Assembly: GCA_022579005.1 (NCBI GenBank)
Contig: MU401485.1
Span: forward strand, 1-64,000
Source of the DNA: Poronia punctata
Taxonomy: Eukaryota > Ascomycota > Sordariomycetes > Xylariales > Xylariaceae
Reading direction: 5' to 3'
Length of the DNA: 64,000 nt
The position numbers and the translations under genes are program-made. Numbering within the stretch: position 1 is the stretch's first letter; every line of letters begins with the position of its first letter. Shown here piece by piece: positions 1 to 64,000 of the stretch. The notes below the pieces were generated by a model that was not told the DNA's origin, searched no databases, and saw only the letters and a list, made by a program, of their open reading frames with translations.

Positions 1-1200
1 TTTAAGCTAAAGTTTTTTATTTTTTAAGTTAATATATTACTATAGCTATAAAGCTAAAGCTTTTATTTTAAATTTTTTATTTTAGTAATAAAATTCTTTT
101 AAGCAAAATAGTTTAATTTTATTAGCTAATGCTATTATTGCTAAGTTACTATACTATTAAGCTTTAATAATAATAATAAATAATATAGAACTTTTAATTA
201 TTAAAACTAACAAAATAGTTAAATTATATATATTTATTAATGTTTATATAAAAAAGTAAAACTTTTTTTTTTTGCAAAATTTACATATACTAAATAAGTA
301 AAAAAAAACCTTTTATAAAAAAACCTTTTTTTTTATAGTAATCCTTACTATAACTATATAACTTTTACTATATAAGCATTATATTAATTCTTATTATCTT
401 ATAACTTATTAAATCTAATAGTAAGGTACCTAGTTAGCACTATATTAGCTGCGCCTACCTAGTTAACACTGTACTATAGCAGATCTAGCACTAACCCTAT
501 AGCAAATGCAGCATTTCTTCTAGTAAAAGTAGTTATAATACTAATAAATTAAAAAAGCTATAAAATTTATTACTAAAGCTTTTAAATTTATTAAGCAAAG
601 TAACTAATAAGGTAGCAAAAGGTAATTTATACGTTTTTATTGTTTTTAAAGCTTTAGCAGGCTTTTTTGTTTGTTTTTTTTAGCTAGCAAGCTAGTAGCG
701 CAAAGCTTTAGCTTTAGCTTTAGCTTTAGCTTTAGCTTTAATTATAGCTATATTTAAAGTTGTTTTATAAAGTAATATTATAATTTTTTTATTAGCAAAA
801 TTATTAAATTAAATAACTATTAATTTAAATTTTATATAGTTAAGTTAACGCTTTTTAAGCTAACTTAGCTAGCTTTTATATTATAAAATTAATTATTAAA
901 GTTTAATTAGTAATAAAAGTACTAATAAAAGCAGCAATAAAAGTATAGCAAATGTTATTAGCAATACTTTTAATATTTTTATATATAAAATTAGCTTTTT
1001 ATATAATTTTAATAGTAATTAAGCTGCTTTAGCAGCATTTAAAGTAGCTAAAGCCGCTTTTATACGTTTTTTAGCTATAACTTTTAAATTTTATAAAAAA
1101 ATACTATTTTAAGCAGTTGTATAGCTTTAAAAAACGCAAAATTTAGTTAGAAATAGTAACAAATGTAAAAAAATAGGAAAAGTAAGGTAGTTGGAAAAAA
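1..1200. repeat. AT-rich, gene-free block, probably repeat-derived
   Basis: The first 1.2 kb is extremely AT-rich with abundant TA, TTA and TAA and almost no C or G runs. It contains no plausible ORF and ends abruptly near base 1200, where ordinary composition begins. In filamentous ascomycetes such blocks are usually repeats mutated by repeat-induced point mutation (RIP), or lie near telomeres or centromeres. A hexamer array of GCTTTA, about six copies, lies at roughly 705-740. It is not the telomere repeat TTAGGG. The class of the ancestral element cannot be recognised. RIP is an inference; a CpA/TpA index against the rest of the window would test it. Confidence 0.7.
705..740. repeat. GCTTTA hexanucleotide array
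   Basis: About six uninterrupted copies of GCTTTA lie inside the AT-rich block. It is a simple tandem repeat with no coding potential and no match to the canonical telomere unit. Confidence 0.8.
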
Positions 1201-1259
1201 CGGTACACTGCAAATTAGCGTAGTGTAGCTCTACTAACACCGCGCTTTAAAGCGACTGT

Positions 1260-1548
1260 AAGTAGTATATATACAATATCTTTGATGATCATGTAAAGTT
1301 TTGAGGTGAAGGTTTCGCTTTAGAGCGTACCATCCGCCGTAGACATCAGAAAATCTGGCGAGGACCGGGCCAGGATATTTCCGAAGAGGATGGAAACCAC
1401 TCGGTAAGTCGATTTTAGAAGGAACTGAAGTTGACGACATGTTTAGTGAACTTTTCTTGCTGGGACTATCTAATTCCTCACTCGCGTATGGGATGAATAG
1501 CAAGAGTACATATCTTGCGACGATGTATACGGCGTTGAGGTAGTCCAT
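1260..1548 (-). pseudogene. Truncated, frameshifted cytochrome P450 5' fragment
   Basis: Read on the minus strand, an ATG at 1548 opens a short hydrophobic N-terminus (MDYLNAVYIVARYVLLLF), as in a P450 membrane anchor. A plausible 57-nt intron follows (1481-1425, donor GTGAGG, branch CACTAAAC, acceptor CAG). The second exon contains the conserved fungal P450 segment HPLRKYPGPVLARFSDVYG, the proline-rich hinge, and then LHLKTLHDHQRY, the start of the next conserved region. Between TYRVV and HPLRKY the frame changes by one base near 1392-1398, consistent with a single-base deletion. After about residue 80 the homology stops and the AT-rich block begins. The I-helix, ExxR and haem-cysteine regions are absent, so this is a non-functional relic. 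The family call is from remembered P450 N-termini; the subfamily is unknown. Confidence 0.7.
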
Positions 1549-1668
1549 GGTGTTCAAACCAGTCTCACGACAGGCGCAGAACAACGATTGACTGCTTGTG
1601 GTATCTTCGACAACTTCGGCGTAATTAGTCTCCTGGATGAGGAGTGAATGTGATGTCTGCTTCCTCAA

Positions 1669-2275
1669 CTATCATGAATAAAGACACTCCTACACACTTA
1701 TTCAACGTGATAGGTATTGACACTGCTTGAGATGACCATACAATAAGAAATACTACCGCCTCGATGTACGTACAACACCACGGTAATCACTGTTGGATGT
1801 TTTACTGCACTCACTCCCACCTTGCAGCCAACAGCAAATTAACATCCCAACTTCGAGACCGAATTATCACCATAGCTGCCCATTGCTAAGTATACTGTAT
1901 GTCCGACCAACCAGAGACCAGATTCACAACACTAGCATGCTTTGGATTCGATCATTAGAAAACGCTGTGGTGGGATATAGGTAGTAACCAGACCAAGGAG
2001 TTGACCTAACTACCTGCTATGGGGTACGCAGATTCGTCGGGAAAGGGATACTGGCAGGCCGTCGAGAAAGCTGGATTGGCAATATAAATAGCTACCAGGA
2101 GTATCAGGATCCCAAATGACGGGGAACGGATCTGATGCTTCCTGCCTGATGTCATGACATATGTTCCCAGCTTTTACATGGAACTGTGACATTGCTTAAA
2201 AAATGATGATAGAAAGGTAAGAAACAGAAAGAGATCTATTCATATCTAATTCCTTCCCATCCAGCCATGTTGTTT
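1669..2275. other. Intergenic, one weak 60-codon ORF
   Basis: This stretch lies between the P450 relic and the 3' end of the methyltransferase. A minus-strand ATG ORF of 60 codons (2192-2010) starts MSQFHVKAGN. It resembles nothing I know and could be 3' flanking sequence of the methyltransferase gene. Nothing else was recognised. Confidence 0.4.
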
Positions 2276-3335
2276 TCACTGCTCAGCTTTCCGGCAAGTA
2301 ACAAGCAAAGCCTTCCAAACCGTATCCCACCCTTGTCCAGCATACTTCTCCCTCAGATATCTCACCATATACTCATCAAGCACATCCTTCCCCATCCCCA
2401 TCTCCTCTCCCTTGTTTCCCACCACCCAATCCCTCATCATCTCAAAAGTACTCACAAAGTCCTCCGCACTCTCCACCCTCACGAGATGTTCAACCGTATC
2501 AACTTTAACATCTACAAACCCGGCACGTATCAACTCCCCAGCGACAAGATCCGGATCAACAAGTTCCTTTTTCCCGTTCAATGCCATCGGTGGAATGGTC
2601 ACGTCCTCAAAGGGTAGACTTGCGAGCATGTCCGGGATCCAGCCTTGGTTATCCTTGTGCCAGGTCGTGAAGGCGAATATGCCGGAGGGTTTTAGAATGC
2701 GGTGGATATCTGTTTATTGGGTTTGTTTAACTATGAAGCTGTTGGGGGTTGGGGGGAGGGTTGTCTTTTTTGGGGGGGAAAAGAGTAAATAGGTATGTAG
2801 GTAACGAAGATTGTATGTACATACCTCGCAATACAACATTGGGTTCAGGAAAGATATGCATCCCGAAATTCACCGTGACATGGGAGAAGGACTCATCCTG
2901 AAACTTCGAGTCCTAAAACCCAACACATCAGTATCAAAAACCAACCTCTACCCTTTCCACACCCTTATCTTAGGTATAACTTACCATGGCATCAACAAAC
3001 CCCGTCTCAACACCAACCCAACCCAAAATCTCCTTCCGCTTCTTCACAACCCCAATCAACGATTCACTGATATCCGCGCAAAAGATCTTACTCTCCAACA
3101 ATTTTTCCACCGGGATATTTTCTTGTATTTCCGCAGCTATGGGTCCCGTTCCGCACGCATGGTCGAGGAGAGTAAATGGTTGATTGTTGTCGTTGTTGAT
3201 GATACCAGCTTGCGAGAGGAGGAGAGAGGCCGGTTTTCGCATTATTCGTTCAGAACCTTGGATTAGTTTGTTTACTTGATCCGGGGGCAGGGATTGAGTT
3301 AATAGGGCTTTGAGCTCTTCTTGGAGTTTCGCCAT
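2276..3335 (-). CDS. Class I SAM-dependent methyltransferase, 3 exons
   Basis: Exons are 3335-2985, 2912-2825 and 2709-2276, joining to 290 residues. Donors are GTAAGT and GTATGT; acceptors are TTTTAG and AACAG. Motif I is at residues 56-70 (LLDHACGTGPIAAEI), the SAM-binding glycine loop. Acidic D88 follows strand 2 (FCADIS) and would bind the SAM ribose. Exon 2 supplies FSHVTVNFGMHIFPEP, and exon 3 opens with DIHRILKPSGIFAFTTWH, the typical post-motif III part of type 11/25 methyltransferases. The ATG at 3335 is chosen because the downstream frame is intact and upstream sequence is not methyltransferase-like. Known family members methylate small molecules such as fungal metabolites; the substrate here is unknown. 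It is soluble, with no signal peptide. Its neighbour is a P450 relic, so it may survive from a broken metabolite cluster (inference). Confidence 0.85.
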
Positions 3336-4700
3336 GATGAGGTTGGGGGTACAATAAAAGGGGTAGGTTGAAATGGAGTTGTTTTTTAGTTTTACTTCGG
3401 CAAGGTAGTGGCAATGATAAGTAAATTTCTTCCGAGGTTGAAGATGGGCTGCATTTCTCATTTATGTTGAAATATGTCCTCTCGTTAGTAAAAGGGGGGG
3501 ATGATAGGGTACGGTATGTTGCCGGAATGTCTCCGGTTCTTGTGGCCGAAGGAAAAGTCACCGCTAACGTTGGAATTAGCCGACTCGGAAATCTTATCTT
3601 ACCGTAAGTCTTTACTTGTTAGGAATACAAACAAACAATTTGTGTCCTGTTTCTGAAACTTAAAAGCTAGGTGGTCATCATGTGCGGAAATTTCATCCGA
3701 TGTTTTCGTCTCGTGGGCTCCGAAGGTGGGGAACTTGGCACGGAGGCTAACTGTGATCCAACGGCCGGCAGACATCAAAGGGAACAGCGGAAGGTTTTTT
3801 TTAAGCTCGGAAAGTGGAAATATATCTCGGCACTTATCAACTTGCAACTTTAAATCTGCTAGACGTTGACTTGGAAGCGTTATGTACGTCAAGTACGAGT
3901 AGTTGTAAAACCGGCAATTTTCCTCTTACAAGTGTACACCGGCTAAGTCTTTGCGGCTAATGAAAGGGAACATAACATCTACATACTCACTAATCGTCAT
4001 CATCGTCGATTTCCAAGAAGCCATCGGTCTCCGCCGGCAGATTGCACCTCAATCCAAATGAAAATCGCCTGTTTCTTCCCCTCTGTACCAGCCAATGTTT
4101 CCTCACCGAACAGATCGACACCTCTCTTTCCCTCACACAAAAAACCAGTACTGTTCTTGTTAAAGAAGAATTTGAAGTATTCGAACAAAGATCGATATAA
4201 GCCTAGCCACCTGCCACAGAGTCAGCCACGTATCCACCCCAGTATGATGTGGTCGTGTTCTCGTCTCATCTGAAGTCAGTAGCAAACCCGATAGATCGAC
4301 AACAATAAACACGGAACTCAGTGATATTGGATTTTAGTTGCAAATCAATTGTTCGCTATTCTTTAAGATTTCAACCATTTCCTTTAGTCCAACTCACTTA
4401 TATCCAACTTAATTTGTTCGCCTTAAGTCGCTTCCACAACACCTTTCTTGTCCTCCTTCACACTTCTTATAGGACATACTCTCCTCACAGATTTCCCACG
4501 CCGGACCAAGGTCATCATCCACCACTCCTACACCAACCGCCCAGGCCGAACGAAAATAGCATGCGCGTTGAACCATGCCAAGTGCACCAGCTCCAGCACC
4601 GGCGCAAACCCCGTGTCTGAGAAGAGACGACCCGGATAATGGTATGTCACCAAGATGATACCCGCGCTCAAGATTTGCACCCAAGCAATATCGAAATGGA
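3336..4700. other. Intergenic, no supported gene
   Basis: Only short ORFs under 105 codons occur in both strands. A minus-strand ORF at 4188-4000 (starting MFEYFKFFFNK) and another at 4717-4409 look protein-like in patches. Neither has a recognisable domain or a convincing splice partner. Confidence 0.4.
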
Positions 4701-4767
4701 GTCACGTCCACAGTCATCTAAGTCTCCGGCAACTAGGGTCTTAATACCTTTGTTGTGAGGCAGTGCT

Positions 4768-4914
4768 ATGGCAACAGTTATTCTGGAAGCATTGCCTGAA
4801 TCCTATCCATGGGTGGTCACAATCCACTTCCTCTTCGCCGCCCGCCGTGGCATCGCGTCACGGACGCCACGGGCAGTGGTTTCGTTGCACACAGCCGTGT
4901 TGCTCAACTTTTAG
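4768..4914 (+). CDS. Possible 48-codon ORF or relic first exon (very uncertain)
   Basis: An ATG at 4768 opens MATVILEALPESYPWVV and runs 48 codons to a stop at 4914. The beginning is faintly reminiscent of the N-terminus of microsomal glutathione transferase (MAPEG) proteins. The remainder does not continue that similarity in any frame I checked. It may be a decayed exon or chance. Confidence 0.15.
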   Translation: MATVILEALPESYPWVVTIHFLFAARRGIASRTPRAVVSLHTAVLLNF

Positions 4915-6844
4915 GGACTGTTATCTGGCGTTGCGATTTCCGGACCCCCTCTTTGAAGTGTAGGAACCTTGACAAGACCGAGACCGAGCAAATGAGTCTG
5001 GTATGGGACCAAAGGGTGTTGTCTCACGAAACATCAGTGTCGAAGTATCTTTCTTCTTTTGAATGAAACGTGCGCTTCCATCGCGGCCATGGCCAAAGCT
5101 TCCGAACTGACAGTGAAAAGAGGCTTGGGAGAAGTAACCAGATCAGAGACTTCGTGACGTTCAGAGCCGCGTTTGCCATGGCAAACAGCCGAGCAACGGA
5201 CTCTGTGCGTGGTGTCGGAAGAGAGTCGACACTGCCAAGGGCATCTTGAAGAGCATCAGCTGCTAAAGGTAGACAACTACCCCCTTGTTTGGCCTCATCC
5301 AACCGATACGTGGTTGAAATCCTCAACCACAGCAGTGTCGTTTGTGTGCGTGGCTCGAGAATTCCACCCAAGCTATTGCAAATGCTGGTGGTCTACGCAT
5401 CTTATCGAACTGCATTTGTGTGCAGTACGGTGGTCGTCCGGGTTCCTCCAATTATATGGAGGGAAGATCGATCTGTGTCTTCTTGTACAGTTTCGCTGTT
5501 TAATGAGGAGGTTCGCGCACACCACGCCTCCTTTTTTCCTTGTCTATTCTATCCCTGTTGTGGAACAGATCTTCGGAGGTTCCCCCCCCCCCAGGGTTCT
5601 ACTCTCGGTTCTCTACCGAGAAGGGGACACAGTAGTGTGTGACTGTGTCGGAATCACAACAACCGGATATCTCCTGCGCAACTACTAATCTCTTCGTCAA
5701 TACCAATCGTACAGGACAGTCTAGGAGGTAATAACTTACCGGCTTCGGAAGCGCACGGGACCCCACTAAACTGCACAGTGACGTTCCTCCATGCATGTTC
5801 GCTACGAGGCCGAAACCAGGTCCTCTCCATGCCCACTTTACTTTTTGCAAAGTGTTGTATATTGAGGAGGCACTATGACTGGTCTCGATGGTGAACGCAT
5901 CGGGTGTTCCCTACCCCCCGCATCATCCAGGTCCTCCAGGACCATCCCGACCGCTACGACCTCCACGTTCTCGGCGTCCACCCGTCCCGACGGCGTAACC
6001 CCGTCGAAGGGTTCGACGAGCAAAGTTAGCCTTAAGGGGCGGATACTGGGCGTCACCGCAAACGAGGAATTCTGCCAAACGACAACTGAAGTGCACAGTT
6101 GGGCTCTGGGCGGGAAACACAAGCAGTGTTTCACCACGGGCCCTAACGCACACACACTGACAACCTGCACCAACCAAACAACCCGACCTTGGCGGATAAC
6201 CACCCTCTCAACTGACAAGACACGAAGTCTTGCCAGGAGAGTGTGCCACCGTGGTCAATCAAGCGGAATCAAAGGCGTCGGTCATGAGCCGAAGATTCAC
6301 ACCAGACTAGATCTGTCGAGTGCCGTCTAAACGGTAAGCCCAAGCAGGAGCTCTCCGAGACCGCCAACTCTTCGTTTGATTGCTGCCGTTAGGGTTGCCA
6401 TTGGGATCTTGATGTTCGAGGTCATGCTCAAGGTGAACATCAATGAAGTCGGTTGGATGGGCTGGGAAAACCCGGAGACTGTCCCCTTGATATACGCACA
6501 GCTGCAGTTCACGTTCTCCTGCAAAGTCGCCGATTCGTCTTTATCAAGGCTGACTTCACTATCCAGAGAAACTTGACCTACGCCCAGCATCTCCCTTTCA
6601 CTTGCGTTTCACCTGGCAAACGTATTCCTCCACCAAATCCGCAGTGTGCACAGGGGGTATCAGGATGACGATGTTGGCGTCGCCATTGGTATTGAACAGA
6701 ACACCCAAAGAAACCGCTTGATATTAAACGGTACGCATGGCCCACCGCCTTGATGTACCTTCCAATACGGTACGCGGTCCCGTTACCTCCCGCCATGTCG
6801 AACGGCATGTAGGGGGCGCACGGGAAGCGCAGACAATCGGGGGG

Positions 6845-7218
6845 GAGCGTTTCACAACAGTCACCTAGTCTGTCGTCCCTATCATGTCTTCTGGCCTCCG
6901 ATATGGATACGGAACTCGATCCTGGTTTTCGAACGGAAATGGCCGTCCAGCTGATAGCGGAGGCAGCAAAGGTTGAGATGCTATCCGGTAATCATCCCCC
7001 GGAATAGCCAGACCTGGTCGATAGGCATCGTGAGCATTTCACCACAGTCACCTAGTCTGTTGTCCCTATCATGTCTTCTGGCCTCCGATATGGATACGGA
7101 ACTCGATCCTGGTTTTCGAACGGAAATGGCCGTCCAGCTGATAGCGGAGGCAGCAAAGGTTGAGATGCTATCCGGTAATCAGCCCCCGGAATAGCCGGAC
7201 CTGGCCGATAGGCATCGT
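6845..7218. repeat. 187-bp tandem duplication, two copies
   Basis: Copy 1 is 6845-7031 and copy 2 is 7032-7218. The period is exactly 187 bp at several anchors; for example the ATGGATACGGAACTCG motif is at 6903 and 7090. Few mismatches were seen, so the duplication is young relative to the segment. Because 187 is not a multiple of three, it would shift any reading frame passing through it. Confidence 0.9.
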
Positions 7219-9021
7219 GAGTCGTGGCCTCGTAGCCCCCTTGTCCTCGCTCAGAATCGCCCGTTTCCAAGCACACAGGCCAGCCTCGGACCAGGCGAGA
7301 GACACCAAGCAGGTTGTCTCTATAGCCGGTCTCCGAGGCTGACTGGCTTCGGTGCCTGGGACGTAGCTCCTCCAATACCACCGAGGAAAGGTTGCTGGGA
7401 GGTGTCCGGCGTCCGCGTCCACTCGGTTGGTCTGACCCGAGTATTGCTGCCACCAAACATCGTGGCCCGGGGACCGCTGTAGGCTATCACGTCCTTCAAT
7501 AATCCTTTGTTTCGCCAGACACAAGTCTCGACTTTGTAGACGCGGACGTTGTCCTTGTCGTAACATGCTGATGATACGACAGGCCATTACCACCGTCAAG
7601 ATGTGGGCGGCCACACACAGAAACTTTGGTGGTGGGTTTGGAGGCGGCGAAAAGGGGCTGGGGTGGAATCGGGTATTTAGGGGTTGATCATCCCTGCCAG
7701 CGAGGCGTTGCGTCTCTTTGATCCCTCCAAGTTGTTGCGGGGGTTTCTGGAAGCCAGAGCACAGGCCGCCACCCCGTCACTGAGAATATCGGCTCCATTG
7801 CACATTTTAAGCACAATGCCACAGAGTGCTCGGACGGTAATGCCCGGGCACCTCTCATCTCCATCTATGTCGCATTTCATCCTTCTCGGCTAGGATTTGG
7901 ACGTGTTTGACCAGCTGTGATGCTGACTTTAGCGGAATAGGAGTGCCAACTTCCGGGAGAATCTTCTCTCCACGGTTATATTCGCAGATGGGTGGTATCG
8001 TGAGAATCTTTCGGCTTCGGTCGTATGGGCAACAAATGGGGATATACATTTGCCCACCCGCGGCACCCCCCTACGCCCCCTACGCAATTCCACTGGCTGC
8101 TGGCTGCCGTGTGAGCATCGAGGAGAAGAGCAAGCGTTATCGGTGACGCGACCCCCTGTGGCCGGTTATACGATGCACATTTTGCTCTATCAATGCGGCA
8201 ATGCACTCGGTTGGGAGTGGCGAGGCAGCCGTAGGACCCAAAGCTGAAACATGGCGTCTCTGGTTGTTGGCATGAGAAGCCCCGTCGTCGTAAAGCCACC
8301 CAATACTGAGGGTGTCCATGGGCTGGCAAAGATGGTTGATCAATGCCAGCTTTCGGCTGGCAACGCCACGGTGGGTAACCCACGATATGTCGTGAGTATC
8401 TTCATCAACATGCCCAGCAGTTGATCTTGTCCCCGGACAGCCAGTCCGGTGATGGACGGCGTTGGAGGCTAGGACGGAAGACTTTCGGTCGCGTGCAGCT
8501 TTCATTGTCAAGAGACACAGGGGAAGATGACCTAGTGGAAGCCATCGTAGATGAAAGCCATCACAGAGGAAGCCAGAACATGGTCGAGTACCCACGCCTC
8601 TTGTTTTTGCCCGCCATTTTGTCGGAATTGGGTTCCGAGGATTGATGACTGGTGGGAAATGCGGTGATACTCCTGAGGCGATTAGGAGTTCGAATTCTTT
8701 GCCACCGTTCAGTCACTGCATGTCCTGCCCTCCGAGCTCCAGCTCCTCATCGGTACGGGACGAGCCTCCTGCCGCGTCTTTCCGAACGGGCTTCCCCCTT
8801 GGACGTATTTGTGACCTTGATTTTCTTGCGCCTGGGCAATGAGCAGTTCGGAGGCGCAGCGGACGGAGCACACAGACTGTCAAAGAAATGCCAGTTGGCA
8901 TTCCGAAAGGCCACGCCGGAAATGTCCTAGAATCTCTTACATCAGCTCACGGTCAAACGAAAAGGAAGCCAGGTGATCATGTATCATCTCTTACCTGCAA
9001 GTGAATGGCTTCTGCCGAAAG

Positions 9022-9262
9022 GGCGAACATCAGCTTGAGGTCTGGGACTTACCCACCTCCAAGTGATTCGTTTCCTTCCAGGATACTTGCTTTTATCCAG
9101 AGACGCAGTGGAGGGAAAGTCTTCCTCGAGTTGCTTAGTCTCGAGAGCATGTCGACAGCCCAGAAAGCAACGGCCCCTGAGTTGAAATTGACAGAGTCAT
9201 CCAACCCAGCACACGAGCATCAGCTTGAGGCCTGGGACTTGCCCACCTGCAAGCGAGTCGTT
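9022..9262 (-). repeat. Diverged direct repeat about 190 bp apart, encoding a similar peptide
   Basis: Two blocks, about 9022-9073 and 9212-9262, share CATCAGCTTGAGG, CTGGGACTT and CCCACCT. On the minus strand both read as a similar peptide: GNDSLAGG followed by VPGLKLM in one, and GNESLGGG, a stop, then VPDLKLM in the other. The second copy also carries a GGTGGGTAAGT sequence that could be a splice donor. This may reflect a duplicated exon or a degenerate repeat. Confidence 0.55.
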
Positions 9263-10044
9263 CCCGGCAAAAACAACGGCTACCACCTTGGTTCGTAAGG
9301 GTAGCAGAAGGCAAGGCGTCATCTTCACCACTGTCTCCCTCGACGGCAGGCCGACAGCAGCCGTGCCATTGTCCTGGGCGTTGCGCAGGGCCCACTGGTC
9401 GTCGACCCCCGCCTCAGCTGGGAAACGTATCTTGTTGCGGCAATTGTCGGGCAAGCTATACTCGAGTTGAAGTCGCATAGCTTGGCGTAGGATGGCTGAG
9501 CAGACAGGGTTAACAAGTCTGCGGAAGAGCATGCCATGCCGTCAACCCACCCAGGCACGACCCAGATCACGCATGTCATACCCAATGCATAATTGCACAG
9601 GCCCTGCAACACAGGATTGTGTGCTGTCTTTCCCCCGTAATTCACACACAGAGGACAACATGGCAGGGTAGGGTCCCATCAGCGAGTGAGACCGGAGACC
9701 GTTGCTCCAGGTCGGCGACTGGCCGAAAGGTCAAAAGGGGGCGTACAAATCGAGTCCCAAGCAGGGACAACGATGACAGCCAACCCTGCCGACCACGTAC
9801 GGGTTCTGTCGCAATCAGAAGGTTAGTTATCAGGCCCAAGGATGGATGATACGGTCCAATAGATGCTGAGGATAAACATATTGACATACCTGTATGGAGA
9901 GCCGCGTCCCTTGCTGCTTCTCTTGCTCGTCGGTCCAAGACAAACAGCTTTGACTGATGCCTATTTGGCTGAGACGGCTCGTTATCCTGCTCTTGATATG
10001 GACAGGCCACAATGCCCAGAAGCCTAACAACTCTTTAACTGTCT

Positions 10045-10566
10045 AGAGTTATCAACACCCCCAGTGTGCCAAACCCAGACACGGAAATGTGTCTCTGCCA
10101 TATTGTGCTCCGCCGCCAACCGCGAGCTAGGTTCGGACGTTTCATCCTTGTCCAAGACAACTTTATCTGTGTGATAGAGTTATCAAAACTCCCCGGGACA
10201 CCAAACACAACGCCAAGTTGCCGACAGAGCGACTTCCTTGGCCGGCCCACCGACAGTGACCGGCCGTCATTGCCGTATTAGTCATGCGTAACGGGGAGCT
10301 CCCGAACGACATTTTGGACCCTTCGTGATGGGGCTTTCTTGTCTATACTGCAGTAATCCTTCGAAACCACTGCTTTCTTTCCGTGTACAAATCACCGAGC
10401 CCAGCCAGACCTGACATAGGAGGCGACGTTGGCTGGCATAACAGGGTGTGGTATGCCAGCGACCACTCCTATCTCTGAAGACCATCGTTCTTCAGCGTCA
10501 ACTGGCGAATCGTGTTTGATTAGTGCAGAGCACATATTGTGTCTGCTAGAGTTATCAAAACTCCCC
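10045..10566. repeat. Three copies of an AGAGTTATCAAAACTCCCC motif
   Basis: Copies occur at 10045-10062 (with small differences), 10176-10194 and 10548-10566. Flanking sequence is not obviously similar beyond a weak TGTGTCTG-like stretch upstream. Function is unknown. Confidence 0.7.
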
Positions 10567-11373
10567 GATGGGAAAGCCGGTCAATGGGTTGTTACCCTCT
10601 TGTTGCAAGTTAACTCATGTGCTGAGCTGTAGTGGCCCTAGTGCCTTGGAACCCGGCTCCCAAGAGCTGTCATGGTTTGTTATGGGCCATCTGGTTGTAT
10701 ATATCCAAGCCCCCCCCCCCCGACAATGTGTTGACGTGAGACACTCGGATGGGGGCGTTGACTGGACCAGATGGCCGACAGAAGTCTAGAGTGACCCGAT
10801 CTGTGTTATGACTATCCGCAAAATCAATCAGCATTGGAAAAGCTCTCGGGGAAAAACATGAAAAAGACATACCAGAAAAGTGTGATGTCGTGTTGGCCAG
10901 CCCTCCCTCCCTAGTCTCGGATTCATCTTCGTTCTCCGTGTTAAACGACAGCCTCGGTAACGTATGGCCCTGGCACTGTTGTCTAGCTCTCTATGATATG
11001 TCGAGAGCACTTTCACCGAGCATCCGGCACCTCACGCAGTCCAAGCAGGATAGCAGTCTGTTGAAGTTTAGGTCAGCAGGTGGTAAAAAGGGGGTGATAT
11101 GAATCCGCTTACACAGGATTCAGAAACCAACCATAACATCACCATCTCCTTCCCCTCTTCCTCCCCTTTTTCTCTCTCGTATCCCGCCAGCAACTCTTCT
11201 ATAAGCTGCTCTGTGTCTCCCTTGTCCCTGTAATGGCTGCTCCCTAGTCGTCAATATTGCTGAGGGCTGCCTCTTTGAGGGGTTAGATATGACCCGCGAG
11301 AGCCAACCGCTCTCGCATGCTGTGATCGCATGCTCCATGGAGACTGGCTCCATTCTCTCAGCTCTTGAGCTCG

Positions 11374-11398
11374 TCACTAGACATGTTTTCGTCTAGTG
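11374..11398. repeat. Short perfect inverted repeat
   Basis: CACTAGAC and GTCTAGTG flank an 8-base loop and could form a hairpin. A related but imperfect sequence follows roughly 94 bp downstream. On the plus strand the two stretches encode similar peptides (SLDMFSSSDKD and SMDMLLPSDKY). Confidence 0.5.
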
Positions 11399-12887
11399 AC
11401 AAGGACCAGCAAGAAGTGGGTAGTCAACTTCTTGGACAGCCACGACTGGGGCAGCCCCTGGCCTTGTCAATGGACATGTTGTTGCCCAGTGACAAGTACC
11501 ATACCAATCCCACAAACTCTCAGCAACCCATTCACCAACATGCTCCGCTTCCGGATATCGTGACTCGCCACCACTGACGCATCGCTCTTCTCTCCTCCTC
11601 ATTTCTGGTACTCTCTCTCACGAACCAGCCAGGGCCAGCCCCCCAGGGTTAACTGGGCGTAGGGCAGGTTCCGATGCCACGCCCGACACATTCCCACCCT
11701 CCTGGGTTGTGCATTCCCATTGTTGCCTTCGGGTTGAAGACCCCTTCACACGTTGAAAAGAGCCCTGTGATGTGGTCGAGGGTCTGCACAGACGCGGGGA
11801 GTCACCGTCAACGACGGGTATTCTCGACCCGGCCTGTGCAGACGTAGTGGTGGCTGGAGGACCACATCACAGGACGATGAAACACACAGATGAAGTGGAA
11901 GTGCTGTTTCAACCATGGCAAGGTTGCCCGGTGCAACAAATACTTACAAACGGTGTGTGTAACGGATGCAAGCGATGAATGATGGCTCTGGGACCCCGCG
12001 GCGCCCGCCGTTATTGGCATGATCAATCGCAGTAGCCCGTGATGTCTGCCCCTTATCGTATTTGGTTGACGAGCTACTGTCTCTGCGCGCGAGGTCGATG
12101 TCTTCTTCGAGGATATGCTGCTGCTCCTTGGTCAGTCTTCTTTTCGCTTTAGAATGCTGTGGATATAATACTGACCCCGAAGTATTCGTGCACCGGAAAT
12201 ATAACCAAACCATTCTCTTCAACCACGCTCTCGGCCTCCTCTGTCTCCCGTGGACAATCCCCGAAGTCTCCCAGAAATGGACAAACCAAACCAGGTTGAT
12301 CAGAGACGTGGTACTGGACTATCGACGTCGTCGATGCATTTCCCCCACCACAGGCAGACCCCCGCGCAAATGCATAATGCGTTTTGCATTTTCGTCGTAG
12401 TCCAGACCTCTTGGTTCAGCTTGTTCTGTCAACTATCCTAGGAGACTTCGTGTTCTTTCTTTGCTAAAGACATGCCGGCCTTACTGATATGGATGTCGAA
12501 AACAGAACGACCCGAGTTGCCCGCCTCAACGGGTCATTCCCTTCCCTATCTCGCCCCAAGGCCACGCCAGAGACGGCCATGGCCCGTGTACACATCTTGT
12601 TGGCTGGGGCAATGGGCGAGATAGGGGGCGGGAGGGCCAAACACGATAACCAGGATGTCGATTACATGGTGACTAGACGTCGGGACACTGCAACACATAC
12701 CTGTTAGCCTTGGTACGTTTATTGAGGCCTGGCATGTCGCGTGTCTCGATCGACCTGAGGCTTGGGTGCCGTGTGAAGAATGGAAAAAGAAGGAGAAGAG
12801 ATCAACTTACTGTCGCAGTCACCAGCCCACAACCACGCCACCCATAATGTGCGGCTAGTAGTTTGCCCTGCATTGTGTAGTATCAGA

Positions 12888-13079
12888 TTACTTTGTATAC
12901 TGCTCGTTGTTGGGTCGAGGCAACCGGTGCCATTCTATTCTCTGAATCTTCGTTCTATTCTCGGCTGGCTTAGGGTTAGCGACCGGAAGCACAACCCTGA
13001 CCAGCAGATAGAAGTCACTTACCGTTTCTATGTGGAAGAATGCAACCCACACAATCAATGCTCGAAGGGTATGCTTCAT
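12888..13079 (-). CDS. Candidate small secreted protein gene (uncertain)
   Basis: An ATG at 13079 opens MKHTLRALIVWVAFFHIET, a good signal-peptide-like start: a basic end followed by a hydrophobic core. It is followed at once by a GTAAGT donor (13022). About 50 nt on lie a GCTAAC branch-like motif and AAG/CAG acceptors near 12960. Depending on the acceptor, the protein ends after about 28 or 45 residues, which is short for a real gene. Further donor-like sites downstream suggest more exons that I could not join in frame. It may be a broken gene or the 5' end of a longer one. No family is recognised. Confidence 0.25.
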   Translation of the reverse strand: MKHTLRALIVWVAFFHIETVSDFYLLVRVVLPVANPKPAENRTKIQRIEWHRLPRPNNEQYTK

Positions 13080-13183
13080 TCCGGATGATTCTATGGTGGG
13101 AAATTAGATTCAGACGCCTCCATAGCGGCCGTCAACAACGCCAGAAAGGCAAGAGAAAAAGAATTCTAGCAGACGCAGAGAGG

Positions 13184-13245
13184 AGGAAGAGGAAGAGGAA
13201 GAGGAAGAGGAAGAGGAAGAGGAAGAGGAAGAGGAAGAGGAAGAA
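13184..13245. repeat. GAGGAA hexanucleotide microsatellite
   Basis: About ten copies of a purine hexamer (AGGAAG/GAGGAA) give artificial Lys-Arg repeats on the plus strand and Ser/Phe/Leu-rich runs on the minus strand. It is a simple-sequence repeat; ORFs across it are not evidence of a gene. Confidence 0.9.
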
Positions 13246-14836
13246 AAACTTGCCAGACCACTGTAGCAAGAGTGGCTTGTGGTATAGCATCCAAGCATCA
13301 ACAACACTTTGGATGAAGTTGAAGAGAGGGGAAAGGAAACAAAGAACAGAGACAAAAAGAAAGGAAAGCACATGAAGGAGAAGAAATCAACTCATCTCTG
13401 ATGGAGATAGTAAAGAAGAAGATGAAAGCATACCTGGCATCTTTGGATGTAGAATCAATGGGATAGACCACAACAAAGGAAGAGAGAATAAGGAAGAAGA
13501 AGAGATTTACTTTCTACGACTGGGGACCTGAAGGGAGCATTTATGGACTTTAGGGCCGCGCCTACTGCGAGTCTTTTTCCAATATGCGTGTCATAGTTGT
13601 GTACGGGGCTTAGTTGCAAGGGCTCCAGTTAGCTACGTGGCCTTGACGCATAGTCTAGTCCCGTGGCTCCCCCTTAAGTGCGAGAGCATGCCTGCACGCT
13701 GTTTAACTACGTATATGGAGGGCAAGGAGTCTCGTACTCCTGGTCAAAGAAGGTAGGTGCCCCTACTCAAACAGACAACTACATACATGTCACGGGCTTC
13801 TTCGGGGTTCGGAGCGCCCTGTGGCATGGTGTTTTTATGGTTTCAGGGGGGGGACTAGTCTGAATTCCAACTTCTTGTCTCTGCAGGAACAAACGACCTC
13901 ATACGCAAGCACGAACATAAAGCGGACCAGAGTCTAATCACTAGGGCATTTACATCCTGGTTGTACTCTCCCTTACCCTCTGAGCAAACCATGAATTGTG
14001 CAGTCTGGATGGACGGTGGTGCTTTAGAGGCAACCAGGTTTGCCGTCACTAACGTCAGATATTGATATCATTCACGTCACCTGTGAGCCATTGCGGATAG
14101 TTTAGACTGGCTGGCACGAGTGACGCTGGCTATAGATCTATTTGTTTGGGAAGAACAAGGCGTTTCTTATGTATATTGTCTGTGGACAAAGTACGGCTAG
14201 CAATGTCACACCACAAGAAGAGTCACATCAGACAAAGTTGCTGGTATTTTGCAAGCATTTTACAATTTCATTATATAATATAGATAGTTTCCCCAATGGC
14301 CTCTTTTGCCATACCTCTCTGCTGGGATTCTATATCTCTTGAACCAAACATTTGAAGCTATCAGGTTAACCCGTAGGGAGACCAGGTAAAGTTTCTGGTG
14401 TACCTTCCGGCTATGTGAGTAGGTAGACAAACTTGTCACAAACCTGACGCACCATGATGTTACCACGTACAAGAGAAGTAACACGCCGGTACTTACCTTC
14501 CTCCAAGCATACAAACTGTGACAGGTTTAGGCAAGATAGTGTGACACGGTGAGATAATCTGGAACCTAAAGTAGAAGCCGCATGAGGCGGTGATTGCAAA
14601 ACTCTGCCTTCTTTTCTTTGGCAGTTCTTTCTTTCTTTGTTATTGTTGCTTGAGTAGGTAATCGGGCCAAGTCGACTGGGTGAGCATCCGGTGGGGTAAT
14701 CTGCAGACACAGCCCTCTAGCACTGGGGGCCACAAGCTCCAGTGTGTGACTCGATACTATGTAGAAGGGTATGAGTCGATCCAGTAGATGGGTCACATAT
14801 ATCAAAGGTATAGAAGCAGTTGCCAGCTTATTCCGG

Positions 14837-17074
14837 CTAGGCCTCGTATCTCACGTTACTAATCAGTAAAGCATCAACCTTGGCCCCTTTCTGGAGGCTC
14901 TCCGTGCCGCTTGGTAAGCAAAGTAGGCAGTTGGCGCCCCTCAGACTTCCTATCATAGAGCTGCGCTGCCCACCTGTGCTAGTGGCCACCAGGTGTCCAT
15001 CTCTGTCAACAGTGACAATAGCGCGATGATACTCTGGTCTCGACTTATCGAGCCTAAATTCATGACCCAAAGACACAGGCACCTTTGTAAGGCCGGCAGG
15101 CTCTATTCCGGCCATCTGGTGTAGTGCGGGTAGAACGAAGAGGTGAAATGTGACGAGTGCAGATGCCGGGTTTCCGGGCAATCCAAATACGACCTTAGAC
15201 ACGCGGTCACCGGAACTGTTCTTGATCGGCACGGTCGCGAATGTGGTCGGCTTGCCGGGTTTCATAGCTACACGTCCGAAGTGGATGGTTCCGCCTAGAG
15301 CCCGTTCGACAGTTGGTTTGAGGAGATCGAGCTCTCCCATAGAGACACCGCCAGTCGTGATGGCCACGTCCACACTGCGCAGTGCGTCTCGCAAGGTCTG
15401 CTCAAGTGTACCAGGTGTGTCGGCCGCGATGCCTAGATCAATGACGTCGAAGCCCATCCCTCTTGCGGCGGACATGAGAGCAATGCGGTTCGTGTCTCGA
15501 ACCTCCCCAAGGCGCAAATCGCCCGGTTGATCATGTTGCACAACCTCGTCACCAGTCGATAAGACGCCGAGGACAGGTTTCCGGTATGTCTTGACCTCGG
15601 CGACCCCGACAGCAGCTAACAGCCCAATCTCGCCTCCCACAGCAGATATTTGCTCACCTTTACTTAGAACGACCGTGTCGGCTTTGATGTCACTGCCGAC
15701 CTCCCTAATGTTCTCACCTTCGCGAACGTTGTCGGCAAGAATCTCGACCTCTTTCTCCTCTTTACCATCGTCCGTCATGGTCTTCAATACGGTATCTTCG
15801 ACCATAATAACCGAGGTGGCCCCGCGAGGCAGTGGCGCACCGGTTGTGATACGCGCGATCTCGCCCTCTTTGAGCGGTTTTGCTTCACCAGGTGCAGCGT
15901 GCGAAACCGAAACAACGGGGAACACACCCTTCATGTTCCCGTCTTTCGGCACCACCACCGCATATCCGTCTACGATGCTGGCCCTGAAAGCGGGCACATT
16001 CTCCCGCGCCGCGACATCCTCGGCCAATACACGTCCAGGTAGAGAGGTATTCACTTTCGATGTGATGACTTTTGGGCGTGGCGTATGCTCCCGTATCTTC
16101 TGTAAAGCGTCATCGACCGACAGCATGGGGTAAGGCGACTCCCTATTCCTCCTGCTAGGTCCAAGACTAAGGTCGTTAGACATCGGATTGGCAGAAGGGG
16201 CCGTGTGCCTGACCAAGTTTCCATGTCCGTGACCATTTCCATGTCCACATACACCGTGGCCGTGGCCGTGGCTATGGCCATGGTCGTGTCCATGGTTATG
16301 TCCATGATCATGACCATGTGCATGGCTATGATTACCACCGTGCGACGGAGACTGTCCCCCGCTAGAGGCGATGCCGGCATCGGCCTCAAGCTTCTTCACC
16401 CCACCTACGTGCAATGTCCTCGAATCCATTCCAGCTGCCTGAAGACAAGCGTGCGGCAACGTTTTGAGTATTGCTTGCAGGTTCTCCTTTGCTCCTTTCG
16501 GCGAACCTGGTAGGGTTACAATGACGGATTTATTCCTCACGCCAGCAACTGGGCGGGACATCATGGCAACTAGAGGAAAGTTTAGCCAGCGATCATGCCA
16601 TCCCTAACACACAGACTGCCTAGTGGTTCTCGAACTGATTCCAGACTACTCACAGGGTGTGACATTGAGGGATGCGGCAAGCATGCCGTGGACGATCCCG
16701 GGGGCTTGCTTGTGCAAGAGCGCGGAAACAGCCTAGGGACATAATAAGACAACGTGATTTCTGTAAGCATAATCAAGAATTACGCCGTTTATTTGACTTA
16801 CTTCCGGGGTATTATCAGAAGTCGCAAAGCCCGTGCCGCCGGTGGTCACGATAAGGTTGATCTCTTCGGCGGCGACATCGGCCCAAAGCATGATCTGCCG
16901 CTGTATCTGGGTGACCACATCTGACACGATCTTGGCATCAACAAGCTCCCATTTCCCACCTCCCTCCTTCTCTAGGACATCGCTCAATGCGAGACGGGAG
17001 GCATCTGTCGACGGATCTTTGGCTGCAGTGGTGGAGACAATTAGCAAAGCCACTTTCAAAGGTGCTTCCGCCAT
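14837..17074 (-). CDS. cnxE: Fused molybdenum-cofactor enzyme (MogA-MoeA/gephyrin/CnxE type)
   Basis: Exons are 17074-16802, 16732-16654 and 16569-14837, giving 694 residues. Introns are 69 and 84 nt. Exon 1 is the G domain, which adenylates molybdopterin, with its TTGGTGF loop at residues 77-83 and NTPE at the exon end. Exon 2 supplies APGIVHGMLAASLNVTP and exon 3 continues MMSRPVAGVRNKSVIVTLPG, matching the gephyrin order. A His/Gly-rich linker at about 194-234 contains repeated HGHDHG units. The E domain, which inserts molybdate, begins near 261 and carries TTGGVSMGELDLL and FGLPGNPASALV. Both catalytic halves look intact. The product serves nitrate reductase, sulfite oxidase and xanthine dehydrogenase in the cytosol. 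Order and length fit Aspergillus CnxE, and the start at 17074 puts the G domain at full length. Confidence 0.93.
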
Positions 17075-18902
17075 GGTCGGGTCCGTTTTGACGGTTCGTT
17101 CCGCTTGTTTCGGTCTTCTGATTTGAAATCGGAAAGACCAGGCAAATTCATTGGGGGCTACTATATAGTAAATAACTTATTTTCCCATCCCGCTTTTCTT
17201 ATTAATAAACCCCGATTCCCAGAGATAAGCACGAAGAGTGCTAAAAGTCCAGTGATACATTGAAGCGGTGGAAACCGATGGACGCCACAGTGGTACGATT
17301 ACAGTGTGGAGTAAATTGGAGGACGCGAAAATCGTACTGATACTCTTACCTAAAGGGATCTCACCTACCCTGGCAGCCCTGGAAAGGAAGAGGTGTCACA
17401 TGTTTTCCACAAGGTCTAGAATCTAGATCATCTATCGAAATGAGCCAAGTCAAAGAGATAATTGTTTGGGAGCTGAGTCTAGTAATAAGAGCCGAGGCCG
17501 TTGAGCTAGGCTAAATGCCGAAAAGCATGGGTCGCCGGCCGACTCGGAACTTCTGGTACGGGGGAGTCGGGTGTCGGGGATATCCTCATAGGGGGGAGAT
17601 GAGTCCGCAAGAGCTCAGCCACAGCCATACGGACGTTATTCAACGGAGACCGGTCAGTACAATAGCTACGTTGTATTGAATATAGGTATTGGCGGAAAGC
17701 AGTTGTTTTAGTAAATTAACCAAGACGAGCTTAAGAGTCGTAAACCGATCTACACATACATCGTTCAGATGACACAGAGGCATATCCGATCCACGAAAAT
17801 TAATGGCATTTTAAAGGCCAGTAACCAAAACGAGCATATCATTGGAAGCCGGTTCCTCCCTCTCTTTCGTCGATAGTATGTAGGATCAAACCTTTACTAT
17901 TGCAGCAATAGACCTCGGCTTAGCGAGGTTAGGTACTTCAAGTTTACAGTTACCTATATAAATTCATCCTGACTGAAACATGTCGATTGATCAAGCATAT
18001 AGGTGAGTTGAGTCTTTCTATCACGACACGGTTCACTATTTTAAACAAACAACGGCTCGCGGAAGGATGATTGCGAGTATAGAAGATTATCATGTTTCAG
18101 GGTCTGACAAGACAAGAAGCGGTTGAAGCCCCGAGGAGTAACAGGAATACCGTTGAACCGTAACAGGCCGGGTTCGGGTAGCCCGTGTTCTCGGATCTCC
18201 ATTTGCATATTTTTTTGCCATCTCATCATCCTTCCATTAGTAGGTACATTGGTAAGTTTACGTTCTCATCTTCGGCATAGGAGAATGCCGAATCCAATCC
18301 GTTCGAGGGCCAGATATCGCTCCCATTGAATAAGAAGAAGAGATCAAGTACGGACCAAGCCAGGTAAGATGTTACTGGGCCCGATATCCAGACCTCATCC
18401 ACGATAGTAACAGGCTAGGTTGGGCGTATCAAACAAGTGAGCTGCGGCAATATTATGAGACGGTTGCGTACGTACAAGGCGCATCATTGCTTAATCGGTT
18501 TTGCGAACAGCAAAGGTACTAGGAAAAGGAATCCATTTATAATGGCCATGCCAACGCGCTGCTGGAAGACAGTCTGATCGCATCGCACTTTCGAGTACGT
18601 TGAGCATTGACGAAGTCGTTACTGGGCCCTGGGTTGCAGAATCAATCAATACAGTGCATCCTGCAGGTTGTACTGGCCAATGTTACAGTACTCGTAAATA
18701 ACTGCGCTAAGCCGTATTTGACATAGCCGCATTGTAACCAGAAAAGCTAAAACCGTGGGGATTCCACGTTCATCATCAAGGCCAAGGTTGAACGATGTAG
18801 TCTAGATTTATGCTACGAGCAACATTGATTCAGTGTTTCTATTCTGGTGTTTGCTAAGGTCTCCCGTACAAGACCTTTACTAAAACGTAGCCCGCCGACG
18901 CC
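17075..18902. promoter_or_regulatory. Divergent intergenic region between the cnxE-type gene and POP5
   Basis: About 1.8 kb separate two genes read outwards, so it should contain both promoters. I saw no ORF worth reporting, no tRNA and no repeat. No specific binding site can be defended; nitrogen-regulator GATA sites are too short to claim by eye. Confidence 0.4.
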
Positions 18903-19539
18903 ATGGTTAGAATAAAGGAGCGGTATCTACTGGTAAATATCCTATACCCCACCGAATTGGGTAACCGGGATGACGTGCCTGATGTCGTCGTGCTCAATCA
19001 ACCCACCACGGAAGATCTAACGCCAGTCCTCCTTCTGAGGGCGATACGCGCCGAAGTCGCCATGCTCTTTGGCGATTACGGGTCTGGCGCCCTCGAAGGT
19101 GGCGGTCTCTCTGGTAAGCCCCCAACGTATGCCAATAGGGAACAATATACTTACAACCAACCGTCATTTAGTCAAGTACCTCTCCCAAGCGACCTCGACA
19201 TTCATATTGCGCATTGCACGAGCATCCTACCGATTCGTCTGGGCAGCCTTGACTTTCATGAATTCTGTACCCACTAGAAATGGAAGACCCTGCGTTTACC
19301 GAGTTGTTCATGTCAGCGGGACCATGCGAAAAGTTGAGGAGGAAGCTGTTCGTCGCGCGAGGCGGCTCATCTTCGAAGCCCAAGCAGGGCAACCCGTAAA
19401 GACCGCGCCCGACCAGCTCAGTAAGATTTTTGGTGCCACAGGTCGTCCAAAAAGAGCAGCTTCTGCAGCACAACCCGTTCACAATAATGAAGACGACGGC
19501 GATAGCGACCTGCAGATGGGTGAAATAAGCGACGGCTGA
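18903..19539 (+). CDS. POP5: RNase P/MRP protein subunit POP5
   Basis: Exons are 18903-19113 and 19172-19539 (58-nt intron, donor GTAAGC, acceptor TTTAG), giving 192 residues. The N-terminus MVRIKERYLLVNILYP and the segment LLRAIRAEVAMLFGDYGSGAL are hallmark POP5 sequences. Exon 2 gives VKYLSQATSTFILRIARASY and VYRVVHVSGTMRKVEEEAVRRAR, matching the core fold and the conserved SGT..K motif. POP5 is a protein subunit of the nucleolar and nuclear RNase P and RNase MRP ribonucleoproteins, which process tRNA 5' ends and pre-rRNA. A charged C-terminal tail (DDGDSDLQMGEISDG) makes it slightly longer than yeast POP5. Its stop codon lies 4 bp from the stop of the convergent GPN2 gene, so the 3' UTRs must overlap. 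Confidence 0.93.
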
Positions 19540-19543
19540 GCCA

Positions 19544-20729
19544 TCATGGTGCTTTCCGAATTACTTTAACACCGCTGTCGCCCATTGGGGGAGGTATGCC
19601 GTCGAACTCGTCATCATCGTCAGGAATGAGATCCGGCGTTGCGGTTCCAGTGTCGGCGCCGGTGAAACCCTCGTGTTTCTTCTGCTGCTCGTCCCATTCC
19701 TTTTCCTCTACGGCGTCATAGGCATCTTTCGCGTCTACCCAACGTTCCTGGATGTCATGCACCTCCATCATGGAAGATTCGTTGCGCATCGCGACCTGCC
19801 AGACCGTGTCATTGGCTCCCTCGGCGCCTCCAAAGACGTAGCCGCCTGCCCTGTCGATCACCCGCAAGAGATGCATCATACTTTTCTTATTCTCGACCGC
19901 AAGTACCTCGAACCGTACAAGTCCAAAGCTCTCCACTAGGTCGGCAACTGCTTGATTTAGTCGACTGTACTTGTCGTTCCGCATGACCGGTGACTCCTCT
20001 GCCAGTAGTGGCATTAGGTAAGAGAGATCCTCGACCTCGGTATAAAAATCGAGGTTGAATGGGAGAGGATCGTATGTCGCGATTTTATCAATCTTGGTCA
20101 GGACATTGATATGGGGAAGGTCCATCTGGAGCATGGCGCGGAGGGTGAGAAGGAGGTTGGAGATGTATAGCGATGGCTGCGTGAGACAGAAACTATCGGA
20201 CAGATGGACAACTACGAGCTGTTGTGAAAGGAAGTTAGCCGCCAATTTAGGTGTTTCGGTACATTAGTGCCTACTCGATAGCCCAACTTCTGCAGCTTGA
20301 AGAAGATGTTCCGGAGTGAGTTATGGTGTGTATACAGTTCGACTTGGCCTGGACAATCGAAAAGGACATATGAATCCCCCAGTTCTTTGAGCCCATTCTC
20401 CAGCCATTCCATGTTGTTTTCCAGCTCTTCAAATGCATACAGTATTCCGCCATTTGGACCGAGCCGATCGTCGGACATGATCTCTTCTAACGTGACAAGA
20501 TCGCGGATATCTAAAGCGCAAGGGTAATTCGTCTTATCATTCGCAGGGTCAAGGTTCACGACTGAGCATTCCCGTCCGATTGCGCTCATGAACTGGTGCA
20601 CTGCCACGTTGTGTCAACCAAGCTCAAGATTGGGACAGCACAGGGAAGTCGAGAATTCAACTTACTGCCGTCGCAATACGTGCTCTTCCCCGCGCCGGGA
20701 CTGCCGAGGACTAGCTGGGCAAAAGGCAT
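19544..20729 (-). CDS. GPN2: GPN-loop GTPase 2
   Basis: Exons are 20729-20666, 20600-20275 and 20218-19544, giving 354 residues. The first exon encodes MPFAQLVLGSPGAGKSTYC with the P-loop GSPGAGKST at residues 9-17. The diagnostic Gly-Pro-Asn insert is at 69-71 (LGPNGG). G3 is DCPGQVEL and G4 is LTKIDK. Exon 3 starts LVVVHLSDSFCLTQPSLYIS, which matches the yeast protein closely. GPN2 acts with GPN1/GPN3 in assembly and nuclear import of RNA polymerases II and III. The C-terminus after residue 300 is acidic and low-complexity. Donors are GTAAGT and GTAGGC. It converges with POP5 at a 4-bp interval and diverges from BUB3 with a 495-bp shared upstream region. Confidence 0.93.
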
Positions 20730-21224
20730 TTCGATCACCGTAAGTATCTTTAAATATAAACTTCTTACTACGGTTCTAGAATTTAGAGAACAAGAGTATA
20801 GTAATAAAGCACGTGGTGATGATCCTTCTAGGTTACAGCTACGAGATACAGACAGATAGGCGCATCACACAGTACGTAAAATACGCGTATATGCCCCTCA
20901 GCCCCTCCATGCAGGTGGCGGGCAAACAAGAGTCGCATTTGAAAGCTCGGGGAATTAAGGCGGTGGGTCACGGCAGAAGTCGGGCCTTGGCGCTCTGGTC
21001 TTGAAGCTTGCTCCCGAGCGTTGTTTACCTCTTATCGATTGGAGAGCGAATCGCATGACGGACTGCCTGTATTGGTATTCACGGTTACGACGTGCCTTTG
21101 ATGCGACAGCTAGTGTTTACAATCATCTTCACGATACTATAACCTCGCACACGAATTGGGAATTGCATTGCCATTATTTCTTCGGACCTAAGTCTACTAA
21201 TCTGTACGCCGAAAATATAACACC
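20730..21224. promoter_or_regulatory. Shared upstream region of GPN2 and BUB3
   Basis: These 495 bp separate two divergent start codons and must contain both 5' UTRs and promoters. No specific element was recognised. Confidence 0.5.
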
Positions 21225-22488
21225 ATGCCACCAGGTATTTCTAATCCTCCCATCTCCCCCCTAGCTGTCAATAGCTAGGTATGTACTAATAGCCATATCT
21301 CCAGCCGCGCAGTTCGAGCTCGCGCAACCGCCCAACGATGCTATATCCTCCCTAGTATTCGCGCCGAATTCCCCATCCCGGCTCCTGGTCTCCTCCTGGG
21401 ACAAGAATGTATATCTGTACGAGACACACAGCAACACGGGCGCCGAAGAGGGCGGCCACCAAGGCACGCTAATCAGGACGATCGAACACCGCGCGCCCGT
21501 CATGGACGTATGCTTCGGCGGTGACGACGACGAGGCCTTCAGCGGCGGACTGGACTGCCAGGTCTTGAGGTTAGACCTCACGACGGGCGAACAGACGGTT
21601 CTCAGCAAACACTCTGCGCCTGTACGGAGGGTTGTTTTCAGTGCAGCATATTGTAAGAAACACTTCAGGGCATCTCCTATTGTGCTCTTCCGTGGTGTCT
21701 GTCTACAGATATAATGTTGGGACTGCTTGAAAGGGTATAAAAGGCATAACTAACATGTGAACAAAGCCCTCGTAATATCCGCCTCATGGGACAACACTCT
21801 CCACGTGCACAACCCAACCGGCGATTCCCGAACACCACCCCTCACCATCCCTCTCCCCGGCAAACCGCACGCCATGGCCGCCAGTCCCTCCAAGCTCATC
21901 GTAGCCATGACGTCCCGGCTAGTGCACATCTACGACCTCTCGACACTGCAGGAGGGACTAGTAGGCCAGAGCGCGCCCGCGCCGTGGCAACAGCGCGAGT
22001 CGTCTCTGAAATTCCTTACGCGAGCCGTCGCCGCCATGCCGTCCGACGCCGGCTACGCCACCAGCAGTATCGAGGGCCGCGTCGCCGTCGAGTTCTTCGA
22101 CGCCTCGGCCGAGTCCCAGGCCCGCAAGTACGCCTTCAAGTGCCACCGCCAGACGCAGACACAAACCCCTGACGCCGCCCCTACCGACGTCGTCTATCCC
22201 GTCAACGCGCTAGCATTCCATCCCACGTATGGTACATTTGCCAGCGGAGGCGGCGACGCCACCGTTGCCCTTTGGGATGCCGACGCCAAGCGTCGCATGA
22301 AGGTCTACCAGAAACTGCCTGACAGCGTCGCTGCTCTTGCCTTCTCCGGCGACGGTCGCTACCTCGCCATCGGCGTCTGTCCCGGCTTTGAAACCGGGAT
22401 GGAGGACTACAGTGGGGAAGGGCGCACAAAGATCTTCATACGAGAACTGGGAGAGAACGAAGCCGTACCGAAAGGTAAAGCGAAGTAG
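21225..22488 (+). CDS. BUB3: Spindle checkpoint WD40 protein BUB3
   Basis: Exons are 21225-21234, 21305-21652 and 21767-22488, giving 359 residues. Exon 1 is only 10 nt (Met-Pro-Pro plus one base), followed by a 70-nt intron. The join yields MPPAAQFELAQPPNDAISSL, the typical BUB3 beginning, then LLVSSWDKNVYLYE. Intron 2 has a GTAAGA donor, a TAACTAAC branch and an AAG acceptor. Exon 3 continues SLVISASWDNTLHVHNP, and near the end NALAFHPTYGTFASGGGDATVALWD is the best-conserved blade. BUB3 is a seven-bladed propeller that binds the GLEBS motifs of BUB1 and MAD3/BUBR1 and holds them at unattached kinetochores. The C-terminal GRTKIFIREL segment is present, so the gene looks complete. Confidence 0.93.
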
Positions 22489-22984
22489 CGGGCGGCAATG
22501 TACGGTGATACACGTCTTCAGATGAAGAGAAAGGCGACCCTACGTGGGTAAGCTAGGTACGCCATGACGAAATAAATATCAAGCGAAGAGAAAAGGTGAA
22601 TTACCAAGTTCACGCATACTATTAAAGGTGTATTTGTCAAATCTGTTGAGATTCCCGGGAACAAGGCTAATACAGCCCGGAGCTGGCGTTTCTGAGTTCA
22701 AATAAAGTTGAATTTTTTGCTGACAATCTCCCTATTTGCTTCTCTCCTGCATTATCTTAAAAAATGATCTTGCCCTAACTAGAACCGATGACAGCAGTAT
22801 GTATTAACATACACAACAAGAATAGCTAAAGACAATTTCGTACCGCTGCTAAATATAACTTGTCTCTTTGATATCAGTTTACCACCTTAACACAAGCGCC
22901 CATGGACCATCATTCGACTTCATCCTCTCAGATTAGCAAAGGCCTCGTCCGTCTATACAGCCAATTCAGAGGGCTTCACACATT
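22489..22984. other. Convergent intergenic region
   Basis: About 0.5 kb lie between the 3' ends of BUB3 (+) and the unknown repeat-containing gene (-). It should contain both 3' UTRs and poly(A) sites. Nothing else was seen. Confidence 0.5.
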
Positions 22985-24832
22985 CTAGGTAGATCTCCCA
23001 ATATCTCCACTCAGATCGTCGGTAGCGTCGCCGAGTTTTCCGCGTCCTCCATCAGCGGGGGCTTGTGAATCCATCGAATCCGGGATTGTGCTGGGGCAGT
23101 TGCTCATTGCAATATAATGTTTCTCAATGGCTTGTGAATCCATCGAATCCGGGACTGTGCTGGGGCAGCTGCTCATTGCAATATAATGTTTCTCAATGGC
23201 TTGTGAATCCATCGAATCCGGGACCGTGCTGGGGCAGCTGCTCATTGCAATATAATGTTTCTCAGTGGCTTGACGAGAGATCTCGGATACCTCCTCGGAC
23301 CGCTCCTCGCCTGGGCCTCGATATGACATGTTGTCCTGAATGTCTGCATCCTCATCGTCTTGGTGGTTCGATTGATATTGACCGTTTGACCGCGCCGCAT
23401 CTATGCACTCAGACTCGGATTCTTCATCTGTCATTGCGCCATCTTCACTTCCATCTGAGGTACAGTAATAGGGGCTTTCCATGCCCTCTTGAGCTACCTC
23501 GTCCGCCGGCATTTTCCTCTTGTCCCTAATGTCCTGCAACGAGAGAACCGCGGGTGATAATGTCAGGCCGTTACCCAACCAACTTTCGGGTCTCTGTTTG
23601 CTTCGTCCGAAGCTCCAAAACACAGAGCGCTGTCTCTTGCGCGGTCTTGTCGAAATCTTTGATGTCGGTGTTGGGGCTTTAGAAGGGGTTGTCTCCGTAA
23701 CCGTATACTCTCCCTGTGTCTTGTCGTTATTTCTTGGTGCAATTGAACTGTCTGCGAAATTCTCCCTGGTCGGCCATAGATCTCGTACTTCTGTACGGCG
23801 CATAGGAATATGCAGGTCGTGTTGGACACTCTCGCAGGATTGGCTTTTCGGTGCGTATGATTTGCTGAGCTGACCAGCACCTTCGGATTCTACGGTGAGC
23901 TGTCCTAGAGCAGGCAGCGCCCTAGAATGCTTGCGTTTGGGTCTGCCTGTCATAAGGAACATAAACTCAGGCTGTGCCTCTACGTCTGAGAACCCATCAC
24001 CAGGACTCCATTTGGGCTCTGTTTCGTTCCTAGACTTTGGAACCCGAAATTCATCCGGCCCCCGAAAAGATGGCGTCCAAAAGATTCCCCGTCCGTGATA
24101 CGATGGAGAATCCTCGACGTCAATTGACGATGTGTGGTTAACTATTGTGCTCGAGGAAATATGCCGACTTCCGCTAGGCCTTATTTGTCTGGATATGTTG
24201 TCTCCTCTGGACTCCTGCCGGCCTCTTCCTTCATCCGTACCTGTAGGATGAGGAGTGCCACGCCGCCTTCGCCTACCTCTTGAAGGAGTTCTGTGGGCTG
24301 ATGTCGTATACTGTCTGCTGAACCGAGATCGTTTGCGGCAATGATTATCTCGAGAACTGGGTTCGATAGAAATTGGACTTGACGTTCTGGGGCGAGGAGT
24401 ATTGGGCCGGGAGACTCTCAGGTCCAGCTCACCACTGCCGTAATCGAATGCAGATAGATTGGCTCTGTGCTGAACTTGACTGCTCGCATGTCAATAGTGC
24501 CCAATGATCTATTTAATATCAATTTACCTTTGGGATCTTCTCCGTTTCGAATTAGCATGGGCGGAAGATCGTCCTCCTGCTTCAGTATATGCATCTTTGT
24601 TTTCGCCGGGCGGCGCTGTTGAAGGCTCAGGCTCTTCTTCATCTCCATTGCAACTACCACGTGTCATTGACTTAGCCCGCCTACGCTTAACGGCATGTTC
24701 TACGGACATCGATGGGACAAAACTCGAAGAGCTAGAGTGGATAGGTTCCATGACAGAGGGAATAGGAAATGATGGCCTCGCCCACCTCGCCAGAGGAGAG
24801 CCTGAGTGCAAATTTTCGACAGCTACATGCAA
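22985..24832 (-). CDS. Unknown basic/acidic low-complexity protein with three 23-residue C-terminal repeats
   Basis: Exons are 24832-24528 and 24479-22985, joined across a 48-nt intron (donor GTAAAT, acceptor GCAG), giving 599 residues. I do not recognise the family. The N-terminal half is rich in Ser, Arg and Pro, with basic clusters such as KRRR (near 90-100) and GRRRRRG that could be nuclear localisation signals. An acidic stretch (DDEDADIQD) lies before the repeats. Residues about 515-585 are three near-identical 23-residue units, ATEKHYIAMSSCPSTVPDSMDSQ-like. No signal peptide, membrane segment or catalytic motif is visible; most of the chain is probably disordered. A nuclear role is inference only. 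The start at 24832 is the first in-frame ATG I can support; an additional upstream exon is possible. It converges with BUB3. Confidence 0.7.
23063..23273. repeat. Three tandem 69-bp coding repeats
   Basis: Three copies of a 69-bp unit (23 codons) contain CCATCGAATCCGGGA, GTGCTGGGGCAG and TTGCAATATAATGTTTCTCA. Copies differ at only a few positions. They stay in frame within the 599-residue protein, so copy number can change without breaking it. Confidence 0.9.
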
Positions 24833-27800
24833 TTTCTAATAGGCACCGTGGTAGGGACAAAGGGATTGTTAGCCAGATTACGCGCGAGGACGTGCGCAAG
24901 GTACTAGACGTAGCGAGCATACGCAAGACGATATGAACACGAGGATAAGCAGAGCTATCACAGACTCAGTAAAAGTTGATTAACATCCGGTCTTCACCTG
25001 CTAATGATAAGATTAGATGTAAATTTTCAAATGAGCAAGTACATTACGACATCGTCAGCCCAGAGGATGGCAGTTCCTGCCAGATGAAGGTCTTGAAGTC
25101 TATCCATCGACATAATCTAGTGGCGTGCTATGGGCAGGAAGGCACATACCTACATGTAGTTCTTGGAGGGAAGAGCGTTGGGTTGGCTCTTAAAAACTTC
25201 AATTTTTCGAAAAGTAGGTAGGCACCAACGGGCCCGCAGTTTCTTATGTTACTTCCTTAAGAGACGATGGTTCGGACGAGATGGGAAGGCCCCTCAAAAT
25301 GTTTTGCGATTCCCGCCCCTATATGCATGATCTTGCTACCTCCAAGTGCGGCGACAGCCATTATAAGTAGATTGAGATCGCTCTGACATGTGAGTTTTGA
25401 AAGGGGTAGACACATCTGAGTGTTGAAACCATCAGATCTTTCTTACGGTAGTAGGATGGAGATCGAATATGACATGGCCACGAGAACGTCAGTCTTGGTA
25501 TAGATTTAGGTTGTATACCTACCTACTCGTAGTAATGTAAGCTCAAGGTGAATTGCAAGAATTGGTGTCTGTTCCAATTCTGAAATAAGCAACATGCCGT
25601 GCTACAGCTTGCCTCCAATAGCCACAGCAGCTCCATCAAGAGATAGTGATAAGTAAGGTAAGTATCTACAATCTGCCCGTGCGACACATAATCACATCTG
25701 GCGATTGCCTAGAGCAATAGTTAGCAACTGCAGGACTACGTAGGATAGCCCAGTGCGATATATATGCATATCCAGCAAAACAGCGCTTTTTTGCATGGCA
25801 ATGTAAGATGAGCTTTAGATGCGCCGAAGTAGTTCCAGTTGCATCACAGAAATAGAGCCACCCGGTTTTAGGAGATCCCACGATAGGGCCATGGGCGTCG
25901 TACAGCAGCTCTCTTCTCTTGGGTCGGCACACGCACAGCGAAGTTGAATAGTCTAGGTAATTACCCAGAACTGGCTGGTAATGGATTCAACGCATATGGC
26001 AGTGACACGAGAATAGTATCCTACCTACCTATTTGGAGAATGTCTTATCTTTAGGTAGTCCATTCCAGGAGACAACGCCTGCCTAACCCCATGATAATGC
26101 AGCAATAGAAGTAACGACGGTACCGGTATATGCGACCGAAAGCCACCACAGCAGAATCACTAGCATTGTTCTCTTATTGGTTGGTCACATTCTCTCAAGC
26201 TACGTAAAGAGTAAGTGTCAGTCTCGTAGCACCGAATGAGAAGACTTGGCTAGAGAAGGACTCGATGTGTTGTCGTTTTGTGTCCTCGCTAGTGGCATAG
26301 GGAAAAGCAGCAAGCCATGGATCAGGAGCCGCAGGTCGAAGGTACCTACATGCGGCATTCGGCTAGTTCTACCTATACTTAAGAGCAACACCCTCGCTTC
26401 GTATGTCGGCATATCCTAGAGCCGCCAGCGAGCTTGGATAATACATAGTAGGTTCTTCTGCAAGAACTATAATATGGCGTGTTCTACAAAGGCCATTACA
26501 CCCCCGCACGCCACAACAACATCCTCCTTCTCCAACTCCGTCAGCTGATGCATATGCTGAAGTCGTTTGTGCGACCTGTGGTTAGACGGACAAATGGCCA
26601 ACCCGAAGTGGCCTCTGGGAGAGCACTCCGGGGGGGAATAAGGACTGGTTGTCATTCGAAGGCCGTATATAGGCGTTGTTCAGTGCCGTGGCGAGGTTGA
26701 TAACCGGTCCGGCGGAGAAGAGAGATTTGACCCCATTTTCTCCATTATACCCTGTTTGTCTTTGGCGACACAAAACCAAACGGTTGCGGGTAGCTCTCGA
26801 GTGTTGATCGCTGTACATATTGACCTTAGACAGCTGTTCATTTCGAACGGACCCGGTCCACATTATCGCCTTTCAAACATCTCGACACCGACACTTCGTC
26901 TACCTAGTTTTGCATTATGGGCCCTTACTCATGTGATCTTCGACCTGTGCGGCGCAAACAGACCACCATCGAGGTTCTGTTGCAGATCACATTGGCCTTG
27001 TTGATCTTGTGGGGTGTTTCGGAATATTGGATCGGTGACTTCGTGCCTGACGATTATTGCCTTGTTTCAACTGGTCTAGCTATCGTTGCCTAGAGCTGTT
27101 TGCCTAGACCACGGGTGTGATCGTCGATAATGATGGTGGTTTTGGTAAACGAGTGTGTAATATGGATCTCCCGGTTGGAGCAAAAGATCCAAATTCGGAC
27201 TGCTGCAAGAATCCCATTGGTGAACGTAGAACTCGGAGCTGGGAAGGGCCAGCTACTCTAGGGTAGGTCTCACCTGTTCTCGCATATTTACAGGACCTAC
27301 TTCAAGTTAGAGCTATCCGTCTCAGTGACAGCGTGTATTGTGTATTGCGCGAAGATGGCTCCGAGGCGAGAACTTTTCCAATGTTCTCTCCAACGAGATT
27401 TATTTCTAGAACTTCATTTATTCTTACAGCGGGCAACGTATTGATCATCCTCTACCCGTACTAGTGGTAGCTAAGACTCCAAAAATCTTCGGGGAAGGAA
27501 ATGGCGAACGTCATAGACTGTAACCGGTCCAGCGGAGATGCAAGATGGGCAGCGCGGTTATCCCATTGCGAGAGCCTGGCAGGAGACCTAATACGTCGAA
27601 GGTTAAATGGTTGGTAAAATAGAAGCAGTCACGCAAGTCGTCTCATAGCCCGAGGTGTCCTCATTTCCGCTACATGGGATGTCAGAGATTTATTGTATAT
27701 ACGTATATTTTAGAACGCAATCGTGTTATTTGCCTATTAGGTAAACACCGACCACATGTTGTTGTTATTTATGAAAGCCAAATTATACAGGTTACTGAAT

Positions 27801-30512
27801 GATATGCAGGTGGCCTGCTACCCTTTTGCTCATCGGCCGTTTCTGAACGAGTCGAACCACATATGCTGTTTATAACATATAAGACAGAGCTATCTCTCGC
27901 AGCCTCATATTATTCTACGCGCGAGGATTGGACTAACCTGGTCAGATAACCAACAACTACACGTAGACTAGGGATGCAAGAAATGGTAAGGATATCTTCA
28001 CCGCCCGAGGCTCGAATGGTTCTCGACCACAATTATCCCGTATAATACGATATGTTGTGCAGATGTAATCCGTTGCTCACTACTATATCAGGTGTTACGT
28101 GCATGTAGCCACATAATGACACGCCGTTTCGGCCAATCCAAGACCCTTAAAGTGACGAGCTACGTGATTCTGCCAAGTCTGGTCACAACAAGGCATCTCC
28201 ATGACGCCTGCACTCCTTGCGTTGAAAAGTCAGTCTCATTGCCGGGGAGAAAAGGGGGGTCGTGATGGCTGGTGGCTTGGTGGGTTTGCGCAACCGAAAA
28301 TTGGGGGTTTAGGTTGTTGTGGGGACTCTACAACTCGCCATCTGCAGGTCACAGGGATCATTACGAATGGGGGAAACATGGCCAACACGAGCTGTACCTG
28401 GCTTTATTTTTTCCTCCCTGCAACTGGAATAAAAACAAACATGACAAGCGACCAAAACTATAAAACAACCATATGCATTGGTCTCGGGAAACCCGACAAG
28501 GAACCTGATAAAACGTGGTTCCTGGATAGCGAAATATTCTTTGGCTTTGAGAAGAAACACGTTGTAACACTCATTGTTTTGTCGAGACACGATATGCGTA
28601 GACAAGATCCGCAGGGAACTACCCGCGCTTTTCAGGGGAAATTCCAATCGGGACAAATAGACAAGGAATTACTGATTTGATAATCCATTCTCGTGTACAG
28701 TTTGTACTTTTTAGACTTGAGGTAATCAGTCAATTCGGATGTATCTATCATAGTACTGTACCAGGTAAATCCACCTAGCTCATCAACCCGTAACTTCCCA
28801 AATAGCTTATTCACATCGGCCTAGAAGACCCAACCTTGCATTCCACTTTGACTACAAGCAAGGCAAATCTGACGATAACTGGCCTGCCTTTTGCTGACTT
28901 CTTCGTCTTGAGAAAGAAGGAAGGATTGAGGATATCTTGGTATGGTGTCAGCATCCTGCTAGTAACCAGGGGTAACAAAGGAGGACGATATGGGACCTCA
29001 GGTTGGGTAGATGGGTACACGACTAAAAAATGGCACTTGTTTGTCTACAATTACATATGCACTGTGGATCTGAATCTGCTACCCGTCACTATCTACGGCA
29101 GTACACTCGTACGTATGTCAGGCTAGTTACCACCGGGTCTGTTGGTCTATCCCGCGGCTGTACTTGCTGTACTTGCGTACATTATTTTATTTTAGGTCGC
29201 GAGGTGAAACAGTTCTTCTCTTGACTTGTTTTAGGTATGCGGTTGGCAATTATTTTGCGTGTACACGTACATACGCGTAGATTAGGTACATGCCTCAGAT
29301 AGCGTGTAAATAGTTGACTAAGTCGACCCGTCAACCAGTAGCCGACCAAAGACAGCCATTTTCTAGAATTTACTATCGACGCTACAGGTATCGCTACCTA
29401 GGAGAGGTCAGGAATGTTACCGTGCAATATTTTCACGACGAGCACTAGTCTTAGCACCTACTTGTGACGTCTCACCACTCTTGCCGATTTTCGAGCCCGT
29501 TCTCTCGGGCTAAAGCTACGGAGTAACCGGACACGCGATAATAATTTATATGAGTATAAGTAGCCTATCGGTCCCAGCCCCTTCCTTCAAATCTCAGGAA
29601 TCCTTAGTTCACGTACATGTCCTGGCGCGTACTTAACTCTATCTCACAGCCTTACCGCGTTGGCCCGTCTCATCCCAGCAACCTGACGTGATTTTCTCCT
29701 ATAAGCGTACCAGGTCGCTTTAGGTTAGTGAGCTGGTAGGGTGTTCAAGTCCTTGGCCACTTGATAAATTCCAGCCCTGGTCTGATCGTTCGTGGCTTGC
29801 AGCTTGCAGCTCGGCATACTGGGTGAGAAGCGTGCAGAAGATAATACACGTACCTAATAAGCCACTACGAGCACACTTTGAAACCCGCTATTTATCATCC
29901 CTTTTTTCGTACCTCCGTACCTAGGTTAGGCCTTAGTTCCAACGGCCTAGGCCTACTCAGGTACTTCAAATAGGGTGTTACCAACCGCTCGTTAGGTACT
30001 TCACCCACTTTCGCTTCCACAACCCCTGACCACATACATCTTCTCGGTCCCAATATTCTCGACTACGTCTTATAATTATATTCATTCTTTGCCGGCTTCT
30101 CCTCTTTCTCCAAACTTCTTGATCGATCAACCCTGTTTTGCGTTCCTGCCCAGGCTGTTTTTAAGGCAGCCTCTTGGATTTCACAGGGCCACAAAGAACT
30201 GGGACGTGACTCTGTTGGCGTATAAGAAGTCCGACGCCGCCGCTCGCTCCTGCTTGGCGACCACTTACACCGCATCATACCCTCAATTCTGACCTACTAG
30301 TGGCTTCTTAAGCTACTTTGATCGCGTGATTGACTGTTTACTGCGGTGGACCTCGAATTCATTCCACCCTCCGCAGCAGAAAAGTGGTCACTTTTGGAAT
30401 ATGAACAAGAGTTGGCAGTCTGGAATCCTGTTTTGTTTTCTGCTAGCGCCCTGAGGAGCCAAAGAAGAGAAAGAGGAAACAGAAGAAAGACAAACGCAAC
30501 CAATTTGCGAAC
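24833..30512. other. Gene-poor region, 5.7 kb
   Basis: No ORF here has a recognisable domain. The longest is a plus-strand 159-codon ORF at 28201-28680, and a plus-strand 81-codon ORF lies at 24976-25221; both look like chance. TACCTACC/GGTAGG-type motifs are scattered through the region. The last few hundred bases before 30512 are pyrimidine-rich and are probably the promoter and 5' UTR of the cyclin gene. No tRNA was found. Confidence 0.5.
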
Positions 30513-31482
30513 ATGGGCCACACCAAGAGCTTCTCGGTAGCGCCGTTGGACGATGGTTTTGAGTTTGACGAGAGCTATTTCAGACAATTTTATAAACCCC
30601 TATCAAACCTGCCAACGCCGCCGCCCTCGACTCGCAATTCCTCGGCTGCTCAAAGTCCCCGGATCTCCGTCGACGATGCTGAGAGTCTTAATTCCCAATA
30701 TCTAGGTAGGTCCGAACGCTCCTGGTCCAGATATACTATATCTAAACCCTTTTATTCCGTCTTACGTATCTTATTCAATCAAAATTCGTCATACGCGAGC
30801 GAAACTGACTTCTCGAATAGGACCAGCAGCCCATCTGGCGCAGATGTTGCCCCCAGGGGCTTCATTCATAACGCCATCTATCCCCATAGTCCAGCAGATG
30901 CTCGCGAGAGCCAACCTGCCGATGGATATCATTGCCTTGGCGGTTTGCATTCTGGACTCGTTAGATTCAAAGTTTTCTCGCAACTGGCGGGTGGCATTCC
31001 CGTTGAATCGCAGCGGCCAACCGACGTCGAAACGGCACACGCTGCCTTCGCCGGGGCAGGCGACTCACATCAACTCTGTGTTCCCTGAGATCATCATTTT
31101 AGCGGCATTAGTCATCGCCGACAAGTTCGTAGAAGATACGGACAACCCAACACAACACTACGTCTCCGTATGGGGGAACAGCCTTTGGACGAGCGAGCAG
31201 CTCAACTTTACGGAACGCTGCATCATGGAGAACCTCGGCTGGCGCATAATGCCACTGTGGGACCCTGTGTTGATCAAGCAGGCCAGACACGACATTGAGA
31301 TGGCACGACGGGAGCTTATCCAAGAGACCATTAGCATGGGGGCCACGGGCGGCAGCGGTGAAGACTGTAGAAAGCACTTCAAATCGATGAGCTCGGGTCA
31401 TGCCGTGGTAGGCCTAGGCCTACAGTTAACGCCCGCACCTACGCCCAGATCGGAATTAGGAGCACCCTTCGGCCATAATTAG
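30513..31482 (+). CDS. PHO80/PCL-type cyclin
   Basis: Exons are 30513-30705 and 30821-31482 (115-nt intron, GTAGGT donor, AATAG acceptor), giving 284 residues. The first 65 residues are a Ser/Pro-rich leader (LPTPPPSTRNSS). The cyclin box follows in exon 2: IPIVQQMLARANLPMDIIALAV, then FPEIIILAALVIADKFVEDTD and LNFTERCIMENLGWRIMP. The ALVIADKF motif and the E.C.MENLGW motif are typical of PHO80/PCL cyclins. These bind PHO85-like kinases controlling phosphate response, cell-cycle entry or polarity. Which PCL subgroup it belongs to cannot be settled; the spacing fits PCL1/2/9-like members better than PHO80 itself (inference). It is an isolated gene with about 5.7 kb empty upstream. Confidence 0.85.
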
Positions 31483-34017
31483 TGGCCGGGCTAGGTAATC
31501 TTTTGGGTCGTTGCAGCCCAATGCAACGGGGTTCGAGACCGGTTGGCGCTATTTTCGGGTCTTTTCGTCTCTGCAGACCGCCGGCAATTGGAATTCCCAT
31601 TACCATCGCCGTCCCATTTGCGGGGGCAAACGAATTCCACCCCCTCCGCACGTTTCACGAAGCCGCGATGGCGCGATCTCTGAATTCCCTGCACGGCGTC
31701 ACGCTAATATCTACTTCCGCGTTTATTAATTGAACATGGTTGAATGGGATGTCTCGCTTGCGTCGTACCCGGCTACAGCTTGCATTCAGGGAGAAATAAA
31801 AACCTGGGGAGGAGGGGGGGCTGGCGTTGCATTCGCCGCATATGGCTAACACCACCTTTGACGCCTCTTACAAGAATTCCGGCCGATCGACTATTTTACG
31901 ATGGCCTCGAACTAATCGCCAGACCAAGAAAGTCTAGATTTAAGGAGTTCGATAGTAGGCCGAGCTATGTCGGTTGGGAATAAGTCCGGACTTGGGTTGT
32001 CATTAAAAGGTTTGGGATAGGAGTTAACGTGTTGATTTTTCGGCTTTTCTTGGAGGATGGATCTGGGCCTTTTTAAGTTCTATACCCCTGAGAATAGCAC
32101 ACTGCATTTTATCTGATCAAGCTTAGCATTGCATGTTTAATGTTTCCTTGTACAAGGTGTTCCCTTCTTATATTAACTTCCTTAATTCTGCGAAGAGCAG
32201 CTAATACCTAGCAGCTGCAATCGAACAAGAATATTCGATTGCGCAAACCCGAGGGGGCATCTTCCACTATCACCTTGCGGCCCTCGCGATGTGTTACCTA
32301 CCTTAAGTAGTTTTGGGCAGTGGGCCTGCAGAATACCATGTGCCGAAGCCATACGCGCATGCAACGCACCGCGCCGCACCCAAGCTCCCGTCTTACATGC
32401 CGGTAAACATATACCAGGGGTTGCTTACCTGTTAAAGCTGTAATCAAAAGATAATATATATATATATATATATATAAATTTACGCCGAGACGGCATCTTT
32501 CGTTTTGGAAAGCACGTGCTTCGTTCCCCAAATGTCATCCTAAGTGAACAATGCAGGTAGCCGGGCGGTCTTGCCGACACCGAGCGCATGACAATATTAC
32601 AGCAGTTACACGAGTATCTTGACGAACACATGACATACGACGCCCTGCTGTATTCCCGGCACTAAGCTCACCAATACCAGTCCTGATTAACTGCATGAAA
32701 AGAATGAGGCTGGCCCTACCAAACAAATAATGCTCTTGATCGGCTAAATAGCCATCCTCTCAGGTGTGTCCCATGTTGATGTTCATGCCGTCCTTCCCGG
32801 CCTATCTGATCTTCTTCGACCTGCCTACTTACATTGAGCCGCTCGATGTCGAAGGGCCGCTCCCTTGGGACACGTCGCAACGTGTCGCTTAATGAACAGC
32901 TTAGATTGGATTGGATCCCGACTTATCGCTTCGCTTAGAATATTTTTTCCCCTTTAACCTTTTACATAACATAAGAGAAATTCTTTATAGGAGCGCTTCG
33001 TTTTGAAAACCTCACTAGGCTAAGATTTGGTTCTGGCCGCAGATAGGTAGGTAATTGGTATCAGAAAAGCAGATAGATCCTATTCTGAGACTGTCTCGTC
33101 TTGTTCTTCGGCAGTTCTGAGGGCGCCTGTTTAGGCATCTATTATCTATCCCTTTTGCCATCTTTCCCAGTCAAACAGTGCCTTGCGAGGTGATCACACC
33201 TAATGCCTAACAAATGAAACGCGAAAATATGTACTTGAAACATCTATCCAAAGCAGCTTCATGGTGAGCGAGACTACAAATCGTATTCGAGCCGTTCTTT
33301 ACCTGACTCACGACATATGCGTTCACTGTTTCGCCTTCTCCCGAATAACAGACGCTATGTGGGGGTTTCAAACGTCTCAGCCACAATTTGCGACCTCTAG
33401 ATAAGGTGGTCGTTGTTTATAAAAGGGGATGCTAGTCTTTTAAAAGTTCGGAGAAATGGTTCACGGATTGTTTGGTTTTGAAGTATTCGCTACAATCCGG
33501 CATATTGGTATCGCGAGACAGCATTCCTCACTGATGCGGATCTTGATTGATGTTCTAGTAATGACGACGCGTCGGTGTGGATTTATATTTTTGGGAGGAT
33601 GGCTCCCAACACGATGCGGAACGATAAAGGATTATTTCGTCAAATTGAGCACAAAAATCTAGCCTGAATTAGATACTCCAGTCCCATGGACTCTGTAGCC
33701 CCTGACATGAATTCAAATTGAAAAAAACACTTTGGTTATGAAGTACTGAATGAAAGAATGGAAGTTGGACATTGATGCCCAGACTTGAGGGACTGGATCC
33801 CAATATCCTATGAACCAGTCCAAAAGGAGATTAGTGAGGGGCATTACGGCAGAATTTTTGGGTACACCGCCTCAATTTGTAAACATGGATTTAGCTCCCC
33901 GCCAAATCGACGTCGACTCTATTGAATGTCAAGTTTATGAATCCCTGCTGGCTACTACCCAACAGACATCAGACTTGAGGTTAAATTTTAGATTATCACG
34001 AAACCCGATATACCGAA
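31483..34017. other. Intergenic region with an AT dinucleotide array
   Basis: These 2.5 kb lie between the cyclin and BCP1. A (TA)n run lies at about 32454-32477. No protein-like ORF, tRNA or other element was recognised. Confidence 0.5.
32454..32477. repeat. (TA)n microsatellite
   Basis: About eleven TA units in uninterrupted tandem. Confidence 0.85.
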
Positions 34018-35012
34018 ATGGCGAAAAAGCGATCCAGAGAGGCCGATGGCACTACCGAAGCGTCTGATAAGATGGCCGTAGACAACGAGAGTTCGGACGA
34101 TGAAGTGAGTGCCACATGACATTGAACACGGTCGGGAAAGGGATCTAGAACACGAAGCGCCCGTTCGCCCGACCTAACCGCTTCTCGAGGAAGAAAGATA
34201 CCAAAAGCGCCCAAGCCTAACAAAGACATTTTCTCCCCCAGGACTTCGACATGGTCAACGTCGATTTCGAGTGGTTCAACTTCAACGAAAAGATAGATTT
34301 CCACGGGACGAAATCGCTGATACGGCAGCTCTTCGACGTCGATGCCAACTTATTCGACGTATCCGCCCTCGCCGACCTGATTCTGTCCCAGCCGACCGTC
34401 GGCTCAACCGTCAAGACTGACGGAGAGGAATCCGACCCCTTCGCCTTCCTTACTGTCCTGAACGTACAGGAACACCGCCAGAAGAAGCCGATGGCTCAGC
34501 TCATCGAGTATTTGAGCAAAAAGGCCAAAGAGAACGAGTCGCTTGCGCCCGTGCCCGAGCTACTCGCTTCGGGTAAACATATCGGCCTTATACTCTCTGA
34601 GAGGTTGATCAATATGCCGTCGGAGATAGCACCTCCGTTATACAGTATGCTTGTAGACGAGATCGAGGCGGCCGTGGAGGATAAGGAGCCGTACGAATTC
34701 ACACATTACCTGATCATTTCCAAGACATATCATGAGATAGAGTCGACTTTGAACGTGGAAGAGAGGAAAAAGAAGAAGGGAAAGCAGGACCCTACATTAT
34801 ACCACTTCCACCCTGAGGACGAGGTATTACAGAAACACGCGCTCGCGTTCGGGAGCTACCCATTTACCAAAATCGACGAGGCCGTGGCAGATAGCAAGCG
34901 GGCATTCCAGGAGATGGGCGTCATGCCCAAGGGTTCCATGATTCTGATTGACGCTAGCAAGTTCACAGATGCTGTAAAAGCAGTGGGCGAATATCTGAGC
35001 CCTCCATCTTAA
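34018..35012 (+). CDS. BCP1: BCP1/BCCIP-family nuclear export and ribosomal-protein chaperone
   Basis: Exons are 34018-34104 and 34242-35012 (donor GTGAGT, acceptor CCCCAG), giving 285 residues, close to the 283 of yeast BCP1. Exon 1 encodes a basic start and an acidic Ser-rich stretch ([10 protein letters not shown]). Exon 2 starts [14 protein letters not shown], the conserved family opening. It continues [33 protein letters not shown] and [13 protein letters not shown], and ends [15 protein letters not shown]. In yeast BCP1 is an essential nuclear protein that chaperones ribosomal protein Rpl23 and is needed for export of the lipid kinase Mss4. The gene converges with chorismate mutase, with 122 bp between stop codons. 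Confidence 0.92.
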
Positions 35013-35134
35013 GGAAAGGCATAAAAGAAAAAAGAAAACATGCACATGATACGTTCAATCTGCTTTTGCATACCGCGTTTCCTTTTTGCCATGCCCTACC
35101 TCTGGACGCCATCACATTGGGTATCTCAGCTTCT

Positions 35135-36008
35135 CTACTCTAGCCGCTGCATGAGATACTCCACCTCGACCTTTTTGGTAAGAGGAATGACAAAGTCCTT
35201 ATACATCAACATTACGGCTTCGGCGTTGATCTTGCCAGTGCCGCTCGGGTTACCCAGACCCGGGTCAGTTCCGTAAGTCTGGGCCTTGAGGAGGAGCCGG
35301 TCGAGCACCTGTTTCTCCACGGCCGGGATGGTTATAGACTCGGCAATACCGTCCCGATCTCCGGCCTTGATCATTCTTATGTACTTTTCCGGATCTGACT
35401 GGAACTTAGATTCGGCGACGAACTTGCCGAAGTGTATTCTTCGCGATATAGCTTGGAGGCAAGAGATATCGCAGGTAGCTGAGGAGCCGTAGTTCTCCTC
35501 CGACTCTCCGCGGTCGCCTCTGCCGAAGTCGGGGCAAACGCGGGGCAGAAATTTCTCGATGTAGTACTTCTTTATCTCCTCATTGACGTTGACGTCGTTC
35601 TTGTGGAGGATTTCTGGGTATTGCAGGGGCTTGAGAAGGGGCTTCTGGAGGGCATCGGGGTAAAAAGGGTACTCGTCAGGAGCTTCATAGCGGCGGATCA
35701 GCGACTGGAGCTTCTCCTGCTCACGCAGGTACCAGTCCATGAAGCTGAGGTTCGAGTCGCCATTGCCAAGATCGATGGCGCCTGGCTTGTATATGCTTTC
35801 GTTTAATGGGAATTGGACGCGTTCAATCAGATGAAATGTAATCGTGTCTTCCATGCGACTGTTGCGGGGTTAACCCAGTGAGCAAAGGTGTAAACACGAA
35901 AGGAAGTATCTTGTACAGCAATGCCAAGGCAACTCACATTAGTTGGAAGCGGATGTTGGCGAGGTCAAGCGCCTGGTTCTTGTCTCTGATATCGATTAAG
36001 GTATCCAT
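35135..36008 (-). CDS. ARO7: Chorismate mutase (AroQ type, eukaryotic)
   Basis: Exons are 36008-35938 and 35858-35135 (79-nt intron, donor GTGAGT, acceptor ACAG), giving 264 residues against 256 in yeast Aro7. The join reads [18 protein letters not shown], matching the first helix and its catalytic Arg. [16 protein letters not shown] contains the Arg and Lys equivalent to yeast Arg157 and Lys168. The end [16 protein letters not shown] carries the Thr and Glu of the C-terminal active-site helix. The enzyme converts chorismate to prephenate, the branch towards Phe and Tyr. The family is allosteric, inhibited by Tyr and activated by Trp. The residues recalled as essential appear intact. A TRIM-like element begins 158 bp upstream of its ATG. 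Confidence 0.95.
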
Positions 36009-36165
36009 ATTGCCGTTTTTCTCACAACCTGATCGTTTTGGAAGTTCGTGGAAAGAAGTTTGCTTGACTCGCACAATCCTCACTTGAAGCTGGCCGTAGT
36101 CGGCCGTCTGTTTGGGCGGCCGTTGATCAGGGTCATCAGGCAGATATACTTCGAGCTATGCCGGA

Positions 36166-36271
36166 TGTAGGGGGAAGGTACGGGTTGGGGTATAATAAGG
36201 GTCATTTACAGTGGGCTACTGTATTCACACCAACACTTCTACATACCACAATACACCTACCCAACCCAACA
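36166..36271. repeat. Left terminal direct repeat (LTR) of the TRIM-like element
   Basis: A 106-bp copy with TGT...ACA ends. It contains a TATAATAA box-like motif about 26 bp in, which could be its promoter. It is identical to the right copy. Confidence 0.85.
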
Positions 36272-36273
36272 TA

Positions 36274-36320
36274 TGGTGAGAGCTGCAGGATTCGAACCTG
36301 CGCGGTTTCCCATCGCGGTA
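36274..36320. other. Extended tRNA-complementary primer-binding segment
   Basis: Reverse-complemented, this gives a tRNA 3' end: CCA, discriminator A, acceptor strand AGCTCTC, then a perfect T arm (GCAGG stem, TTCGAAT loop, CCTGC stem) and a GC-rich stretch upstream resembling a long variable arm. There is no matching 5' acceptor GAGAGCT within tRNA distance, so it is not a tRNA gene. The long-arm look suggests a class II (Ser or Leu) tRNA, but this is uncertain. Confidence 0.7.
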
Positions 36321-36874
36321 CCCAATACACATCATAAGCCAAGGTCAATTATTCTATTTCAACATGTAATTCCAACAGTCATTACGCCGGCGTGCATTGC
36401 CTTGCCGCCTTCGCTTTCGCTGTTCTTTTGGCCACATACAAAAACATACCTACACACCCGGAATTACAAGAAGTAACCTACATGCCAAGTACTTATTCCG
36501 ACATACATACCTACTACAACGGACCAGATCTCCTCGCAACGGCTTGAGTAGAGAAGACTAAAGAACTATATACATACACTACCTCATTATTTCCAAATTC
36601 ATCACGATTAACGTCAAAAACGGGTCTAATTCGATCAAAATTCAAAAAATTCCAGCACATAACTCTGCACCAAACTTGGTGGACGGTATCCGACGTATTT
36701 CCGGGCCGGCGCAAGGGAAGGGGCAGGTAGAGGAGACCTTGTGGAGTGGTCATATTTGAAGGTAGTCAAGAGGATTTCGGAACGAGGTTATTATGATAAA
36801 TCTGGGAATATTCTGGTGGTTTGTGTGTTGGTTTCGCCTCGTCGGTGACGTATGGCGAGGGAGGTTTGGCCGTG

Positions 36875-36980
36875 TGTAGGGGGAAGGTACGGGTTGGGGT
36901 ATAATAAGGGTCATTTACAGTGGGCTACTGTATTCACACCAACACTTCTACATACCACAATACACCTACCCAACCCAACA
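36875..36980. repeat. Right terminal direct repeat (LTR) of the TRIM-like element
   Basis: A 106-bp copy, 709 bp downstream of the left one, with identical sequence, followed at once by CGGA. Confidence 0.85.
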
Positions 36981-36984
36981 CGGA

Positions 36985-37500
36985 GCTTCAGGGACTCAGG
37001 CCTGTCAGGTAGCGAGCGGGGCAGCAACATGTGGGGGACTTTTCACGGTGCCTATCGATACCACTTGTACCTTATCTGTCTTATCGTAGAAACACTAGCT
37101 CTATAGAGCTATGCGGGTGCGCATCATACAGTGTCTAAGTTGCTATTATCGTACTTTACACGGTAACGATAACCTAGGCTAGAGCTCCAAGACTTCTTGC
37201 GCCCGATGTCTCGTGCGCGTGGCTCGTGCAGCCTCACTCTATCACCAGCCTGCCGAATTTCTACGAGTATTACAGCCAAGTACCTCAGACCGAAGTTTTG
37301 TGCTGGACTCGGACAACCAGAACTTCAACTTCTATGGGATACATCGTTCCAGAAGTCTCGAGGCCAGATGAGCTCCATTAAAATTGGCAGCCCTCCTATT
37401 CGCTCGTTATAATTCATGTGCAGCGTCACTGCAACCATCGACGTACTATAATATCCAGCAAGTATAACAGCAAACTGCAGAACACGATATAATCACGCGC
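36985..37500. promoter_or_regulatory. Upstream region of MDV1
   Basis: About 0.5 kb between the TRIM-like element and the MDV1 start codon. It should hold the MDV1 promoter and 5' UTR. No specific motif can be defended. Confidence 0.4.
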
Positions 37501-39674
37501 ATGGATGATACGGACCTACATGATGCGTTTCACGATGAAGCCCCCGTGGGTGATGACTCAATTATTTCGGTTAGAAGCTCCTTTTATTCTTTTCGTTCGT
37601 CAGTTGTGCCGCCATAACGTCTAACCAAAGATGGACAGACACGTGGACTAGAAGCGTTTACTCGAAAAGTTACCACCACCGCAAGTCATTTGGCAGGACA
37701 TACGAACATGGAGGCCGGGTCGAATCATTATCACCAAGCCATGGGACAGGTGCAAAAACAGCTGGCCAGGCCTGTCGTACAGCGACGAATGTTTTCTATG
37801 GCCAAGACATCACCTACCGACCTCGTTCGCTCCAAATTCTCGACCTCGGAGATACAATCCCGTGCCCTCTCCTACTTATCAGATGACATGCTACAGAACA
37901 TTCCCGAAGATGACAATGCCTACTCTCTCTTCCAAGGCTTCCAGGCTAGCTTTCCGGAGCTCACAGACGAGGGCAAGAAACACAGGGGACGAGGCTCCCG
38001 AGGTCGGAAATTGATCGAGCATAACCCATCAGCCGCCGATAGTCCACAGCATTTGCACAAGTTAAAGAAAGAGAGATCGGCCCTGATGCATGAATTGGAG
38101 ATGCTCGGTATACGGAAGAATATGGCTAGCAGCGAGATCCGTGAAATCGATAACAAAATCGCCAATCTTACTGGTATGCGCAGGATCATTCTAGACAGAC
38201 TTGCCGGTTTAGAACAGGAAGAAACAATGCTAGAACACGATAGTAAGCCCCCTACGCCCGTCCCGTTCCCGTACCTGTTGCTAAGACGATACTAGTTGTC
38301 GATATGGAAAGCCGGATAGAGGATGCGCAGGAACTTGTTGCCGAAGCAGAATCTATAGCAGCGGCCGCTGCCATACCAATAAGGTCGGACGAAGATGACC
38401 TAGTGACGGATCAGGACGTCGATGAGTTCATGTCAAAATCCGTGTTTGAAAAGATACCATCAGCTTCAAGCACACCTTCTCGTCAGAAGCGACACAAGAC
38501 GGTCCGGCGGAAATCGATGCCGATCTTACACGAACACTTCGAGCCTGGCTTCAACATCAGGGAAGTCAAGGCGCATAGAGATCAAATAACGGCGTTAGAT
38601 TTCGACGTGCCCTTTGGCACCATGGTTTCGGCCTCCCTCGAGGACACGGTGAAAGTATGGGACTTGAACGCCGGTCGTTGTATAGGCTCGCTCGAAGGTC
38701 ATACTGCATCTGTACGCGCGCTGCAGGTAGAGGACAATCTTGTCGTCACAGGTTCCGCGGACGCCACGATACGATTATGGGATCTAAGTAAGGCTCACTA
38801 CGACCCTCAGGGCAGCCGCTTTGGCCGGGACGACGAGGAAGATGATGGTATGGCCTTTGAAAACCCGGACGACCAACCGGTAGATCCGCCCGAAGGTAGT
38901 ATGGCAGACTGCCCCATGTTCGTACTTCAGGCACACGTCGATGAGATTACCGCTCTACATTTCCGGGGAGAGGTACTCGTGTCAGGGTCCTCTGACAAGA
39001 CATTACGCCAATGGGATCTTGAAAAGGGCCGCTGCGTACAGACATTAGATGTGATGTGGGCAGCAGCGCAAGCCTCTGCCTCTATCGGGTCCAGCGAGGG
39101 TGCATGGAGGCAGACCAGCCGACAGACGTCAGGTGCTGCGGATTTTGTAGGGTCCCTACAGGTTTTTGAGTCGGCTCTTGCTTGCGGCACGGCGGATGGC
39201 ATGATTCGTTTGTGGGATCTTCGTAGTGGACAGGTCCACCGCAGCCTTGTGGGACATACAGGTCCGGTCACCTGTCTTCAGTTTGATGACATGCACATTG
39301 TTACCGGAAGCCTGGATCGTAGCATTCGGGTAAGTTGAACTCCACTTTGATAACAGCGTGTGTCGCTTAAGCTAATAATCGTTCTCCTATTCCCACAGAT
39401 ATGGGATTTGCGCACGGGTTCTATATTCGACGCCTACGCGTACGACAACCCTATAACGAGCATGATGTTTGATAGCAGGCGCATAGCCAGTGCCGCCTGC
39501 GAAGACGTGGTCAAGATTTATGATAAATTGGAGTCACGACAATGGGACTGCGGTGCCGGCATCACAGAGACGGCCGATGGTCGTACGCCTGCGATTGTCG
39601 AGCACGTGCGCATGAAAGACGGGTACATGATCGAAGGACGTCGGGACGGCATAGTTGGTGTGTGGGCTTGTTAA
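37501..39674 (+). CDS. MDV1: Mitochondrial division WD40 protein MDV1
   Basis: Exons are 37501-37569, 37639-38242, 38296-39329 and 39399-39674, giving 660 residues. Exon 1 is acidic ([13 protein letters not shown]). Exon 2 gives [18 protein letters not shown] and [16 protein letters not shown], conserved in fungal MDV1, then [21 protein letters not shown] coiled coil follows (about residues 195-255): [20 protein letters not shown] and [18 protein letters not shown] heptads. WD40 repeats fill the C-terminal half from [12 protein letters not shown] to [12 protein letters not shown]1 is the adaptor linking the dynamin Dnm1 to Fis1 on the mitochondrial outer membrane during fission. The first donor (GTTAGA) is weak, but the join fits the family. 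Other introns are 53 and 69 nt. The family's usual length is about 660. Confidence 0.92.
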
Positions 39675-42600
39675 CAGGTCACATCGACCTGATTGCTTCC
39701 GCAGCCGCAGCCTCATCCACAGCTCACCGCGGCCCCAAAGGGGTGTATTCCTTGGGCTACACATTGCCCGAAACGAGTCCATGTCTGTCACTTGCTTTGC
39801 ATCGGTTTCCTCAGTCTTTCCGTTCCCGCCAGCGCCAAAATCCCATGATGATGATATAGAAGAGCCTAGAACTCCGGTTGTATTGTATATACGTGTATAT
39901 TTTGTCTGTCTAACGAAGGATGCCTGATTACTTTAGATACCTCTCTGGGTCAGGTAGTTTCGGCCTCTTAGTACACCGGGGGGTTGGACTTGAAAACTAC
40001 AATTATATTTTGGGGCTAGAACACAGGTTTATCTTTCCGTGCGGGCTTGGATGTGCCTTATATGCTTTTGTCCTTTCTGAAATCCTGAAGTTCTTCCTTT
40101 GCTCGACGTCACATGTCAAGATGTCGAGACACGTGCGCCCTGATGAAGTACTGAGGCTACATGATAAGATGAGATGTATGCCGCCCACAGCATATGTACT
40201 ATATCATCGTAGCCCATCATTTCTTTGTCATGCTCTCCCTATCGACGTTGGCCGGAGATAGGAGTAGCATGTGTAGAGAGAAGGTTCAATAAGATGCCAT
40301 AACACAATGCAAGAAGGTAGGCCGCTTTCCCTTCCCTTGTCCTCTAAACAGTAAGTCGGGATGCTGTAATTTGCGTTCTCATAATGAGCAGGTAGGTCAT
40401 TTCACTTAGCATGGAAGTTTGTGCATTTTCTGTTTTACTCATATCATGTGCATGTCAGTTCATCTTATTTTAGGTCCGTCTTGTCTGACACTTGGCTTCT
40501 GGGGGACGTAGAAGGGGACAGGAAAGACAGTGAAGATGTACGAGTATAAAACCGTTGCATAGATGAAAGCGTATATCCTTGGATTGTAGTATCTACTTAC
40601 ATACAGCTTCCTTTACACGTTTCTAAACACGGTACCTACTGCACAATAGAATGGTCGGGGCCAGCATAGTCTTAGCTTTTTACTCCTCCTCCCCCCCCCC
40701 CTTTTTTTCCATAACCAGTGGCCACGATCATTTCTCCCAAGACGCCTACGAGTTATTACCTAGGTTAGCGGCTTTGCTCAAGCGATCTCATAGCATAGCC
40801 ACGTATACTGGTCTAGGCAATGGATAAATTATTTATCAGATGGACGAGACCAGTCCAGAGGATTTTTGCTCACTACTCTCAGAGCTGGCTAGAACACGAC
40901 ACGACACAACACAACAACCTGATTTCGTTTCGAAGGAGGGTCTAGTATAGAAAGATTAGGTTCTGCTTATTTGTTACCTACTAGACGTCCATGATGCAAC
41001 CTATATTAGTAACGAGAGACACAAGCTTACATATATTTTACACATCGGACATAAGTACCTTTGCCCATGTACGCTGGTAGGTAAAGTATTTACAAAAAAT
41101 CTCCGTTACCTGACCCCACCCCATACTCATAGAACCTCGCTTCCCTAACCCCAGGTAGGTTTAGTATAAAAACGCTTTGGCAGGTTTGCTCTTTTTTGAA
41201 TAGCCCGATTAGGAAAATGAGGATATCCCCATCCTTGTAGTCTAGAACTAAACAGAGATGGTTGCATACATTTCTTTGCTTAATGTTACAAGTGCTTCAA
41301 TTTTAGATTTTGTTACTAGACTACCTACTAAAACAGAGTAACCTAGGTTAATATTGTACTTGTGCCTACAAGAGGAACGCGATAGGAACCGCATAATCAA
41401 AATGTCTGGCATTAAAGATATCCCTACGTTTCTCTCTAATTTACCAGGTAACTAAAGACGCAGCCAAGTCTACCTACCTACAAGGAAATGATATAAAACC
41501 CACCTAACAGATGTAGCCAAGAAGTTTTTACATATGCAAGTCCAGAAATCAAACATTCTTTTTACGTTTTTTTTCTCTCTTTGCTCTTTACTAACCTGCG
41601 AGGTACAGTAGGTAAGGTATTCGCTTAAATTTTTACTGGTACGTTCTTGTTTCCGATACGCGAGAAGCGATGGTTTTTTCTTTTTTTCTTTTCCAACGGT
41701 ACGGTCGGTAGTTTTGTTTATGCATGTACGTTAGACGGTTTAGGTTAGATGAGGTGTTGGTATAGTAAATACATAGGTAGCTAGCTGCACGTGCGGGCTA
41801 CAAGGCCGCTCACCTTGGTGTTTTGACAGACAGTAGGTTAGTCTTGTTTTATTGTTATTTTTTCCCCATTTTATCGAAAAGGGAGTTTCTTGGATAGGTA
41901 TGTGGGTGAGAGAGTAAGATGGCGAGCTCGATTGTAGAATAATAGGTAAAATGTTACTAAAATACTTTGCCTCCTCACCTAGAGAGAGAGACAGAGAGAC
42001 AGAGACAGACAATCGAACTTATTACCCACCTACCCTTTAACGGCTCCCTTCCCGCCCGGCTGTTTCAGATCCAACGGAAATCTAGAAAAGTCCGATAGCC
42101 CGGAACCCCTAATCCCTACGTAACTTTTTCTTTCTTTCCTTTTTGTCCTAACTTAACCTGTCAAAAGGTTATATAAGAATGGTAAAGAGGTAAGGTATGT
42201 ATCTACAATGTACACCAATTACCTGGTGCAATTGCGAGTTGATTACAAAATCATCCAGTATATAGGTTACAAGTAGGTAGATTTGAGCGGGGCCGAGGCG
42301 GAGTAGCTCCGGTTAGGTCCGGGTCCCTTGTCTTTTTTTGCGTGCGTGTTTTTTGTTTTATCAAATGAGATAGGGCCCCCGATTGATATCTTGTACGTGT
42401 AGATCTATCTGTCCACTCTTATCTATCAATACTGGTATCAAGTCTTTTTTTTTTTGCATTTTCTGGGATGCCACCGAACAAGAAGATTGATGGTTAGGGT
42501 TGGAACTGTTAGCTATTTTCGCATACATGTGATGTGATATACCGTTGGAAAAACCAAGAGAAGTTGACCTGCATAAGGCCCCCCGGAAAAAAAGAAAGAA

Positions 42601-45600
42601 AAAAAAGAGAAATCCATGTAGCCTATTGTAGTAGGTAGGTATTCCAGACCTTTGTATTAAGATTATTCAAGTACATACACACACCAAACCGTTATTCTCT
42701 ACATCTTCGGTGGGGGTACGCATTGTTTTGTTTTGTCTGTTTGTTTGTTTATGCAGGCAGAATACCTCACAAGGAGGATGTAAAGGCAGGGGTCGGGAAA
42801 CAAGACACGACGCCTCTTTTCTTTTGCAGAACTTTAAGCGAAAATGCGGGGTGAACAGGGGCGGGTTCGTCTATATATGTACACGCCTACTCAAGGTGTA
42901 TACGTGTATTTGGAGATTCTAGCCCTGTATTTAAAAGGAATAATGCGGCCGCTGGATATATATATCATCGTGTTGGTATCTAGGTGAAGTAGTTGTCAAC
43001 TTATCACTTTTATAGGTTAGATAAAGTCCGAAGTGACGGGGTACGAATACATAAATGTAGTACATATGTGAAGACGATAGAATAAAACATTGAAAATAGA
43101 GGGCTTGCATTCATCTGACCTACGTACGTCAAAAGATAAGGGAACAAAAAAGAGAAACGATTGCCCTAACCGTCCGATTTCACTCAATAACGCTCCGGGC
43201 GGTACAAGGAAAAAGTAGGAAATAAAAACCGCCAAGTGTTCAAGAGTTCGTTCCCCAAGAACAAGCAAGCAAGCGGCCCCCCCTCGTCTCGATCTCCAAA
43301 AACGAAGGAAAACGCTACCCACTACTTACACCCTACCTACGGTTGGTTACCTTATTCTCACTTGTTCGCTCGCCCCGTCCCGGTGGTAGAATACCTATAT
43401 GCAGGTCAGATATTTATACTTTACCCAAGCACCATACATACATAATAAGGCCCGAAAAGAAATGGTCGTCGAATCGAATGTGGTCCCTTTCTCTTGGTAA
43501 GAGGTAATTACGTACATTATACAGTAACAGGTTAAACTCAAGCTACAAGTATAAAGGAGTAAAGAGAGACTTATCCCGATACCCTGAATACCTTCCTTTT
43601 TCCCCGGACATTAAAATAAAATAAAATTACATCCTAGCGTAGATCCCAAGATGCATTGCCGAGTCCCTAGCAGTCGGCTATTTACAGCACCTTTTTTGAC
43701 GTCAAAAATGATGGCATGACTAATTTAATTGGTATTTGCGTAGGAAAGGGTCCGAAATGGACCCATCTCAATATTTAATCAATGTCGACCTGATGACATG
43801 TTCGACCCCTCGACCACTCACGACTACCAGTAAGATAGCAAATCGCTTACAAAGGCGTACTAGTCAGGAACAAGACGCACTTAATATCTATTTGTGGACT
43901 CGATGACGAAGATGAACGTGTTAATATAATTTGTCTGAATTTTCGTGGTACGGCCGAAAATCTAGAGGAAAAGGCACCGCAGGATGGGCTGTGTGGAATT
44001 CTAAGCCTCACAGACGACGTATGTGTATGTAAATTTATTCATACTGGAAGAACCACTACAAGGGGTCCCCAATGATAACATCTCCTTAGAGAATACCATA
44101 ACTCCCGCCCTCTCCGTCCATGGGCTATGCTAGATGTACCTACGCGATAGACGATATAATAGACATCTTAGACTTCCACAGACTAGTTGAAACCAACATG
44201 CCAGTCCGAATGGAAGGAATAAATAAAAATAAAACAAATATAATAAAAAGATAAAAAGATAAAACCAGTAGCAGATGGATGCAGATGTTGCCACCTTCGG
44301 GTATGTAGATGAGAACAAAACAATCGAGATGGAAATAGACACGATCGATAAAACGGGATGGGGCGACAATGTGAAAAAAAGGCCGCAGGGAAATAACTAG
44401 AAATTCACCGAAACACAAGGGGATCCATATCCGGAGAACAACTGAGATTACAACCAGTATCAGCAGCTAGCCCAGCTAGCTCATCGTCATTTTTCCTTTT
44501 CCCACGCAGACTGAAGTAAATCCTTTCCCGTCCAAGCCCAGTCCAGAATTCCGGATTTCGATTATTTCTAAATAAACTTCGATGCGTCAAAGGGCTTTCA
44601 TGGGCGTCGTAAAGAGGTCTGAGGGAAGTGAAGAGGCCAGAAACCAGAGGGCCAAAAAAGGCGAAAGGGGGAAAGGGGGAGGGGGGGATTGGGCAGCGTA
44701 AGCAATATGGCAAAACAGGTTTATAGTAGAAATCCAGTATTTGACCGAGTCAAGCCCGTCAGGCGTTGCGTTGTGTTGCAATGCGTTGCGCTCAAAGTTT
44801 GACGCAAAAGCATGTGCAGTAGACGATCGGTGCTGGTTGCTGATGATTTCGGGATTCAAAGCCTGCGGCTTGCCCTTGCTAATGCCCATGCCTATGCGGC
44901 ATGCCTGGGCCGGGGTTCGGCTCCTGAACTAGAATGCATGAAACGCAAGAAATGCGCGCGACGCACGAACGCACGAACGCAAGAGCGCACGAATAGTAGA
45001 ATCTGGGGTAAAAATAAAATAGCAAGTAAAATAAAATTTGGGGAAGAAGGGGGGTAGGCTTCGTTGTCTAGTTTGCATTTCGTGCGTCTTGCTTTCGCTC
45101 CTCGTTAAGACGTTCTTAATCCGGTCTGGTTCGGGGTGTGGGAAGACGGATTGGCGGACGTTGGGCGGGGTATCGGGCCGTCTTGCCTAAGCGTCTCCTT
45201 CACCCATGAAATCTACCCCGCCAACCATTCGTCGTCACCTGCTCAATCAGCAACCGCTCCGCATATTTGGGTGCAACCCAGAAGACGAGACACGTTCATA
45301 TCTGCGAAATAGCCCTTTTCGAGAATGCCCGGAAATACCTTGCTCTTGGCCGTGCATGTCTTTATCCTTTTCCCACTCTTCAGCAATCATATGCCATATC
45401 CGGATCGGCCCTTTAATCTTCGACAAATTCATCGACAAATCATCGACCTGGGTCGCATCGTGGTCTGACGACAAAAAGTGAAAGGCACTCGCCGAAGCGT
45501 AAATTTGGTAAGGCTGAATATATGCAAGACCGTCGAAGCGGACCCATTGTTGGGGTCCACAAGATTGAAAGTCGCATCACAGCCACGCCTATCTTGAAGA

Positions 45601-45988
45601 AATCGCTTGAAAGGGAATCCGACTGTTCCGGTTATAGCCGAGGGTCCCTGTACGTAACATAACCTCCATAGTGGAATGCCGTATAGCCACCTGCAGAGTA
45701 GCCAAGAAGGCTAGGCCTGGGAATTTTAAGCGATGCCGAGTAAACGGTTGGGGGTGCCTGACACCCTGGTTAGAAGGAGGCGCTGTGATGTGCGCATAAG
45801 TATGAATGTGTGTATCTGTGTAGTATATGGTTTGTATATGGTAAAATCTAGCAAGGCGAGAACGGACCATGCTGCAGACGGCGAGTGAGCCCAACCACGG
45901 ACCGATGGAAGTAGTTGGTAGGTCTTATGATGGGGTCGAGTCGTAGTATATCGTGTCGGGATGATGAAATCATGGATTAGTTGTCTTA
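39675..45988. other. Gene-poor region, 6.3 kb
   Basis: No ORF over about 115 codons and none with a known domain. Poly-C and poly-T runs (near 40690), purine tracts (41980-42010) and GGTAGG/CCTACC motifs are frequent. A GC-biased patch at 44930-44995 has short CGCACGAACG-type repeats. A minus-strand ORF at 45474-45247 reads like protein in part (RIWHMIAEEWEKDKDMHG) but lacks a good ATG. Promoters, long UTRs or non-coding transcripts could lie here; I see no direct evidence. Confidence 0.5.
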
Positions 45989-48231
45989 TCAGCTGTTTAG
46001 AAACGTGCGCCGCCGTACTTCAGCCTCTTTGATAATTTCGGCGGCTAAGCTTAGACTAGGCGCTAGAACTGCCATCCGCTCGATGTCCATGATCACGTCG
46101 TTGATGATTTGATCCAGAGCCTCCCTGTGCGGTACCAGCGTCAAGAGGATGTTGGACAGAGAGGGCGACATAGTAGCTCCCATGACTAATAGCGTCTGTG
46201 ATACTATAGAAAGTGCACCTTGCCATAGGTAGGGCATATGTCCGGCATGACTACGTAAAAGCGGTGGTTAGACGGGGGGCCCAAAACGTTGTGAGGGAGG
46301 GAAAGACTACTTACTGGGCAGATATGTGCTCCAATTGCCGGATAGAGGCTTCGAGGCATTTGTGACAACTCTCTCGTACAGCGGGGTCCAGCATGGCTTG
46401 TTCATTGTCTAATACGGCCAGGATATACGGCCGATAGATGATAGTGCGGCATGCAAAGAACCGTAATCGCAACACAGTCTGGACCGGGTCGGGTAGGGCT
46501 GTCCTAGTAAAGGGGAATTGCAAGGCGAGCGGGAGACTCTCGTACCATTGCGTTAATTGGAAGTCGAGCTCGGCAACAACGGGTTCGAGACTCGTCGTAG
46601 AGGCCATGGAATCTTTGGAATAGATCAACTGGCTAACCCGGTTGAGAAGCCTCCTGAGCGCAATCTCGGCCAGAAAATACCACAGGTCGTCCCGGCCGAC
46701 AGCCTCGGACTCTTCTCCCTGGAAGCCTCCGGGCAACCCGACATTTTCCTCGAACTGCACGACACCCGAGTGGGGCAGGTCTAACTCGGCTAGTAGATCG
46801 CTCTCGAAGAGTAGTGCATTCCAGTAGATTCGCTCAAGGAGTTCCCTCTGGTCGTCCGGTACGCGCGTTGGTGCCATCAGTAAGAGTTGTAACTTGCTGC
46901 TTGTCGTGCATAGTAGATTCCATGCCTCTAGCGGCCGCACCAGGTAAAATAAGTAAGCCGCCGCCAGCAGATGACACTGGGCGGCCAGGACGCTGTTAGC
47001 GGTCATCATGCCAGGCAAAAGTGACCATGCGGCCGTGAAGTATTGTAAGCCTGGCGGATCCTCCTGGGGAACTATTCTGGAAATACTACCACGCAAGCTT
47101 GCCTGACCAAGAGCCAGGACCAGCAAGACAATGCAGCTTTCAGGCCCTTCGCGGAATCCGGTCGATAAAGCGGTGCGGTAGTGGCTTCGCCATGTGTACG
47201 GATTAACGCAGGCGTACCAGACATTGACCCTTTCGAAATAGGCCTCGATATAAGCGTTCGTGTTGGACAAATCGACGCACGGTGTCTTGGCCAGGGAGTG
47301 AAGAGGCTCGCGTGCCAATTCTAACTGGAGAATGATCTGGGGGTCGTATGGGCGCTGGACGAGATCGCGTATCAGGGGCCATTGGAGCAGATGTAGGGCG
47401 GCGTTCGTGTGCACCTTGGGCATGGTCGAGATATTAGTACCAGGGGTATGGCTCGTCCAGGTACCTAGACCCCCACTTGGTATGATGGAAACGAAATTCC
47501 CCGACGAATTCTGTAAGACGATATTCTCACCGCTCAGGGCTGTCCCGTTGCTCATCGGCGGTGAATCGTGAGTGAGTTGCATCGCGTTCGGGTGGCTGTT
47601 TACTATGCTGATCTGGAGAAGGCTCTCGATTCGGTTGAGCCTCTCGAGGATCAATTTATCGCCGGCGTCTAGTTTGATGCCGGGCTCGCGATAGATACAT
47701 TCAGCGCCGAGCTCGGTACACAGCTTGCACTTGGGCTTTGTGCCGTCACACCGTGACTTGCGCGAGCGACATACTTCGCACTATAGAGAAAATCAGTTCA
47801 GACGTCCAAGACCAGGGCGCGGGCAACTCTAGAAAGAAGCCTACCGCGATCGTGGCCCTCCTGCGAGGATAGTCGACCGTCGCATCTGTGTTCCGTCGCT
47901 TCAGCGGATTTATCGACCCTTCTTCGCTCGGCGACTTTTGTAGCCCGTTTGTGCCCATAGACCCTGAAGACGCTTGCTCGTTCGTTTGTGACAGATTCCG
48001 CGCTTTCTGTGCCGATCCTAAAATTCCCTCTCGACTAAAGCTGGCATTGCGTTGAGGCTTTATGCCTGTCGGCGACTTGACTGATGATGAGGAGCCATTA
48101 AGGCCTGTCAACTGCGGTGATGCGCCATCGATCGAGAACGTATCCCCCCTCGAAGGTAGAGGGAAAGGTCGCCCGGAGGAGCTAGCAGCTCCAGCGGAGA
48201 GGGGCGAATCGCCAGTTGAGGACGGCGACAT
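45989..48231 (-). CDS. Zn(II)2Cys6 fungal transcription factor
   Basis: Exons are 48231-47845, 47780-46315 and 46250-45989, giving 704 residues. The binuclear zinc cluster is CEVCRSRKSRCDGTKPKC followed by KLCTELGAEC, with cysteines at 130, 133, 140, 147, 150 and 157 (C-x2-C-x6-C-x6-C-x2-C-x6-C). Exon 2 begins exactly at the first Cys. A short linker and a coiled coil (LILERLNRIESLLQ) follow, consistent with dimer binding. The central part (AYIEAYFERVNVWYACVNPY onwards) is the fungal middle homology region. The N-terminal 129 residues are Ser/Pro-rich and disordered, so the zinc cluster is not at the extreme N-terminus. The start at 48231 is the first in-frame ATG after a stop; upstream TTG codons were rejected. 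Target genes are unknown. It stands alone between long gene-poor regions. Confidence 0.9.
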
Positions 48232-51200
48232 CTTTCTCCTCTTCGCTCCTTCCGTCTCTATTCCTTCTTTCCTTTCTCCCTCCCTTTCTCCTTCTACTTC
48301 CGAATACCCAATCCTAGGCGACGACAAAACGGCGTGAGCGTCCCTGCCCTACTCTGAGCACCAGTCGTGCAAGTCCGACCCAATTATTCCAATTGTATAT
48401 CTTGTACTTATTATAAATCCGGGACCAAGCTGTGTAACCCAAGGTGGACGACCAGCTGCCACAAAACTGACTCGCATTTAACCTGGGAGCTGAACATTCG
48501 CAGATAAGGCCAAAGTGTAATGACGAAGGGGGGGGGGGGGAAACTGGGAAAGGGTCTCGCACCCGTCTGCAAGGCACAACTACAGAGCTTATTATGTTCT
48601 GGCAATCGGATTTCGGGAGCTGGCATACCAAGACTAACAGGTTGCAAGGGCACCCATGACGGGGTTTTGTTCTGTGGTGTGGGCGTGCGAGCATAAGTAT
48701 AATAATCACACTGGTGTCCCAGCGCCGGTAGGTGAGGCAGGTACTATCTAGAGTAGGCAGCTTGGCCTGGTCTTGCTCCCCACGAGTCAAGCATAGTTCA
48801 CCTGGTCTCTACGAGTCAGAGCGCGGAAAGGGGGGGGCGTACCCTAGCTCAGCGCATGAGAATGGGCAGTGGGCGCAACCGAAACTGCCCATAGCTGCAG
48901 AAGCGGGATAGACTCCCAGCAATAGAGAGGATCGCTGGACCCCTGCAAACGCGCAGGCCCACCCTTGCCTGACACCCCAGACGACCCATTAAAGAGACCC
49001 ATATAAACCCCATATAAGTCCACATGAGTCCACAGGTGTCCACAGGAGCCCACATGTATGCACATTCGGACCCCAGCTTCGCAAGTTGGGTGCTTGGTAT
49101 CTCCACAGCGCTCAGAAATTACCATTCCCCAGATAATTACTTCCCGTCACGGCTTAGGCGGTTTAGACGGACAGTCTTCAGCAGAGGTGTGCGAATTGTG
49201 AATCTGTAAGGCAGGTACCACTGGTGCCCACTATACTAGTTGGGTATGTACAGAAGTAGTCAAAGATACCCACCTCCCGGATATGGTGCCGTATTTGTGA
49301 TATCGGCGGTACTAATGAGGCCTTTTCTTGGCCCTTATACCATTACACTTCCCCTTACATTACCTACAGTATCTTAGTATTACTGAACTCCGTGCACTAT
49401 TGCCATCTTCTCGCGTTTGCAAACCGCTAGTAGCCCTAGCTTGAGCTGCTTGGACCTTCTTCGGTAAGAGCCTAGAGGCGATAGGCTCCTGGCAGATATC
49501 TACTTACGAGTACCCAACATGGGTACTCTATCGCAGATTCGCAAAATATACGTGCGTACGTGTAGGGCGTCGACAGCGCATCCCTTCATTTCGGAGACGG
49601 CTGGAATTTTAGTGCAATGTTCTCGATCCTCATCCTTACTGATTCGATTAGTGACGGACGGCTCTTTCATCAGGATCCATACCTAGACTTTATGCCATGT
49701 GCTTCATAATAAGGTATACCCATAATCCTAACCAGTGTGCCAGGACTTCGCTCCTGTTTGTGCTTGGAAAGCCGACCCTTGTTTGAGGCTACCATTCTAT
49801 GCCGTCTCGACAGATGTAAATTAAAGTAAAAGGAGTGCAAATTCATAAGTTCCGAAGCAAGCGTACTATTTGATGGTAGAATGATGCGTGCTTGTAAGTA
49901 ATGTGCGGTGGAGCCTCAGAGCACGCGGCATATTCCCATCGGTGGTCGTCATCGTAATTGGTGAATCCTGGAGCAATGCGTTCGAATAGCAACGGTTTGT
50001 AGACTACGGGAGGTAGAAACAGCCCATGCAGCTGTCTACTCACTACTCAGAAGATGGCCTCCTATCGAGTATTTTTGCTGGAATGTTTCCGCGGTCTTTA
50101 TCTCGTTTTTCTCACCGTGGTCTTCTATGTGATACGTCGGAGAGCGGGGCACCGGGGCTGGGACCACCCACGATGCTAAAATTTTAGATGGGAGGGAAAC
50201 AAATGGCGGCGCTTGCGGTGCGGCAAAGATGATCAATCAGGAAGAGGAGGTGCAGCTCGACTACTTTAACTTGACGTTAGAAAAGCCACCGCCGACGAAA
50301 AATGCACCTCCCCGCATTTGATGCATGCAATTCGCAAAGAGGCTCCAAGCACATCAACTGTACCAGACTATGGCTATATTGACACAGTTAGATCTACTCT
50401 ATCGTGCTGGGGAATCGGCCTCATCATTCAATAACCTCGCACTGCCTGGATATGTACTTCCATGCCTACATGGAAATATGTATGTTGGTATGTACTGTAC
50501 CTTGTAAGCATGTAGAAGGACCAAGATCTTGGACTACCCACGAGTACACGTAAGTAGGTAGGCAGCATCCCTGATAGGCAAGTGTCCGGTGAACAACACT
50601 CGTCTTGCTGTTACTGTCTAGTTATCTCATCTTCCGCTTGTTGCCACAATGTTACCTGATGGTATATTCGCAGACCACTCAGAACACAGAAAGCGGCGAT
50701 CGTCGGACATGATGTATAAGTCGTTTATTTCGGAAGCAGCTGAGTAGCTGGATGAAAAGAAAAGCGAGAAAAACGACAGAAGCGAGATGATTAGCGTCCG
50801 GCCTCTTTCTATTTAGGTAGTTTTCTTATTAGCCACGAAAAGTCGAGTTTGCAAAAGGGCAAGTACTTCTGTTCGTAGTCTAGGCGCCGGACAAGTACAG
50901 TACACCGACTGCCGGCAATGATGTGATGTTTAGAAATGAACAGATCTTAGTTAGATTTGACTATGACAAAAGTAAATACTCGGTACGTGGTGTATCTGTA
51001 GGAGTGTGCTAGCAGGTGGGTGGGTGGGTAGGTACTTGGTAGAGGTACTAAATATATGGCATGATAGTATTCATATAATGCCATTTCAGCGAACAAATTC
51101 CACATTACGATACATCCATACTGCAGTGCTTCACAAACTAATTTCATAATTAGTTCGCATGAACTATTGCCGTTGCATAATTCTTACTAGGGCATACCTA

Positions 51201-54200
51201 CCGTACTATGTAGAGTTGTGAATGAGGGATCGCTTAGGTTGCATACTCGTACAGGGCCTAAAAATGCCAATCCTCATCTTGAGGTCTGTTTCACCACGGA
51301 TCTAACAGGGCTCTATCTAAAGGTCAGATCCTTTTGTTCAAGGCTGTCAAAAAGCCCGCAGGGCTCGAGCGCCGGCGTGTGAGGTACCTGACCGTGACCG
51401 ACACTGAGACTGCCAATATGTGGTCACGGCAAGACAAGATATTAAGCTTCTTGGTGGTCTCTAGTCTGCTTCTCAAATGCCACGTAGGGAATGCAAGGGC
51501 GGGGTGTAAAATAGGAACATCGCGAGCAATGCAAGTTAATCTCAGCCTACGGACGGTGCCATTGGGAATAATGAGCTGGCTTGGAGACTACATAGTGTAA
51601 GCGTACCCTTCCTTTGAGAGAGAGAAAACATACAATAAAAGGTGCAGCTTGCCCCAAGTTGGAAAACTGCAATGCATGGGAGACATGTAGGTGTACTCAA
51701 TCGGTAGGTTTATGTAATTCCTTCACCGGCATCCTCCTCATCATGTCTGAGGTAGTGTTCTCGTCATTGCAGGTGTAGACGTCCCTCAACTCACCTTCGA
51801 TGTCGTTCGGCACCTGCCACATGGCATTGGCCGAACGGAAACTGACATTATTGTGGCTGTTACGAGACCCACGTCCATGCCCTACCATACAGAACACCCG
51901 ACCTTAATTGATGGATATCTGGTAGGATCCATTAATTGTGAGAAGGAAGGTCCAAGTCTGCTTATTATGTACAGCATGCCGCCAAGGGACATACGTACGT
52001 GTAACTTACCTATTAGATACTGGCGAGCTTGGTGTCAAGGATTGAGCACAAGAAGGAACGATGAAGACCCCCCAAGATTGAGGGACAAGCCGCTCGTCGT
52101 CCACTTAGGAGCGCTAATACTTTGCAAAGAATGGCGGAAAGTTTTGCCAACAGTTTTCTGTGGTACCAAAACTTGGGGAGAGAGTCTGCCGCTTCACCTA
52201 GAGAGAAAACCGTTAGATGGCTGCTACTAGTCTGACCGTAGTTGGCAGCCACGCAGCCTACTTGTGACTAATGGGGATCATCTCGCAGCTTTTTCAGTTT
52301 TGGACAAGCGCCGCATTACCCACTTCTTCCTCTGGAACATCAACAGTTGTTCTGTACAAAGTACATCCAAGATCGGATTATCTTGCGAGTGGAGCCACAA
52401 TATTGAAGTCACAATGCGGCTTCATCATGTACGCTACACGTACAGGCAATACAGATTGAAGTTCTAGCCTTGCTTGATGCCACGCGATATGAAATTCTGC
52501 TCTACGCGTGGAGTAAGACCGGGAATATATGACCAGCCAGCTAACCTAGCTGGCATACGAGTAGACGCAAATCTAGATGTCCGAAGGCTCCATCGCAAGC
52601 GGCTCACCAAGTCAAAGTAGGTAGGTAAAGTATACATGTACGGAGGTACTCGTGATGATACGTCAGGAACCTCTTTGGTATTAACTGCGCTGACGACAAG
52701 AATCCTGTCAGACTGGAACCAACACTAGCTAAATCATTAGCGGGCTATCCCCGCGCAAATACCTAATCGACGCTTACTCTTCTTCGGTTAGGTATTCGTC
52801 CTTAGCTGTCTCCGCAAACTCACCGACCATATTAGCTACGAGGACGGGCTACACGTACTAAAGCAAATTGTTGAGGCACTCCCGGCGCAAAGGCACAACA
52901 TAGTTTATTACCTGAAAGACGGCATAGGAGATGGATGTACGTGTACGCGTGCGCCTGAGAGGAAACTCCTCTTGGCAACCGAGACTGGCTAGCGACAACT
53001 ACTCGACGAACCTGTTGATGCGTTGTTTTCCGAATTCGGTCCCCCAGACAAGACTCGTAGGAGTTTTTCTCATCATCCTGGAAAGCTGATTTCCTTGCCT
53101 ATCCACGCGTACTCTTGTGGACGTCGCCTTGTAAGTCGCAGCTTGAACTAGATGTGAACAGAGCTATCTGGTTTTCGATTTTAACGATAAGGTAGTATCT
53201 ACTTACCAATTTGATATGACAGGTGGATCTAGCTCACGGGCCGAATACTAATTGGCTATTGCAACTTAGCGAAACCTCGCCAACCTTAGCCCGACCTCCA
53301 ATCAAACCACTGCTATATTCTGCTACACTACGACGATGACGGCGCTAGGGAGGCTGTCTTTTATAAAGTAACCTAAAGTATGTAACTACACCTAGTTCAC
53401 AGCATTTGAGAAGGGCAAGGCGTAGGTACTAAGGACAGCATAACTGAGTTGTCGCCGTTTGATGAAGCTTCACCCACCATCTGGTCGTCTACTTGGACAT
53501 TACCGCCAGGTCCGGCCATCGGAAGCGGGGACTGTGCTACTGGTCGCTCCCTGTCAAAGTGACTAGCTGACCACTGACGACCTTAGCAACCAACCTGTAC
53601 TAGGGGCTACCAACGGCTGCCAGGGGTTACAACTTACAAGGGGACCTATAGCCTGTAGGTGATCAGATAACAAACAGCATGGCAGGAGCTTGAACTTTCC
53701 AAAACGCCTAGATCCAGTTGCTGAGATATTGGTGATCTAAGATGTCCTCTATCAGACGTCAGACCCCTAGGTAAACATGTCATAGAACAGATTACAGGGT
53801 CCGGACGGGTCGAGGCCAACGACTCTCCAAGCTAATCTAGGTATCAGCCTCTTCTTCGATCTTCTGGGGTCCTGGAACGCCAGTCTCTTGGCAGGAAGTA
53901 GCTCTGCGCGTCACACGACGAACACACATTTGCCGATATATAATCCTCTCAAAGGGAGGAGTAAGGGGGGGACGGGGCTAGAAGCCCAGCACCTCCACCG
54001 ACAAGACTCACATAATACTCGTACTTACTATGGATTGCCTAACCTAGATGAGATACGAGCCTTAACACGGCGGATATATACTCCATCGACATGATCGCCT
54101 GACAGTTGCGACTTGCGACTTGACGCAATGTACTGTGCGCGCGTAGGCCTTGCCGCCGGCTAGGTAATTAAAATCCTTTCCCGCCCAAGTATGTGTATAT

Positions 54201-56339
54201 CGGTGACCTCGGCACATATAAATGTATCAGGAGGGACTACAAGCCGTCGCCGCATACGTCGTACCTGGAACAATAAATGGGGTACGTAAAAAGGTATCAT
54301 GACTAATTGGATTGTCGAATCGGGGATGTGATTTGATGCGTATCGCTCGTTTAATATATTCCATGAGGCGCATCAGATATAAAGATAGACAGAATAGCTG
54401 GTTGATGCAGCATTGGCGAATTTGCTATGGTACAGAGGTCTATACTATGCATAGACGAACCACGGCGAGTGCCTAGCAAGGCCAACCTTGCCTGCAGCGT
54501 CCATGTCACGAGATCACGGCCACACGGCCTTGTGGGACCAGGCAAGCCGTCACTATCCCTCACTATCCTCGCGTTACCCCCCCCCATTCTTCTTTGAGCT
54601 TAACTTGCTTATTTCTGCCAAAGCCGGGCGTCCCGTCCCCCGTCCCCCTGCCGCCTTCCGCTTCCCGCCCTATTTCCCGCTCATGTGATACAATACCTTT
54701 GAGGGATGCGCCCTTGCAACTGCGCAATTGGGGAGCCAGTAGGGTAAACAACCGATTGGGGTATCCCGTCGCCATGCCCATTGCCCAGTACCGAACCAAG
54801 CCGTAGGTAGGTTACTTTTCAGATTTCCATTGGGGGTTAGGAAAACCGAAACAGTCCGGGGTAGAAGACGAAATATACTGGGAAGGAAGTATGATGTGCT
54901 GTGCTGTACGTACATGAGATCTTGAAGCGTGACCAAGCCATGCCTGGTATGTCCTTGCAAAAGAGGCAAGCGCGTGGCCGGTTTGAGGCGGCCGTGCGTC
55001 GGCAGGAACCGCAGCAAGGTCAACCTAGCGACTGCAACCTTGAAAAGACCTCTAATACGTATGCCCTTACTGATATATATGAAGTCTGTATGCATGCATG
55101 TATGTAATTGAGTAGATGCCTTAGGTAGCCAAGCTCAGCCCAGCAGCTAGGTTAGGTCTACCCATCCAACTGCTGTCCCATGATGGCCATTCGTTCGAAA
55201 ACTCCCAACGGCTCTCAGATCTCTTTTCTCTCAGCTGTCACGTAGATATGTACCTCTCTGTGGGGTCAGCGCCGTTCTTGCATTCGTCATGTACTTGTGC
55301 ATGTATGCGAGAAATGTCGCCTATTTTCTACGGTACCTACTACCTATTTCCCCAAATTTCTAGGAATTGGTGAGGTATCATACATACATACATATATGTA
55401 CATGATCTAGATTAGGTTATTTTCTCGCTATTCAGGTTTCCCTACCCTAGCTTGTCTTGTCTTGCCTTACCCTGCTCGGTAGTGATAGCGATTTATTCTC
55501 ACATATGTAGGTTATTATCTATGTGCGTCGTCGATCTGAGGCTATCAATGCCGAAGAGGATGTACACCCACTCTCCTGATAAAGGATTACGAGTTCGTTG
55601 CTTCATTTTGTTATCTTATTCTGCTTTTCGACTCGACTTTATTTCTATTTTGGTAATACAATATAGCTAACCTAACTTAATCTACAGATGCAGGTTTGGC
55701 ACCCAGGCACACACCAGATATGTATTGTCATATGAAAATTGCACTTGTGGTAATAAATCACATGGTTGGACATGACATATTTACCCTATCTATCTAGACC
55801 AGGTAGGTAAGGTAAGGTAGGTAGCAAACAAGTAATCAAGCAAGTTTGTTCATGCCTGATCGACCAAGCAAAACTGCAGATCGGATATATCTTACCTGAC
55901 CTTACCATAGCTATAGCTGTCATAGCATTTAACAACCCCGGGAATCATCACACCAATATCAATATACCCCCCGAAAATCCCATTGTCAGCTGAGCTAAGC
56001 TTCTATCCTGGTTTTTCCCCCCCCTCCCTCTTTCCTCGTACCGCCTTCACGCACCTTACACGTTCCTTCTCCCCGGTATAAAGAAATGTATGTCGATCCA
56101 CAAGGTTGTGGCAAACATTTAATCTATATGTCTTGTCTAGTTTCTTACACTTACGTATGCAGTCATCTCATCCAGTTAAACACACCCAAAAGCTGAAATG
56201 AATGAATTATCTAAGTATAGACAATACCTGCCACGCCTCTCTACTATACTACCTCGTCACAAAGTCCCTTAACCTCCCTATCTCCGTCTTCTACATCTGG
56301 AACTGGAACAAATCCACCCATCCCATCCCATCCCAACCC

Positions 56340-56373
<34 letters not shown>

Positions 56374-57255
56374 TAGGAATATCCTCCCCGGGCGTGGATG
56401 ATCATCATCCCATCCTCCATCATTGTTCAGTCCTATTACACGTACTTGTAGATCAAAAGGGGGGGCGAGGGGTTGGGTTTCCCCGCAAACCCAGTAGTCT
56501 AGTCACCTAGTGTCGCTTTTGGGAAAAGGAAAGGGCAAAATCAAAAGATGAGGCTCTCTCGCACACGACGGCAATAGATTAGATTTAGATGGATAAAGCG
56601 GGGGAGATCACCTAAAAGAGTAACCTCCTTCCCTTCCTTCCTTCCTTCCTTCCTGCCGGTATAAAAGTACATAAAACGACAAGATGAAGACAAGACACAA
56701 GATCAAGGAATAAAAGGAGGGGTGTATATGAAAAGCAGATAATTGGCTCGTAGTTCTAGATGGTCTACTCATATATATGCACATGTCATACCCAAGAGTG
56801 CCGGGCCTGGTAATGGACTGTGACGAGGCAAACATCACAAGCAGGGCAGGGGCACGTAAACTGGGGGGAAAACAAGTATAGTAAACCACAAATGGGGAAA
56901 GGGGGAGGAATAAATCAAGATATTGGTGTTTTCTTGGCATGTGTGATTTTGTATATTGTCACCCCTCCACACTCATTTTTCATCGTCAGCATCATCGTCG
57001 TTTTCGTCATGTGACTACTTCTCTACATTGTATTTCGTGACTTGTACGTGAGCTTTTAATATACAATAATAAAACTTTTAAAACCAAGGCCAAAGGGACA
57101 AGATTTTGCCACGCCGCCACAATTTCACTCAACGTACATATATACCTAACCGAGGTACCAGGTCAGATATGACTAGACCATAGCCAATGATTTATCAAGC
57201 GACGAACAAAGGTTCCTCCGCGATAAATTAAAATCTAGTCTCAACCCCGCTTGAC
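48232..57255. other. Gene-poor region, 9 kb
   Basis: No convincing gene. A minus-strand frame at 50037-49843 (QLHGLFLPPVVYKPLLFERI near its start) looks protein-like but has no ATG and no clear upstream exon. Simple repeats include (AC)n at about 56343-56370, (CTTC)n near 56630-56655, a poly-G run near 48530-48540, and ACATAC/TAGGTA motifs. The part just upstream of 48232 is probably the promoter of the transcription factor. Confidence 0.5.
56343..56370. repeat. (AC)n microsatellite
   Basis: About fourteen AC units in uninterrupted tandem. Confidence 0.9.
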
Positions 57256-59171
57256 CTAGGAATCCTCGTAGAAGATAGCGTGATTGACCTCGCCCTCGAC
57301 ATCTGCGGCCGCCACGAAGTTCTTGAGCAGGCCAGTCCTGACGTCGCGCTTGATGACCACAACGCGGCCGTCACCTTGCAGGCCCACCGCAAGTAGATTG
57401 CCCTCGGCATTAACTATACGAACGGGGAATAAGATGTCAGTTACTCTTTCTCATATCTTTTCCCATGACTTCTGGGGGGGTCTGGCGGGGTAACCGAAGG
57501 AGAGGCAGGTGGTAGAGAAAAAGGGGGCGGGTCAAGGGGAGCTTTCCTTCTAGCATTCGGAAGGAAAACTCCCACTTGTCTGGCCCTTTTGCCTTCAACA
57601 TAGCTGGGGCAGGTAACAATATAGGTGAAACAAATATGGACGTGTACGTATACATATGTATAAGGTATGGTCTTATATGTAGGTTTAAGAAATGTTACTT
57701 ACTAGAGAAGCCTCTTGGGCCCATTCCTCCGGCGGGGAACTCCTGGATCTTCTTTAGGGCTCCCGTCCTGTTGTCGATGGAGAAGTTGATCAACGGGTCA
57801 GAGACGATTTTAGTCTGGTTAGCCCGGTCAAAGTTGGGAATGGTCAACTGGCCCTCCCAGCGCGAGGAGACGATCAGGAACCTCTCATCGGGCTATTTTT
57901 TCACACGGTGCGATGAACGCGTCAGCTTGATGGTTATCTATACCTGGATATACATATATGCATCGCTACTTTACCGAGAAAAGGGGGAGGGAGGGAGGTG
58001 TGATAGGTAGGTGCAAATATGAATCATCACATTTTAACTTACGGTTAGGGCGATCTCGGCAACTGCCGCAGTGTCAACTAGGGGGCGATTGTCGGCGTGC
58101 ATAGGGATGGTGAACAACTCGGAGAAACTGAGGGTGTTGTCTCTTTGGTACTTGACCTCGTATCCGATGATGGTGTTGGCCAGCTCGGTGACGAGGTAGT
58201 AGTATGTCTTGTTGAGGACCTTCTTGAAGACACCGTGACGCGGGCCAGCGCCGGGGGCGACGGCCAAGGGCTTAACGGGCGTAAGCCTGAGGGTTCTGGT
58301 GTCGGCCTGGTAGACGCGGACCAGGTCGGCTCCCAGGTCGGGCACCAGCACAAACTTGCCCGTCGGGTCCAGCAGGGCCTGGTGCGGGTGTGGGGCCTCC
58401 TGTCTGTCAGGGATGGTGCCCGGGTGGTCGAGCGTGAAGGTCTCGGTCTGGACCACTTTGAGCTCGCCCCTGGGAGATGATCTTACGACATTGAGACCAG
58501 CGCCGGCACTATTATCACAATACAGCGGTTAGCAAAGATACGCACGTGTCCCCTCTTTCCCCATCTCTCTTCCTCTCATATCGAGCGACATTCCCTTCCA
58601 TCTCAAGGATGTCCCCAATAAGCGACATAAACACGGGACAGGGGAAGTCCTGGATATTGTACTGAAAGAACACAATATTCCCACGTCCCTACATATGCCC
58701 CATCCTGCACTTCGCCTTTTGGGTGTATGTGGCCTCTCGCTTGTATCTACCGTATAATAAGACAAATCCGGGTTACACTCACTAAGCTGCGATGGCGAGT
58801 CCCGAACCTCCCAAGCCAAACTCGGCGATGCTGACAGGGCCCACAACCACTTCGGCGCTCGAAATGGGGGTCAGGGAACCGTTCCTGTGCGCGTACAAGG
58901 ACGTGACGGCACCGGCTTCACCACCCCAGGCCTCATCTAGGCAGTAGATGAAGGACTTGGAGTAGTCGAGGTGCAGCCACGAAGGAAAGGGTCCGCAAGC
59001 GGTGGTGCTGTCGACAATGTCGAGCCTAGAGCCGGCGCCAGCTTTGACCAGGTCCAGTGTGGTGACCGTGCCGGCATACGAAGTCGCGTACAAACGAGTG
59101 GCAGCCGTCGATCCAGCCAACAGCAGCCCTGCTGCAGCAACTGCTGTTGTGGGGAACATATTTCTCCGCAT
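57256..59171 (-). CDS. Secreted lactonase-like seven-bladed beta-propeller protein
   Basis: Exons are 59171-58783, 58508-58043, 57892-57703 and 57413-57256, giving 400 residues. Introns are unusually long for this window (274, 150 and 289 nt). The N-terminus (MRRNMFPTTAVAAAGLLLAG) is a signal peptide; an alternative start at 59159 (MFPTT) would give 396 residues. The mature chain starts near TRLYATSYAGTVTTLDL. Motifs fit the 3-carboxymuconate cyclase/6-phosphogluconolactonase-like lactonase family: APHPHQALLDPTGKFVLVPDLGADLV, then GAGPRHGVF, PDERFLIVSSRW and NAEGNLLAVGLQGDGRV. No reaction is proven; family members hydrolyse lactones or cyclise muconates, and many fungal secreted members have no known substrate. 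It is an isolated gene and all four exons stay in frame. Confidence 0.85.
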
Positions 59172-62100
59172 TATTTGAGAATGTCAAATAACAGAAAAAA
59201 ACGGAGACAAAGAAGTGTAACTGTGTGGCAGGGGACGAGGGGTTACCGGTACCAACAAATAAGATCGATCTATGATGAGGTAATGCCTGACCAACAGTAG
59301 GAAAGAACGATGTACTGCAAGTAAGTGGACGAGGAGAAAAGAGACCACGACATGTTTCATCCCCAGGATCTACTCCCACTCTTAAGCCAGTGCTGTCGCC
59401 TGCCACTCCTGGTGTTGTGCCCATAATCGCTCTTTCCTCCCGGAAGAGATTCCCTCTCTTTCCGACAAGGCAGAGCCCGATCGTGGCTTCTCTTCCCGAA
59501 GTAATCCCCAGTGAACATTAGTAACCGGCTTGCAGGCTCTGGTTTCCCCTATTAAGTTCTGACAAGAGATCGTTTAATTTATCCGGACAGGGGTACCAGA
59601 TCTGCTACAACTTCCCCCTTACATGGTCTTTACAGGCAAGTACAGACGTTCTACGCGTATACATAAGGCGCATACGCTTTATCAACTACGTACAATTGAG
59701 CCATGATCCTTGGACTGACGCCACACTGCGGAGAAATTAAGAAATGACCCCTTAAAAAAGAATTATTAGGTATTTCCCCAGACAGAGGGACAGCGTGATC
59801 GCGCTCAGACTTGTCTTGGGGGTAGCACACTAGCATCCGCCCCGGGCGCGCCAGGGCTTGAAATTATGTCAGATTCTGGATCGGAACCAGATTTTCAGAG
59901 AAGGCCACATCTTCTCTTTGTCTTTCCTTTGCGCGTCTCAGCTTCTCCTTCATTAATAAAAATGAGGTCTTGGCAATCCTCGTCTTCAAGCTATCCTCAT
60001 GCCTATCGCCAAAAAAACCAAGCATCCTACAAAAGACAAAAAGACAAAAAGACGTCAAATCACTGACCAAGACGAAATCCAACAAGTTTCCTCTTTTGTC
60101 ATTAGACTGTATCCACACTTGTACTGGGGGTTGTAAGCCCACAAAAAGCGGAAATCGAAGAAAGTTGCGGTGCGGAGTAGGTACTTCTTGGACCTCCATA
60201 CCTGCGTTGATGGAGCATCTAACCCTATGTACCCGTAAGTTACCTACACCCTAAAGATACTGCGGAGTAAAAGGAGCAGTTACCTACGAGTACGTAAGTA
60301 CATACTCATAGATCAAACACGGCACATCTCCTGCGCCTATTTTGGGAGACCTGAGTTGAGTTGCCTTGATATCCGGTTTTGACGCTTGCCCATTCAGCCC
60401 CTTTCTTATTTTACTTTCTTTACTATCTCGACATCAAGGTTGTGTTGCTGGGTTGATCCGTCTTGAGATAACGCAAGTACCTTTGGACATAGCACTTCCT
60501 TCTTGATCTCGCTTGGCGCTCGCGCGGCTTCGAGACCTTGAATAAGAAAGAATAGACGACCGTTACTGCCGATCAGGCACGAGATCGGAGAAGCTTATTA
60601 GTTTAGAGGGGGCGGCCCAGGCCACTCATTCACTCGCGGACTACCCTCCATCTGATGACCCCCCCCCCCACTGCCCCCTCCCCCTCCCCCGCTTCTGCCC
60701 GCGGCCCGCCCTCTCTCTCTCTCTCCCTCCAACCATCCCATTTCGGATAGTTCAAGAAGGGCAGGACATATCTATTGGCCTCCAATGATATACTGGGCAT
60801 CTGCTTCATGGGGTAAAATAACAGACTTTATGGCCGTGGCCGTGCTCTAGGGTTACTTTCTTGTTTCTATTCGCGGTCCACGTGAAAGCGGTTTGGTTTG
60901 ACAGTTGGAGAAGATGCATAATCACGTACCCTCCGGTGAAAGATCTCTGCCTGTTCTCATGAAGGAGACATATCTTTCCAAAAGACTGGGAGCAAAAGCA
61001 AGAAAGACGAGCTCGAAGCTTGGAAGTCTTGTCTATGCCTGTCAATTTCTAAAACGGGATGTCTGGTATCTTTGCAAATCCATCTACCAACACAACCTGA
61101 CCAGTAATGTGTAGAACGAGCAAGGATGTCTGAGAACCGAAGTGAGCTTGTTTAAAGCACCAATGAGCTGTCGGACTCGGATTGCTGATGAAGAGGGGGC
61201 GAATGTTGGCTTTGCTTGGACAAGACTTGGACAGACGGCCACATGGAACCCGTTACCGCCTTGGGCGTAATATACGCTAAATAAGGACATGTCTTAGGTA
61301 AGCGGTGATGCTCAGACGCCCAGAACACTAACACACTATTTTAAGGTTAGACTTTTTAGACACGGCATGAATCCATATTATAACATAACATAAATTCCTA
61401 CGGCCCGAACCCCAAGTGCGCTTTGAGAATAAGCCCCGATTAGCAGTGAATCGTACGATAGCAGAACCGGTTTACACTTTGCCAACCTACCCTCTCCAGA
61501 CCCATAACACAAGGCCTAGATGTTGAATGGGTCTGGTCTGGAGCCCCATGCCTACTCCGGACTATGGGGTCTCAGCCTTGGGGGCTCTGACTCCAACGGA
61601 TTGCGTTTCCTAGCGTGGCTGATGGCGAGATGAATTGGTCATGGAGTAAAAGCCAGAATGCCTAGACTAAGGTACCCGGCGGTGAAGACTGGCATTGACT
61701 AGGAGGTGACACGGCATATTGCAACTACGTAGCCGAAGCCGAAGCTTCTTCAAACCCCGACGTCCAAAGGTTATCACGAGGCTCCAAAGTAACAACAAAG
61801 AAGCACAATCTCAAATTCTTTGATAGCAAACTCCCCAGGATTAGCAACCAGAAGTTAGTACCATTACAGTTGCACTCTGTGCCATCATGCATAACTACCT
61901 AACTTTACTTTTCCTCCCGACCCCTATTCGGGGGTACGCGACTTTGGGGGTTTGGGATTCTATAGCAAGGTCTAAGTAATAAGAGAATCATCCTCATCCT
62001 AGTTTGCCAGGGCTTTCTATTATCTTTCTTTCCCCATACTTTCATCTAGGCTTCCCCGACCCAACCGATCTTACTGAACCCCAACGAGCCAGAAATCCAT

Positions 62101-63579
62101 AATTTCGGTTCGCATCTAATTGCCCCGACTATCGCGAATCTGTCATGTCATCTCATGCCCTTTTCTTCACTAGACTACCTATCTATAGAAACAGACCGGG
62201 CAGTTAATCCCTGCTACCAGAGCATACGAGAGCTTTATTTACATGTCCTAGATGTGTTAACCGAGATAAACTCTCCAAAATAACAACCGTGCGTCACGGT
62301 CATGCGCATTAGATAGGTTTCCCACGAGGCAAACTTGGATCAATGGATCCTAGAGCATACACGACATGAAGCATGGCCCAATCCTTCACACGAGTAGGTA
62401 TACAACCTCATGCTAGATACGGGATATGTCTGGCCATAAGTGATTGATATAAGTAAGTACTGTACTGTAGTCGGGATAATTTATATCACCGCAACATGCT
62501 GCGACACGCACACGGACATGCCTAGGTTGGTACCCCCTTTCTTATATATCATATCCTCCTCCCCGGCCGGGGGTCGGGGCTCTCATACACGTGGCACAAC
62601 GCACACATCCCTGTTTATCTAAAATTCCAAAAAAGAAACGAAACTCGGATTTCCCGATTCAAGGAAGCGAGAAGCTGACAACTCACCCGTGGACGACGGT
62701 AACAACTACTTACATACCCCTATGGATGTCCACGTACGCTTTTGTCCCGCTGATTTTTGATACCCAACAATGACAACATATGACATTCTGATACATATGT
62801 AAAGCAGGTAGATGAGCTAGTATATATCTACAAGAATACGCCACGAAGAAGGGAAGAAGAAAAAAAGGAACGTTAAATAAAGTATACTTCCCTGCTCTCG
62901 GATCAAGTCGACAAAAAAATATAAGTAGACAATAACCTAACCTAAATTAGGCCAAGTGATAATAATACGAGTATATATGGTAGACTCACATTATCTTAAA
63001 GTATTACGCGTGGTATTGAGCAGAGAAATTATTTGGTCGATATTTCGAGAGGAAGACAGACTCGAACGAACGGGTCTCTGTTCGTGTCCTGGCAGTTCTC
63101 AACGTGGCGTAGGTTAGTCTTAGAGGTTTTTGAATACCGAATCACTCGGTTTACACAGTCAGTCAGTACGTATGTCACGCTTCTGACCGGTGATTCTAGG
63201 TCTGAGACTTATTGTTATTGCACATAGGGAGAGAAGAGCTCCTTCCTAGGCTCTACCTGCTATGGCTCTATCTAGGTACTCATGTTGCCGGTTATATAGG
63301 GGAAGTGAGGCGGTGTAGCTAGTGCTTCGCTGGCTACTCGCCAGGTAAACACAGTGGAAACTGCGATATAGTTGAACAATATGTTAACAACAATTTCAAG
63401 TTAACTTCTGTATTCCATTCATTGTCAATACGATCTAGCAGCCGTGGCAGAGTAAACAATTCACGTCCTATCGTGTCTCGTCACATATACTGTCCTTGTT
63501 ACATTAGACTGTAGGAATAATCACGTTTCCGATTCACCGCTACCTCATGTATAGCTAGTTACTTAGTTACGCTATCTAC
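59172..63579. other. Gene-poor region, 4.4 kb
   Basis: No protein-like ORF was recognised. It contains a C-rich low-complexity tract (60658-60730) grading into (CT)n. The stretch next to 59172 should hold the lactonase promoter. No tRNA was found. Confidence 0.5.
60658..60730. repeat. C-rich low-complexity tract
   Basis: Runs of C interrupted by T and G, followed by CTCTCTCT repeats. Confidence 0.8.
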
Positions 63580-64000
63580 CTACTCCCCGCTATCCTTAGG
63601 TAAGATGGGCTTAGGCTCCGCGACGTAATCCGTCGTGCCACCCATGTTAAGAAGCCAGACCTCGCCCGGATGCTCGGGAGCCTTACCCATATAGAGCATG
63701 TTACTCGGGAACCCAAGATCAAACGGAACGGCCGACTCAATCTCCTTGATGTCGTCTTCGGACAGTCTAAGCGACAAGGCAGCAATATTGGCCTTTAAAT
63801 GCTCGACAGTGCGTCCGCCAATGATGGGAAAGACGTAAGGAGTCTTGTGCATCACGTATGCCTGCGCGACACTCGTGATGATGGTATTATTCCGTTTCGC
63901 GACCGCCTCTAGCGCTTTACTGACTTTGATATCGTTCTCTGTGGCGCTAGCTCCGCGGCCCTCGTTATTCTTGCGTTGTTCGTCCGTCTTGAAGGCGCCG
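63580..64000 (-). CDS. Aldo-keto reductase, C-terminal part (runs off the window)
   Basis: About 139 codons are open from the window edge to a stop at 63580-63582. The sequence reads FKTDEQRKNNEGRG, then SVAQAYVMHKTPYVFPIIGG and RTVEHLKANIAALSLRL, followed by DDIKEIESAVPFDLGFPSN. This matches the C-terminal half of fungal aldo-keto reductases of the norsolorinic-acid-reductase/aryl-alcohol-dehydrogenase type. The segment FPIIGGRTVEHLKANI corresponds to the NADPH phosphate-binding part. The catalytic Asp-Tyr-Lys-His tetrad lies in the missing N-terminal portion. Function is probably NADPH-dependent reduction of an aldehyde or ketone; the substrate is unknown. No introns are seen in the visible part. 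Confidence 0.85.
   Translation of the reverse strand, partial: GAFKTDEQRKNNEGRGASATENDIKVSKALEAVAKRNNTIITSVAQAYVMHKTPYVFPIIGGRTVEHLKANIAALSLRLSEDDIKEIESAVPFDLGFPSNMLYMGKAPEHPGEVWLLNMGGTTDYVAEPKPILPKDSGE

What the first reader, a model, noticed from the sequence alone, without database searches (positions are those of the whole stretch)
36162..36984. Compact TRIM-type retrotransposon between divergent chorismate mutase and MDV1 genes
Identical 106-bp repeats (TG...CA), a 4-bp CGGA target duplication, a tRNA primer-binding segment 2 bp inside the left repeat and a purine tract near the right repeat all agree on one 815-bp unit. It has no coding capacity. TRIMs are well described in plants and less so in fungi. 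It starts 158 bp from the chorismate mutase ATG and ends about 520 bp from the MDV1 ATG, so its repeats could affect either promoter.
Basis: partly seen in the sequence, partly recalled or inferred. Interest (0 to 1): 0.75.

Follow-up and report, generated by a model that had tools for sequence, protein, structure and literature searches.

The report
Fungal mini-retrotransposon with 45-nt tRNA site
A short non-coding jumping element sits between two genes of a fungus; it belongs to a family whose start site for DNA copying is complementary to about half of a leucine tRNA, much longer than usual, which hints at an unusual way of copying itself.

Summary
Window 36166-36980 has two identical 106-bp TG...CA repeats and a 4-bp CGGA duplication. 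It belongs to a dispersed family: 22 of 34 entries examined align over most of the element, and solo LTRs exist. Own 4-bp duplications: 18 of 21 full and 11 of 14 solo copies; mismatched-pair controls 12 of 420 and 7 of 182. It is TRIM-type; the purine run ends 10 nt short of the right LTR.

New: the primer-binding segment (PBS) is 45 nt, complementary to nt 38-76 of tRNA-Leu(UAG), past the usual m1A58 stop. Type A PBS equals the tRNA (0 transversions in 359 sites, 276 of 3867 elsewhere). Type B keeps only the two ends. Unlike LTRs occur in 5 of 9 type A but 1 of 16 type B copies (p=0.012, post hoc).

[quoted passage not shown] Recombination spreading a young A allele is the main rival; my linkage control could not exclude it. 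No pol-bearing partner was found; a 9.5-kb AT-rich family shares PBS and LTR end.

The parts
36162..36165 (.). left copy of the 4-bp target duplication CGGA
   Evidence: family-wide 4-bp TSD test
36166..36271 (+). 5' LTR, 106 bp, TG...CA
36272..36273 (+). 2-nt spacer TA between LTR5 and PBS
   Evidence: TA (or AG in a few copies) precedes TGG in the copies listed
36274..36318 (+). 45-nt primer-binding segment, exact complement of CCA + nt 38-73 of tRNA-Leu(UAG): acceptor 3' strand, T arm, variable arm, anticodon-stem 3' strand, nt 38
   Evidence: 42 encoded nt 100% to four tRNA genes at C17, C106, C208, C456; 45/45
36319..36874 (+). non-coding internal domain
36857..36864 (+). purine run GAGGGAGG, presumed plus-strand primer region; a 10-nt spacer 36865-36874 (TTTGGCCGTG) separates it from LTR3
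   Evidence: 21 copies printed, similar arrangement; function inferred
36875..36980 (+). 3' LTR, identical to LTR5
36981..36984 (.). right copy of the 4-bp target duplication CGGA

Best explanation
It is one copy of a TRIM-type (non-autonomous, non-coding LTR) retrotransposon family. Its RNA is primed by the 3' end of cytosolic tRNA-Leu(UAG) and mobilised by proteins supplied in trans. Its PBS is not the usual 8-18 nt (recalled) but the complement of the whole 3' half of that tRNA, ending at nt 38. I propose that during plus-strand strong-stop synthesis the reverse transcriptase reads through nt 58 and stops at nt 38, either because nt 37 (m1G37, recalled) blocks it or because the primer is a 3' tRNA half or unligated 3' exon that begins there. 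The 45-nt tRNA copy is then written into the new element (type A PBS). Type B elements keep only the two ends that matter, the proximal 13 nt (priming) and the distal ~14 nt (annealing of the plus-strand 3' end at strand transfer), and can be turned into A in one replication round. In some copies the plus-strand strong-stop DNA probably came from another molecule, leaving two different LTRs around an A-type PBS. SHOWN: family, TSDs, LTRs, the 45-nt match and where it ends, two alleles, exactness of A, some LTR-mismatched copies with TSDs. INFERRED: priming, trans-mobilisation, read-through, strand transfer.
For: Family and TSDs. PBS = tRNA-Leu(UAG) 3' half. In all 10 type A copies the tRNA-like stretch reaches nt 38; the next base is T in 9 (neither spliced tRNA nor genes) and G in L026 (as in the genes' introns, but the following bases do not continue). 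Type A copies other than the window and L047 (8 copies): 0 transversions in 359 compared PBS sites (12 transitions, 2 gap columns), against 276 of 3867 in the rest of the same internal regions; P ~ 3e-12 under an equal rate and independent sites. Leaving out the interrupted or truncated L040 and L042 gives 197 of 3033 (sums). The PBS is the most conserved of 663 45-nt windows in type A copies (rank 1 in 9 copies; in 5 complete copies 0.009 against 0.031 for the best non-overlapping window) but ordinary in type B (rank 101 in 17 copies; 64 in 5 copies). L022 (A) and L021 (B) are identical for 100 nt right after the PBS, and the nearest copy over those 100 nt is type B for all 10 A copies. In the C84 tandem the two internal regions show 0 transversions in 338 columns compared, but different PBS types. 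LTR5 and LTR3 differ by >=3 transversions in 5 of 9 A and 1 of 16 B copies, p=0.012; of these A cases L022 and L042 have a 4-bp TSD at the set boundaries, L027 after a 2-nt shift, and the L043 tandem has one at its outer ends. HIV-1 plus-strand products ending at nt 37 exist but are not functional there (PMC13191261, passages).
Against: No reverse transcripts were seen. My control failed: a 3'-end variant unrelated to the tRNA is also unlinked to the internal tree, so the family recombines heavily, and the lack of phylogenetic signal for A/B (7-8 changes, 7.7-7.9 shuffled) does not prove tRNA copying. The C84 tandem units also differ by transversions in their LTRs. The LTR-mismatch association was found post hoc in small numbers; with a threshold of >=1 transversion it is 6 of 9 against 3 of 16, p=0.031. 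L026 has no TSD by the test, and the type B copy L034 also has unlike LTRs. ARAGORN places the tRNA intron one base later than the canonical 37/38 position, so the end at nt 38 carries an uncertainty of one base. The m1A58 and m1G37 state of this tRNA is unknown. L047 (type A) has 2 transversions. No pol-bearing partner found.
Confidence: 0.5

Rival explanations
1. Type A arose once, recently, by copying the tRNA, and was then spread among type B elements by ordinary recombination (template switching between co-packaged RNAs, or gene conversion); there is no recurrent long copying of the tRNA.
For: The family is strongly mosaic: an unrelated 3' variant is as unlinked as the PBS type. The nearest LTR5 is type A for 5 of 9 A copies (one tie); L022 LTR5 is nearest to L030 (A) and L026 LTR5 to the window (A).
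Against: Exchange tracts would have to end within or close to the 45-nt PBS again and again: mean A-A, A-B and B-B distances are similar in LTR5 and in the six internal windows compared, with A-A clearly below A-B only in one (0.074 against 0.094), and the nearest copy over the 100 nt after the PBS is type B for all 10 A copies. A single young allele also sits poorly with the more changed A copy L047.
Confidence: 0.35
2. The full 45-nt complementarity is ancestral and kept by selection for priming; type B is a decayed branch.
For: Two relatives (L063, L064) resemble the spliced anticodon arm beyond nt 38 (L063: none of 400 local background draws and none of 1000 shuffles reaches its score; L064: P=0.010 and 0.029), so a longer tRNA copy may be old.
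Against: Type B is the commoner form (23 of 34 PBS entries by my labels) and is also found in the 9.5-kb family; type A copies do not form a clade. The other 7 of 9 loci tried show no such extension.
Confidence: 0.1
3. Direct gene conversion from chromosomal tRNA-Leu genes wrote the tRNA sequence into the elements.
For: Four intron-bearing tRNA-Leu(UAG) genes share the 42 nt exactly; in L026 one further base agrees with the genes.
Against: The CCA complement (TGG) is not in the genes at that place, and no A copy continues into the intron by more than that one base.
Confidence: 0.03

Closest known systems
TRIMs (terminal-repeat retrotransposons in miniature; plants, ant, cestodes, bivalves, a filamentous fungus)
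   Same: Under 1 kb, 100-250-bp terminal repeats, PBS after the left repeat, no coding, solo repeats and tandem copies (features as given in PMC6934838, passages and whole discussion; fungus: PMC4112212, passages).
   Different: 45-nt PBS to tRNA-Leu(UAG) with two alleles; purine run 10 nt short of the right repeat. In bivalve TRIMs no canonical PBS could be identified (same paper).
Ty3/Ty1 reverse transcription
   Same: Their bipartite PBS resembles type B; in Ty3, dead-end plus-strand strong-stop DNA accumulates (PMC5371799, passages and whole section 2.2).
   Different: Ty1 and Ty3 do not inherit the tRNA sequence, and the Ty3 copy covers 12 nt; here 45 nt of tRNA sequence is found in insertions.
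Mouse ETn/MusD PBS variants
   Same: Perfect and mismatched PBS scattered over the tree, with suggested reversion by tRNA copying at 50:50 (PMC7472051, whole section 4.3).
   Different: There the PBS is the ordinary short one with a few mismatches; here the alleles differ over a longer middle part with indels, beyond nt 58.
HIV-1 plus-strand strong-stop products
   Same: A minor product ending at modified nt 37 is known (PMC13191261, passages).
   Different: In HIV-1 that product is inactive; the PBS here would make it usable (inference).
Fungal GalEa and FunCo1 Copia elements
   Same: LTR elements of filamentous ascomycetes (PMC5445492, passages).
   Different: GalEa lacks a tRNA PBS and has a conserved hairpin; FunCo1 uses an internal tRNA-Lys region.

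Membership tests
TRIM | length under 1 kb with direct terminal repeats of about 100-250 bp | tested here: met
   815 bp, 106-bp repeats
TRIM | no coding capacity | tested here: met
   longest ORFs touching the element 84, 79, 67 aa; these were not searched for domains
TRIM | PBS complementary to a tRNA next to the left repeat | tested here: met
   36274-36318, 45/45 with tRNA-Leu(UAG)
TRIM | polypurine tract at the right end of the internal domain | tested here: inconclusive
   purine run present but 10 nt from LTR3 in the window and similarly placed in the other copies printed
TRIM | short target-site duplications, dispersed copies, solo repeats | tested here: met
   4-bp TSD 18 of 21 full, 11 of 14 solo; controls 12 of 420 and 7 of 182
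TRIM | trans-mobilisation by an autonomous element | tested here: inconclusive
   no rve, RVT_1 or RVT_2 match lies inside a PBS-bearing element in sense orientation (against 3, 17, 40); a 9.5-kb AT-rich family shares PBS and LTR end
Cassandra-type TRIM | 5S rRNA segment in the LTR (recalled) | tested here: not met
   no Rfam match at gathering in the window or up to E 1 at 36000-37200
SINE | tRNA or other pol III head, no LTRs (recalled) | tested here: not met
   LTR pair with TG/CA ends; no tRNA gene or Rfam match in the window

The most novel reading that the evidence does not exclude
The family replicates with a plus-strand strong-stop that is normally the tRNA nt-38 product, and displaced strong-stop DNAs (LTR + 45-nt tRNA copy) complete other molecules' minus strands. 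Insertions with an A-type PBS and two unlike LTRs would then be genomic fossils of intermolecular plus-strand transfer, and the tRNA-templated PBS would mark the junction.
Probability: 0.3. Interest if true: 0.75.

Novelty: new variant of a known kind. Interest (0 to 1): 0.55.

Why it matters
Known LTR elements copy only the last 12-18 nt of their tRNA primer, because of m1A58 (HIV-1), or do not inherit the tRNA sequence at all (Ty1, Ty3). A family whose PBS spans the whole 3' half of a tRNA and matches it to the base would make plus-strand termination and transfer readable from genome sequence, and gives a testable case of a stop at nt 37/38. It also adds a well-documented TRIM family in a fungus.

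Tried and rejected
Local duplication without transposition: rejected by dispersed copies with own TSDs. 5S-bearing (Cassandra) or known RNA family: no Rfam match. Type B as complement of another tRNA: the four genes sharing the tRNA-Leu(UAG) 5' half are the four with the type A 3' half, and a fifth match differs at 3 of 24 bases; the other tRNA genes were not surveyed. Autonomous partner: the intact C12 pol ORF lies in a 7.5-kb stretch with no LTR pair and no such PBS within the mismatch limits used; the gypsy RT stretch in L062 is antisense to that locus's PBS. Of the 17 RVT_2, 34 RVT_1 and 3 rve matches (candidate lists are capped) none lies inside a PBS-bearing element; the closest, compared by position by me, are an rve fragment about 0.6 kb from the solo LTR at C8:228287, an RVT_2 match about 3.9 kb from the solo LTR at C82:126596 on the other strand, and an RVT_1 match about 7 kb beyond the C95 copy. 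The 9.5-kb family gave only weak tblastx matches in AT-rich DNA, no tblastn match to the C12 pol and no Pfam family above its cut-off for the one piece tried. Phylogenetic test of A/B: no signal, but the control failed too, so it is not used as proof. Anticodon-arm similarity beyond nt 38 stands out only for L063 and L064 of 9 loci tried. The TSD test used 21 full and 14 solo loci whose ends I could set; L035, L039, L041, L048 and L065 were not in it. In one search the L030 right LTR was mislocated and L025 aligned too short; for the 9-versus-16 count L030 was taken (0 transversions) and L025 was dropped (with L025 in as B: p=0.0097); L040 has no left LTR. L031 counted 10 transversions and 1 plus a long gap; the latter was used. 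Empty site and cross-species comparison: the tool says the genome has no relatives held. Literature: ten searches (searches returned no paper) whose listings, and the passages I read, showed no PBS of this length; most subscription papers are not in that library, so this is no proof of absence.

Full report
What is there. The window carries an 815-bp unit at 36166-36980: two identical 106-bp direct repeats beginning TG and ending CA, flanked by CGGA on both sides. Searching the whole genome with it gave 44 matches, 40 of 69 candidates scored, so the count is a lower bound. Of 34 PBS-bearing entries examined, 22 (the window included) align over most of the 815 bp; LTR-only loci are also present. 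For 21 full and 14 solo copies whose ends I could set, a 4-bp target duplication is found in 18 and 11; pairing the left flank of one copy with the right flank of another gives 12 of 420 and 7 of 182. The family is therefore a transposed LTR element. It has no evident coding capacity and the window matches no RNA family. The gene upstream is chorismate mutase (TIGR01802). The transition-rich copies and AT-rich repeats look like RIP in a filamentous ascomycete (inference); the organism was not identified.

The primer-binding segment. Two bases inside LTR5 begins TGG followed by 42 nt that are identical to four tRNA genes. With introns allowed, ARAGORN reads all four as tRNA-Leu(UAG). Together with the CCA complement the match is 45 nt: acceptor strand, T arm, the 11-nt variable region, the 3' strand of the anticodon stem and nt 38. 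The numbering uses the usual intron position between nt 37 and 38 (recalled); ARAGORN places the intron one base later, so the end point is uncertain by one base. In the 10 type A copies the base after nt 38 is T in nine, unlike the spliced tRNA and the genes, and G in L026, as in the genes, where the next bases do not follow. HIV-1 plus-strand strong-stop DNA normally ends at m1A58, after 18 nt; a minor product ends at modified nt 37 and is inactive (PMC13191261, passages read). That the stop here would be m1G37, or the 5' end of a 3' tRNA half, is inference. Predicted joint folds with the tRNA gave -113.1 and -116.9 kcal/mol for two A copies, -73.1 to -78.1 for four B copies and -105.3 for L064.

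Two alleles. By my labels, 10 of 34 PBS entries are type A (the tRNA sequence, with some transitions), 23 are type B and one (L064) is intermediate. Type B keeps TGGTGAGAGCTGC and the distal TTTCCCATCGCGG, give or take transitions, but differs between them by transversions and several extra bases. In the 8 type A copies other than the window and L047 there are 0 transversions in 359 compared PBS sites, against 276 of 3867 in the rest of the compared internal sequence; L047 has 2. Among type A copies the PBS is the most conserved of 663 windows; in type B it is ordinary. Something therefore keeps type A equal to the tRNA: recurrent copying or a very recent origin.

Tests of copying against recombination. 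Type A and B are mixed on trees of the internal region and of LTR5 (7-8 changes, as for shuffled labels), and mean A-A, A-B and B-B distances are similar in LTR5 and in the six internal windows compared. I took this as support for tRNA copying until a control, a 3'-end variant with no tie to tRNA, proved equally unlinked. The family is highly mosaic, so this line does not decide. The nearest LTR5 of an A copy is type A in 5 of 9 (one tie), which leans towards recombination, while over the 100 nt after the PBS the nearest copy is type B in 10 of 10. What remains are sharp cases. L022 (A) and L021 (B) are identical over the 100 nt after the PBS. The C84 tandem has internal regions with 0 transversions in 338 columns but different PBS types, although its LTRs also differ. 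In addition, 5 of 9 A copies but 1 of 16 B copies have LTR5 and LTR3 differing by 3 or more transversions (p=0.012; with 1 or more, 6 of 9 against 3 of 16, p=0.031). L022 and L042 among them have 4-bp TSDs at the set boundaries, L027 after a 2-nt shift, and the L043 tandem at its outer ends. Ordinary reverse transcription makes both LTRs alike; transfer of a plus-strand strong-stop DNA (LTR plus tRNA copy) to another molecule's minus strand would give exactly LTR1, A-type PBS, internal 2, LTR2. This reading is post hoc, rests on small numbers and could be mimicked by later gene conversion.

Relatives. A family with a 113-nt LTR (my reading) has its left LTR and type B PBS at C145:19454 and a right LTR at C145:28879-28981, 9.5 kb in all; two further copies are 93% and 90% identical over 6745 and 2514 aligned bases. 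It shares the LTR end (in three TRIM copies the match covers the last 36-44 nt of the LTR as well as the PBS), the PBS, and, in the one right end read, an AAGGGAG run short of the LTR like the TRIM's. Its interior is AT-rich without a recognisable pol, so it may be the decayed autonomous partner or another non-autonomous element. No rve, RVT_1 or RVT_2 match lies inside a PBS-bearing element in the sense orientation. In L063 of this family, and in L064, the sequence after nt 38 resembles the spliced anticodon arm, which hints that an older tRNA copy reached further; seven other loci show nothing of the kind.

Comparison with print. TRIM features were taken from PMC6934838 (passages and whole discussion); TRIMs related to Copia and Gypsy are reported in Cochliobolus heterostrophus (PMC4112212, passages). 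Mouse ETn/MusD show perfect and mismatched PBS scattered over trees, with suggested reversion by tRNA copying (PMC7472051, section 4.3). Ty1/Ty3 do not inherit the tRNA sequence and Ty3 builds up dead-end strong-stop DNA (PMC5371799, passages and section 2.2). In ten searches of the held library I saw no report of a PBS of this length.

Verdict. The element is a TRIM-type retrotransposon (very likely, about 0.95). Its 45-nt PBS, with a tRNA-exact and a bipartite allele, is an unusual variant. The recurrent-copying mechanism is favoured but not proven (0.5; lowered from 0.55 when the LTR5 neighbours were recounted).

Noticed in passing
L063 (C145:18500-26500), C145:28879-28981, L077 (C10), L078 (C376): 9.5-kb LTR element family with 113-nt LTRs and the same tRNA-Leu PBS (type B), strongly AT-rich, no recognisable pol; candidate partner of the TRIM.
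   Followed up: partly
L043 (C84:10800-13600, minus): Tandem LTR-internal(A)-LTR-internal(B)-LTR with one outer 4-bp TSD; internal regions differ by transitions only, except in the PBS.
   Followed up: yes
L040 (C144:88092-88435): Copy that begins at the PBS with no 5' LTR; could be an insertion of incomplete cDNA.
   Followed up: no
L041 (C44:207000-216800): TRIM split by about 8 kb of AT-rich DNA; a 61-bp identical direct repeat lies at its two outer ends.
   Followed up: no
L064 (C17:39000-46500, minus): Truncated relative whose PBS has the tRNA T-stem on both sides but a foreign T-loop.
   Followed up: partly
L075 (C12:118000-125500): Intact gypsy-like pol ORF of 1353 aa without an LTR pair in the 7.5 kb fetched; possibly a domesticated or solitary element.
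   Followed up: partly
C8:227437-227706 and C8:228287-228387: An rve (integrase core) fragment lies about 0.6 kb from a solo LTR of this family, on the same strand.
   Followed up: no
LTR, near window 36209-36225: Small inverted repeat ACAGT...ACTGT in the LTR, seen in many copies with changes on both arms (RIP could also produce these).
   Followed up: no
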